This document shows, piece after piece, positions 1 to 53,235 of a DNA stretch of 53,235 nt. Origin of the DNA: Acidithiobacillus sp. GTDB lineage: Bacteria > Pseudomonadota > Gammaproteobacteria > Acidithiobacillales > Acidithiobacillaceae. Location of the stretch: positions 1 to 53,235 of the forward strand of contig NZ_DAHVHY010000005.1 in assembly GCF_027322205.1 (NCBI RefSeq), written 5' to 3'. The notes under the pieces are model-generated. The model had not been told where the DNA came from. It saw nothing but the letters and a program-made list of their open reading frames with translations, and did no database searches. Numbering within the stretch: the first letter of the stretch is position 1; each line of letters opens with the position of its first letter. A program made the translations under genes and the position numbers.

Positions 1-44
1 GGGTTTGGCGCTGGGCGGGAGTAGCACGGCATCATCGTCGGCCG

Positions 45-1622
45 GTGGCGGCACGGCGTCTCGATTATCTGACGGCGGCCAGCATACTCCTGCGCCGCGA
101 GGCGCTGGAGCGCACGGGTCTCTTTGATGACGATACCTTTTTTATGTATTGGGAAGATGTGGATCTGTGCTTTCGCCTGCGCGCGCAGGGCTGGAAGCTG
201 GCGGTGGCCGGTGATGCGGTGATCTGGCATCAGCGCTCGTCCAGCCTCGGGCATGCCAACCCCCTCAAGGATTATTATGTCACCGCCTCCTCCCGCCGTT
301 TTTTGCGGCGCTACGCCTCCAGGCCGCGCCTGGCGATGACTCTGGGCGCGTTGGGGCGCATTGCGCGGCGACTGCTCTGGGGTAAGTGGCGCAATGTGCG
401 GGCGATGGTTTCCGCGCTGTGGGACCGGCCCTACGACTTTTCGCTGTCCCCATTCATGGATGGGGGAGCGCCGGGTTTGGGGCCGCTGCGGGTGGCGGTG
501 GATGCCAATACGCTGTCGGGGCGACTGGCGGGGATCGGGCATTATAGCGTTGCGCTTTGTCAGCAACTGGTGGCCGATGGGGGGGCGACTCTGGCCTACT
601 TTACCGCGCGGTCCTGGGCGCGGGTGCCGCCGCGACCGGCGGGTCTGCGCATTCCCCGGTTGCTTCAGTGGCGTAAGCATATTCCCCTGGGTCGGGATCT
701 GCAGTGGGCTTTGCAGGGGCGGCAACTGGCGCGTCTGGAAAGGCGTTGGCGGCCGGATCTCATCCTGGGGCCGAACTTTGTCCTGCCGCCTGCCAGGGCG
801 CCGTCTGTCCTGGTGGTGCATGATCTCTCCCATATCCGCTATCCGGAGGTTCACCCCCCGGCCCGCGTGGCCTTTTTGGACGGTCACTTGCGACCGGCCC
901 TGGCGCATGCGCGGGCGGTGCTCACGGATTCCTGTTTTACGGAAGCAGAATTGTTGCATTACTTCCCGGAGGCGGCGGGCAGGACGCATGTGGTCTATCC
1001 CGGTATCAGCGGGCGCTTTGCCGTGGCTCCGGCGGCGGAGGTGGAGGCGGCCCTGGATGGCGTGTTGCTGGGGGATGATCGGCGCTTTTTCCTGTTTCTC
1101 TCCACTCTGGAGCCGCGCAAGAATCTGGCGGGCTTGCTGGCGGCCTACGCGGCCTTGCCGGTGGTCATCCGCAGGGCGCACCCGCTGGTGCTGGTGGGGC
1201 AGATGGGCTGGCAGGAGAGTAATTTCGCCGCGGTCCTGGCGGAAATGCTGGAACGCGGCGAGGTGCGGATGCTGGGCTACCTGCGCGACGAGCTGCTGCC
1301 GGCACTCTATCGCCGCGCCCTGGCGCTGGTTTACCCATCCCTCTACGAGGGCTTTGGTCTGCCGCCCATCGAGGCCATGGCCACGGGCTGCCCGGTGCTG
1401 GTGGCCGACGTGACCGCGATGCCGGAGGTCTGCGGCGATGCGGCGCTTTATTGCGATCCGCTGGATGTGGGGTCCATCACCGCGGGGATGCGGCGGCTGG
1501 CGGAGGATGATGCGATGCGGACCCGGTTGGCGGCCGTCGGCCCGGCGCGGGCGGCGCTCTATACCTGGGAGGCGGCGGCGGCGCAGGTGCTGGCGGTGAT
1601 GCGGGAGGTGGTTGGGCGTTAA
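45..1622 (+). CDS. Glycosyltransferase: GT2-like C-terminal part fused to a GT4-like domain (5' truncated by window edge)
   Basis: DYLTAASILLRREALERTGLFDDDTFFMYWEDVDLCFRLRAQGW is typical of GT2 rhamnosyltransferase-like C-termini; SLYEGFGLPPIEAMATGCPVLVADVTAMPEVCGDAA is typical of GT4. The frame stays open upstream of the GTG at 45 to the window edge, so the true start is probably outside. Confidence 0.85.
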   Translation: MAARRLDYLTAASILLRREALERTGLFDDDTFFMYWEDVDLCFRLRAQGWKLAVAGDAVIWHQRSSSLGHANPLKDYYVTASSRRFLRRYASRPRLAMTLGALGRIARRLLWGKWRNVRAMVSALWDRPYDFSLSPFMDGGAPGLGPLRVAVDANTLSGRLAGIGHYSVALCQQLVADGGATLAYFTARSWARVPPRPAGLRIPRLLQWRKHIPLGRDLQWALQGRQLARLERRWRPDLILGPNFVLPPARAPSVLVVHDLSHIRYPEVHPPARVAFLDGHLRPALAHARAVLTDSCFTEAELLHYFPEAAGRTHVVYPGISGRFAVAPAAEVEAALDGVLLGDDRRFFLFLSTLEPRKNLAGLLAAYAALPVVIRRAHPLVLVGQMGWQESNFAAVLAEMLERGEVRMLGYLRDELLPALYRRALALVYPSLYEGFGLPPIEAMATGCPVLVADVTAMPEVCGDAALYCDPLDVGSITAGMRRLAEDDAMRTRLAAVGPARAALYTWEAAAAQVLAVMREVVGR

Positions 1623-1728
1623 CTCACTCTTAAAATGCAGACCAGGCCCAAGGTATTCCGTACACGCGCAAAGATATGCTGGGTTCTCCGGGTACCGGTG
1701 AGGGGCTGTTTCGAGACATTACGATAAC

Positions 1729-1767
1729 TTGACCTATATGGACCAGTCTGTATACTGGTCCATATAG
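1729..1767 (+). promoter_or_regulatory. Promoter/operator of TA pair: TTGACC-N16-TATACT overlapping a perfect 13-bp inverted repeat
   Basis: CTATATGGACCAG (1734-1746) / CTGGTCCATATAG (1755-1767), 8-bp spacer, just upstream of the antitoxin start at 1785. Confidence 0.75.
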
Positions 1768-1784
1768 CTAAAAAGGAACTGTTC

Positions 1785-2030
1785 ATGAATATCGAAGTTG
1801 GGTCATACGAAGCCAAGACGAAGCTGCCGGAGTTGCTGCGCGGTATCCAGGCGGGCAATCGCTACACTATCACCTTGCGGGGCGAGGCCGTGGCCGATCT
1901 TGTACCCGCTGAAGGCAACAAGCACTCGGATGCCATGGCAGCCGTCGATGAAATGTTGTCCTTCATGCAGGCTCGTCAGCCTGTGGACGGTGTCGATCTC
2001 AAGGCGCTTATTAACGAAGGTCGGGCATGA
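1785..2030 (+). CDS. Phd/YefM-type antitoxin
   Basis: MNIEVGSYEAKTKLPELLRGIQAGNRYTITLRGEAVADLVPA matches Phd-family pattern; overlaps a PIN-domain ORF. Confidence 0.88.
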   Translation: MNIEVGSYEAKTKLPELLRGIQAGNRYTITLRGEAVADLVPAEGNKHSDAMAAVDEMLSFMQARQPVDGVDLKALINEGRA

Positions 2031-2452
2031 AATTTGTCTTGGATGCTTCTGTTGCGTTGCTCTGGTTGGTGCCCGAATCCAATCCGGCAGGTGTGGATTA
2101 TGCCAGTGCGACCCTGAAGGCGCTTAGGGAATCGCAAGCCGTTGTGCCGTCCCTGTTCGCGCTGGAGGCAGCCAACGTTGCAGCCAAGGTGGAATCCAAG
2201 GGTGTTGTGATTGAAGCGGACGTACAACGATTCATCGCCCTCCTTGGGCGACTCAACATCGTGACCGATCAGGCAACATCGGCACACGCATTAGGGGACA
2301 CCTTGAACCTCGCCCGGCGCTATAAACTGTCAGCCTATGATGCGGCTTATTTGGAGCTATCGCTGCGCACGGGCCTACCGCTGGCAACACTTGATGCCGA
2401 TCTGGCGAAGGCAGCCACAACTGCGGGCGTTCCGCTTTTCAGTACTCATTGA
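2027..2452 (+). CDS. VapC-like PIN-domain toxin
   Basis: FVLDASVALLWLVPE... N-terminus, SAYDAAYLELSLRTGLPLATLDADLAKAA C-terminal acidic motifs; ATGA overlap with antitoxin. Confidence 0.9.
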   Translation: MKFVLDASVALLWLVPESNPAGVDYASATLKALRESQAVVPSLFALEAANVAAKVESKGVVIEADVQRFIALLGRLNIVTDQATSAHALGDTLNLARRYKLSAYDAAYLELSLRTGLPLATLDADLAKAATTAGVPLFSTH

Positions 2453-2692
2453 TACGGCCACCACCTGGGTCCAAACAGCGGGATTGCTAATCAGGCCCGC
2501 CCGTACAATAACCCTATTTATCGGGTAAACGGGGATCGGATCGTACAAGTCGGTCAGTCCGTGGACATCCTGATGCAGCAACTGGGTATGGCGCCCCCGA
2601 GTTCGACAGTTAATCTTGCAACTCATGGATATCGCCGGCCCCCGATACAGGGGGTGTGTGCATAGCTCCCAATTCTCCATGAGTTCAGCCCG

Positions 2693-2965
2693 ATGCTCCT
2701 CATCAATCCATTACCGGTAATCCATTACCGGTTACTGAAAATGAATCTCCACAGGTATGCAAGCACTCGCCAGCGCGTCCAGGAGCTTGTTTATCTCTTG
2801 AATCGACGTAGCGCGCTGGCCAAGACCGAAGTATCGAGAACGATCTTTAGCATATCTCATAAGATATTACATCTGACGATCGCTAATCCTGCCCATATGG
2901 TCTGGTTCAGTGCCGCCAGCCTCTGGGAAATCGCCATCGATAGCTGCGTAATCGTCTTAACTTAA
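2693..2965 (+). pseudogene. Remnant of a second PIN-domain toxin
   Basis: ANPAHMVWFSAASLWEIAID matches the internal PIN-toxin motif (VSAASLWEIAIK), but the N-terminal LDTHVLLW motif and the C-terminal half are missing. Confidence 0.5.
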
Positions 2966-3748
2966 CGCCCCCACATCCACCGTTACCGTCTGTCCCTGCA
3001 AGCGCGTATCTATCCGCCGGGCGGCCTCCTGCAACAGCGGTACCCAACTTTCCTGACGACGCTCAATGGGTGCGGAGATGCTCAGTCCGGCATTCCAGGG
3101 CAGTTGGCTGCGAAGTAATACACCGATACAACCCACCCCGATCTCGGCCTCTTCATTATCCAGCGCATAGCCGCGCTCCAGAGCCGTGCGGGCGTCCTTC
3201 CAGAGTGTCGGGGTGTCGTGCAGGGTGTGTATGGTGAGCGCCGGTAAGTGGGTGCGGGTGGCATAACGCTCGACCGCCGCCTCACCATTCAGCGCCAGCA
3301 TCAGCTTGCCGACGGCGGTGGTGTGCAGGGGCGCGCGACTGCCGATCACCTGCTCTACCCGCATCATCCGCGACGGGGTGGCGCGCTCCACATAGACGAC
3401 TTCGTCGTCCTGCTGAATGGTGAGGTTCACCGTCTCCTGCACCTGATCGCGCAGCCAGGCCATGATGGGCCGGGCGATGGCGCGCAGGTCGCTGCGGCCG
3501 GGGGCGAGCTGCGCCCAGTCCTGGAGGTGGGGGCCAAAGCGGTAATGGCCGACGGTGTCCCGGGTGATCAATGCGTTGTCCTGTGCCGAGGCGAGAATGC
3601 GGAAGGCGGTGGAGGGCGCCAGTCCGGTTACGGCGGCGAGTATCTTGAGGGGGGCATTGCCGCCCTCCGCCGCGAGGGCGTCCAGCAGGGCGCGCAGGCG
3701 GTCGATGACCTGGATGGAGGAGTTTCTGTCGCTGGTAGAGTCTGGCAT
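2957..3748 (-). CDS. IclR-family transcriptional regulator
   Basis: N-terminal wHTH (LLDALAAEGGNAPLKILAAVTGLAPSTAFRILASA) and IclR effector domain (HTTAVGKLMLA...GYALDNEEAEIGVGCIGVLL). Confidence 0.92.
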   Translation of the reverse strand: MPDSTSDRNSSIQVIDRLRALLDALAAEGGNAPLKILAAVTGLAPSTAFRILASAQDNALITRDTVGHYRFGPHLQDWAQLAPGRSDLRAIARPIMAWLRDQVQETVNLTIQQDDEVVYVERATPSRMMRVEQVIGSRAPLHTTAVGKLMLALNGEAAVERYATRTHLPALTIHTLHDTPTLWKDARTALERGYALDNEEAEIGVGCIGVLLRSQLPWNAGLSISAPIERRQESWVPLLQEAARRIDTRLQGQTVTVDVGALS

Positions 3749-3754
3749 GGAATA

Positions 3755-3789
3755 TTCCGCATTGTGGAAACGATACCCTATTGCGGAAT
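3755..3789. promoter_or_regulatory. Candidate IclR-type operator between divergent genes
   Basis: TTCCGCATTGTGGAA (3755-3769, near-palindrome) plus half-site ATTGCGGAAT (3780-3789). Confidence 0.55.
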
Positions 3790-3844
3790 CATACGGTCTT
3801 GCTTAGAGTGGGTGCAACCTTTTTTAGCACAGGATCATCACGCC

Positions 3845-6064
3845 ATGACCGCCCAAAGCACCTTGCCCGCTAACGCTCCCGCCTTTTGCGCGGGTATGTT
3901 CCACTTTGGTGAATCCTGGCCGAATTTTGCGGAGTACGGCCGCAGTGCCGCCATCGCCGCTGGCCACAAAGCCATCCCGCATCCGGCGGCCAAAGCCGCC
4001 GTCTACCAGACCCTGCTCATGGCCGACGCCCTGCGCTACTGCACCTTGCAGATCTGCGCCGCCAAATCCTCCGGCCATCCCGGCGGCTTTGCCTCCAGCG
4101 TTGAGGCTTATGCGGCGCTGGTGATGCTCGGCCATACCAACATCGTCACCGAAGTGGGCCACCACGCCCCCGGTTTCTACAGCGCCATGTTCCTCGACAG
4201 CTCGCTGGAGGATATGGGTATCCGCGACATGAATGACATGATGGCGCGTTTCCGCGAACAGCATGGCCTGCTCGGCCATCTCTCCGGGGCGATCCCCGGC
4301 CTGTTGGCGCCAGCCGGCCCGTTGGGGCAGGGACAGCACTTTGCCATGGCGGGCGCGTTGCTGCACCCCGGTACTCTCTTCCCGGTGACCATCGGTGACG
4401 GCGGTTTTGGGGAGCCTTATGTGTTGAGCGCCATGAAGCACTTCCACTTTGCCTACCCGCGGGTCACCAACTACCTGCCGGTGCTGGTCTGGAATGGCTT
4501 TAGTCAGGAGCATCACTCCATGGTTTCCCTGATGACGAATGACGAGATGATCGCCTACTGGCGCGCCCATGACTTCGACGAAGTCATCCTGGTGGATGCC
4601 AGGGACTTCGACGATGCCGGTCAGGAAGGGGCCTATGTCGACTCCGCGCGCTTCTCCTTCGGCCAGCGGCTGGCCTTCATGGAGGCGGTGCTGACCGGTG
4701 TGGCCAGGGCGGCGGACCACGCCCTGGGCGGTCGTCACACCGCCTTCATTCTCAAGCAGTTGAAGGGGGCGGGCATGCATGTTTCGGGTGCCAAGTCCCA
4801 CAATCTCTATCCCAAGGACACCCCGGAATCGCCGGAGATCAGGACGGCGCTGGAGCAACGTGCCCTCAGTCCGGAAGCCTGGGCACTGGTGCGGGAGAAC
4901 TTCGCGCGGGCCGGTGGTGGTCCTGCCGCCAAAACGGCGGTGACCGAGCAGGTGTTGGAAATCGCCAAGCTGGGCGAATTTCCCATGCAGGATTTCGCCT
5001 TGGGCGAGCAGGTCGTGCCCGCCACCGCCATGGGCGCGTTGGTGGCCTGGCTGGGGCGGCAGGACCCACGCTTCGTGGTGACCAATGCCGACGGCAACGA
5101 AGCCTCGGCCATGAAGAACATCAATGACGCCCTGAAAATCCGCCACCCCACAGAGGACCCGCTCTACAACCAGCAGCCTGGGGGGCAGGTCTATGAACCC
5201 CTGAACGAGGATGCCTGCGCGGGTCTGGCGGCGGGACTGGCACTTTTCGGCAGCCGTTCCCTGTGGCTGTCTTATGAGTCCTTCGCCATTAACGGCTGGC
5301 CCATTATGCAGACGGTGGCCCAGGCCATGGCCGAACTGCGCCGCAAGACCCCGTCCACCGTCTGTATGTTCACCGCCGGTGCGCTGGAGCAGGGCCGCAA
5401 CGGTTGGACCCATCAGCGTCCGGAGATCGAGAATTACTTTGCCGCGCAGATGCGCAACGGCAACGTCTTCCTGCTCTATCCCACCGATGCCAATACCATC
5501 CAGGCGGCCTACGAGTACGCGGTGAACAGCGTCAACAAGTCGATGGTGATTGTGGCTTCCAAGAGCCCCCTGCCGGTGCGCCTGAGCATGGCACAGGCCC
5601 GCGCGGCGGTGCGCAAGGGGGCGGCGCTCTTGCATGATACGGGTGCAGGGCAGCGCGGCACCGTGACCCTGGCGGTGACCGGCGATATGGTTCTGCTGCC
5701 GGTTTTCGCCGCCAGGGACGTGCTGGAGAAGGAGGGGTATCGGGTGCGGATCGTGTCGGTGATTAACCCACGTCAGTTGTATCGTCCGGTGGATGTGGCC
5801 GCGCATACCGTTTCCGAAGCCGATACCGGCTTCATGCGCGACGCGGATTTCCACGCCCTCTTCGCCGGGGACTGGCTGCTGGGCATCAGCGGCGGCACTT
5901 CCGGGGCGCTGGAGCCGGTGCTGCTGCGTAGCCGGGCGACACAGCGCGATGTGCTGGCCTGGTTGCGGGGGGAGACCACCGCGACGCCGGGTGAGTTGAT
6001 GGCCTTCAACGGGATTACCGCCGAGACCATCGTCGGTAAGATCCACGGCTTCAACGCCGGATAA
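3845..6064 (+). CDS. Phosphoketolase/transketolase-like ThDP-dependent enzyme (substrate unknown)
   Basis: ThDP motif GDGGFGEPYVLSAMKHFHFAYPRVTNYLPVLVWN; PLNEDACAGLAAGLALFGSRSLWLSYESF...GWTHQRPEIENYF...YPTDANTI resembles XFP C-terminal domains. The track ORF start at 3248 overlaps iclR; ATG 3845 is preferred. Confidence 0.8.
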   Translation: MTAQSTLPANAPAFCAGMFHFGESWPNFAEYGRSAAIAAGHKAIPHPAAKAAVYQTLLMADALRYCTLQICAAKSSGHPGGFASSVEAYAALVMLGHTNIVTEVGHHAPGFYSAMFLDSSLEDMGIRDMNDMMARFREQHGLLGHLSGAIPGLLAPAGPLGQGQHFAMAGALLHPGTLFPVTIGDGGFGEPYVLSAMKHFHFAYPRVTNYLPVLVWNGFSQEHHSMVSLMTNDEMIAYWRAHDFDEVILVDARDFDDAGQEGAYVDSARFSFGQRLAFMEAVLTGVARAADHALGGRHTAFILKQLKGAGMHVSGAKSHNLYPKDTPESPEIRTALEQRALSPEAWALVRENFARAGGGPAAKTAVTEQVLEIAKLGEFPMQDFALGEQVVPATAMGALVAWLGRQDPRFVVTNADGNEASAMKNINDALKIRHPTEDPLYNQQPGGQVYEPLNEDACAGLAAGLALFGSRSLWLSYESFAINGWPIMQTVAQAMAELRRKTPSTVCMFTAGALEQGRNGWTHQRPEIENYFAAQMRNGNVFLLYPTDANTIQAAYEYAVNSVNKSMVIVASKSPLPVRLSMAQARAAVRKGAALLHDTGAGQRGTVTLAVTGDMVLLPVFAARDVLEKEGYRVRIVSVINPRQLYRPVDVAAHTVSEADTGFMRDADFHALFAGDWLLGISGGTSGALEPVLLRSRATQRDVLAWLRGETTATPGELMAFNGITAETIVGKIHGFNAG

Positions 6065-6076
6065 GGATTGCAGCGA

Positions 6077-7414
6077 ATGGCCGACGCCGACAGCAAAATC
6101 ATCGTCATTGACGACGACCCCACGGGTTCGCAAACAGTGCATTCATGCCTGCTGCTCACCCGCTGGGATACGGAAACGCTGGGCATCGCCCTGCGCGATC
6201 CGGCCCCGCTCTTTTTTGTCCTCAGCAACACCCGGGGCATGGCGGCCGCGCAGGCGGCGGCGGTGACCCGCGAAATCTGCCGGAATCTGCGGGTGGCGCT
6301 GGACCGCTTGGCGGCGACGGGGCAGGCGCTACGGCCTATTCTGGTGAGCCGTTCCGACTCCACCTTGCGCGGCCATTATCCGGTGGAAACCGACGTCATG
6401 GCCGAGGAATTGGGGCCGTTCGACGCCCACTTCCTGGTCCCCGCTTTTTTTGAGGGCGGGCGCATCACCCGCGACGGCGTGCATTACGTGCGCCAGAACG
6501 GGGTTGAAACGCCCGCCCACGAGACGGAGTTTGCCCAGGATTCGGTGTTTGCCTTCCATCACAGCTTTCTGCCGGATTATGTGGAGGAGAAGACCCAGGG
6601 GCGGATTCCGGCGGTGGTGGTGGAGCGCCTGACGCTGGCGGAGTTGCATGCCGGTTGTCTGCCGCGTCTACTGGCGCTCAGGGACAACGCTTGTGTGGTG
6701 GTGGATGCCGTGGAGCCTGCCGATCTCGCCGCTTTTGCCCGGGATTTGCGAGTGGCGGCGGCACAGGGCAAGCGCTTCCTGTTCCGTAGCGCCGCCAGCC
6801 TGTTGACGGCGCTGGCGGACTTGCCGCCGCAGCCGGTCGCGGCCATTGATATGGCGCGACTGGTGCGCGGCGGCAAGCCGGGTGCCATCGTGGTCGGCTC
6901 CCATGTGCGCAAAAGCACCGAGCAACTGGAGCGCCTATTGCAGGAGCCCGGTCTGGAGGCGATCGAGGTGAATGTGGATGCCTGCGCTGGCGACGCGCGT
7001 TCCAGGCAATTGCCAGCCATTTTGCAGCAGGCGGCAGCGGCGCACGACAAAGGGTTGGACGTGGTCATCTACACCAGCCGCAGTGAGCGCCGTTTTGCCG
7101 ATCAGGCTGCCCGCCTGGCCTTTGGGGAGGCGGTGTCGGCTTTCCTCATGGCCGTGGTGCGAGGCTTGCCGGAGGACCTCGGCTTCCTCATCAGCAAGGG
7201 CGGTATTACCTCCAATGATGTGCTCAGCAGTGGCCTTGCCCTGCGCATGGCGCGGGTCATGGGGCAGATTCTGCCGGGCTGCTCGGTAGTGACCTGCCCT
7301 GCTGATCACCCCCGCACGCCCAATCTGCCGGTGGTGATTTTCCCCGGCAATGTGGGGGATGCGGAGGGCCTCGCGCTCGTCCGTCGGCGGTTACGCGGTG
7401 CGGCAATCGAGTGA
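6077..7414 (+). CDS. DUF1537 four-carbon acid sugar kinase family protein
   Basis: IIVIDDDPTGSQTVHSC, SRSDSTLRGHYPVETDVM, VPAFFEGGRITRDGVHYV, SKGGITSNDVLSSGL are hallmark DUF1537 motifs. Confidence 0.9.
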   Translation: MADADSKIIVIDDDPTGSQTVHSCLLLTRWDTETLGIALRDPAPLFFVLSNTRGMAAAQAAAVTREICRNLRVALDRLAATGQALRPILVSRSDSTLRGHYPVETDVMAEELGPFDAHFLVPAFFEGGRITRDGVHYVRQNGVETPAHETEFAQDSVFAFHHSFLPDYVEEKTQGRIPAVVVERLTLAELHAGCLPRLLALRDNACVVVDAVEPADLAAFARDLRVAAAQGKRFLFRSAASLLTALADLPPQPVAAIDMARLVRGGKPGAIVVGSHVRKSTEQLERLLQEPGLEAIEVNVDACAGDARSRQLPAILQQAAAAHDKGLDVVIYTSRSERRFADQAARLAFGEAVSAFLMAVVRGLPEDLGFLISKGGITSNDVLSSGLALRMARVMGQILPGCSVVTCPADHPRTPNLPVVIFPGNVGDAEGLALVRRRLRGAAIE

Positions 7415-8889
7415 CGCGTTCCATGTCTGCCCCTCCTGACAGCGCCGCCTTCCTCGCCGAACTGCGGGCGGCGCTGTCTGCGGAGGCGGTATTGAGCGGT
7501 GCGGAAGATTTGCGGCCCTATGAATGCGACGGCCTCTCGGTGCTGCGCGAGTTGCCGCTCTGTGTGGTATTGCCCACGGACCGGGAGGGCGTGCAGGCGG
7601 TCCTGCACCTCTGCCAGCGTTATGGCGTGGCGGTGGTGCCGCGTGGCGCGGGTACCGGTCTATCGGGGGGCGCCCGCCCGATCCGCGGCGCGGTCCTCCT
7701 CAGCCTGGCCCGCCTGCGTGATATCCTCGCCATCGACTTGGAAAACCGTACCGCGCGGGTGCAGCCGGGCGTGCGTAATCTGGCCATCAGCGAAGCGGCC
7801 CGCCCCTTGGGCCTGTATTACGCGCCCGACCCCTCCTCGCAGATCGCCTGCAGCATCGGCGGCAATGTGGCGGAAAATTCCGGGGGGGTGCATTGCCTGA
7901 AATACGGTCTCACCGTCCACAATATTCTGGCACTGGAAGTGCTGACGGCGGCGGGCGAAGCCCTGCAGATTGGTAGCCAGGCCCCCGACAGCCCCGGCTA
8001 TGATTTGCTGGCGCTGATGACCGGCTCCGAGGGCCTGCTCGGGGTGGTGACCGAATGCACGGTGCGCCTGCTGCCAGTGCCGGAGCATACGCTGGTGCTG
8101 CTTGCCGCTTTCTCCAGCGTCGTGGCGGCGGCGGAGTCGGTCGGTGCCATCATTGCCGCCGGGATCATCCCTGCCGGATTAGAGATGATGGATCAGCTCG
8201 CCATCGAAGCCGCCGAGGATTTTGTCCACGCCGGCTATCCCCGCGATGCGGCCGCGATCCTCCTCTGCGAACTGGATGGCTCGGTCGTAGAGCTGAAAGA
8301 GCGCCGCCAGGAAGTGGAGGTGATTCTCCAACGCCACGGCGCCAGTGCCATCCGCATGGCCGAGGATGCCGCGACCCGCCTGCTGCTCTGGAAAGGTCGC
8401 AAAGCCGCCTTCCCGGCGGTGGGGCGTTTGGCCCCGGACTACTACTGCATGGATGGCACGATACCCCGTCAGCGTCTCGCCGAGGTGTTGGAGCGGATCG
8501 CCGCCTGGTCGGTCGAATATGGTCTGCGGGTCGCCAATGTTTTTCACGCGGGCGATGGTAATCTGCATCCTCTGATTCTTTACGACGCCAACGCCGAGGG
8601 GCAGTTGCACGCCGCTGAGGAATTTGGACGCCGCATCCTTGAACTCTGCGTGGCCGTCGGTGGCAGTGTCACTGGCGAGCACGGCGTCGGTGTCGAGAAG
8701 CTGGACAGCATGTGCGTCCAGTTCAACGCCGCCGAACTGGCGCAGTTGCATCGCATCAAACACGCCTTCGACCCCGAAGATCGCCTCAATCCCGGAAAGG
8801 CCGTGCCCAGCCTGCATCGCTGCGCCGAGCTGGGAGCCATGCATGTGCATCATGGCCGGTTGCCTTTCCCCGAACTGGAGCGTTTTTGA
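7411..8889 (+). CDS. glcD: Glycolate oxidase subunit GlcD (FAD-linked oxidase)
   Basis: VVPRGAGTGLSGGARP, PGVRNLAISEAARPLGLYYAPDPSSQIACSIGGNVAENSGGVHCLKYG; GNLHPLILYD; GEHGVGVEK. Confidence 0.95.
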   Translation: MTRSMSAPPDSAAFLAELRAALSAEAVLSGAEDLRPYECDGLSVLRELPLCVVLPTDREGVQAVLHLCQRYGVAVVPRGAGTGLSGGARPIRGAVLLSLARLRDILAIDLENRTARVQPGVRNLAISEAARPLGLYYAPDPSSQIACSIGGNVAENSGGVHCLKYGLTVHNILALEVLTAAGEALQIGSQAPDSPGYDLLALMTGSEGLLGVVTECTVRLLPVPEHTLVLLAAFSSVVAAAESVGAIIAAGIIPAGLEMMDQLAIEAAEDFVHAGYPRDAAAILLCELDGSVVELKERRQEVEVILQRHGASAIRMAEDAATRLLLWKGRKAAFPAVGRLAPDYYCMDGTIPRQRLAEVLERIAAWSVEYGLRVANVFHAGDGNLHPLILYDANAEGQLHAAEEFGRRILELCVAVGGSVTGEHGVGVEKLDSMCVQFNAAELAQLHRIKHAFDPEDRLNPGKAVPSLHRCAELGAMHVHHGRLPFPELERF

Positions 8890-8890
8890 C

Positions 8891-9955
8891 ATGGACCAGA
8901 GCCAGACCTTACAGGCGATCGTGCAGGAGGCCCACGCCAGATCCCGGCCCCTCGCCATTCGCGGCGGCGGGAGCAAGGCGTTCTATGGCCGCCAAACGCC
9001 GGAATGCGATCGGCTCGATCTCAGCGGCCATCAGGGCATCGTCGACTACGCGCCCAATGAACTCTTCATCACCTTGCGCGCGGGTACACCTTTGCAGGTA
9101 CTCGAAGCACAACTGTCGGAAGCCGGACAGATACTGCCCTTTGAACCCCCGCACTTCGGACCCGCCGCGACCATCGGCGGCACGCTGGCCTGCGGTTTTT
9201 CCGGTCCGCGCCGCCCCTACGCCGGGTCGGCCCGCGACACGGTGCTGGGCATGCGCATCCTCAACGGGCAGGGCGAAATCCTGCGCTTTGGCGGGCAGGT
9301 CATGAAAAATGTCGCCGGTTATGATGTTTCCCGCTTGATGGTGGGCGCGCTCGGCACCTTGGGCGTCCTGCTCGAGGTGAGCCTCAAGGTGCTGCCGCGT
9401 CCCGATCATGCCGTGACTCTGGTGCAGCGGGTGGACCCCGCCACCGCCGTCCAGCGCATGAATCTCTGGGCTGGACAACCCCTGCCGCTCTCCGCTACGG
9501 CGTATGATGGCGAGCACCTGTATATACGTCTTTCCGGCACCGGAAGCGCCGTGCGGGCGGCACAGACCCGGCTGGGTGGCGAAAGGTTGCCCGATGCCGA
9601 GGCGGCAGCCTTCTGGGTGGCCCTGCGCGAACAGCGGCACGTTTTTTTTCAGGGGGATGCGCCCTTGTGGCGTCTGGCCGTTGCCCCGGCCACACCGCCC
9701 TTGCCTCTCGCGGGCCAGACCCTCGTCGAATGGGGCGGCGGTCAGCGCTGGCTGCGTGGTGTCCGCGATGCGACGGCCTTGCGGCAGTTGGTGGCGGAGC
9801 ACGGTGGTCACGCCACCCTTTTTCGCGGCGGCGATCGCCACGATGAGGTCTTTCATCCCCTCACACCACCGCTGCTGGCCGTACAACAACGGCTCAAAGC
9901 GGCCTTCGACCCGCGCGCCGTCCTCAATCCCGGCCATCTTTACGTCGTCCTCTGA
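8891..9955 (+). CDS. glcE: Glycolate oxidase FAD-binding subunit GlcE
   Basis: LAIRGGGSKAFYGRQTPECDRLDLSGHQGIVDYAPNELFITLRAGTPL; order glcD-glcE-glcF. Start reassigned from track ORF 8624 to ATG 8891. Confidence 0.93.
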   Translation: MDQSQTLQAIVQEAHARSRPLAIRGGGSKAFYGRQTPECDRLDLSGHQGIVDYAPNELFITLRAGTPLQVLEAQLSEAGQILPFEPPHFGPAATIGGTLACGFSGPRRPYAGSARDTVLGMRILNGQGEILRFGGQVMKNVAGYDVSRLMVGALGTLGVLLEVSLKVLPRPDHAVTLVQRVDPATAVQRMNLWAGQPLPLSATAYDGEHLYIRLSGTGSAVRAAQTRLGGERLPDAEAAAFWVALREQRHVFFQGDAPLWRLAVAPATPPLPLAGQTLVEWGGGQRWLRGVRDATALRQLVAEHGGHATLFRGGDRHDEVFHPLTPPLLAVQQRLKAAFDPRAVLNPGHLYVVL

Positions 9956-9964
9956 GGCTCGCCC

Positions 9965-11230
9965 ATGCAAACCCACATCGCCCCCCGCTTTCAGAATGAC
10001 CCCAGCGTGACCGAGGCCGACGCCATTCTGCGCAGTTGCGTCCATTGCGGCTTTTGCACCGCCACCTGTCCCACCTACCAAATTCTCGGTGACGAACTGG
10101 ATGGTCCGCGCGGCCGCATCTATCTCATCAAGGAATTCTTCGCCGGTGCCCCGGCCACGGAACACACCCTGAAGCATTTGGACCGCTGTCTCACCTGCCG
10201 CGCCTGCGAAACCACCTGTCCTTCCGGCGTGCGCTACGCGCGGCTGGCGGAAATCGGTCGCGCGCATATTGAGGCAGAAGTGGGTCGCCCGGCACTGGAG
10301 CGGCTGAAGCGCCGCCTGCTGCGTGCTATCGTCCCCCATCCCGAGCGCTTCCGGCTGCTGGTACAATTCGGCGATGCTTGCAAACCTCTGCTGCCGGAAG
10401 CCTTGGCGCGCAAGGTCCCAGCCCTGCCCAAACCCTTGCCGGCCAGATCCACCGTCTTGAAACCGGCCCACCAACGGCGGGTCATCGCCCTCGCCGGCTG
10501 CGTACAAAGCGTGATGACTCCGGCGACAGGGGCGGCGCTGGAACAACTACTCGGCACCCTCGGTATCGCTGCAGAGGTTCCGGCCAGCGCCGGCTGCTGT
10601 GGTGCCCTCAGCCTGCACCTCGGCGCCCACAGCGAAGCCCACGACTACATGCGTCGCAACATCGACGCCTGGTGGCCGCTGATCGAGGCTGGCGCTGAAG
10701 CCATTCTGGTCAGCGCCAGCGGCTGCGGCAGTATGGTCAAGGAATATGGGGAGGCGCTGCAAAACGATCCGGACTATGCCGAAAAGGCCGCGCGCGTCGC
10801 CGCTCTGGCCCGCGACCCCAGTGAATGGCTTCTGGAACGCGCCGGAGAAATCCCTTTCGTGGCCGCGGATCGCGGCACCGTCGCCTTCCACGCCCCCTGT
10901 TCCCTGCAACACGCCCAGCGCTTGCAAGGCGGGGTCGAAATGCTCCTGCAACGAGCCGGTTACCGCTTGACCAGGGTCCGCGACGGTCATCTTTGTTGTG
11001 GCTCGGCGGGCACTTACTCTATTTTGCAGCCGGTGCTGTCCCAGCAGCTGCGCAATCAGAAATTGGAGGCTTTGCAGGCAGAGCAGCCGGATTGTATCGC
11101 CACGGCCAATGTCGGCTGCCAGATGCACCTGCAAAGCGGCAGTGAGACTCCGGTTCGTCATTGGCTGGAACTGTGTGCCGAGGCATTGGCACCCGCTGGA
11201 AGAGAGAGTGTTTCCTCAACTCAGCCGTAG
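9965..11230 (+). CDS. glcF: Glycolate oxidase iron-sulfur subunit GlcF
   Basis: Two CxxCxxCxxxCP motifs (CVHCGFCTATCPTY; CLTCRACETTCPSG) and CCG-domain repeats (SAGCCGALS; LCCGSAGTYS). Confidence 0.95.
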   Translation: MQTHIAPRFQNDPSVTEADAILRSCVHCGFCTATCPTYQILGDELDGPRGRIYLIKEFFAGAPATEHTLKHLDRCLTCRACETTCPSGVRYARLAEIGRAHIEAEVGRPALERLKRRLLRAIVPHPERFRLLVQFGDACKPLLPEALARKVPALPKPLPARSTVLKPAHQRRVIALAGCVQSVMTPATGAALEQLLGTLGIAAEVPASAGCCGALSLHLGAHSEAHDYMRRNIDAWWPLIEAGAEAILVSASGCGSMVKEYGEALQNDPDYAEKAARVAALARDPSEWLLERAGEIPFVAADRGTVAFHAPCSLQHAQRLQGGVEMLLQRAGYRLTRVRDGHLCCGSAGTYSILQPVLSQQLRNQKLEALQAEQPDCIATANVGCQMHLQSGSETPVRHWLELCAEALAPAGRESVSSTQP

Positions 11231-12130
11231 CCACCCCTTGCGGTAAAACACCCAGGCCGTCAGCACTTCCACCAGCACTAGCCCGCCGGTCACCGCCGCA
11301 AAGCCATAACGCCAGTGTGGAAAAGGCCCCAGCGGCACGTTCATGGCTGCGGCACCCGGAATAAAGAGCGGAATCGTCGCGAGAATGATCAGCGCCGCCA
11401 TGAATTTGAAGAGGTGGTTCACGTTGTTGTGCACCACATAAGCATAAGACTCCAGCAGTTCATTGATGGTCGCCTGATCACTGTCCACCTGATCCCGCAC
11501 CTGGGACAGTTCGATGCGGGTATCTTCATGAATTTCCACCAGGTCAGCATCCTCGCTGGGGAGAAAATGACCGATTTCACTGACCACGTACTCCAGTTGC
11601 AGCAGGCCCAGATCCAGCGCCAGCAGGCGGTCATTGATGTCCAGACCGCGATACACCACGTCATGCCGTTGCGCCTGGCGCAGATCCCGTTCCACCACGG
11701 CCATCTCCCGGGCCACTGAACGCGCGGTGGGCAGATAATTGCGGGTGACTTCGGCGATGATGCGCAGTACCAGCTCCCAGCGTTTACTCGGTTTCTGCGG
11801 ATCAATCAGGTGGCTCAGGAAGGGAATCTCCCGCTCGGCCAGGGTGACAAAATAGCCGGGCACGAAATACAAACTCAGGGGCACCAGCGTGAATTGTCCT
11901 GCTGCACCTTCTTTCGGTAGTGGCACCTGGAATTGCAAAGAAATCAACCGTTCTTCTTTGATCAGCGGGCGCGATGCCTCGCCTTCCAGGCGTTTGCGCA
12001 GGAAGCTCTCGGGGATGTCCAGGGTCGTCGCCGCCTGGGTCAGTTCGCTGGCCGAGGGGGCGACCAATGCCATCCAGCTCCGCCGGTTGGCGTTTCCGGA
12101 CAGCAGAGAATCGCGGGTGATGCGCATCAT
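11216..12130 (-). CDS. CorA-family transporter-like protein, AMN variant
   Basis: YAYVVHNNVNHLFKFMAALIILATIPLFIPGAAAMNVPLGP; two C-terminal TM helices; AMN in place of GMN. Confidence 0.85.
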   Translation of the reverse strand: MMRITRDSLLSGNANRRSWMALVAPSASELTQAATTLDIPESFLRKRLEGEASRPLIKEERLISLQFQVPLPKEGAAGQFTLVPLSLYFVPGYFVTLAEREIPFLSHLIDPQKPSKRWELVLRIIAEVTRNYLPTARSVAREMAVVERDLRQAQRHDVVYRGLDINDRLLALDLGLLQLEYVVSEIGHFLPSEDADLVEIHEDTRIELSQVRDQVDSDQATINELLESYAYVVHNNVNHLFKFMAALIILATIPLFIPGAAAMNVPLGPFPHWRYGFAAVTGGLVLVEVLTAWVFYRKGWLRLS

Positions 12131-12140
12131 GGGGCGGCCC

Positions 12141-13040
12141 TCACATGGAAAAAAAGCCGTGTTTACGCGCCCAGCGCGCGAACAACCAGGTTACGCCGAA
12201 GACATAGGCGATTAATCCGAACCAGAGATAATGCCAATGCTCAAGAGGCAGGGGCGTCATCATGTGCCAGGGCATGATGAAAGCGATGGGCATCATGAGC
12301 AGGGCCAGCCATACCGTCATCACCTTCATCACCGTATGGGCATTGTTCTGGACAATGCCATTATAGGCATTGGTTACCGCCAGGTAGCGCTCATGAATCA
12401 GATTCACACCCTCTTCTATCCGGCGCTGTTCACGCAGCGCCGCGTCCAGCAACGGATAGGCCGGCGATTCACCGGCTGTGGCACGCAGCGCATCGCGGAG
12501 AATAAGGCCGGTTTCCCGCAGGGCGATAACCAGTTCGCCGAGGTCCCGATTCAGGACCACAATCTGGCGCAGTTCGACGTTACTCATGGAGGTTTTGAGG
12601 GCCATGCGCAGCTCCTGCAAACGTTCCACCAGCACCCGTGCTACCCGTTCGTGGCTATAGATGACATTCAGCAGCACGCGTTGCAGAACTTCGCCCACAG
12701 CGGTTTGCCGTAACTCGCCCAGCCAGTCCTGCTGCAACGGCTGGATCAGCGCTTCCTCGCCCAGAATCGCCAGACTCCGTGGCGTATGATGCAGGGTCAG
12801 GTGCGCCATCCGCGCTACCGTGCCGAACTGCGCATCTTTTTCCAGCAGGGCTACGGGCAGGCGCAGGGTCATTTCATCATGGTGACAATAAAGACGTTGT
12901 TCTACGCAGTGCCGCAGCGCGGCTTCTAATTGCGGGCACCGATTCACCTGCTCCGGCGTCAGCAGAAAAAGCCCTTCTGCCGTATAGCGTTCGGCGGCGA
13001 TCCAGGTCCCTTCCGTCTTATCGTAAAATTGACAACTCAT
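12141..13040 (-). CDS. CorA-family-like protein with degenerate selectivity motif
   Basis: YNGIVQNNAHTVMKVMTVWLALLMMPIAFIMPWHMMTPLPLEHW aligns with the CorA TM region, but no GMN. Confidence 0.8.
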   Translation of the reverse strand: MSCQFYDKTEGTWIAAERYTAEGLFLLTPEQVNRCPQLEAALRHCVEQRLYCHHDEMTLRLPVALLEKDAQFGTVARMAHLTLHHTPRSLAILGEEALIQPLQQDWLGELRQTAVGEVLQRVLLNVIYSHERVARVLVERLQELRMALKTSMSNVELRQIVVLNRDLGELVIALRETGLILRDALRATAGESPAYPLLDAALREQRRIEEGVNLIHERYLAVTNAYNGIVQNNAHTVMKVMTVWLALLMMPIAFIMPWHMMTPLPLEHWHYLWFGLIAYVFGVTWLFARWARKHGFFSM

Positions 13041-13049
13041 GGCGCGCGC

Positions 13050-13991
13050 TCAGATCCAGTCTTTCTTGCGGAAGATCATGAACAGCATCCCGGATACCGC
13101 AAATCCGCCCCCCATGAGCACCGGCCACGCATAGATCCAATTCTGCAGGGGCAGGGGTACGTTCATCCCGTAGATGCTCGCCACCGTTGCCGGGGCCGCC
13201 ACGACCACGGTCCAGGCCGTGATGATTTTCAGGGTGTTGCTGATATTGTTTTGCAATACGCCGACATAGGCATCCATCATATTGGTAATGGTGGAGGCGT
13301 AAATTTCGGTCATGTCTCGCGCCTGCTGAAGATCGATGAGGGCGTCGGCGATGTCTTCCAGATCGCCCTCGTCCTGTTTGAGCAGCGGCAGGCGCATGGT
13401 TTGCTGAGCGACGGAGATATTACCTTTGAGCGCCGAAGAAAAGAGGATGAGGCTCTTATTGAGCGCGAGAAGTCGAAAGAATTCATTGTTATTCTGAGAG
13501 TTGCGAAGTATTTTCTCGGTTGCGGCAATTTCGGCGTTGATAATGCGCAGGGCGCGCAGATAGTCCCTGGCGATGGCCTGAAAAATCTCCGCCAGCAGCC
13601 CGCGCACATGCAGGGCCTTACCGCGCTGGCGCTGCCCGCGCAACTCGTCCCAGAGGGCAAGGGGCTGGGCGCTGGCCGTCACCATCTGCTGGGGCAGGAG
13701 CCAGAGTCCCACGGGCAGGGTACGGAAGCGCAGTTCGGCGGCGGCCTGCATGGGGGCGGGCACCTTGAGAATGATCAGGGCGATGTCGCCCTCCCGCTCC
13801 AGACGCGGGCGCTCATCCTCATCGGAAACGTCCTGAAACAGATAATCCGGTACCTGCAAATGCTGGGCGACAAAATCCAGCTCCGCGGTCGTCGGCGCCA
13901 CCACCTGAATCCAGGTGGCGCTCGGTGGCCACTGGAAGTCGGCGGTGACTTTCAGTTCAGCGTCCGTCTTTTCGTTAAACCAATGCAGCAT
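13050..13991 (-). CDS. CorA-family magnesium/divalent metal transporter (canonical GMN)
   Basis: VGVLQNNISNTLKIITAWTVVVAAPATVASIYGMNVPLPLQNW. Confidence 0.92.
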   Translation of the reverse strand: MLHWFNEKTDAELKVTADFQWPPSATWIQVVAPTTAELDFVAQHLQVPDYLFQDVSDEDERPRLEREGDIALIILKVPAPMQAAAELRFRTLPVGLWLLPQQMVTASAQPLALWDELRGQRQRGKALHVRGLLAEIFQAIARDYLRALRIINAEIAATEKILRNSQNNNEFFRLLALNKSLILFSSALKGNISVAQQTMRLPLLKQDEGDLEDIADALIDLQQARDMTEIYASTITNMMDAYVGVLQNNISNTLKIITAWTVVVAAPATVASIYGMNVPLPLQNWIYAWPVLMGGGFAVSGMLFMIFRKKDWI

Positions 13992-14021
13992 TCCGTCCCC
14001 TCCGTGCGTCCGTCAGCCCGT

Positions 14022-14954
14022 TCATATCCAGCCTTTCCGCTTGAAAATCAGTGCCAGTCCGGTAGAAATGCTCGCCCCCAGACCCAGCACGACCCAAAAA
14101 ATCCAGTCGGTCTTCTGAAACGGCAGGGTCGTATTCACCCCGTAGAGGGTCGCCAGCAGACTCGGCACATAAAAGATCATGGCCAGCACCGTCACCACCT
14201 TCAGGCCATGATTGATGTTGTTCTGCACCATGCCGGCGTAGGCGTCCATCATCGACGTACTGGTTCCGGCATAGACCCGCGCCCGCTCATGGGCCACCTG
14301 CAATTCCAGCAGAGCCGTGTCGATCTGCCGGGTGGCGGGCAGATCGTCGCGGATTTCCGGCAGGCGGGAAATCTTGAAGGCCGTGGCGATATTGCCTACC
14401 AGTGCCACCTCAAAGCGGGTCAGACTTTTGCTGATCTCCAGCAGGGTAAAAAAGTCGCCATTGCTCTGGGTCCAGTCCAGTTGCTGCTCGTTATCGTGGA
14501 TGGCGGCATTGAGCTGATGCAGGGCGTCTTCGTAGCTCTGCGCCAGAATCTTGAGGATGGCGGCGAGAATTTCGACACTTTCCGGTGGGCTGGAAAGATG
14601 CTCCATCTGCGCGAAAAAAGGCGATAATGGCGCAAAATCCCGGGCCAGCACCGTGGTAATCCGGTTTCCTTGCAGGATGATGCCCAAGGGCCGTTGTTCC
14701 CAGCTATCGACACCCGCGTCATCCCCCTTCACCGGGAATTGCAACGTAATGAAGACGCGCGCGCCATCGCGACGCAGCCAGGAGCGCTCATCGGGGTCGA
14801 GGATGTCCTGGGCAAAGTCCCAGTCGTCCGCCAACTGCCCCGCCCGTTGCCAGTCCGCCGGCAGCGGTGCCGTGAGATGCTGCCAGCCGCCTGCCGCCGC
14901 CGGTTCGGGCGCCGACGTCAGGGCTTGCGGATCTGCTGGCAGGGACACATCCAT
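14022..14954 (-). CDS. CorA-family transporter, GVN variant
   Basis: YAGMVQNNINHGLKVVTVLAMIFYVPSLLATLYGVNTTLPFQK. Confidence 0.9.
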   Translation of the reverse strand: MDVSLPADPQALTSAPEPAAAGGWQHLTAPLPADWQRAGQLADDWDFAQDILDPDERSWLRRDGARVFITLQFPVKGDDAGVDSWEQRPLGIILQGNRITTVLARDFAPLSPFFAQMEHLSSPPESVEILAAILKILAQSYEDALHQLNAAIHDNEQQLDWTQSNGDFFTLLEISKSLTRFEVALVGNIATAFKISRLPEIRDDLPATRQIDTALLELQVAHERARVYAGTSTSMMDAYAGMVQNNINHGLKVVTVLAMIFYVPSLLATLYGVNTTLPFQKTDWIFWVVLGLGASISTGLALIFKRKGWI

Positions 14955-15037
14955 GATGCTCTCCAGATCAGAAGCGGGCTATTTCGGCGCCAGTGCCCGG
15001 AATCAGCGCTTATGGAGAGCGCCGCATGCCGTGACCC

Positions 15038-15066
15038 TTGGACCGCAGGACGGAGCCTTTTATACT
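15038..15066 (+). promoter_or_regulatory. Putative sigma70 promoter TTGGAC-N17-TATACT upstream of moaB
   Basis: -35 at 15038-15043, -10 at 15061-15066, 17-bp spacer; GTG start of moaB at 15101. Confidence 0.6.
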
Positions 15067-15100
15067 GGACTTTCCGTCATCCTGTAAAGGGAATACCGCC

Positions 15101-15643
15101 GTGAGCAGTGCGCAGCAGCCACCCGAAAGCAAAGCCTTTTTACCCCTCGCCATTGCCATCCTCACTGTCTCCGACAGCCGTACGCCGGAAACCGACCAGT
15201 CCGGTGACAAAATTGCCGAACTCGCCAGTCAGGCCGGACACCGGATCGCTGTCCGCCAGATCATCGCCGACGACGCCGAAAGCCTGCGCACGCAACTGCG
15301 TGACTGGATCGCCGACCCCGCCATCGACGTGATCATCGCCACCGGCGGCACCGGTGTCACCGGCCGCGATGTCACCCCCGAAGCCCTCGCCCCCCTCATC
15401 AGCAAGCCCATCCCCGGCTTCGGCGAACTCTTCCGCATGCTCTCCTATCAGGAGATCGGCACCAGCACCATCCAGTCCCGTGCCGAAGCTGCCATCTGCG
15501 ATGGCACCATCGTGTTCCTTCTTCCCGGTTCCACCGGCGGCGTCCGTCTCGGCATGGAGGCCATCATCATCCCACAACTGGATATCCGGCACCGCCCTTG
15601 CAACCTCAGCGAACTGCTGCCGCGCATCCGCCACGAGCAGTGA
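15101..15643 (+). CDS. moaB: Molybdenum cofactor biosynthesis protein MoaB
   Basis: [77 protein letters not shown]. Confidence 0.94.
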
Positions 15644-15653
15644 GGGTACGGCC

Positions 15654-16193
15654 ATGACAGACGACGAAAAGCGGGCGCACTGGGACGCCTGCTATGCGCA
15701 AGTGGAGGCGGTGGAGCCAGAGCCGCTGCCTTTTTTGACGGCGCATGCGGATTGGCTGCCCGCCAGTGGCCGGGCGCTGGATCTGGCCTGTGGACGGGGC
15801 GGGAATGCGTTGTTTCTGGCACGCCGCGGTCTGGAGACTGAGGCCTGGGACTATGCGGAAAGCGCCGTGGCCGGGCTGCGCGAGCGGGCCGTTGGCTTGC
15901 CCCTGCAGGTGCAATGCCGGGATGTGATTGCCCGGCCACCGGCGCCCGAGTCATTTGCAGTGATCGTGGTTACGCATTTTTTGCACCGGCCGCTGTTCCC
16001 GGCGCTGGCGGCGGCGCTGCGGCCCGGCGGCTTGCTGTTTTATGAGACGTGGGCCGGGGCGTATGCCGGGCGCGGGCCACAGAATATGGCGTATCGGCTG
16101 GGTTTAGGGGAGTTGGCAGGGGCTTTCACGGGGCTGATTTTACTGGAATTGCAGGAGGATGTGGATCGGGCGGCAGGGGTCTGGCGGTGCTAA
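15654..16193 (+). CDS. SAM-dependent class I methyltransferase
   Basis: ALDLACGRGGNALFLARRGLETEAWDYAESAVAGL (SAM-binding motif I); start reassigned to ATG 15654. Confidence 0.85.
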   Translation: MTDDEKRAHWDACYAQVEAVEPEPLPFLTAHADWLPASGRALDLACGRGGNALFLARRGLETEAWDYAESAVAGLRERAVGLPLQVQCRDVIARPPAPESFAVIVVTHFLHRPLFPALAAALRPGGLLFYETWAGAYAGRGPQNMAYRLGLGELAGAFTGLILLELQEDVDRAAGVWRC

Positions 16194-16642
16194 GGCCGCA
16201 CGCTCTGTTTCTCTCCGCCGCCATCCTCCTGGGCGGCTGCGCCACCCAACCGGCCGCGACAACCCGCACGCCAACCCCGAAGCGGGGCATCGCCCACACC
16301 CGTCATGCGACACTAGACTGGGTTGGCACCTATGCGGGTGTGCTCCCCTGCGCAGACTGCCCCGGCGTGCGTGAGGTCATCACGTTAAACAAAGATCACG
16401 CCTATGAGATCACCACCCAATACGTGGGTCGTGGTGACCAGCTTTTTCGGCGCGGGAATGTGTTCTCCTGGATCGATGGCAACACCATCCGGCTGGAGGG
16501 CGTGGGCGCTGGGCCGAAGCTCTACCGTGTCGGCGCGAACCGGCTCACCCAACTGGGTAGGGATGGCCAAGTGATCACAGGCCCCCTCGCGGCGCGTTTT
16601 ATCCTGAAAAAAATTGCCAAAACCCGGCGGAAACGCGGATAA
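16187..16642 (+). CDS. NlpE-like lipoprotein
   Basis: Signal plus lipobox ([12 protein letters not shown]) and NlpE-type [22 protein letters not shown] start overlaps the upstream stop. Confidence 0.72.
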
Positions 16643-16649
16643 TCCCGCC

Positions 16650-18524
16650 ATGCAAAATCAATTTGATGTCATCGTCGTTGGCGGCGGTCACGCCGGGACG
16701 GAGGCGGCTGCTGCGGCCGCCCGTTTCGGCGTGCGTACACTCCTGCTCACCCAGAACCTCGACACCATCGGCCAGATGTCCTGCAATCCAGCCATCGGTG
16801 GTATCGGTAAGGGGCATCTGGTCAAAGAAGTCGATGCCCTCGGCGGTATCATGGCCCTCGCCATCGATCAGGCGGGCATCCAGTTCCGCACCCTCAACGC
16901 CAGCAAAGGCCCGGCGGTACGCGCTACCCGCGCCCAGGCCGACCGCAGCCTTTACAAACGCGCGGTGCGGCGCCTGCTCGAAGACATTCCCGCCCTGCAA
17001 CTGTTCCAGGGCATGGTCGGCGATCTGCTCATGGAGGGCGATCAGCTCGCGGGGGTCATCCTCGAAACGGGGCTGGTGCTGCGCGCACCCCAGGTCGTTC
17101 TCACCACGGGGACTTTCCTCGGGGGCCGGGTGCACATGGGCGACCAGAACTACGCCGCCGGCCGGGCCGGCGATCCGCCCAGCAACGCCCTCGCCCAGCG
17201 CCTGCGCGAGATGGCCTTCCCGGTGGCGCGCCTGAAGACCGGTACGCCGCCGCGCATCGACGGTCGCAGCATCGACTATAGCGTGCTGGAGGCGCAGCCC
17301 GGTGACACCCCGCCACCCGCCTTCTCCTTCATGACCCAGCGCATCGCGGTGCCCCAGCGCGCCTGCCATATCACTCATACCAACCTGCGCACCCATGAGA
17401 TCATCGCCGCGAACCTGCACCAGTCGGCCATGTATGGTGGTCATATCCAGTCGGTGGGCCCACGTTACTGCCCGTCCATTGAGGACAAGGTCGTGCGCTT
17501 TGTCGACAAAAGCGCGCACCAGATCTTTCTGGAGCCGGAAGGCCTCGATACCCACGAAGTCTACCCCAATGGCATTTCCACCAGTCTGCCCTTTACCGTG
17601 CAGGTGGAACTGGTGCGCAGTATGCGCGGCCTGGAGAACGCCGTCCTCCTGCGTCCCGGTTATGCCATCGAGTACGACTACCTCGACCCCCGCGACCTCC
17701 ACCTCAGTCTCGAAAGCCAGCGCCTGCCCGGTCTTTTCTGTGCGGGGCAGATCAACGGCACCACCGGCTACGAAGAGGCCGCGGCACAGGGCCTGCTCGC
17801 CGGACTCAACGCCGCCCGCCGCGCCCGTGACCTCGCGGCGTGGACGCCCGGTCGCCATGAGGCCTATCTGGGGGTGATGGTGGATGACCTCGTCACCCGC
17901 GGTCTTGACGAGCCCTACCGCATGTTCACCAGTCGCGCCGAGTATCGCCTGCAACTGCGCGAAGACAATGCCGATTTGCGTCTGACCCCCCATGGCCGGG
18001 CGTTGGGGCTGGTAAATGACGCGCGCTGGACGGCTTTCAGTACCAAGCAGGACATCGTGCAGGCGGAGCGCCGCCGCCTTGAAGGCCTGCGCATCCACCC
18101 CGGTAGCGTCATCGCCGAGCGTATTGCGGCGAAGACGGATCAGTTCCTCTCCCGCGATGTTACCGCCCTCGAACTTCTCCGCCGTCCTGACTGGGATTAC
18201 GTCGGCCTGCTCAACACCCTCGAGCTGCCCCCTTGTACGGATGCCCAGGCCCGGAAGCAACTGGAGATCGAATGTAAATACGCCGGCTACGTCGCCCGCC
18301 AGCACGATGAGATCACCCGCGCCGCGCGCTGGGAGGGTACGGATATCCCTGCCGACATGGACTATGCCGCGGTGCGTGGTCTCTCTAGCGAAGTGCTGCA
18401 GCGCCTCGCCCGCCAGCGGCCCCAGACCATCGGTTTGGCCAGCCGCATCCCTGGTGTGACCCCGGCGGCCATTTCCCTGCTCCTGATCCATGTGAAACGT
18501 CGCGGTCTGCAGCAGGCCGGCTGA
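16650..18524 (+). CDS. mnmG: tRNA uridine-5-carboxymethylaminomethyl modification enzyme MnmG (GidA)
   Basis: [65 protein letters not shown]. Confidence 0.98.
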
Positions 18525-18529
18525 TCCCG

Positions 18530-19192
18530 ATGGCCAAGCCGGAGATATCTCCGCAGGTACTGCGCGCCCGTCTGGATGCCGGACTGGTGGCCCTCGGCCT
18601 CGACCGAGTTGATGCGGAGCAGCGTAATCTGCTGATCCGCTACCTCGCCCTCCTGCAGCGCTGGAATGCCACCCACAACCTGACGGCGGTGCGCGATCCC
18701 CTGGAGATGGTGCCCCGCCATCTGCTGGACAGCCTGGCGGTGCTACCCTACCTGCCGGAGGGCGCGGTGGCGGATATCGGCAGCGGCGCCGGATTGCCCG
18801 GTATCCCGCTGGCCATTTGCCGCCCGGCGCAACCGTTTACCTTGGTTGAACCGGCGGCGAAGCGGGTAGCCTTCCTCCGCCATGCCATCGCAGATCTTGG
18901 GTTGACCAACGTGCAAGTTGCCCCACAGGGCAGCGAAGATTACCACCCCGATCCCCTCCCGCAAGTCATTATCAGCCGCGCCACCGCGCCCCTCGCCCGT
19001 CTCGACGCCATGACCCGGCACTTGCAGGGTCCGCACACGCGGGTGCTCGCTCAGAAAGGTCCGGGTGTCGAGGCGGAGTTGGCCGACTGGCCCCGTGCCG
19101 CAATCCTCCACATCGCTCGTCAGGAACTCGCTGTCCCCGACCTGCCGCCCCGTCTGCTGCTTTCCTGGTGTGTACCCGTAATCATGCCCTAG
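18530..19192 (+). CDS. rsmG: 16S rRNA (guanine527-N7)-methyltransferase RsmG (GidB)
   Basis: LLQRWNATHNLTAVRDPLEMVPRHLLDSL; DIGSGAGLPGIPLAI; follows mnmG. Confidence 0.96.
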   Translation: MAKPEISPQVLRARLDAGLVALGLDRVDAEQRNLLIRYLALLQRWNATHNLTAVRDPLEMVPRHLLDSLAVLPYLPEGAVADIGSGAGLPGIPLAICRPAQPFTLVEPAAKRVAFLRHAIADLGLTNVQVAPQGSEDYHPDPLPQVIISRATAPLARLDAMTRHLQGPHTRVLAQKGPGVEAELADWPRAAILHIARQELAVPDLPPRLLLSWCVPVIMP

Positions 19193-19259
19193 CCCCCTGC
19201 GCCGCTACGGGGTACTCTAAGGGAAATCATTGTCGAAGATGGAAGTCTATCCAGTCATC

Positions 19260-20021
19260 ATGCGCACGGTCGCTATTGCCAATCAAAAGGGAGGGGTGGG
19301 TAAGACTACCACCGCCGTCAATCTGGCCGCCGGACTGGCCCAGGTGGGCAAACGCGTCCTCCTGATTGATCTCGATCCCCAGGCCAACGCCACTACCGGC
19401 CTTGGTCTCGGCAGCAGCGCGACGTCGACCATTTACCACGTCCTCCTCGGCGAATTGCCGCTGAGCGCGGTGCTGCTGAACGCCTCTCCGGCGGGTCTCT
19501 CTCTCGCACCCTCCAGCCCCGATCTTGCCGGGGCGGAGGTTGAGCTTTATGGCCGCCCCGACCGTGAGCGGCATCTTAAAAATGCGTTGGCCCCAGTGAG
19601 TAACTTCGAATACGTGCTGATCGACTGCCCGCCCGCGCTCAATATGCTGACCATTAACGCACTGGTCGCCGCGGATAGCGTGCTGATCCCCATGCAGTGC
19701 GAATATTATGCCCTCGAAGGCCTGACCCAGTTGCTCGGCACCGTGCGCCGGGTGCGTGCGCAACTCAACCCACGCCTCGAAGTGCATGGCCTGCTGCGAA
19801 CCATGTTCGACAATCGCAACCGCCTCTCCTCCGAAGTGGGGCTGGAGCTGGAGCGCCATTTCCCGGATAAACTCTATTGTACGGTGGTACCCCGCAATAT
19901 CCGCCTGGCCGAAGCCCCCAGTTTTGGCCGCGCTGCATTGGAATATGATCCGGCCTGTGCCGGGTCGCGGGCCTATCAGGGGGTCGCCGCTGAGTTTTTA
20001 CGTCGCGAGTGGGCGGAGTGA
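19260..20021 (+). CDS. parA: Chromosome partitioning ATPase ParA/Soj
   Basis: AIANQKGGVGKTTTAVNLAAGLA deviant Walker A; LIDLDPQANATTGLG. Confidence 0.97.
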   Translation: MRTVAIANQKGGVGKTTTAVNLAAGLAQVGKRVLLIDLDPQANATTGLGLGSSATSTIYHVLLGELPLSAVLLNASPAGLSLAPSSPDLAGAEVELYGRPDRERHLKNALAPVSNFEYVLIDCPPALNMLTINALVAADSVLIPMQCEYYALEGLTQLLGTVRRVRAQLNPRLEVHGLLRTMFDNRNRLSSEVGLELERHFPDKLYCTVVPRNIRLAEAPSFGRAALEYDPACAGSRAYQGVAAEFLRREWAE

Positions 20022-20866
20022 AGCGGGTCGGTCTCGGGCGCGGGCTGGACGCCCTCTTCGCCAGTGAAGGGAGCGCGGGCGGCGCTATGCGCGAGGTTCC
20101 CGTTGATTTGCTGCAACGTGGCCGTTATCAGCCACGCGGTTTGATCAGCGAGGAGTCTCTGGAAGAGCTGGCCGCCTCCATCCGCAGTCAGGGGGTGGTG
20201 CAGCCCATTGTCATTCGCGCCATCGGCGGCGGTCGCTACGAAATCATCGCCGGTGAGCGCCGCTGGCGTGCCGCGCAGTTGGCCAGTCTCAGCCATATCC
20301 CCGCCGTGGTCCGGGAGTGCAGTGACGAACAAGCCCTCGCCATCGGCATTATCGAAAATATCCAGCGCCAGGCTCTTAATCCTCTGGAAGAAGCCCAGGC
20401 CCTGCAACGCCTGCTCGACGAGTTTGGCCTCAGTCACGAAGCGCTGGCGGAATCTCTGGGTCGTTCCCGGGCCGCCATCAGCAATCAGTTGCGCCTGCTG
20501 CGCCTCTGTCCAGACCTCCATCCCCATGTCGAAAATGGCGCCCTCAGCGCGGGGCACGCCCGCGCCCTGCTCACGTTGCCAGACGATCGTCAGGTGCGGC
20601 TCGCGGATAGAGTCGTGCGTGAGGCCTTGAGTGTGCGGGCCACCGAACGCTTGGTGCAGGCCGAAGGCCGGGTCAGGCCGTCCAAAGCCGACCAGGATCC
20701 CAATGTGGCCGCGCTTTCAGCCCGTATTGCGGCGCGTCTGGGGCTGCCTGTTGTTTTGCGTGCTCAGGGGCGGGGCGGCGAATTGCGGATTCGCTGGGAT
20801 GATCCCGAACAGGAAATGATGCTTTTCCGGCGTCTGGGCGTGTCGTTGGATGATGACGAAAGCTGA
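20018..20866 (+). CDS. parB: Chromosome partitioning protein ParB/Spo0J
   Basis: RVGLGRGLDALFAS; QPRGLISEESLEELAASIRSQGVVQPIVIR; GERRWRAAQLA; SAGHARALL. Confidence 0.97.
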   Translation: MKRVGLGRGLDALFASEGSAGGAMREVPVDLLQRGRYQPRGLISEESLEELAASIRSQGVVQPIVIRAIGGGRYEIIAGERRWRAAQLASLSHIPAVVRECSDEQALAIGIIENIQRQALNPLEEAQALQRLLDEFGLSHEALAESLGRSRAAISNQLRLLRLCPDLHPHVENGALSAGHARALLTLPDDRQVRLADRVVREALSVRATERLVQAEGRVRPSKADQDPNVAALSARIAARLGLPVVLRAQGRGGELRIRWDDPEQEMMLFRRLGVSLDDDES

Positions 20867-20876
20867 GTTTCGGCTC

Positions 20877-20905
20877 TTGACGGGTTGCATCAGCCTGTTT
20901 AGACT
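20877..20905 (+). promoter_or_regulatory. Putative sigma70 promoter TTGACG-N17-TAGACT for the atp operon
   Basis: -35 at 20877-20882, -10 at 20900-20905, 17-bp spacer, immediately after parB. Confidence 0.6.
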
Positions 20906-20956
20906 CTGCCCGTATTCTGGACCTGCCCGTTGAAAGAGCAAGAAAAACAAACGGGC

Positions 20957-21328
20957 ATGGTAAATTTCTCGTCCTATGTTGGGCGGGTAACTGCGACAGT
21001 GCTGACGCTGGCCCTGTTCCTGGCTGCCTTGGTGGTTTGGCGCTGGGGGCGGGAAGCAGCCTACGCGGTGCTGTTTGCTGCATTTTTGAGCGTCATCAAC
21101 ATGCTCATTTTGGGTGGCCGCCTGATCGCGCTCCCCGTCTCCACGCATCGCGCTGCACAGCGCCTGGGTGGCGCGGTGTTGCAGCGCTGGATTATTACCA
21201 TCCTCGGACTCATTTTTGCAATCTTCTGGTTGCACCTGCCGGTTATCGGGCTGGTCGCCGGGTTTTTGCTGACGCATTTCATATTTATGGCATTTCTGGT
21301 CCGTGAACGGACCAGGCAAAGGAGTTAA
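20957..21328 (+). CDS. atpI: ATP synthase subunit I (AtpI-like)
   Basis: Small four-TM protein directly upstream of atpB; a TTG start at 20930 is also possible. Confidence 0.8.
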   Translation: MVNFSSYVGRVTATVLTLALFLAALVVWRWGREAAYAVLFAAFLSVINMLILGGRLIALPVSTHRAAQRLGGAVLQRWIITILGLIFAIFWLHLPVIGLVAGFLLTHFIFMAFLVRERTRQRS

Positions 21329-21330
21329 GC

Positions 21331-22080
21331 GTGGCATCAGGCGATATCGCCCATCACCTCGTAAACTGGTCCATCGGCGAAGGCTTCTGGACCTTCAATC
21401 TCGACACCATCATCATGGGTTGGGTCGTGGCTGCTATTCTGGTCATTACCGCCATGGTGGTGGGCGCACGTTTACAGACCAGCGCCCCCAGCGGCATGCA
21501 GAACTGGCTGGAAGGTGTTGTTGATTTCATTGATGATCTGGTGCAAGGCAGCTTCCCGGTCAAAGATCCTTTGATTGCCCCCGTCGCCATGACCGTCTTT
21601 CTGTGGATTTTGCTGATGAACAGCCTGGACGTTATCCCCGCCTACCTGCCTGGCACGGTTGCGCACTGGTTTGGGATCACGGAATTCCGCATCACCCCGA
21701 CCGTCAATTTGAATACGACGTTGGGTGTAGCCATCGCGATCTTCCTGTTGATGGTAGCAACTAACCTGCGGGTGAAAGGATTCTCCTACTTCAAGACCTA
21801 TCTGACCCATCCTTTCGGCATTTGGCTGGCGCCGATGAATATCATCATGTCGCTGATTGAAGAAATCACCAAGCCCCTGAGCCTTGGTTTGCGACTTTTC
21901 GGCAATATGTTCGCCGGTGAACTGGTCTTCCTGCTGCTGGCCATGCTGCCCTGGTGGGGCGAGCTGGTTATGGGCGAGGTCTGGTCCTTGTTCGAAAGTT
22001 TAATCATCATCCTGCAGGCGTTTATTTTTACCGTGCTGACCGTGGTTTACCTCGGCATGGCGAACATGCAGGATCATTAA
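21331..22080 (+). CDS. atpB: F0F1 ATP synthase subunit a
   Basis: SLIEEITKPLSLGLRLFGNMFAGELVFLL; operon position. Confidence 0.97.
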   Translation: MASGDIAHHLVNWSIGEGFWTFNLDTIIMGWVVAAILVITAMVVGARLQTSAPSGMQNWLEGVVDFIDDLVQGSFPVKDPLIAPVAMTVFLWILLMNSLDVIPAYLPGTVAHWFGITEFRITPTVNLNTTLGVAIAIFLLMVATNLRVKGFSYFKTYLTHPFGIWLAPMNIIMSLIEEITKPLSLGLRLFGNMFAGELVFLLLAMLPWWGELVMGEVWSLFESLIIILQAFIFTVLTVVYLGMANMQDH

Positions 22081-22122
22081 AAAGTTTATTATTCCACTTT
22101 GCGACACTTGTAAGGAGTTATC

Positions 22123-22377
22123 ATGGACGCACATACCATCATTGTTGCTGCTACTGCCATTGCCGTGGGTATCATTTTTGGCGCCGCTGGTCTGGGTTCC
22201 GCCATTGGTTGGGGTCTGATCACCTCCAAGACCATTGAAGGCATCACCCGTCAGCCGGAAATGCGCCCGCAGTTGCTGGTGAATACCTTCATCTTTGCCG
22301 GTTTGATGGAGTCTTTCCCTTTCATTATTCTGGCCTTCGGTTTCTGGTTCCTCTTCGCCAACCCGTTCCTGGGCTGA
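22123..22377 (+). CDS. atpE: F0F1 ATP synthase subunit c
   Basis: Two-helix hairpin with RQPE loop and the carboxylate in GLMESFPF. Confidence 0.97.
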   Translation: MDAHTIIVAATAIAVGIIFGAAGLGSAIGWGLITSKTIEGITRQPEMRPQLLVNTFIFAGLMESFPFIILAFGFWFLFANPFLG

Positions 22378-22419
22378 TGCTGGGCCGGCTGAGTCGGCCC
22401 ACTTGCAAGTGAGGTAGTC

Positions 22420-22899
22420 ATGAATCCAGTAGGTATCAATGGAACACTGATCATTCAGTTGATCACCTTCGCCATCCTGGTGGCGTTGTTGTACAAGTAT
22501 ATGTATGGTCCTTTGCGCAAGGTCATGGATGACCGTCGCGCGAAAATCGCCGATGGCCTGGCAGCAGCGGAACGTGGTAAGGAAGAAATGGTCCTGGCGC
22601 AGAAGCGTGCGACGGAACTGCTCCATGAAGCCAAAGAAAAGGCGGCAGAAATTATCGCCAATGCTGAACGTCGTGGTGTGGAGCTGCGTGAAGAGGCCCA
22701 AGGTAAGGCGCGTGAGGAAGCCGACCGGATTATTGCCGGGGCGCGCGCTGAAATTGATGTCGAGACCAACCGGGCGCGTGAAGTGCTGCGTGGTCAGGTG
22801 GTCGGGCTCGTGGTCGATGGCACCCAGCGCATTTTGCATCGGGAAATCGACGATAAGACCCATCGCGACATCATCGACCGTATGGTCGGCCAATTGTGA
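22420..22899 (+). CDS. atpF: F0F1 ATP synthase subunit b
   Basis: Single N-terminal TM then long charged coil ([21 protein letters not shown]). Confidence 0.96.
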
Positions 22900-22909
22900 G
22901 GAGACTCCC

Positions 22910-23449
22910 ATGGCCGATCTGATTACGGTGGCGCGCCCCTACGCCGAGGCGCTGTATAGTGTGGCAAAGGAGGGCGGCCAGGAACAGGCTTGGGCAGATG
23001 CCCTGCGGGTTCTCGCCGCCATGGTCGCCGATGCTCAGGCGCGCGCTTTTCTCAACGACCCCGAGCGTCCTGAAGCCGAGAAAGTGGCTTTGCTGTGTGC
23101 CACTCCGGTAACCATGGATGTTAAGGCATGGGAGTCGTTTTTAGCGCTGCTGATCAGTAATGATCGCTGGGCGGCCGCCGCAGAAATCGGCTCGCTTTTC
23201 GACGAAGCCCTGCGTCACGCCGAAGGTATCGTCGATGTTCTGGTCACCAGTGCCATCGCCTTGGACGCCGATCAGAAGACGGCCGTGCAATCCGCTCTCG
23301 ATCGTCGTTTCACCGGCCGCAAAGTGGTGTTCCGCGAGTCGGTGGATGCGGCTCTGATCGGTGGCCTAGTTATTCATACGGGTGATCTCACCATAGATGC
23401 TTCCGTGCGTGGACAAGTGCAGCAGCTTGCCCGAACCCTTCGCAGCTAA
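22910..23449 (+). CDS. atpH: F0F1 ATP synthase subunit delta
   Basis: LITVARPYAEALYSVAKE start and LIGGLVIHTGDLTIDASVRGQVQQLARTL end; start reassigned to ATG 22910. Confidence 0.96.
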   Translation: MADLITVARPYAEALYSVAKEGGQEQAWADALRVLAAMVADAQARAFLNDPERPEAEKVALLCATPVTMDVKAWESFLALLISNDRWAAAAEIGSLFDEALRHAEGIVDVLVTSAIALDADQKTAVQSALDRRFTGRKVVFRESVDAALIGGLVIHTGDLTIDASVRGQVQQLARTLRS

Positions 23450-23465
23450 GTCTTGAGGAAATGGT

Positions 23466-25010
23466 ATGCAACAACTGAATCCATCGGAAATCAGTGAACT
23501 GATCCGCGCCCGGATCGCCGGCTTTGAAGGCCGCGTCGAAACGCGCTCGCAGGGCACTATCATCAGTTTGAGTGACGGGATTCTCCGTATTCATGGTCTG
23601 GAAGACGTGATGTACGGCGAGATGCTGGAGCTCGCCAGCGGCCGCTTCGCGCTGGCCATGAATCTGGAACAGGATAATGTCGGCGCAGTCGTGCTCGGCG
23701 AGTTCTCCGGTCTGGAAGAAGGCGACGTCGTCAAATGTACCGGCAAGGTCATGCAGGTACCCGTTGGCAAGGCACTTCTCGGTCGTGTCGTTAATGCGCT
23801 CGGTCAACCGATTGATGGCAAAGGGCCTATAGATACGCAAGAATTCGACGTCCTCGAAAAAATTGCCCCCGGTGTGGTCGAACGTCAGAGTGTGGACGAA
23901 CCCATGCAAACCGGTATCAAGTCCATTGATGCCATGGTTCCGATTGGCCGTGGTCAGCGCGAGTTGATTATCGGTGATCGTCAGACCGGCAAGACCGCTG
24001 TTGCCATCGACGCCATCATCAATCAGAAGGGCAAAGATGTGCAGTGTATCTACGTCGCTATCGGTCAGAAGGCTTCCACCGTCGCTGGCGTGGTACGCAA
24101 GCTCGAAGAATATGGCGCGATGGAGTACACCACGGTGATCGCTGCTAATGCCTCCGAGTCCGCTGCCATGCAGTACCTGGCGCCGTACGCCGGCTGTACC
24201 ATGGGGGAATATTTCCGCGACCGTGGTATGAATGCCCTGATCGTCTATGACGATCTCACCAAGCAGGCTTGGGCCTATCGCCAGATCTCCCTGTTGCTGC
24301 GCCGTCCGCCGGGTCGTGAAGCCTATCCGGGTGATGTGTTCTACCTGCACTCCCGTTTGCTGGAGCGTGCGGCGCGCGTCAACGCCGATTTCGTCGAGAA
24401 GTTCACCAACGGTGCAGTGAAGGGCAAAACCGGTTCTTTGACCGCCCTGCCTATCATTGAAACGCAGGCGGGCGACGTCTCGGCTTTCGTGCCGACCAAC
24501 GTGATCTCCATCACCGATGGCCAGATTTATCTGGAAACCGACCTTTTTAACTCCGGTATCCGTCCGGCCATCAATGCGGGTTTGTCGGTATCGCGGGTAG
24601 GTGGTGCGGCGCAGACCAAGATCATCAAGAAGCTGGGTGGTGGTATTCGTCTTGACTTGGCGCAATATCGTGAACTGGCGGCTTTCGCCCAGTTCGCTTC
24701 GGATCTGGACGAGATTACCCGCAAGCAGATTGAACGCGGCAAGCGGGTTACCGAGCTGCTCAAGCAGGACCAGTTCTCGCCGATGTCGGTGGCAGAACAG
24801 GCGGCGGCGCTTTTCGCGGCCAGCAGTGGTGCGTTGGATGACGTCGAAGTGGTCAAGGTGCGGCCTTTCGAGAGGGCGCTGCTCGCTTACCTGAGCAGCA
24901 ATAACAAGGACTTGATGGCCGGACTCGAAGAAAAGAAAGAGTTGACGGACGACTTCAAGAAGCAGCTCGACGCGGCGGTCAAGCAGTTCAAGTCCAGTTC
25001 AACGTACTAG
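23466..25010 (+). CDS. atpA: F0F1 ATP synthase subunit alpha
   Basis: [19 protein letters not shown]; operon order. Confidence 0.99.
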
Positions 25011-25019
25011 GAGAGCAGT

Positions 25020-25886
25020 ATGGCCAATGCCAAGGAAATCCGCGGGCAAATCAAGAGCGTTAAAAATACGCGCAAGATCACCCGGGCCATGGAGATGGTG
25101 GCTGCGAGCAAGATGCGGCGCGCCCAGGAGCGGATGCGTGCCGCCCGTCCCTATGCGGAGAAGATTCGTGAGGTGTTGGGACATCTGGCGCAGGCGCATC
25201 CCGAGTACGAACATCCGTTGATGCAGGTACGGCCCATCAAAAAGGCGGGCTTTATCGTCGTGACCACGGACCGTGGCCTCTGTGGCGCGCTCAACGTCAA
25301 CGTGCTGCGCAACGTCGTCCATAAGATGCACGATCTCCACGAGCAGGGCATCAATGCTGATCTCGCGGTCATAGGCAACAAGGGACTGGGCTTTTTACGG
25401 CGTCACAATGCGCATCTGGTGGCAGAACTCAACGGATTGGGCGATAAGCCCCGTCTGACTGATATGATCGGACCGATTCGGGCCATGGCGGATGCTTATG
25501 CCAAGGGTGAGGTCGACGTGGTGTACCTGGTCTCCTCCCGCTTCGTGAATACGATGTTACAGCGGGCGACGCTCGAGCAATTACTGCCGGTGGAGAAGCC
25601 GGAAGTTCCCGCAGAACCGCGTGGGGAGCGCTGGGATTATATCTACGAGCCTGAGGCGCGTCCGGTATTGGATCGTTTGTTGCAGCGTTATGTGGAATCA
25701 GTGGTATATCAGGCGGTCATCGAGCATCTGGCTTGTGAACAGAGTGCCCGGATGGTCGCCATGAAAAATGCCTCGGATAACGCGAAGCGCATGGTCGGAG
25801 ATCTGCAGTTGGCCTACAACAAGGCGCGACAGGCCGCCATTACTCAGGAAATCGCAGAAATCAGCGCCGGTGCCGCGGCGGTCTGA
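25020..25886 (+). CDS. atpG: F0F1 ATP synthase subunit gamma
   Basis: [43 protein letters not shown]. Confidence 0.99.
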
Positions 25887-25923
25887 CGATTATGCACAGC
25901 ATTTTTGGAATTTTGAGGGTTAA

Positions 25924-27336
<1,413 letters not shown>

Positions 27337-27339
27337 TTC

Positions 27340-27765
27340 ATGGCTATGACCATAGATGTGCAGGTAGTGAGCGCCGAGGGCAGCATTTACGCGGGGGTCG
27401 CCGATATGGTGGTGGCCCCTGGCGAGATGGGTGAGCTCGGTATCCTGCCGCGCCACGCCCCGCTGCTGACCGGGCTGCGTCCTGGTGAGTTGCGGATCAT
27501 TCATGGCGCGGCGACGGAATATCTCTTCGTCAACGGCGGCGTACTGGAAATTCAGCCCCATCTGGTGACGGTGCTGGCCGACTCGGCGGAGCGGGCGACG
27601 GATATCGACGAAGCCAAAGCCATGGCTGCCAAGCAGGCTGCCGAAGCGCGGATGGCCGGGCAGACGGATCAGATGGAGTATGCTGCGGCTCAGGCCGAAT
27701 TGCTGGAGCAGATCGCGCGTCTGAAGACGGTGCGCCGTTTGCGGGATCAGGGATTGCTGCGCTGA
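27340..27765 (+). CDS. atpC: F0F1 ATP synthase subunit epsilon
   Basis: VQVVSAEGSIYAGVADMVVAPGEMGELGILPRHAPLLTGLRPGELR. Confidence 0.97.
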   Translation: MAMTIDVQVVSAEGSIYAGVADMVVAPGEMGELGILPRHAPLLTGLRPGELRIIHGAATEYLFVNGGVLEIQPHLVTVLADSAERATDIDEAKAMAAKQAAEARMAGQTDQMEYAAAQAELLEQIARLKTVRRLRDQGLLR

Positions 27766-27804
27766 CGTCTCGAAGTGTTTGCATACTTGTTGAGCTACAT
27801 CATA

Positions 27805-27838
27805 CAGACCCCAGCGGCTAAACAGTCTCTGGGGTCTG
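27805..27838 (+). terminator. Inverted repeat between atpC and glmU, candidate weak terminator/attenuator
   Basis: CAGACCCCAG / CTGGGGTCTG, perfect 10-bp stem, 14-nt loop, followed by GGTATTTTA (poor U-tract). Confidence 0.55.
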
Positions 27839-27895
27839 GGTATTTTATGGTCTAGCGTTTATGCTGGCAAACAATGTGGGGCATGGGGACATTTC

Positions 27896-29263
27896 ATGTT
27901 AACGGACATCGTAATACTCGCTGCCGGGCAGGGCACGCGCATGCGCTCTGCTTTGCCGAAGGTGCTGCAAGCGCTCGGGGGCAAACCAATGCTTGCCCAC
28001 GTGCTGGCCATAGCGGCGGAGTTGTCGCCACGGCGTATCCATGTGGTGGTCGGTTTCGGCGGCGATGCCGTGCAGGCTGCCTTCCCTGACGCGCAGGTAA
28101 GCTGGTGGGTGCAGGCACAGCAGCTCGGTACCGGTGATGCGTTGAAATCCGCATTACCCGGCCTTACGGGAGCGGAACGGGTATTGGTGTTGTACGGCGA
28201 TGTGCCACTCTTAACGGCTGCGACACTGCGCGAATTTCTCCGACAAACCCCAGTATCAGCACTAGGCCTGACGACTGCATCGCTCAGTGAACCCTACGGA
28301 TACGGGCGGATTCTCCGCGATACGGACGGTCAGGTGCAGGGTATTCGTGAGCACAAGGACTGTCAGCCGGACGAAAGCGTCATCCGCGAAGTAAATCTCG
28401 GGATGATGGTATTGCCGGTGGCACCTTTGCAGGGCTGGTTGCAAGGACTATCGGCCCAGAATGCGCAGAGTGAAATTTATCTGACGGACGTGGTGTTGGC
28501 AGCGCGGGTGGATAACTATGCCGTCTGGCCCTTTACGCTGGCGGATGCGACTGAGGCCTTGGGGGTGAATGACCCCATGCAGTTGACGGATCTGGAGCGC
28601 GTGTTTCAGCGGCAGCAATTGCGTGCTCTGCAGATGCGGGGATTACGGGTGGCAGACCCGGCACGGATAGATATCCGTGGTGAGGTTACCTGCGGCCAGG
28701 ACTGCTGGGTGGATCCCAATGTGTTGTTTGTTGGTGCGGTGCATTTGGGCGATCGCGTACGCGTGGGTGCCGGTGCGATTTTGCAGGACGTACAGATTGG
28801 TGATGATGTGGAAATTTTGCCCTACAGCCTCATCGAAGGTGCGCGAATTGCCGCAGGGGCACGGATTGGGCCTTTTGCGCGGATTCGCCCAGGAACGGAG
28901 ATCGGCGAAGCCGCGCATATCGGTAACTATGTCGAAGTAAAGGCCTCAAAAATTGGCGCCGGCAGCAAAGCCAATCACCTGACCTATATCGGCGATGCGG
29001 AGATTGGTACTGGGGTGAACGTGGGCGCGGGGACGATTACCTGCAATTACGATGGCGTCAACAAGCACCGCACCATTGTCGGCAATGATGTGTTCATCGG
29101 CTCGGACAGTCAGTTGGTGGCGCCGGTGACTATTGGGGATGGGGCGACCATCGGTGCGGGCAGTACCATCACCAGAGAGGTTCCCGCAGGTGGTTTGACG
29201 CTGAGTCGCAGTCCGCAGCGTACTATTCCACATTGGCAGCGGCCACGGCGTGAGAAAAAATAG
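27896..29263 (+). CDS. glmU: Bifunctional UDP-GlcNAc pyrophosphorylase / GlcN-1-P acetyltransferase
   Basis: LAAGQGTRMRSALPKVLQALGGKPML; left-handed beta-helix hexapeptides; GAGTITCNYDGVNKHRT. Confidence 0.98.
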   Translation: MLTDIVILAAGQGTRMRSALPKVLQALGGKPMLAHVLAIAAELSPRRIHVVVGFGGDAVQAAFPDAQVSWWVQAQQLGTGDALKSALPGLTGAERVLVLYGDVPLLTAATLREFLRQTPVSALGLTTASLSEPYGYGRILRDTDGQVQGIREHKDCQPDESVIREVNLGMMVLPVAPLQGWLQGLSAQNAQSEIYLTDVVLAARVDNYAVWPFTLADATEALGVNDPMQLTDLERVFQRQQLRALQMRGLRVADPARIDIRGEVTCGQDCWVDPNVLFVGAVHLGDRVRVGAGAILQDVQIGDDVEILPYSLIEGARIAAGARIGPFARIRPGTEIGEAAHIGNYVEVKASKIGAGSKANHLTYIGDAEIGTGVNVGAGTITCNYDGVNKHRTIVGNDVFIGSDSQLVAPVTIGDGATIGAGSTITREVPAGGLTLSRSPQRTIPHWQRPRREKK

Positions 29264-29309
29264 CGCCAGATAGCGCCGGCATTATCTTCGATTACAGGAG
29301 AGCAGGATT

Positions 29310-31154
29310 ATGTGCGGGATTGTCGGTGGAGTGAGCCAAACAGATTTGGTTCCCATGATTCTGGAGGGCCTGCGCCGTTTGGAGTATCGCGGCTATGATT
29401 CGGCCGGCCTGGCGATCCTGCAGGAGGGGCCGCAAGGCACAGATTTGCTGCGGGTACGCAGCGTGGGGCGGGTCGCCGAGCTGACTGCCGCTGTTGCCGA
29501 GCGTGGCCTGCAGGGCGGGGTGGGCATTGGACACACGCGCTGGGCCACCCATGGCGGCGTCGCCGAATGCAATGCCCATCCCATGATCTCCCAAGAACAG
29601 ATCGCTGTGGTCCATAACGGCATCATCGAGAACTTTCATGCCTTGCGCGCCCGTCTGGAAGCAGCGGGATACACCTTCACCTCCGAGACCGATACGGAGG
29701 TCATTGCGCATCTGGTACACCATTACCGGCAGACTGCGCCGGATTTATTTGCCGCAACCCGTCTGGCGGTGGGTGATCTGCGCGGCGCTTATGCCATCGC
29801 GGTAATTTCGACCCGCGACCCGGAGAGGGTGTGTGTGGCGCGGATGGGCTGCCCGCTGCTGCTGGGTATTGCCGATGACGGACATTACTTCGCCTCGGAC
29901 GTGGCAGCGTTGCTACCGGTGACCCGGCGTGTACTTTATCTGGAAGATGGTGATGTGGCCTTGTTGCAGCGCCGGGCTTTGCAGATTACGGATCAGGCCG
30001 GAGTGCCGCAGCAGCGTGAAGAACATTGGAGCCAGCTCAGTGCGGCGGCTGCTGATCTAGGTCCCTACCGCCATTTTATGCAGAAAGAAATCCACGAGCA
30101 ACCCCGCGCTCTGGCCGATACGCTGGAGGGCGCGCTGAACAGCCAGCTCGATCTGGCGGATCTCTGGGGTGCAGACGCCGCGGACATTTTCCGGGGTGTG
30201 GATAGTGTGCTGTTCCTGGCCTCCGGAACCAGTCACTACGCGACACTGGTGGGACGCCAATGGCTGGAAAGCATTGCCGGGATGCCGGCGCAGGCCGAGC
30301 TGGGGCACGAATATCGCTACCGGGATTCCATTCCGAACCCTCGCCAGTTGGTGGTGACCCTCTCGCAGTCTGGTGAAACGCTGGATACCTTCGAGGCCTT
30401 GCGCCGTGCCAAGGAACTCGGCCATACCCGCACGCTGGCCATCTGCAATGTCGCGGAGAGCGCCATTCCGCGGGCGTCGGCGCTGCGCTTCCTGACCCGG
30501 GCCGGCCCCGAGATCGGCGTGGCTTCGACCAAGGCGTTCACCACCCAGTTGGCGGCACTCTATCTGCTGGCCCTGTCCCTGGCCAAGGTGCAGGGGCGTC
30601 TGAACGATGTGCAGCAGGCCGATCATCTGGACGCCTTGCGGCAATTGCCGGGCAGTGTCCAGCATGCCCTGAATCTGGAGCCGCAGATTCAGGGTTGGGC
30701 GGCACGTTTTGCCAGCAAGGATCATGCGCTTTTTCTGGGGCGCGGCCTACACTACCCCATCGCGCTGGAGGGCGCGCTCAAGCTTAAGGAAATTTCCTAT
30801 ATCCACGCCGAGGCTTATCCGGCGGGCGAATTGAAGCATGGCCCCCTGGCCCTGGTAGATCGTGAGATGCCGGTGGTGGTGATCGCACCCAATGATCGCC
30901 TCCTCGAAAAACTGGCCGCCAATATGCAAGAAGTCCACGCCCGTGGCGGTGAACTCTATGTTTTTGCTGATTCAGACAGTCACTTTAACGCCAGTGAAAG
31001 CGTGCATGTGATGCGCTTGCCGCGTCACGCGGGCCAGCTCTCCCCCATCGTCCATGCCATCCCGGTGCAGTTGCTCGCCTATCACGCGGCGCTGGTGAAG
31101 GGGACTGATGTAGATCGACCGCGTAATCTCGCGAAGAGCGTAACGGTGGAGTGA
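29310..31154 (+). CDS. glmS: Glutamine-fructose-6-phosphate aminotransferase (isomerizing)
   Basis: [11 protein letters not shown]-terminal Cys; [14 protein letters not shown]-terminal [11 protein letters not shown]. Confidence 0.99.
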
Positions 31155-31169
31155 GGGGGCTTTTGTCCG

Positions 31170-31537
31170 TTAACAAGAAGGATCGGGCGTTCGCACATCG
31201 GCAAGAACCAGGTGCAACCGCAAGACGTTATCACGCCCCAGACTCTCTGTATCCCAAACCACGTCGAGATTGATGTCGAAGTAACATGGGCGATGCGGTT
31301 GCGCATTCCGCGCATGCTTCGCCAAGGTATTTCTGAGTGGTCTTCCGCAAACTCTGGGTATATATGTCCATCACTTTAGTTGCGGCCTCACCGATGATGA
31401 TGAGATTCATAATAACGGCTTGCTGAGTGCGCTTGTCATTTATGAAATCGATTTTACCCAGCCCTTCCAAAGCTACAAGCATCAGTCGCCGCTTGTTTTA
31501 TATGATCAAGGTAGTCAGGAAGTTGGTTCTCGCTCAT
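31170..31537 (-). pseudogene. HepT-like (DUF86) toxin pseudogene, multiple frameshifts
   Basis: Reading across frames: MSENQLPDYLDHIKQAATDACSF / EGLGKIDFINDKRTQQAVIMNLIIIGEAATKVMDIY / PEFAEDHSEIPWRSMRGMRNRIAH / GYFDINLDVVWDTESLGRDNVLRLHLVLADVRTPDPSC*. Confidence 0.85.
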
Positions 31538-31630
31538 ACCGGTCGCGCTTCCTCAAGCACTTTGGCGCGGAACTTCAGCGGCAAGTCTGCGGGCGTCAGC
31601 AGATCGACGTGGTCGATCCTCTCGCGATGA
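31535..31630 (-). pseudogene. MNT nucleotidyltransferase antitoxin remnant (C-terminal fragment)
   Basis: MGFHRERIDHVDLLTPADLPLKFRAKVLEEARPV* with its TGA overlapping the HepT ATG; N-terminal GSxxRG catalytic region absent. Confidence 0.75.
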
Positions 31631-31759
31631 AACCCCATCAGCGACTGCTTTGGATGAGGCACCAGCGGTCTTGATTTTTTCTTTAGCAGGCACCACTTTC
31701 AGTCTGCTTACATTCAACCGTTCGCTCTCTGCGCGAACCCAGTTAATTCAGGAGAGATA

Positions 31760-33649
31760 ATGACCGCCAGCAAGGAAACCATGCAATTTCAAACCGAGAT
31801 CAATCAGCTATTGCAGTTGATGATCCATTCGCTTTACTCCAACAAAGAGATTTTTCTGCGCGAGTTGATCTCCAATGCCTCTGACGCTTGCGACAAGCTA
31901 CGTTTCGAGGCATTGGCCGACCCCGCCCTCTTGACAGGTGACAGCGAACTCAAGGTCGAGGTGGACTTCGATTCCGAGGCCGGCACCATTACCGTGCGAG
32001 ACAACGGTATTGGCATGAACCGCGACGAGGTGATTGCTAATATCGGCACTATCGCCAAATCCGGAACGCGAGAGTTCTTTGAGCGCCTCAGCGGCGATCA
32101 GACCAAAGACGCCAAGCTGATCGGCCAGTTCGGGGTCGGTTTTTATTCGGCATTCATCGTTGCAGATCGCGTCAGCCTGAACACGCGTCGCGCCGGTATG
32201 GAGGCCGAGCATGGTGTTCGCTGGGAGTCGGACGGTACCGGAACCTACACTCTGGAAACCCTGGATCTGCCCGCGCGGGGCACCGAAATCGTCTTGCACT
32301 TGCGCGCGGAAGAACGCCAGGACTTGCTCAGCGCCTGGCGCTTACGCAGCATCATTAACAAGTATTCAGATCACATTCCCCTGTCGATCCGTATGCGCAA
32401 AATGGGCGAAGATGGCAAGCTTGGTGACGAATGGGAAACGGTCAATAAGGCCTCAGCTCTCTGGCAACGATCCAAGTCCGAGATCAGCGACGACGAGTAC
32501 AAGGAGTTTTATCGCTACGTCAGCCACGACTATGGCGACCCTCTGACCTGGAGCCACAACCATGTTGAAGGACGACTGGAATACACTTCCTTACTCTTCA
32601 TTCCTGCCAAAGCACCCTTTGACCTCTGGGATCACAACCATTCCCACGGTATCAAGCTCTATGTGCAGCGCGTCTTCATCATGGACGATGCCGAGCAGCT
32701 CCTTCCCCGCTACCTGCGCTTTGTGCGTGGTGTGATCGATTCCAGCGATTTGCCTCTTAACGTCTCCCGCGAGATTCTGCAGGGTAACCGAGTCATTGAT
32801 CAGATGCGCTCCGGTTCGGTGAAACGAATACTGAGTCTCCTGGAGGAAATGGCCGAGAAGGAGCCCGAAAAGTATCAGACGTTTTGGAATGAATTCGGAC
32901 GGGCACTCAAGGAAGGTCCGGGTGAGGATTACAGCAACCGCGAACAGATCGCCAAGCTGCTACGCTTCGCCAGCACCCACACGGACACGGACACGCAAAA
33001 TGTATCGCTGGCCGATTACCTCGCGCGTATGGCCGAGGGTCAGGACAAAATTTACTACATCACTGCAGACTCCTTCCTTGCCGCCAAAAACAGCCCGCAG
33101 TTGGAGTTGCTGCGCAAAAAGGGCATCGAAGTATTGCTGCTCAGCGATCGCGTAGATGAATGGCTGACCAGCCATCTGCCCGAATTTGAGGGTAAGGCAC
33201 TGGCATCCGTCGCCAAAGGTGCACTTGACCTGGGCGCCATCGAAACCGAAGAAGAACGCAAATCGCAGGAAGAAACGGAAAAAGGTGCTGAGGGTTTGGT
33301 GGAACGCATCAAAAACGCCTTGGGCGAGCGGGTGGAGGCTGTGCGCGTCTCCCACCGTCTGACCAGCTCTCCGGCCTGTATCGTCCTGGGCGAGCGGGAC
33401 ATGGCCCTGTACATGCAGCAATTGCTCAAGCAGGCCGGCCACGAAGTATCCAGCACCAAACCTGTCCTGGAGATCAACCCCACCCATCCCATGCTGGCAC
33501 GCATAGAAGGCGAAAAAGACGATACCCGCTTCGCCGAATGGTCAGCACTGCTGCTGGATCAGGCGATTCTGGCTGAAGGGGGACAATTAGAAGATCCTGC
33601 CGGTTTCGTCGCTCGCATCAATCAGTTGATGCTTGCGCTGGCAGGCTGA
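31760..33649 (+). CDS. htpG: Molecular chaperone HtpG (Hsp90)
   Basis: [69 protein letters not shown]-like motif. Confidence 0.98.
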
Positions 33650-33675
33650 GCTTGCTTAAGCAAAAACAGGAAATC

Positions 33676-33692
33676 CCCCGGCTTTGCCGGGG
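33676..33692. repeat. Short perfect hairpin CCCCGGC-TTT-GCCGGGG
   Basis: 7-bp stem and 3-nt loop, 27 nt after the htpG stop and ahead of a tnpA remnant; could be an IS200 end hairpin or an htpG terminator. Confidence 0.6.
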
Positions 33693-33775
33693 TGACAATA
33701 GGTGCTGGACATGTAGTGGAGTCCATCGGAGAACCGACGTTGCGAGCCGCCAAGCACAGGACGAAGGAGGTACCG

Positions 33776-34004
33776 ATGGACGAGGGATTGAGCCTAAGGC
33801 ACAGCAGGTGGGAGTGCAAATGTCACATAGTGTTTATTCCGATGTCCCGGCATAAGGAAAGCCGGATAGAAGTGGACATCTGATGGTGGACCATGTCCAT
33901 ACGCTGATTTCGATTCCGCCGAAATATGCGGTGTCGAGTGTGGTGGGATATATCAAGGGTAAGAGCGCGATTCATATTGCGCATTCCGGCGATCGTGGGC
34001 AGTG
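33776..34004 (+). pseudogene. IS200/IS605-family Y1 transposase (tnpA) remnant
   Basis: LRHSRWECKCHIVFIPMSRHKESR then, in another frame, GHLMVDHVHTLISIPPKYAVSSVVGYIKGKSAIHIA; HUH motif HVH present, middle and C-terminal Tyr region lost. Confidence 0.82.
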
Positions 34005-34297
34005 ATTCAGCTGATGGTCGGCAGCCGCTGCCAACCTGCCACTGGAAGTAAAGATCACCCCGAAGGGGCAGAAAATCTGCGAGACGCCAGGATGAAACAT
34101 TTTTGTAACTCAATACCGATTACACCATCAAGAAGTTGCTCATCCCCGATGGCTCTTGAAAAAATATATTCAAGACTCCAACTCCAGTTGTAACTGGTCA
34201 ATCTGGTTCACAAAAGAAGATGCATCCTGATTGCTTAGGTATGGCATGGGGATGGCGTTACTTTGAGTAATGCTGGATGACCCCCTGGGAGTTGATT

Positions 34298-34489
34298 ATG
34301 TATAAAAAGTATATAGGGCTTATAATCATGTGGACATCCGCCATGATGGGTATCGATTTCACCATTTCTGGCCTGTCGTGGCCGAAGAACTACCCGATTA
34401 CATCCAGCGTTCTTCTGTCTTTAATAATATTACAGGTGATAAATGTCTATGTATTGCATATCAAAAATCATAATAATGGCCGCAACTGA
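34298..34489 (+). CDS. Small membrane protein, unknown function
   Basis: Two hydrophobic segments; GGGAG upstream of ATG 34298; directly precedes a psiE-like gene. Confidence 0.6.
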   Translation: MYKKYIGLIIMWTSAMMGIDFTISGLSWPKNYPITSSVLLSLIILQVINVYVLHIKNHNNGRN

Positions 34490-34506
34490 ACATTGAGGAT
34501 CACGAG

Positions 34507-34980
34507 ATGAAGCACAAGTGGTTCTTTGAAAAGCTACGCACGGACTGGTCCGTTCTTACCTTTTATGAGCGTTTTGAGCAGCTTGTTTCAGCGGCTATAT
34601 CGCTAATGGTTATGATTGTCATTGTGATAGCTTTTGGGAGGGTGATATCCACCATTGCGAAGCTGCCTGTAACCACATTAGCTGATATACATGGCCATGA
34701 TTTTTCGATTATTTTCGGCTCTATAATGAGCTTGCTGATTGCATTGGAGTTCAATCATACCATTTTCCATTCTATTCAACACAGGGGACAAATAGTTCGC
34801 GTTAAAACGGTTGTTCTCATCGCTATATTGGTCATAGCCAGGGAGTTTATTTTGCTGGATACCGAAACAATGCATGGCGATACTATCTTCGCTTATGCCG
34901 TTTCCGCACTGTGTCTTGGGGTGGTCTACTATATTCTCGATGTGAGAGAGCGGTTGAATGACGATGGAGAAAGAAGATAA
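34507..34980 (+). CDS. PsiE-family phosphate-starvation-inducible-like membrane protein
   Basis: Four TM segments; FGSIMSLLIALEFNHTIFHSI...VLIAILVIAREFILLD resembles the PsiE family. Confidence 0.8.
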   Translation: MKHKWFFEKLRTDWSVLTFYERFEQLVSAAISLMVMIVIVIAFGRVISTIAKLPVTTLADIHGHDFSIIFGSIMSLLIALEFNHTIFHSIQHRGQIVRVKTVVLIAILVIAREFILLDTETMHGDTIFAYAVSALCLGVVYYILDVRERLNDDGERR

Positions 34981-35069
34981 AAGATATAAAAACGTTCTGG
35001 TGTGGCTGGCAGGTCTCACCACTTTATTTCGTGTCGCCGTAAATTTGCCCATCTTGCGGTATAAAAATT

Positions 35070-35267
35070 TCAGATAGTTATCCTTGTGAGGACTGTCTGT
35101 TGCATGCGAACGTTGGTAATGTGAGTAGCCTGGAATTGGGGACCCCCGTCAGAATGGTCGGCGTGACCACTAGCCACGTACCAATCCCCATCTTTTTCAG
35201 CAACCACCCACGGCCCCGTACGCAGCTCAACACCGTTATGCTCTTTCAGACCGCGTAATGCCCGCTA
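35070..35267 (-). pseudogene. Orphan coding remnant (no start)
   Basis: Open minus-strand stretch ALRGLKEHNGVELRTGPWVVAEKDGDWYVASGHADHSDGGPQFQATHITNVRMQQTVLTRITI*, stop upstream, no obvious start. Confidence 0.35.
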
Positions 35268-35310
35268 TCCAGGCTATTTGATTCACACCATAGGCATCCA
35301 ACTTTCTTGA

Positions 35311-36795
35311 CTATTGTGCCGGAAGCGTAATCACAACAAAAATGCTCGCATGGTGATTACGAACCTGCATGGAAATCGGCGTATTCGCCGGGAGAACCTT
35401 CACCAGATGGGCCAATTGCTCCGGGCTGGTTACCCGCTGTTGGTTGATGGACAAAATCGCCATCCCGCTCTGTAGGCCGATAAAAGATGCTGGCCCCGGA
35501 TAGACGGCCTGGATCAACACGCCGTGATGCACTCCCAGCTTCTGCTGCTCCTTTGGTCGCAAGGTACCCACGCGCAACCCCAGACGTCGAATGTCTATGC
35601 TCTGTTGATTGGCGGCCATCAGCATCTTATGCGGCATACCACCTACCTGGACCCGCAAGGTTTTGGATTTTCCATGATCGATGATCCCGATGGCTATGGT
35701 TTTCCCTGGCGAGGTATCCCCCACCAACGGGGGCAGCGTGCCGACGTTATAGATAGGACGGTGATCGTAGGCTACGATGACCTCCCCGGATTTCAGACCC
35801 GCCTTAGCAGCGGGGCTGGAGGGCACAACCTGCGCGATCAATGCGCCCACCGGCTCCGGAAGATGCAATGCCTGCGCCATTTGTGGCGTCACCGACTGAA
35901 TCTCGACGCCCAGCCAACCAAATTTTACTTTCTGATGGCGCTCGAACGCATGAACGGCTCGCATCGCGGTATCAATCGGGATGCTGAAGGATAATCCCAT
36001 GTAGCCACCATCGTTGGTATATATCTGATCATTGATCCCGACGACTTGCCCACGCATATTAAAAATGGGGCCGCCAGAGTTCCCTGGGTTGATGGGTACG
36101 TCGCTTTGAATGAATGGAATGTATTCATCATCATGCGGCAATGAACGGTCGATGGCCCCAACCACACCCTGTGTTACCGTATTGTAGAATCCAAAGGGCA
36201 TGCCTATGGCCAGAAGCCATTGACCGACTTTGAGGTTCTTCGAATTCCCCAGTTGCACGACCGGGAGATTGCGGGCATGGATTTTCAGCAGTGCCGTGTC
36301 ATAGTGCACAGACAAACCCACCACCTTGGCGTGGTAGGCATGATGGTTGGTCAGGGTCACCACAATATGATGCATGCCTCTCACGACATGTCCCGCCGTG
36401 ACGATGTAACCGTTGTGAGAGATGATGAATCCCGACCCGAGTGCCTTAGTCATTTCCTTTTCCGGGGGCGTGTAATTTGGCAGTCCATGAAAGAAACCAA
36501 AAAACGGCGAGTTCTGAGGAAATGGATTGAAAAACCCCTGATGCCCGTGGATTATTTTGGTCGCAGAGTCGCTTATTTTGACGATAGCGTTGCCATACTT
36601 TTTCACAATCGGTGTGAAGTCTGCAATGTGCACCATCCGTGCTGATGCAGCCGCTTGCTTGGGCGATGGCAGGGGCGTTATTGCATGATCAGATTGTCCA
36701 AAGACCCAGTCGGTCGCCCCTAACCCAAATCCCAGTGCAAGAGCGACAGCCAGAGACACGATGTAGCGAGGTTTTTTCCACTGAATTTTTTTCAT
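35311..36795 (-). CDS. DegP/HtrA-family periplasmic serine protease with PDZ domains
   Basis: Catalytic motifs VTAGHVV, YDTALLKI, NPGNSGGPIFN; GWLGVEIQSVTPQMAQAL PDZ; N-terminal signal sequence. Confidence 0.93.
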   Translation of the reverse strand: MKKIQWKKPRYIVSLAVALALGFGLGATDWVFGQSDHAITPLPSPKQAAASARMVHIADFTPIVKKYGNAIVKISDSATKIIHGHQGFFNPFPQNSPFFGFFHGLPNYTPPEKEMTKALGSGFIISHNGYIVTAGHVVRGMHHIVVTLTNHHAYHAKVVGLSVHYDTALLKIHARNLPVVQLGNSKNLKVGQWLLAIGMPFGFYNTVTQGVVGAIDRSLPHDDEYIPFIQSDVPINPGNSGGPIFNMRGQVVGINDQIYTNDGGYMGLSFSIPIDTAMRAVHAFERHQKVKFGWLGVEIQSVTPQMAQALHLPEPVGALIAQVVPSSPAAKAGLKSGEVIVAYDHRPIYNVGTLPPLVGDTSPGKTIAIGIIDHGKSKTLRVQVGGMPHKMLMAANQQSIDIRRLGLRVGTLRPKEQQKLGVHHGVLIQAVYPGPASFIGLQSGMAILSINQQRVTSPEQLAHLVKVLPANTPISMQVRNHHASIFVVITLPAQ

Positions 36796-36853
36796 GGTGC
36801 ATCTCCTTTATGTACCACTCAACGCGCGATCAGGTACGAGAGCCGTGATCTGT

Positions 36854-37099
36854 TTATCCGCGCCGGGGGGCCTGTTTTTTCGGCCGCAAATTCGGCGCAC
36901 TTGCTGAAGGTCTATAGATCTGGCATCCGGGCACGAGATAATCCGGATTGATATGCTGTTCCCTGGCCTGTTGTGGGGTTCTGCACATGTATATCTCCCC
37001 AGCATCGTGCGCTAGATTATTCAACGGCTGAGCTATTGCCTCGACGGAATGGGATAAGTAGAAAACAAGGGCAGATAACAGCATTATTTTTATGATCAT
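36854..37099 (-). CDS. Small putative secreted protein
   Basis: MIIKIMLLSALVFYLSHSVEAIA signal-like N-terminus; two Cys in the mature part. Confidence 0.5.
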   Translation of the reverse strand: MIIKIMLLSALVFYLSHSVEAIAQPLNNLAHDAGEIYMCRTPQQAREQHINPDYLVPGCQIYRPSASAPNLRPKKQAPRRG

Positions 37100-37243
37100 T
37101 TTAAGTGCCTTCAGAGACCCAATCATCTGGATCAATTCCAGTACTAAACACCTCATTTCCGGCATTTTTTGTCATCCACTTCAAGAGAGTGGTGGGAGGC
37201 GTGAGGCTTCGTGCGAATGCACGAAGCCTCATCCTAAAAACGA

Positions 37244-37690
37244 TCAGGAAATCGCAATCTTCTTGCGTCTGGCCGCTTCTGTTTTGGGCAGCGTCAACTC
37301 TAAAACGCCGTCTTTGTACATAGCTTTTGTTTTTTCGCCGTCAACATCCGCAGGAAGTTGCACAGTGCGCGAAAACTCCCCGTAACGACGTTCCCGGTAG
37401 ATATAGTTCCCTTCTTCCCGATCACTGCCTTCTTCCTTGATGCCGCTGATGTAGACCTGATTCCCATGTACCTGGACATCCAGCCTCTCCTTGTCTACAC
37501 CGGCAATCTCTGCCTTCAATACAAAAGCGTCGTCGTGGTCAAGGACATCGATATGTGCGATATGGGGTTGCGCGGCCTGTCGGGTAATGAATGGAGAGAA
37601 CACACCCGGCCATACCGTCTCCATGAGGCTTTCCAAAGGCTCTACCTGGCGAACATCCCTAACCGCAGACCGTGAAACTTCTTTTGCCAT
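37244..37690 (-). CDS. Small heat shock protein Hsp20 (alpha-crystallin family)
   Basis: HIDVLDHDDAFVLKAEIAGVDKERLDVQVHGNQVYISGIKEE...YRERRYGEFSRTVQLPADVDGEKTKAMYKDGVLELTLPK; GGAGG ribosome-binding site. Confidence 0.96.
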   Translation of the reverse strand: MAKEVSRSAVRDVRQVEPLESLMETVWPGVFSPFITRQAAQPHIAHIDVLDHDDAFVLKAEIAGVDKERLDVQVHGNQVYISGIKEEGSDREEGNYIYRERRYGEFSRTVQLPADVDGEKTKAMYKDGVLELTLPKTEAARRKKIAIS

Positions 37691-37726
37691 TTTACACCTC
37701 CTTAATATGCGTCAATAAACACCAGC

Positions 37727-37901
37727 CAAGCGCCTGCACGCCTGGATTCCGGTACACCAAGTTATGGGTGCGGGTTCAGATGATTTCAAGGGGGAGATTG
37801 AAACTTTTAACAGCCCATTTGAAACTGAACAGGAGGGGCAGCACGTCTTATCTATAGGAGGGGTAACAGGACAACAGCTATCAGGCATCATCAAGGAATG
37901 A
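37727..37901 (+). pseudogene. Orphan coding fragment
   Basis: TPAKRLHAWIPVHQVMGAGSDDFKGEIETFNSPFETEQEGQHVLSIGGVTGQQLSGIIKE*; protein-like, open, but preceded by a stop; possible ATG at 37764. Confidence 0.35.
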
Positions 37902-37995
37902 ATACAGGCAGATCGATCGACATTTGTCATGAAACAAGCAATGGGCACTGCATCATCCCCCCATTCTTTTTGTGGCGCAGCGTGAAGAAGCGGCG

Positions 37996-38496
37996 TTAAT
38001 GCCGGTGGCTGTCTTTTGCAGATTGCCGCCACCAGTACACCGCCTTCGGAATATTCTGCGAGATACCTTCGCCAAAGTTATAGGCAAAAGCGAGGTTGAA
38101 GGCACCTTTGGCATTGCCCGCATGCGCAGCTTTGCGAAACCAGTGCACCGCCTCCCGGCGATTCTTTTTGACCCCTTTATTGCCATGAAAATAGCGATCT
38201 CCCAACGCATTGGCGGCAGCAGGATCACCTGCTGCCGCCAATTGCCGCAAGTGTTGCATATCGCATTGTGACAGGGTACGCGGTGCATACTGTACATGAA
38301 TGGACGTTTGTGCAGAGGGCCTGGCGAAATCCATCAGCCTGGATTCAGTATGTCCAGAAAAGTGTCGGGCTGTTCCAATTCCGGCAAAGGCGGGGGAGGT
38401 GAGGGTGGCGGCCAGGATGGCCAGAACGGCGACTCGATAAGTACGCGACTGTATCCTTCCCCGACGCCCGGTGATCAAGAAAGATGGCCCCGTCAT
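37996..38496 (-). CDS. Sel1-repeat protein, probably exported
   Basis: Sel1 repeats (AAAGDPAAANALGDRYFHGNKGVKKNRREAVHWFRKAAHAGNAKGAFNLAFAYNFGEGI) after a hydrophobic N-terminal segment. Confidence 0.75.
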   Translation of the reverse strand: MTGPSFLITGRRGRIQSRTYRVAVLAILAATLTSPAFAGIGTARHFSGHTESRLMDFARPSAQTSIHVQYAPRTLSQCDMQHLRQLAAAGDPAAANALGDRYFHGNKGVKKNRREAVHWFRKAAHAGNAKGAFNLAFAYNFGEGISQNIPKAVYWWRQSAKDSHRH

Positions 38497-38632
38497 GTGG
38501 GGCCTGATCCGCAGGAGCAACGGACCCACGGCGGCAGACGCCTGGTTGTCGTAAGGAGACCGAGAAGGGGCGGCCATCGTCCGCTGCCAGTGTTGAGACT
38601 CCGCTGGCTGGTCTTGGGGTGTCTTTCCGAGG

Positions 38633-39268
38633 TCAAACGGGGACCTTGGGCGCGGCCTGCTGAGTAGGTGCCTTATGGTTCCAGCGTACGCTGAGCACCT
38701 GGTGTCCGGGCATCTCGGTGATTGGCAGGGGCGGAGCCTCATGGGGTCCTATTGCCGGTAGTGTCGGAGATACTGTTCGCTGGACACCCGCTGGGGGCGC
38801 TGCGGGGATCAGGACCTGCATGGGCAGACCTAACTGTGGCATCGTCAGTGGACTGAATGCCATCTGCTGCATCATGCGCTGCATTTGTGCCACTTCGCGA
38901 TCCATGGAGACCTGCATGGATCGCATTTGCTGCAGATCGTTCTCCACTATGGCGCGTGCCCGCACCGTGGAAAGGCTGTTATCGGTAATCCGCACCCTGC
39001 CGGGTTGCATGCCGCTGTCCCAGGTGACCGTTTGTATGCGCATTATCCCACCCGGAAAATGGATCACCCGGCTCTGTGCTGAGGCGGGGATGGCATGGCC
39101 ATTGACCCAGATGTGAATGATGGGGGTTTCTACAGGGTGCCGAACGGGTCGGCCCGGGCTTGTTGTGGCGTGGGCCAGCGTCACTGCGGCGGAGCCTAAA
39201 ATGACTGCTGTTGCGAAAGCCGGTATTTTTTTGCGTTTAGTTGAGTTCTTCGTCGGTTCACACTTCAT
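38633..39268 (-). CDS. Putative periplasmic protein with Met/Gln-rich segment, unknown function
   Basis: Signal-like N-terminus; LQQMRSMQVSMDREVAQMQRMMQQMAFSPLTMPQLGLPMQ; start ATG (MKCEPT) chosen inside the track ORF. Confidence 0.6.
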   Translation of the reverse strand: MKCEPTKNSTKRKKIPAFATAVILGSAAVTLAHATTSPGRPVRHPVETPIIHIWVNGHAIPASAQSRVIHFPGGIMRIQTVTWDSGMQPGRVRITDNSLSTVRARAIVENDLQQMRSMQVSMDREVAQMQRMMQQMAFSPLTMPQLGLPMQVLIPAAPPAGVQRTVSPTLPAIGPHEAPPLPITEMPGHQVLSVRWNHKAPTQQAAPKVPV

Positions 39269-39427
39269 GGTATTCCTCCTCACTTCAATCAATACAGATA
39301 ACCACCAAAAGAGGTCAGAGAACCCGCAACCTATGCTATAGACCGCTCGAAATCGGTGTGGGTTCCCAGCCTTTTGATCAGCTAGAACTCTATACCCAGA
39401 CCGACGTCCCCGCAGAGTATGTTGGGG

Positions 39428-39735
39428 GCGCCCGTATCCGCTCAGGAAGCCGGTGATAAACCGGACCGATCTCCAGTTCGGATTTGAGCACCTTGAAGCC
39501 CCGCTCGATATCGGCGAGAGATTTGTAGCGCGCGACGATTCCTTCGGGGGATAGATCCTGCATTGCTCACGAGCAGGAACTTGCCATCCATACGTTCCGC
39601 CAGCGTCCGAGCGCTTTCGTCGATGTCGTAGTTAAACTGCTGTGCGGCCATGTCGACATGGATGATGCGCGACAAATGCGTCTCGCAGACGGCATGGTAG
39701 AAGCGTGCCTTGGCACCGCTGTTGTCGGAGAGTTT
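39428..39735 (-). pseudogene. IS1634/IS4-type transposase remnant
   Basis: KLSDNSGAKARFYHAVCETHLSRIIHVDMAAQQFNYDIDESARTLAERMDGKFLLVSN, then +1 frame DLSPEGIVARYKSLADIERGFKVLKSELEIGPVYHRLPERIRA; truncated on both sides. Confidence 0.88.
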
Positions 39736-39834
39736 GTGTCCCCGATGTTTCTCTTGCCGTCGTCCTGGTCATCCAGTTTGCCCGCCCACTGGTCTCCTGT
39801 GGGCAGTATAAATCTATCGTGGCGCAGCTACCGC

Positions 39835-42800
39835 TTATCCTGTACCCGAAGAAACTGCGGCCGTTCTTTTTGGTCGGGAACTTTCAAAACCACCATTCAC
39901 TTTCAATAAAGCCATGTCGGCCAACCGCGAGAAAAAAGGAACGCCGCATTTCTGCACTTTGCGTAGGCATCGCACGGCCCTTTTCCCATCCTGTGGCTGG
40001 ACATGATTCAAATACCAGTTGGCCTCCTGGAGCAACAGGTGCCAAGTCATAAGGAACGATGCGGTTTTATTCGCTATTTTCCTAGATTCCACTAAATCAG
40101 CTAAAAATAAATCGCTACCAGCAGATAGCAAGGCAGCGGATTTTACGATAGACAGGAAGGCTAGGCCGCTAGGCCAGATGTTTCTTATGCAATCAATACC
40201 GGACTGCATTTTTTGTAGGTGGATAGATTGATTTGATTCATCTTCAAGAATACCCAACCAGCCGCGAAATACCTGACTATAGGCAAACCACATGACCAAC
40301 GACTCCCGGTTACAGATTTCTTCAATACGAAGCAGACTATTCTTCGCAGCAGCGGTAGAATTACCGAAGAAATCCAGCGCAAGCTGCATGGCAGAAACGT
40401 AGGCCACACTGGCTTCCATGCCGGAAGTATCTGCCAGATTGCGCGCATAGGCGATTTCTTCCCTACTTTCTTCCGGTCGGCACAAGAGTAATAATACCAG
40501 CGCTTTGTAGCAATGAAGGCTGATCTCCAAGTTCTCTCCGAACATGGAAATGCTCAAGTGGCTATATTCCTCTTTCCAATGTTTCTGTCCTTCTGAAAAT
40601 AGCTGGTACGCCTCTTCCACACTCCCCTGCCAGGCGAGGGATACCCCTTTTGCAAATCTCCCAACGGTAAGGCCAAATCCATTATCAGGACAGTGCTGGG
40701 CACAAGACAATAGCTTCTCTGCTGCCGATATGGCCTGATACATATCGCCGGAACTAAAGATTTGTAACCAGATGCCCCATAATGCAGCATAGTAGGGTCT
40801 TCCACCTATTTTGTACTGTGCGCAAAGAGCGAGAATATGAGCAAAACTGGATCGTGCCGCCTCGCACGCATACCCATCATCCATCACTGAAACTATGGCA
40901 AAATCGTGATGCAAATGTATCTCATCCCTCCATGGCTCCGATCTTTCCCCATGATCGCAAAAATTACGGATCGCCTTGGCAAGATATTCCTTCGCTTCCT
41001 TGAAAGCATACAGTTGCATCGCACGGTGGCCTGCACGTTGCCAAAATGGAACTGCGGCTGCGATATTTCCGCCCAATTCGAAATGTTCTGCAATCATTTC
41101 TGGGTAAACACCGCCTTCCAGGTTGTCGACCAAAAATTGGGCAACGTCAAGGTGCATCTTTTTGCGCTTTTCTGGTGGTATTCCGGAATATATGGCGTCA
41201 CGATATAGTTCATGATAGAATTCAAACCCATGCGCGCCCCTGATCATGATATAATTATCGAAAAGGACTGGAATCAGTTCCTCGACCAAATAACCGCTAT
41301 CGGCACATATCAACGAAAGCAGCTTCTCGCTACAAAGGGGTCCCAATACCGAAGCAAACTGCGCAACCGATAACGCCTCACCCAGAATCTCTAGGCGAGC
41401 CAGGATGACATCCATGATTTCACTTGAAATTGTTGTCGGATTGGCATTGCTTTCTTTTAATTGTGACGATGTCTGCTGAGATAAGACTCTAACAAAGAGC
41501 GGGATACCGCAACTGCGCTGCGCCACATCCAGATACCACTCCTCCGTACGGTCAGGTTTGATTGAAGCGGCCATCCTTGCGGCATTAGCTTTAGATAAGG
41601 GACTGAGATTTATTTCTTTGCAGTTTGGCCAATTGGTGGTGGTTAGTGCGAAAGTTGTTCGTGCCGTAATAATCACCAGAACCGGTAGCACTGCTAATTT
41701 TTCCATCAGCAGGCTCATCAGTTCCAGCGAGGCATGATCAGCCCAATGCAGATCTTCAATGGCAATCACGCGGGGAAGCGATCCAAGTCCGGCAGCCAAA
41801 ATCTCCAGAATGCTTTCATACAAGATTTCTTTATGCCCATCTGTAGCGTCTACGGAAAGATTTTCTTGCCCTCCGATATCGAGCCAACGCACCCAAAGAT
41901 CTACGGTTAATGAGTCGTTTATTCCATATTCTCCGAGCAGTCGCGCAATCTCTATTTTATTGATCCGGGTGCTAAAATTTACTTCTAAAAGATCACGAAC
42001 GACATCGGCTACAGGAGATAAGATGATTTTCGAATATTCCGGCAAGCACTGATAGGTCCGCCATGAAACATCACCTGCCACTTTACGAAAATCTTCAAGC
42101 AAGTGGCTTTTCCCTATTCCTGCATCGCCGCGAATCAGCATAACCGCACCTATTCCGGTCCGCTGCACGATTCGCCATTTGTTCACCAGCGTTTGCAATT
42201 CCACATCGCGCCCCACAGTTGGAACTGCTGCACGGCGCGGTGATTTCCGCGAATCGAGAACCTTATAGAACCCCATCGCCCCCTCCGGCGCTTGCCAAAC
42301 ACCAGCAAACCGGGTTGAAAACGCATTGTCCAACCGATCCAGAGTCGCGATGGAGACAAGGATTTCTCCGTTGCTGTGTCCAGCAATGGATCGAGCAATA
42401 GCTGGGACCTCTCCGATCAGATCCTGCTGCCCGCCCGGGCAGGCCATCATGATTCCGCTATGCACGCCGACACGTAATGTTTTGTTGCGGATGCTCTGCC
42501 CAATGATAGAGAATGCAAGAGCGACAGCGCGTCTTGCACCATCATCCATGCCACAAAAGCGGATCTCCATGGCCCCATCGGGAGCAACCTGTAGCCTCCC
42601 TGCAAAGCGCGTCGTAGCCGCCTGAATGGTGGGATAGAAATGCACAAAAACCCTTTCGAGGGTTACTCCTCTATCATCTTCTTGCCCGAGGATAGGCAGT
42701 AATACAAGAACACTAACGGGAATCTGCCGGAAGGTGGCGGGAGCGCCGGTAGGGGGCAAAGCTGGCGACAGGCCTTTGTAGGTAGAAACCAATCTTTGCC

Positions 42801-43566
42801 GCAGATTTTGTACCATAGGCCCTGGACGTCGGCCCTGCGATTCGATGACCCTGCGCTGAAATAGATCGTATTGCGCCAACGCGGCATGGACATTATCCCG
42901 GCTCAAAACTCGCATCATGGCAAGATTGGCATTGTCGCTAAATGGGGAAAACGCAACCCACCGGTTGGCCACCTGGAGAGCCATGGCGGACCTGCCTTCC
43001 TGTTCGTACTTGCAAACCAGAAAATCCATAGTTGCTTCCACGCGATTGGAAATCTCGTCATTCCTACGCCGCCGCCAAAGCAACCATGCTCCTTCCGGCT
43101 CTTGTTCACCCATCAGAAACGGGCCGGACAGCAACGATTCTACCCTTTGCCAGCTCAACTCCTCGCCAGCAGTCGCAAGTTCGTCGGTATCCAGCAAGAT
43201 CCGATCCGGTGCAAGCCCTATGAAATGGCGATCGCCGATGATCGTCTTCTCGGCAATGGGTCCCAAGGCAATACGCAACTGGTAGACTGCCTGCCGCAAG
43301 CGGGTGCGCGTTATCTCCGAATCGATATTCGGCCACAACAGCTTGGCTATGCCATCCCGCCTCTGCATGTTACGCTCCAAGGCCAAATAGGCGAGCAGCA
43401 ACCTGCTGGATTGGAGCGCCAAGGGCTGAATATTGCCGTTCACAATCAGCCTAACCGGACCAATGACACATACTTTCACTAACGTGCCTTTGCGTGACTG
43501 TAATTTATTGATCTTTTTGGAGGGCATCACAGACCTTTTTAAAACGACATTATCATCGTATTGCAT
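39835..43566 (-). CDS. Large multidomain regulator: SARP/BTAD DNA-binding + degenerate nucleotide-cyclase-like + AAA ATPase + TPR-like C-terminus
   Basis: LQSSRLLLAYLALERNMQRRDGIAKLLWPNIDSEITRTRLRQAVYQLR; RVGVHSGIMMACPGGQQDLIGEVPAIARSIAGHSNGEILVS; VGRDVELQTLVNKW...GDAGIGKSHLLEDF; IAIEDLHWADHASLELM. Confidence 0.85.
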   Translation of the reverse strand: MQYDDNVVLKRSVMPSKKINKLQSRKGTLVKVCVIGPVRLIVNGNIQPLALQSSRLLLAYLALERNMQRRDGIAKLLWPNIDSEITRTRLRQAVYQLRIALGPIAEKTIIGDRHFIGLAPDRILLDTDELATAGEELSWQRVESLLSGPFLMGEQEPEGAWLLWRRRRNDEISNRVEATMDFLVCKYEQEGRSAMALQVANRWVAFSPFSDNANLAMMRVLSRDNVHAALAQYDLFQRRVIESQGRRPGPMVQNLRQRLVSTYKGLSPALPPTGAPATFRQIPVSVLVLLPILGQEDDRGVTLERVFVHFYPTIQAATTRFAGRLQVAPDGAMEIRFCGMDDGARRAVALAFSIIGQSIRNKTLRVGVHSGIMMACPGGQQDLIGEVPAIARSIAGHSNGEILVSIATLDRLDNAFSTRFAGVWQAPEGAMGFYKVLDSRKSPRRAAVPTVGRDVELQTLVNKWRIVQRTGIGAVMLIRGDAGIGKSHLLEDFRKVAGDVSWRTYQCLPEYSKIILSPVADVVRDLLEVNFSTRINKIEIARLLGEYGINDSLTVDLWVRWLDIGGQENLSVDATDGHKEILYESILEILAAGLGSLPRVIAIEDLHWADHASLELMSLLMEKLAVLPVLVIITARTTFALTTTNWPNCKEINLSPLSKANAARMAASIKPDRTEEWYLDVAQRSCGIPLFVRVLSQQTSSQLKESNANPTTISSEIMDVILARLEILGEALSVAQFASVLGPLCSEKLLSLICADSGYLVEELIPVLFDNYIMIRGAHGFEFYHELYRDAIYSGIPPEKRKKMHLDVAQFLVDNLEGGVYPEMIAEHFELGGNIAAAVPFWQRAGHRAMQLYAFKEAKEYLAKAIRNFCDHGERSEPWRDEIHLHHDFAIVSVMDDGYACEAARSSFAHILALCAQYKIGGRPYYAALWGIWLQIFSSGDMYQAISAAEKLLSCAQHCPDNGFGLTVGRFAKGVSLAWQGSVEEAYQLFSEGQKHWKEEYSHLSISMFGENLEISLHCYKALVLLLLCRPEESREEIAYARNLADTSGMEASVAYVSAMQLALDFFGNSTAAAKNSLLRIEEICNRESLVMWFAYSQVFRGWLGILEDESNQSIHLQKMQSGIDCIRNIWPSGLAFLSIVKSAALLSAGSDLFLADLVESRKIANKTASFLMTWHLLLQEANWYLNHVQPQDGKRAVRCLRKVQKCGVPFFSRLADMALLKVNGGFESSRPKRTAAVSSGTG

Positions 43567-43692
43567 AACGGCGTAAAACTGCTATGGTAGAAAACGTGAT
43601 CATGGCTATAGTATGATGGCATTCGTACCAAAGTATGGATCAGACTGGCACCTCCGCGGAGATAACGAGTAGCTCTGGCATCGTGCTCGCCA

Positions 43693-44451
43693 TCAGGTAC
43701 AGGAAGATGTATTATTCTTGCTTTGAATGGCCGGCGACTGCATGAGCATCGTGGAATTGGCTACCAGCGGTATTCCCCCATTCGCATAGCACGCCGCTTG
43801 CCAAGCTCCGCCAACGCTGATTGCACCATTTGCCGCCAACGATTTTATCGTAGTATTGATCAAAGGCACGATCAAATGGTAACAATAGTTTACGCGTATC
43901 TTGAGCAGGTTGGCGTCCTGAATGTCCTCACCCGAGCTGGCTCCCACCGTGGTAGGCTGGTACAGTAGACGGGCATTGGGTATTTCCGTTACGTTGCCGC
44001 CCCCCGCATTACCCGATGGCACGCTGACACCGAAATCGCTAAATGCCGCCGAACCGGGATTCAGCACCTGAATACAGGCCGTCCCTGGCGTATAGACAGC
44101 CGCAAGCGCGCTCGCCTGGGCCACTCCCGCCATGGTTACTCCCGTACCAAAGCTCGTATTCTGGTAGAGTGGTGCCAGACCGCTGGCCAGGCCCTCCTTC
44201 ATGGAGGTTGAACTGGCGTTGTTCAGCGTCCCCTCGCGATCAGCGTAAAAGGCTGCCTGGTTCAAGGTGGATTTGGCCATAAAGACCAGGGCAAACTGGA
44301 AAGCGCCAAGGATGAGCAGCAGCAAAACCGGCAGGACGACAATAAACTCCGCCATCGCCTGCCCAGCGTGCCCGGCTCCTGGGTCCTCTAGGGTGCTCCT
44401 CCTTGACGAGGAGGTGTGGTTCCGCAGGGGCACTGCAGGCAAGTCACTCAC
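43693..44451 (-). CDS. TadE-like pseudopilin
   Basis: AGQAMAEFIVVLPVLLLLILGAFQFALVFMAKSTLNQAAFYADREG; G/QAMAEF cleavage-like site. Confidence 0.85.
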   Translation of the reverse strand: MSDLPAVPLRNHTSSSRRSTLEDPGAGHAGQAMAEFIVVLPVLLLLILGAFQFALVFMAKSTLNQAAFYADREGTLNNASSTSMKEGLASGLAPLYQNTSFGTGVTMAGVAQASALAAVYTPGTACIQVLNPGSAAFSDFGVSVPSGNAGGGNVTEIPNARLLYQPTTVGASSGEDIQDANLLKIRVNYCYHLIVPLINTTIKSLAANGAISVGGAWQAACYANGGIPLVANSTMLMQSPAIQSKNNTSSCT

Positions 44452-44971
44452 GAGGCGCTCCTACCCGTTTCTCTGTACCTGATTTATTCGCGTTCGCGGG
44501 CGGCGACAACCGCCATGAGGCGGCGGCCTTCCCGTCGATATCGAGCACGGGCAGCTTTTCCATACCATCGAGCAATTTCTCGATCAGCACCTTGTTGGGA
44601 TCTCCGGGAGCTGTGCTCTGATAGGCCTGGATCAGAACGGCCCAGGCCTGCCGCAGGCGCAAGACACCCATGTTGTAAAACACTGTAGCATTCCCCGGGG
44701 TGATTTCGATGGCCCGCCGGTAGGCGGCAATGGCCTTTTCAGGCTGTTTGGAGAGCACATAGAGATTTCCTAGTCTTTCCCAGATCTTGGGATCGTCCGG
44801 TGACCGGGACGCGAGCGCCTCGTAATCATTCAAGGCTGGGCCCATCTGCCCAGCCGCATAGGCTGCATTGGCCTTCTGATTGAGGGTCAACAGCGGTTTG
44901 CTCTGCATCTCGGCGCATCCCGAGAGCGATAAAAAAACCAGAGTTGCTGCAGCTATTGCCCGCTTTTGCAT
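44444..44971 (-). CDS. TadD-like TPR lipoprotein
   Basis: MQKRAIAAATLVFLSLSGCAEMQ lipobox; TPRs (PKIWERLGNLYVLSKQPEKAIAAYRRAIEITPGNATVFYNMGVLRL). Confidence 0.85.
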   Translation of the reverse strand: MQKRAIAAATLVFLSLSGCAEMQSKPLLTLNQKANAAYAAGQMGPALNDYEALASRSPDDPKIWERLGNLYVLSKQPEKAIAAYRRAIEITPGNATVFYNMGVLRLRQAWAVLIQAYQSTAPGDPNKVLIEKLLDGMEKLPVLDIDGKAAASWRLSPPANANKSGTEKRVGAPRE

Positions 44972-45318
44972 GAGACCTCCTCCCATCTCAACAATCTGCC
45001 CGCTGCAAAACCCAGCCGGTCAGCCTCTCCACCCGCCATCTCAAGGGTGAAACGCGCACCCAGTGCGGCGGTAAAGCGCCATGGAGAAAGCACGTGTACC
45101 ACCTTGACCACTCGCCAGAGCCGGTTGATAAAAACCACGTCCAGCGCATATGACATTCCCATGGTGTGAACCGAGTTGCAGGGGGCGATCAGCAAACCTT
45201 GGCCGCGACCTGGTGCCGGGCTGCCGAGCAGACCGCGCGTGCGTTCCCACGCAGTTTCGGTCCTCCTCACGGTCACCGCCAGACCGCCATCTTCCGTATG
45301 GAGCGATCCGCACTTCAC
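44953..45318 (-). CDS. DUF192 family protein within Tad operon
   Basis: RTETAWERTRGLLGSPAPGRGQGLLIAPCNSVHTMGMSYALDVVFINRLWRVVKVVHVLSPWRF...EMAGGEADRLGFAAGRLL. Confidence 0.9.
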   Translation of the reverse strand: MKCGSLHTEDGGLAVTVRRTETAWERTRGLLGSPAPGRGQGLLIAPCNSVHTMGMSYALDVVFINRLWRVVKVVHVLSPWRFTAALGARFTLEMAGGEADRLGFAAGRLLRWEEVSCKSGQ

Positions 45319-46193
45319 AGCAATCCCTGCTGCTTGATCATCATGACAATGGGAAAGGCCAGCACGATAAACGTCGTCGGAAAAATGAACAGCACGAGTG
45401 GCAACATCAGCTTGACGGGTGCCTCCATCGCCAGCTTTTCCGCACGCTGAAAGCGCTCCATGCGCCGCCTTTCCGCCTGCATGCGCAAGACTTTGCCGAT
45501 GCTGGCCCCAACCTGCTCGGCCTGGATGATGGAAGACACTACCGAGCTGACTTCCGGAATCTTCAGACGAGCGTCCATACGGCGTAGGGAATCCGCCCGT
45601 GACAGCCCCGCACGCAAGTCACGCAGAACCAGAAAGAACTCCTGGCGCATCGGCCCAACAGGCCCCTTTTCCACAGTCTGGGCCAACGCCCCCGAGAAGT
45701 TGGTGCCAGCCTCTACAGCCAAAACGATATAATCGAGGAACATCGGTAACGCCTTGAGAATGTCTTTCTTGCGACTGTTGTAGCGACCGTTCAGCCACAT
45801 GACCGGGTAGACAAAGCCCAATATCCCGACCATCGTCGCGAGAAACAGTCCCGTTGAGCCTAACGGTCTGGTCCCGAGCCAGATCAGCACAAAAGCCGCT
45901 GTAGCGGCGATGAAGCGGATGGCATAGAACTCTTCGGCGTTCATCATGTAATTGGCGCCGGACCGGGCCAGCATGCGATGGGCACTTTCGAGCCACGGAG
46001 CAGGCATGCGGCCACCCGCATAGTAGGCGACAAAGCGTGTCAAAGGCCAAATGAAACGCAACAGTGGAGGTAACGGGTCGAGATAACCCCGCTCATCATC
46101 AGGAACCTCCCAGTGCAGACCGGAAAATGCCCATATCACCAAGATTACGGTCAGAGCCACTGCCAAACCGATGCCGATGTAGTACCATATCAT
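45315..46193 (-). CDS. tadC: Tad pilus inner-membrane protein TadC
   Basis: T2SF domain: LDYIVLAVEAGTNFSGALAQTVEKGPVGPMRQEFFLVLRDLRAGLSRADSLRRM; next to tadB. Confidence 0.9.
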   Translation of the reverse strand: MIWYYIGIGLAVALTVILVIWAFSGLHWEVPDDERGYLDPLPPLLRFIWPLTRFVAYYAGGRMPAPWLESAHRMLARSGANYMMNAEEFYAIRFIAATAAFVLIWLGTRPLGSTGLFLATMVGILGFVYPVMWLNGRYNSRKKDILKALPMFLDYIVLAVEAGTNFSGALAQTVEKGPVGPMRQEFFLVLRDLRAGLSRADSLRRMDARLKIPEVSSVVSSIIQAEQVGASIGKVLRMQAERRRMERFQRAEKLAMEAPVKLMLPLVLFIFPTTFIVLAFPIVMMIKQQGLL

Positions 46194-46230
46194 CGCCGAA
46201 CCCCTTTCAACTTATTATTTTTACTCATTA

Positions 46231-47091
46231 TTATACGTCTATGCTGGTGATCTTGCGGATGCCGATGTAACCCATGAACTCCATGGCGGCAATCAGGGTG
46301 AGCACCCCCCAACCCGTCACGCTGTGAAACAGGGGATGCATGGCGACCGGCTGCAACTGGGTGAGCACCAGCATCAGCAGGATAGGCAGGCCGGACATCA
46401 CCACGCCCTGAATCTTGCCCTGCGCTGTCAAGCTCTTGATTTTTCCTTCCGTCTGCATCTTCGTGTACAGCGTTTCCGCCAGCGATTCCAGCATGTCCGC
46501 CAAATTGCCGCCGACCTCCCTGGCAATGCGCAACCCCGCGGAAAAGAGCATGAACTCCTGAATGGGCAGGCGCCGCTCCATATCCCTCACCGCATCTTCA
46601 AAGCTGGCCCCCAGCCGCTGGGAACGAATGAGCATGGCGAACTCCTGGCTCAAGGGAGCCTTGCTCTCATTCACCAGATTTTCCATGGCGACCGCCAGGC
46701 TGGACCCCGCCCGTAGCGAACTGGACAGCATCATCAGCGCGTCCGGGAACTGCGAAATGAACTGATCCAGGCGTTTTTGGCGCACCCTCGCCACGATCCA
46801 CTTCGGCGCAAAGATCGGCAGCAACACGCTGGCGGTGGTGAATATCGGGTTGGAGGTAATGATCCATACCAATACCGGAACAAACAGGAATGCGGCAAAG
46901 TTGACATAGGTCAGCTTTTCAAAATCGACGAAGATGAAGAGGTCCTCCAGTTCTCTGTAGGTACCCTCCTTGATGCGCTTCTCTTGCCATTTCGCGCTCT
47001 TTCCGAGGACTTGCATGAAAATCACGGCGAAAAACAGAATGGCGCCGAACATGACCCCGCCGATCAAATAGATATGCATACCGCGGCTCAT
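46231..47091 (-). CDS. tadB: Tad pilus inner-membrane protein TadB
   Basis: T2SF domain: FPDALMMLSSSLRAGSSLAVAMENLVNESKAPLSQEFAMLIRSQRLGASFEDAVRDMERRLP. Confidence 0.92.
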   Translation of the reverse strand: MSRGMHIYLIGGVMFGAILFFAVIFMQVLGKSAKWQEKRIKEGTYRELEDLFIFVDFEKLTYVNFAAFLFVPVLVWIITSNPIFTTASVLLPIFAPKWIVARVRQKRLDQFISQFPDALMMLSSSLRAGSSLAVAMENLVNESKAPLSQEFAMLIRSQRLGASFEDAVRDMERRLPIQEFMLFSAGLRIAREVGGNLADMLESLAETLYTKMQTEGKIKSLTAQGKIQGVVMSGLPILLMLVLTQLQPVAMHPLFHSVTGWGVLTLIAAMEFMGYIGIRKITSIDV

Positions 47092-48806
47092 AGTCTCATC
47101 CCCCCGCTTTTATTGCCCTGGAAGATGCTGCGATCCACGTCGATTCCGCGTTTGGCCAGATCTTCGTAAAACTCCGGTATCGCCCCGGTCGCGATAAAAT
47201 CGCCCTGGATTTTACCATCGGAACCATAGCCCTTTTGATTGAAGAGGAAGATATCCTGGAGCTGAATGGTGCCATTCTCCATGCCCGTCACTTCCGTGAT
47301 ATAGGTGACCTTGCGGCTGCCACAGGAAAATCTGGTCTGCTGGACGATCAGCTGTACTGCGGAGGAGATCTGCTGGCGAATGGCCTGCAGGGGCAACTCC
47401 ATCCCGGCCATCAGCACCATCACTTCCAGACGGGACAGCGTATCGCGGGGCATATTGGCGTGGACGGTGGTCAGCGAACCATCGTGACCGGTATTCATGG
47501 CCTGCAACATATCCAGGGCCTCGCCGCCGCGACACTCGCCAACGACGATGCGGTCTGGGCGCATGCGCAGGCTGTTGCGCACCAAATCGCGGATCGTTAC
47601 GGCCCCCTGTCCCTCCACATTGGGCGGCCGCGCCTCCATGGATACCAGGTTGGGCTGATAAAGGCGCAGTTCCGCCGCGTCCTCGATCGTCACCAGACGC
47701 TCGTGGCCGGGAATGAAATTGGACATGATGTTGAGCAGGGTGGTTTTGCCTGATCCGGTACCGCCAGAGATCACGATGTTGCGGCGTTGCTCCACGGCAA
47801 GGCGCAGAAACTCTATCATCGGTTTGCTTGCGGAATTGTAGCGGACCAGATCCTCGTCCGTCATCCGGTTTTTGGCGAACTTACGGATGGTGATGCACGG
47901 CCCCTTGAGTGCCAATGGCGGGATGATGGCGTTGACGCGGGAACCGTCCTTTAAACGTCCGTCCACCATCGGCGAGCTTTCATCAATACGCCGCCCAAGG
48001 GGCGCAATGATGCGTTCGATGGCCGACAACACGCTCTTGTCGCTGGAAAACAGGATTTCGGACGGCGTTAGGCGACCGCTCTTTTCGACAAAGATCTCGT
48101 CATACTTGTTGACCATGATTTCCGTGATACCGTCGTCGGCAAGGAGCACTTCCAGCGGTCCAAGACCGACCGCTTCGTGGAGAGCGGCCTGTACCAACCG
48201 CTCCCGGTCGCCGTCTTTTGCCAATGACGGGTCCTCGTTGATGATCTCTTCGATCAGCTCTTTCGTCCGCTGGCGCAATTCCAGTTCGGTCATCTTCGTG
48301 GTATCGATGCGCCGAAAATCCATGCGTGATATCAGGCGCTCCTGAACGATGCGGAGGGTGGCGAACTGATGATGGTCACGCGAGACCTGCGGCGCCGCCC
48401 CAGCCGCAGCGCCGTCGCTGGAGGAGGTCCCGCCCGCCACCACAACCGGAGTGGCCACCACTTCCCCCACTGGAGACGGCGCTTCTCGGGGGGCATCCAC
48501 TTCGGTCGTTTTATTGAGCACCTCCACCGTCAGCAGATAACTGCCGATCTCCACGATGTCGCTGGGCCGCAACGGACCCGTGGTGCCGCTGATGCGGTTG
48601 CCGTTGACCTTCACGCCGAAGGCGCTGGCTTCATCCTTGACGAACATCGCCGATTCATCCTGAAAGAAGGTGGCGTGCTTCCGCGCCACCTGCCATCCCT
48701 GCAGGACCACCAGATTCTCGTCCGACTTCCCCACCGAGCAGCTATTGGCAGCGCAATTGACCTGCTCGCTTTTCCCGCGGGAGTTGGTGTTGTTGATTCG
48801 AAACAT
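47088..48806 (-). CDS. tadA: TadA/CpaF secretion ATPase with N-terminal FHA domain
   Basis: C-terminus: [80 protein letters not shown]-terminus: [40 protein letters not shown] is FHA-like. Confidence 0.95.
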
Positions 48807-48821
48807 GCCCTACCTCCTGGG

Positions 48822-50390
48822 TCAGGATTGAGTCTTGAGCGGGATGGTCGTCTGCACCGTTACAGGCGGCGTTTTTGCCATGGAGGTAGCGGCGGGTCCT
48901 GCTTTCCCTGCGTCCGGGGCCGCCGGACTCGGCGCCGCGGGCGTCTTCCCAAGCTGCGATCCATCCGCTTTTCCCACCCCGGCCGGAAGCAGGTGGCTGC
49001 CTGGTCCCACGCCGAAGCCCGGCATGTAGATCCCCTTGCCCGCCGTTGCATTGAACTGGTGCATGAGCTGCGTGCCCCGCAGTACCGCTTCCTGGTTCAC
49101 GACAGAGTTGGGATTGAAGATCACCGGCGTGACGAAGATCACCAACTCGCTCCTGCTCGCCTGGAAGTTGTTGTTCTTGAACAGATACCCGAGGATTGGA
49201 ATATCGGAGATCCAGGGGAACTTGGTCAGCGTTGACGAGCCTACGGAATGGATCAGTCCGGAGAGTACGATGGTCTGACCGCTGTGCACATTCACCACCG
49301 ATGTGGTTTTGCGCGTCAGGAAGCCCGGATAGCCGTTGACTGTCACAGTGGGGTCGATCTGGCTCACTTCCGTGGAAATGCTGGCCAGCACGTTGCCCTG
49401 GGCATCAGCCTCCGGCTTGATGTCGAGCTGTACGCCATACTTTTTATAGAGCACCGAGGTCTGGCCGAGGGCGCTGCTAATGGGAATGGGCACTTCGCCG
49501 CCAGCGAGGAAGGTCGCATTGCCGCCGCTGCGTGTACTGAGCTGCGGATTGGCGAGGATATATGCATCACCGCTCTGGACCGCCAGATTGATCGTCGAGG
49601 TCAGCGTCGAAACGAGGCCGAGATAACTCGCAAACGGGTTCACGGTCAGCGGCAGGCCCTGCAAAGGTCCGGCCGGACCGTTCAGCGTATTGCTTTGCAA
49701 TCCGCCCTGGGTCACGTCCCCCAATCGATACGTACTGTTATGTACGAAGTCACCCACCAGCCCGACCGCCGGTCCGGCGATGCCTTGTTGCCACTGGATG
49801 CCCAAGTTGTGCAGCGCATTTTTCTTGAAATCCACCACCTGCACATCCAGATAGACCATGCGCCGCATCCCGACACTGTCTGACCTGACCATATCGGTGA
49901 CACCGGGGAAGGTCTTGGCGATATCGGCCACCCGCTTGCTTTCCGTTGGATCGAGGCTGCCCGACAGGACGACCCTCCCGCCCTCCTGATCGATATGCAG
50001 GCCCGGCACGCCATGAAGTACCGCCGCCACCTGCCGGTAGCTTTGCCCAGTATCATCACCAGTGACGAAAACATGGTAGGCCTGCAGTTCATTTGTTTTG
50101 GACCACACGTATAAATCGGTAGTGCCCGTACCGGTGGCCAGCAAAACGATTTGACTCTTCAAGGTCTTGACCCCGATGATCTTGCCATTGCCAATGGCAA
50201 CCCGGGTGACCCCTTCGGCTGGCAGGACCTTTACTTGCCCATCGTAAAGCTGCAGCGTGTGGCGCACCATGGGGACCTGGGTAACCGGAGAGAGTCCTCC
50301 TTGGGCTGCCAGAGCCGGCTGCATGCCGACCATGGCGCCGGAGACAGCGAAGGCAACAGCTCGAAACCGTGTGTTTATTTTGTTGATCAT
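48822..50390 (-). CDS. rcpA: Tad pilus secretin RcpA/CpaC
   Basis: Secretin core VPIPISSALGQTSVLYKKYGVQLDIKPEADAQGNVLASISTEVSQIDPTV...VVNVHSGQTIVLSGLIHS...IPILGYLFKNNNF. Confidence 0.95.
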   Translation of the reverse strand: MINKINTRFRAVAFAVSGAMVGMQPALAAQGGLSPVTQVPMVRHTLQLYDGQVKVLPAEGVTRVAIGNGKIIGVKTLKSQIVLLATGTGTTDLYVWSKTNELQAYHVFVTGDDTGQSYRQVAAVLHGVPGLHIDQEGGRVVLSGSLDPTESKRVADIAKTFPGVTDMVRSDSVGMRRMVYLDVQVVDFKKNALHNLGIQWQQGIAGPAVGLVGDFVHNSTYRLGDVTQGGLQSNTLNGPAGPLQGLPLTVNPFASYLGLVSTLTSTINLAVQSGDAYILANPQLSTRSGGNATFLAGGEVPIPISSALGQTSVLYKKYGVQLDIKPEADAQGNVLASISTEVSQIDPTVTVNGYPGFLTRKTTSVVNVHSGQTIVLSGLIHSVGSSTLTKFPWISDIPILGYLFKNNNFQASRSELVIFVTPVIFNPNSVVNQEAVLRGTQLMHQFNATAGKGIYMPGFGVGPGSHLLPAGVGKADGSQLGKTPAAPSPAAPDAGKAGPAATSMAKTPPVTVQTTIPLKTQS

Positions 50391-51421
50391 TGCATTCCCT
50401 TTTGCATTTGCGCGGCAGCGGACTGGTCGAGATGGAGAATGGATTGGAGACCGGAAACGGCTTTTTTCATCGCGTTCCTCTGCTTGCTGGCACTATCTTG
50501 GGTGGCGCTGGCTGGGGCGGCGCTATCGCTTGGCACACCGGCGCCCATGCCTTCGGTCTGGCTGGCCACATTGCCGCTGCCACCACCGATGATGTACTGC
50601 ACCGTAGCTTCGGAATCCCCTCCGGCGGTGCCGCCATTGCTCAGCGTGGCCTCTGAAAGTGATGGAATCTGGGGCGCATCAGCGGGCACGGCGTGCGGGC
50701 TCAAAACAATCCGCAACTGGCCGGCCTGTTGCGCCAGCGCCAGTTGGGCCGCCTGATCGGGGGTCACCTGCAAGGTAATGTTGCCATAGCTATCCAGCGC
50801 TGTTTGCGCCTCCAGCACGTTGTTGTCATGCACCAGCAGCGGCGTGAACTTGGTATTCTGTCCCGTGGCCAGAACCAGGGCGCGATGGAGGAGGGGGATC
50901 AGGCTACCGGCGTTTCCCGAGCCGCCGTTGCCCGTCTTGACCAGTAGCACGTCCACGCGATCGCCTGGACGTATCAAGCCGGCGAGGGCATTGACGCCGC
51001 CCACGTCGATGGTGATGGCGCGCATGTCCGTGGGCAGGGTGCTGGCAAAATCCCCGTTATAGGGTTTGGCGAAGTCTTCCGCGAGCAGCGGACGCCCCGC
51101 TTCCACCGGATGGGTCAGGATGCGGCCGGCATATCTGCCCCAACGGGCGACCGTAATGGTGCTGGAATAAATGAGATCGCGCGGCACCGGTCGGATCGCC
51201 ATGTTTTTATTGGTGGCCACGGTGCCGGCATGGACATTGGCGGTGGGCACCACCACATCCACCATGTTCGCGCTCAACTTGGTCTGCAGCTCCGTTTTGA
51301 ACTGGTGTTCACGGTTTTGCAGGTAATGCACCGTCAGAAACGCGGCGGCACCGGCAAGCAGAACGGCGATAATGAGCATTACCGTAAAACGGTTTAGCCG
51401 TGGTAGGTTAGGGAGACGCAT
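50387..51421 (-). CDS. cpaB: Tad pilus assembly protein CpaB/RcpC
   Basis: N-terminal TM; DMRAITIDVGGVNALAGLIRPGDRVDVLLVK (SAF-like); adjacent to secretin. Confidence 0.9.
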   Translation of the reverse strand: MRLPNLPRLNRFTVMLIIAVLLAGAAAFLTVHYLQNREHQFKTELQTKLSANMVDVVVPTANVHAGTVATNKNMAIRPVPRDLIYSSTITVARWGRYAGRILTHPVEAGRPLLAEDFAKPYNGDFASTLPTDMRAITIDVGGVNALAGLIRPGDRVDVLLVKTGNGGSGNAGSLIPLLHRALVLATGQNTKFTPLLVHDNNVLEAQTALDSYGNITLQVTPDQAAQLALAQQAGQLRIVLSPHAVPADAPQIPSLSEATLSNGGTAGGDSEATVQYIIGGGSGNVASQTEGMGAGVPSDSAAPASATQDSASKQRNAMKKAVSGLQSILHLDQSAAAQMQKGMQ

Positions 51422-51431
51422 AGCGATCCTT

Positions 51432-51635
51432 TCAAGGCAAAGAAATGATGTAAGAGTAATTCTGCCAGTAGGTCTTCAGGGCAGTGGCGAGCTGATCAAT
51501 GGGCGAGGGACTTCCCGCCGAAATGGAAACGAGCACGATGATGGCGAAGATCAGCACGATGATGTATTCGACCATTGCCTGTCCTTGCTGAGAGGAGCGG
51601 CCAGAGAATCTACGGAGTTGCATCAGGATTCGCAT
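51432..51635 (-). CDS. Flp/Fap-type pilin-like protein
   Basis: RSSQQGQAMVEYIIVLIFAIIVLVSISAG: G/QAMVEY prepilin site plus TM segment. Confidence 0.82.
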   Translation of the reverse strand: MRILMQLRRFSGRSSQQGQAMVEYIIVLIFAIIVLVSISAGSPSPIDQLATALKTYWQNYSYIISLP

Positions 51636-51645
51636 GGGGGTCCTC

Positions 51646-52347
51646 TTAACGCCGTACCTTGGTGATCAGCAGAGTGGAGCCGAAGATGGCGGGTTCGACG
51701 ACGATGCTGACTGTCTGCGCCCCCTTCTGAAACATCATGGCCACCGCTCCGTGGGACATGGGCGGGTGGTTGGCGATTTGCCGCGACCAGCCCTGATGCA
51801 CCAGGGTGCGCAGATAAAAATCTGCGTTCTGCTGCACCGTCTCGCGATTGCCCAGATACCAGGTGTGGCCGATCTTGCCGCCGTCGTTGCTGGCCATATC
51901 GTTGATGACCTTGGTGCCGCTCGGTGCCGGGAAGGAAGGTTGGCCGGGCATCCCCTGCGCCTCGCCGGGCAAGGAGACGCCCACCAGCCCTTCGGTACCG
52001 CTTCCCTGGGCCTGGACCTGCACCGTGTAGAAACAGGAGCCGTCACGATGCGCCACCACCTGCCAGGGACCGACCCGATACTGCACATAGGCGGGGTGCC
52101 CGTTGACCACCCAGCGATGCCGGTAAAAATCCAGTACGGCAGCCGGTGGCAGCCGGTTCGCCATGGCCAGGATGCTCATGGGTGTACCATTCATGGCCAC
52201 CTGCTGCGCCACCACCGTCAGTTTCGTCCCGGTCGGGAAGGGCGGCCGGGCGCAGTTGACCGCGGGCACCTGGCCGGCGGCGGCCAGACCGGAAAAGTCC
52301 AGGCAGCCAATGCCCATCAGGAGAAGCAATGATCGCATCGCCATCAC
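51646..52347 (-). CDS. Hypothetical exported protein of Tad locus
   Basis: Signal-like N-terminus MRSLLLLMGIGCLDFSGLAAAGQ; stop-start overlap with upstream ORF. Confidence 0.65.
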   Translation of the reverse strand: MMAMRSLLLLMGIGCLDFSGLAAAGQVPAVNCARPPFPTGTKLTVVAQQVAMNGTPMSILAMANRLPPAAVLDFYRHRWVVNGHPAYVQYRVGPWQVVAHRDGSCFYTVQVQAQGSGTEGLVGVSLPGEAQGMPGQPSFPAPSGTKVINDMASNDGGKIGHTWYLGNRETVQQNADFYLRTLVHQGWSRQIANHPPMSHGAVAMMFQKGAQTVSIVVEPAIFGSTLLITKVRR

Positions 52348-53235
52348 GCCGGGCCGCTGCTACTGCTGGTCGTGGTGGTCACGGTGGAGCCCGTGACATT
52401 GCCATTGGTGATGATCGGCGTAATGGTCACGACCATGGTTTCCGTCGTCTGCTGGTTGGCATAAACGTGCTGCTGGGTGAAGGTAGCGGTAGCCCCGCCC
52501 GTTCCATAGGCCGCCCAGTTCGCGGGGAGCCAGAGGGGATTTGCCACCGGGACCTGCGTCCACGCCGGCGTGCTCGTGGTCAGCGAACTCGTCAGGCTGT
52601 TGGCGGTGGCGGAAACGTCCTGCGTGCTTTGCGTGGTCGTCTTTTGTGCTCCCGGATTCTGGGGGGATGATCCACCGGCGGAGATGGTGATGGGGATATC
52701 GGTGCCTCCTGGCGTGGTGAATACCAGATGAATGTTGCCCTGGGCATCGGTGGTTTTCGACTGGAGCGTGTCGCCGGCCTTCGTCATCTCGGTGATGACC
52801 GTCTGGGCCTGCTGCGCCGGGGTCGCGTTCCCCGACGACGAACCGCCGCTGCCGCCCTGATAGTTGGCGAGGCGGTCGGCGGGCACTTCGTTGGGGTCGT
52901 TGGTCAGGATCTTGCCGATATCCAGCCCCGAGAGGTCGGGTATGCCGTATTTCAGGACCGACAATGCACTATTGACGAAGCTGAGCTTGCTCAGCGGGAC
53001 GAGACTGGAAATCTGGTTGTAAACGTATTTGCTGTTGCTCTGCGGGCTGGGCGCGCTCTCGGCATCGCTCAGGAGCACATCCGTGGAAGTGAAGGGCAGG
53101 GCGAGTTGATCGAAGTCCCCGGCGCCGGAGGCCAACCAGCCCTGGTCACGGGTGGCGGTGGGGGGCTGGGTGTTGGCCGACACTGTGGCGGCGATGAGGC
53201 CGTTGTAATCCCACTGGAATCCGGCGAGTCCGGCC
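52344..53235 (-). CDS. Hypothetical Tad-locus protein, 5' end beyond window
   Basis: Frame stays open from the GTG at 53183 to the edge (AGLAGFQWDYNGLIAATVSANTQ...), so the start lies outside. Confidence 0.6.
   Translation of the reverse strand, partial: AGLAGFQWDYNGLIAATVSANTQPPTATRDQGWLASGAGDFDQLALPFTSTDVLLSDAESAPSPQSNSKYVYNQISSLVPLSKLSFVNSALSVLKYGIPDLSGLDIGKILTNDPNEVPADRLANYQGGSGGSSSGNATPAQQAQTVITEMTKAGDTLQSKTTDAQGNIHLVFTTPGGTDIPITISAGGSSPQNPGAQKTTTQSTQDVSATANSLTSSLTTSTPAWTQVPVANPLWLPANWAAYGTGGATATFTQQHVYANQQTTETMVVTITPIITNGNVTGSTVTTTTSSSSGPA

Follow-up and report, generated by a model that had tools for sequence, protein, structure and literature searches.

A conserved operon joining a divergent ThDP enzyme, a DUF1537 kinase and glycolate dehydrogenase in Acidithiobacillus: a candidate route of phosphoglycolate salvage

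What is the function of an operon in which a thiamine diphosphate (ThDP)-dependent enzyme, a DUF1537 kinase and three subunits of glycolate dehydrogenase are encoded together? Such an operon is located in the window, i.e. the whole stretch of 53,235 nucleotides of an Acidithiobacillus sp. contig analysed here. The disposal of 2-phosphoglycolate by chemolithoautotrophs with the Calvin cycle has been little studied in organisms other than Cupriavidus (PMC7486775). The order Acidithiobacillales, important in bioleaching, is without malate synthase: none was found in its 31 genomes, in agreement with the 0% recorded for nine Rubisco-positive members (Claassens et al. 2020, Table 1, PMC7486775).

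The operon and its ThDP enzyme

All six proteins were assigned to families with Pfam and NCBIfam models, which agree with an earlier note on this DNA as to the five co-directional genes, the divergent iclR and the families named. The genes are arranged with tight junctions in the order iclR (minus strand), ThDP enzyme, DUF1537 kinase, glcD, glcE and glcF (Table 1), the GTG start of glcD overlapping the stop of the kinase gene by 4 nt. GlcE and GlcF scored above their NCBIfam cut-offs (522 bits vs 284 and 599 vs 333, respectively) and GlcD below both curated ones (768 vs 897 and 519 vs 568). A plasmid search gave no match at E ≤ 1e-60.

Table 1. Features of the operon and its upstream region in the window
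Feature	Position	Strand	Basis
Divergent IclR-family regulator gene iclR	2957..3748	-	Pfam and NCBIfam
15-bp palindrome TTCCGCATTGTGGAA, probable IclR operator	3755..3769		Motif match in iclR-ThDP gaps of relatives
Degenerate second site TACCCTATTGCGGAA, 19 bp downstream of palindrome	3774..3788		Sequence; spacing in relatives
ThDP-dependent enzyme gene, 739 aa	3845..6064	+	Pfam, NCBIfam, motifs, tree, structure model
DUF1537 (SBD_N + NBD_C) kinase gene	6077..7414	+	Pfam, NCBIfam
glcD, glycolate dehydrogenase FAD subunit	7411..8889	+	Pfam, NCBIfam
glcE, glycolate dehydrogenase FAD-binding subunit	8891..9955	+	Pfam, NCBIfam
glcF, glycolate dehydrogenase iron-sulfur subunit	9965..11230	+	Pfam, NCBIfam

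The ThDP enzyme, described earlier as phosphoketolase-like but divergent, fits that description well: it scored 79–106 bits against phosphoketolase (XFP) models, the cut-offs of which are 777–1518. Neither the best NCBIfam phosphoketolase match (106 bits, cut-off 962) nor the best transketolase match (44.6 bits, cut-off 682) reached its threshold. The protein is 93% identical to its counterpart in A. ferrianus and shares approx. 21–23% of its residues with XFPs and transketolases from the same group of bacteria. In a tree of 23 rows, XFPs and transketolases each formed a fully supported group and the ThDP family a third one with long branches, the exact position of which is unsure because its own support is 66/83. 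Judged by its sequence, the ThDP enzyme can be assigned neither to the phosphoketolases nor to the transketolases and probably forms a third, deep-branching clade of their superfamily.

The N-terminal half carries the transketolase-type motifs SGHPGG and GPLGQG, which in the alignment stand where the XFP motifs GHWG and GGELG would be expected (neither was found), and the C-terminal half the XFP-type motifs SYESF, NGWTHQ and ASK. The catalytic residues H78, H145, H319, E455 and H523 are retained, and G77, H78, H145, E455 and H523 are invariant in the alignment across transketolases, XFPs and the new family. R518 and K573, invariant in 12 of 12 aligned family members, occupy XFP positions 548 and 605, which we take to be the phosphate site (numbering of the B. 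longum/breve structures). R518, aligned with an acidic residue near the acceptor in transketolase, would go well with an acceptor that is itself acidic, for instance glyoxylate. The structure model (pLDDT 86.4, pTM 0.86), which replaced a poor one from nine close sequences, has the XFP/transketolase fold, with low confidence in the active-site loop 513–522. XFPs were the top Foldseek matches by E-value (4e-33), closely followed by transketolases, and the best match was 3ai7 (TM 0.77/0.70).

Conservation, Rubisco and the regulator

At least 445 relatives were found in public genomes; 80 loci were kept, 78 of them long enough to test, and in all 78 the next gene downstream, on the same strand, encodes a DUF1537 protein. 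The co-occurrence pointed out in the earlier note is strongly conserved across genomes, far above chance, and is tied to Rubisco, as detailed below. Carriers of the 80 loci are mostly autotrophs, with Acidithiobacillus, Gallionella, Sideroxydans, Thiobacillus, Thiocapsa, Allochromatium, Nitrotoga and Sulfuriferula among the named hosts. A divergent iclR is found in most public loci and GlcDEF, whole or in part, in about half; in many, glcDEF does not adjoin the ThDP-kinase pair. All complete loci among the relatives first fetched have the order ThDP-DUF1537-GlcD-E-F. Two loci stop within the ThDP gene (L027 and L028), and in the former GlcF is divergent from ThDP.

The absence of an OtnC or PdxA2 partner, as noted earlier, holds for the operon of the window and fails in 3 of 77 relatives (L046, L052 and L077), where an F_bP_aldolase (OtnC) gene follows the kinase after 19–29 nt; at this frequency, OtnC was rejected as a general module member. 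No decarboxylase gene was found in 74 of the 77 loci. Evidence for an additional gene between the kinase gene and glcD in L107 and L110 was unconvincing.

DUF1537 was present in 24 of 57 relative genomes, every one also positive for the ThDP enzyme, with one copy per genome save for one gene split across two contigs. Within the Acidithiobacillaceae, the ThDP enzyme, the sole DUF1537 gene and GlcF are present or absent together: GlcF is above cut-off in module carriers, except in G007 (85% complete), and no GlcF above cut-off was found in the six genomes without the module (G001, G015, G017, G020, G023 and G025). Class-wide, the ThDP gene was detected in 33 of 369 genomes. Rubisco was encoded in 31 of these 33 carriers vs 138 of 336 non-carriers (Fisher p = 1.1e-9), the two Rubisco-less carriers being 86% and 79% complete, and among good-quality genomes in 30/30 carriers vs 150/314 overall (p = 4e-11), with the significance overstated in so far as the tests treat genomes as independent.

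The best NCBIfam match of the IclR protein, a putative glyoxylate sensor, is BhcR (131 bits, cut-off 350), and its closest relatives with a solved structure include AllR and IclR of E. coli. All three bind glyoxylate, and the contacts of IclR to glyoxylate/pyruvate are made by an Asp, two Ser and a Gly-Ala pair (PMC11323563, table). By eye, the contact Asp and both Ser look conserved in the protein of the window, the Gly-Ala pair being replaced by Ala-Val. The palindrome TTYCRYAWTRYGRAA (≤1 mismatch) occurs in 65/65 iclR-ThDP gaps and six times in 1.07 Mb elsewhere, an enrichment that is partly by construction because the pattern was derived from the same loci. The copy at 3755–3769 is the sole match within the window, and the 19-bp spacing to a second site recurs in several relatives; we predict the palindrome to be the probable IclR operator. 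With 1–2 mismatches, the motif also occurs approx. 150–210 nt ahead of an MFS gene in six family loci, which suggests a small regulon. In sister genera, an MFS transporter gene adjoins the module.

A proposed route from glycolate to triose phosphate

A role of the operon in glycolate/glyoxylate metabolism is well supported, and it probably recycles the toxic by-product of the reaction of Rubisco with oxygen. We propose that the operon is induced by glyoxylate and would serve the salvage of glycolate, derived mainly from the 2-phosphoglycolate of Rubisco. GlcDEF would oxidise glycolate to glyoxylate, onto which the ThDP enzyme, as a putative glyoxylate ketol-transferase, would move the two-carbon ketol group of a phosphoketose, either Xu5P or F6P, yielding GAP or E4P together with 3-oxo-tetronate (2,4-dihydroxy-3-oxobutanoate). 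The earlier note named no reaction; the one proposed here is glyoxylate + ketol -> 3-oxo-tetronate. Its suggestion of a link between C4 acid sugars and C2 units, perhaps in phosphoglycolate salvage, is kept as regards a conserved and Rubisco-tied module, and its direction is now turned round, from C2 to C4.

The kinase contains PF07005 (192 bits) and PF17042 (136 bits), both well above cut-off, as well as the motif SDSTLRG. Its only NCBIfam match is D-threonate kinase (NF047819; 73.9 bits, cut-off 450), with no match to the 3-oxo-tetronate kinase (OtnK) model. Characterised 3-oxo-tetronate kinases of the DUF1537 family act on 3-oxo-tetronate, and their product leads to DHAP (PMC12540250). We infer a four-carbon acid-sugar kinase, namely a 3-oxo-tetronate 4-kinase, which would convert 3-oxo-tetronate into its 4-phosphate. 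Being a beta-keto acid, the latter may decarboxylate spontaneously to dihydroxyacetone phosphate, or do so with the aid of an enzyme whose gene lies at another locus; in a few relatives, the adjacent class-II aldolase-type protein may take this part. Since ketol transfer onto glyoxylate would give 3-oxo-tetronate, GlcDEF, the ThDP enzyme and the kinase would together lead from glycolate to DHAP. The net reaction would be glyoxylate + Xu5P + ATP -> 2 triose phosphates + CO2, so that per glyoxylate one carbon would be kept, one lost as CO2 and one ATP spent, with no need for glycerate kinase, transamination or malate synthase. For the chemistry as such (ketol transfer to glyoxylate, phosphorylation of 3-oxo-tetronate and decarboxylation to DHAP), we consider the case for and against evenly balanced; the ligand of the regulator and the reactions after glycolate oxidation are deduced from the genes.

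Another possible explanation, which we consider unlikely, is that the ThDP enzyme is an analogue of glyoxylate carboligase (Gcl), converting two glyoxylate into tartronate semialdehyde and CO2, with a reductase forming glycerate and the DUF1537 or another kinase phosphorylating it. This reading is kept alive by a PF02595 glycerate kinase adjoining the module in seven family genomes (sister genera) and by a gene resembling tartronate-semialdehyde reductase in its vicinity in nine loci, which hints that some lineages pass through glycerate; the reading would also suit relatives devoid of Gcl (above cut-off in 0/57, and in 1/14 named control genomes). However, Gcl as known is a ThDP enzyme of a different family, the acetolactate synthase type, the substrates of characterised DUF1537 enzymes are acid sugars with four or five carbons, and DUF1537 is kept even in lineages with a glycerate kinase. 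Furthermore, neither PF02595 nor MOFRL, the two glycerate kinase families searched for (the plant-type kinase is of the PRK family), was found in the genus Acidithiobacillus, where the glycerate pathway and a plant-like C2 cycle would thus be without their usual last step. Elsewhere the picture is different: class-wide, MOFRL glycerate kinase was found in 19 and malate synthase in 8 of 31 Rubisco-positive carriers, without a difference to non-carriers. As neither is depleted, we gave up the strict view that carriers have no other route at all; some carriers outside the family possess glycerate kinase or malate synthase, and the module is therefore not always the sole route.

The operon might also play the same role with a different donor (hydroxypyruvate or another 2-oxo acid) or acceptor (glycolaldehyde or another aldehyde), and the substrate of the kinase would differ accordingly. 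Transketolases can use hydroxypyruvate, the sequence does not reveal donor and acceptor, and confidence in the active-site loop of the model is low; nevertheless, the invariant R518 and K573 at the phosphate-binding positions of XFP favour a phosphoketose donor, and we regard such a substitution as improbable.

An ordinary Xu5P/F6P phosphoketolase, with acetyl phosphate as its product and loosely tied to the glycolate genes, would account for the distant XFP similarity, the top structural matches and the C-terminal motifs. Its activity in this protein is unlikely from the sequence, and the reading as a whole very unlikely: every XFP score is far below cut-off, the N-terminal motifs are of transketolase type, many carrier genomes, including that of the window (G000), encode a canonical XFP as a separate paralogue, and the constant kinase partner would be left unexplained. 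That the operon serves the breakdown of exogenous C4 acid sugars (threonate, erythronate), which GlcDEF-like proteins would oxidise, is most unlikely, for although DUF1537 kinases are known from such pathways and TRAP, Liv-type ABC and MFS transporters occur near the module in some lineages, GlcE and GlcF exceed glycolate oxidase cut-offs, the conserved core has no acid-sugar dehydrogenase or isomerase, carriers are associated with Rubisco and the regulator resembles glyoxylate sensors.

In the open-access literature, preprints excluded, we found neither a paper on glyoxylate as a transketolase acceptor nor a prior description of a glycolate module with ThDP enzyme and DUF1537 kinase. Tentatively, and with chances a shade under even, the operon may represent an undescribed phosphoglycolate/glyoxylate salvage in Calvin-cycle bacteria, in which a new ThDP family, a DUF1537 kinase and a decarboxylation return DHAP. 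Genes with no closer match than distant models of phosphoketolase and D-threonate kinase are thereby turned into a testable pathway. If true, this would be a short, nitrogen-free salvage route costing one ATP, with a ThDP enzyme from a new family and a wide distribution among oxidisers of sulfur, iron and nitrite and among purple sulfur bacteria, and a possible component for engineered photorespiration bypasses.

Relation to known enzymes and pathways

The glycerate pathway, the malate cycle, the C2 cycle and the beta-hydroxyaspartate cycle would likewise handle glyoxylate derived from phosphoglycolate, and an IclR-type regulator similar to BhcR is a feature in common with the module. The enzymes and products of these routes differ from those proposed here, and the search of Acidithiobacillus genomes gave no Gcl, no malate synthase and neither of the two glycerate kinase families. 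With XFP, the ThDP enzyme shares the fold, the SYESF, NGWTHQ and ASK motifs and the catalytic Glu and His, but it differs in its low identity (approx. 23%), the missing GHWG and GGELG and an Arg at the position of H548. With transketolase it has the SGHPGG and GPLGQG motifs, the fold and, likely, the ketol-transfer chemistry in common, whereas the identity of approx. 22%, the XFP-like C-terminal half and the separate group in the tree set it apart. The kinase, in turn, resembles the DUF1537 kinases OtnK, DtnK, 2-OtnK and OiaK in both Pfam domains and SDSTLRG, and three relatives pair it with an F_bP_aldolase-type gene in the manner of 2-OtnK/2-OtnC of Arthrobacter; the kinase of the window is accompanied by a ThDP enzyme and glycolate dehydrogenase in place of an acid-sugar dehydrogenase.

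Transporter genes beside the module in relatives

At six loci without adjoining GlcDEF (L039, L041, L048, L049, L058 and L075), the gene immediately 3' of the kinase gene encodes the binding protein of a Liv-type ABC transporter, and genes for an aldehyde dehydrogenase and for tartronate-semialdehyde-reductase-like, GlcG-like and LutA-like proteins lie in the vicinity at several of them. At a further five (L053, L066, L083, L084 and L077) the kinase gene is followed by one for a DctP TRAP substrate-binding protein, a hint that an organic acid is imported from the surroundings. At sister-genus loci L023, L024, L025, L030, L034 and L076, the palindrome of the iclR-ThDP gap, a predicted operator, recurs approximately 150–210 nt upstream of a module-adjoining MFS transporter gene, close to which lies a PF02595 glycerate kinase gene.

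Variants of the gene pair and Rubisco-family matches

In Nitrotoga sp. M5 (L105), a tandem pair of DUF1537 genes lies 3' of the ThDP gene. A further, strongly divergent TK/XFP-like protein (L116:1213-3567, on G037:C38) shares 27% identity with the window ThDP protein; its genome, G037, gave neither a Rubisco nor a DUF1537 match. Weak Rubisco-family matches, of the kind typical for Rubisco-like proteins, were obtained in the window's own genome (G000:C60) and, as equivalents, in nearly all searched Acidithiobacillaceae, whether the module was present or absent.

Other ORFs in the window

ORFs of the window as judged by eye
Feature	Position	Strand
ORF, PIN-domain (VapC-like) protein in appearance	2027-2452	+
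Four consecutive ORFs, CorA-like in appearance	11216-14954	-

In the related genome G003, the module is likewise followed by homologues of two of the four minus-strand ORFs.
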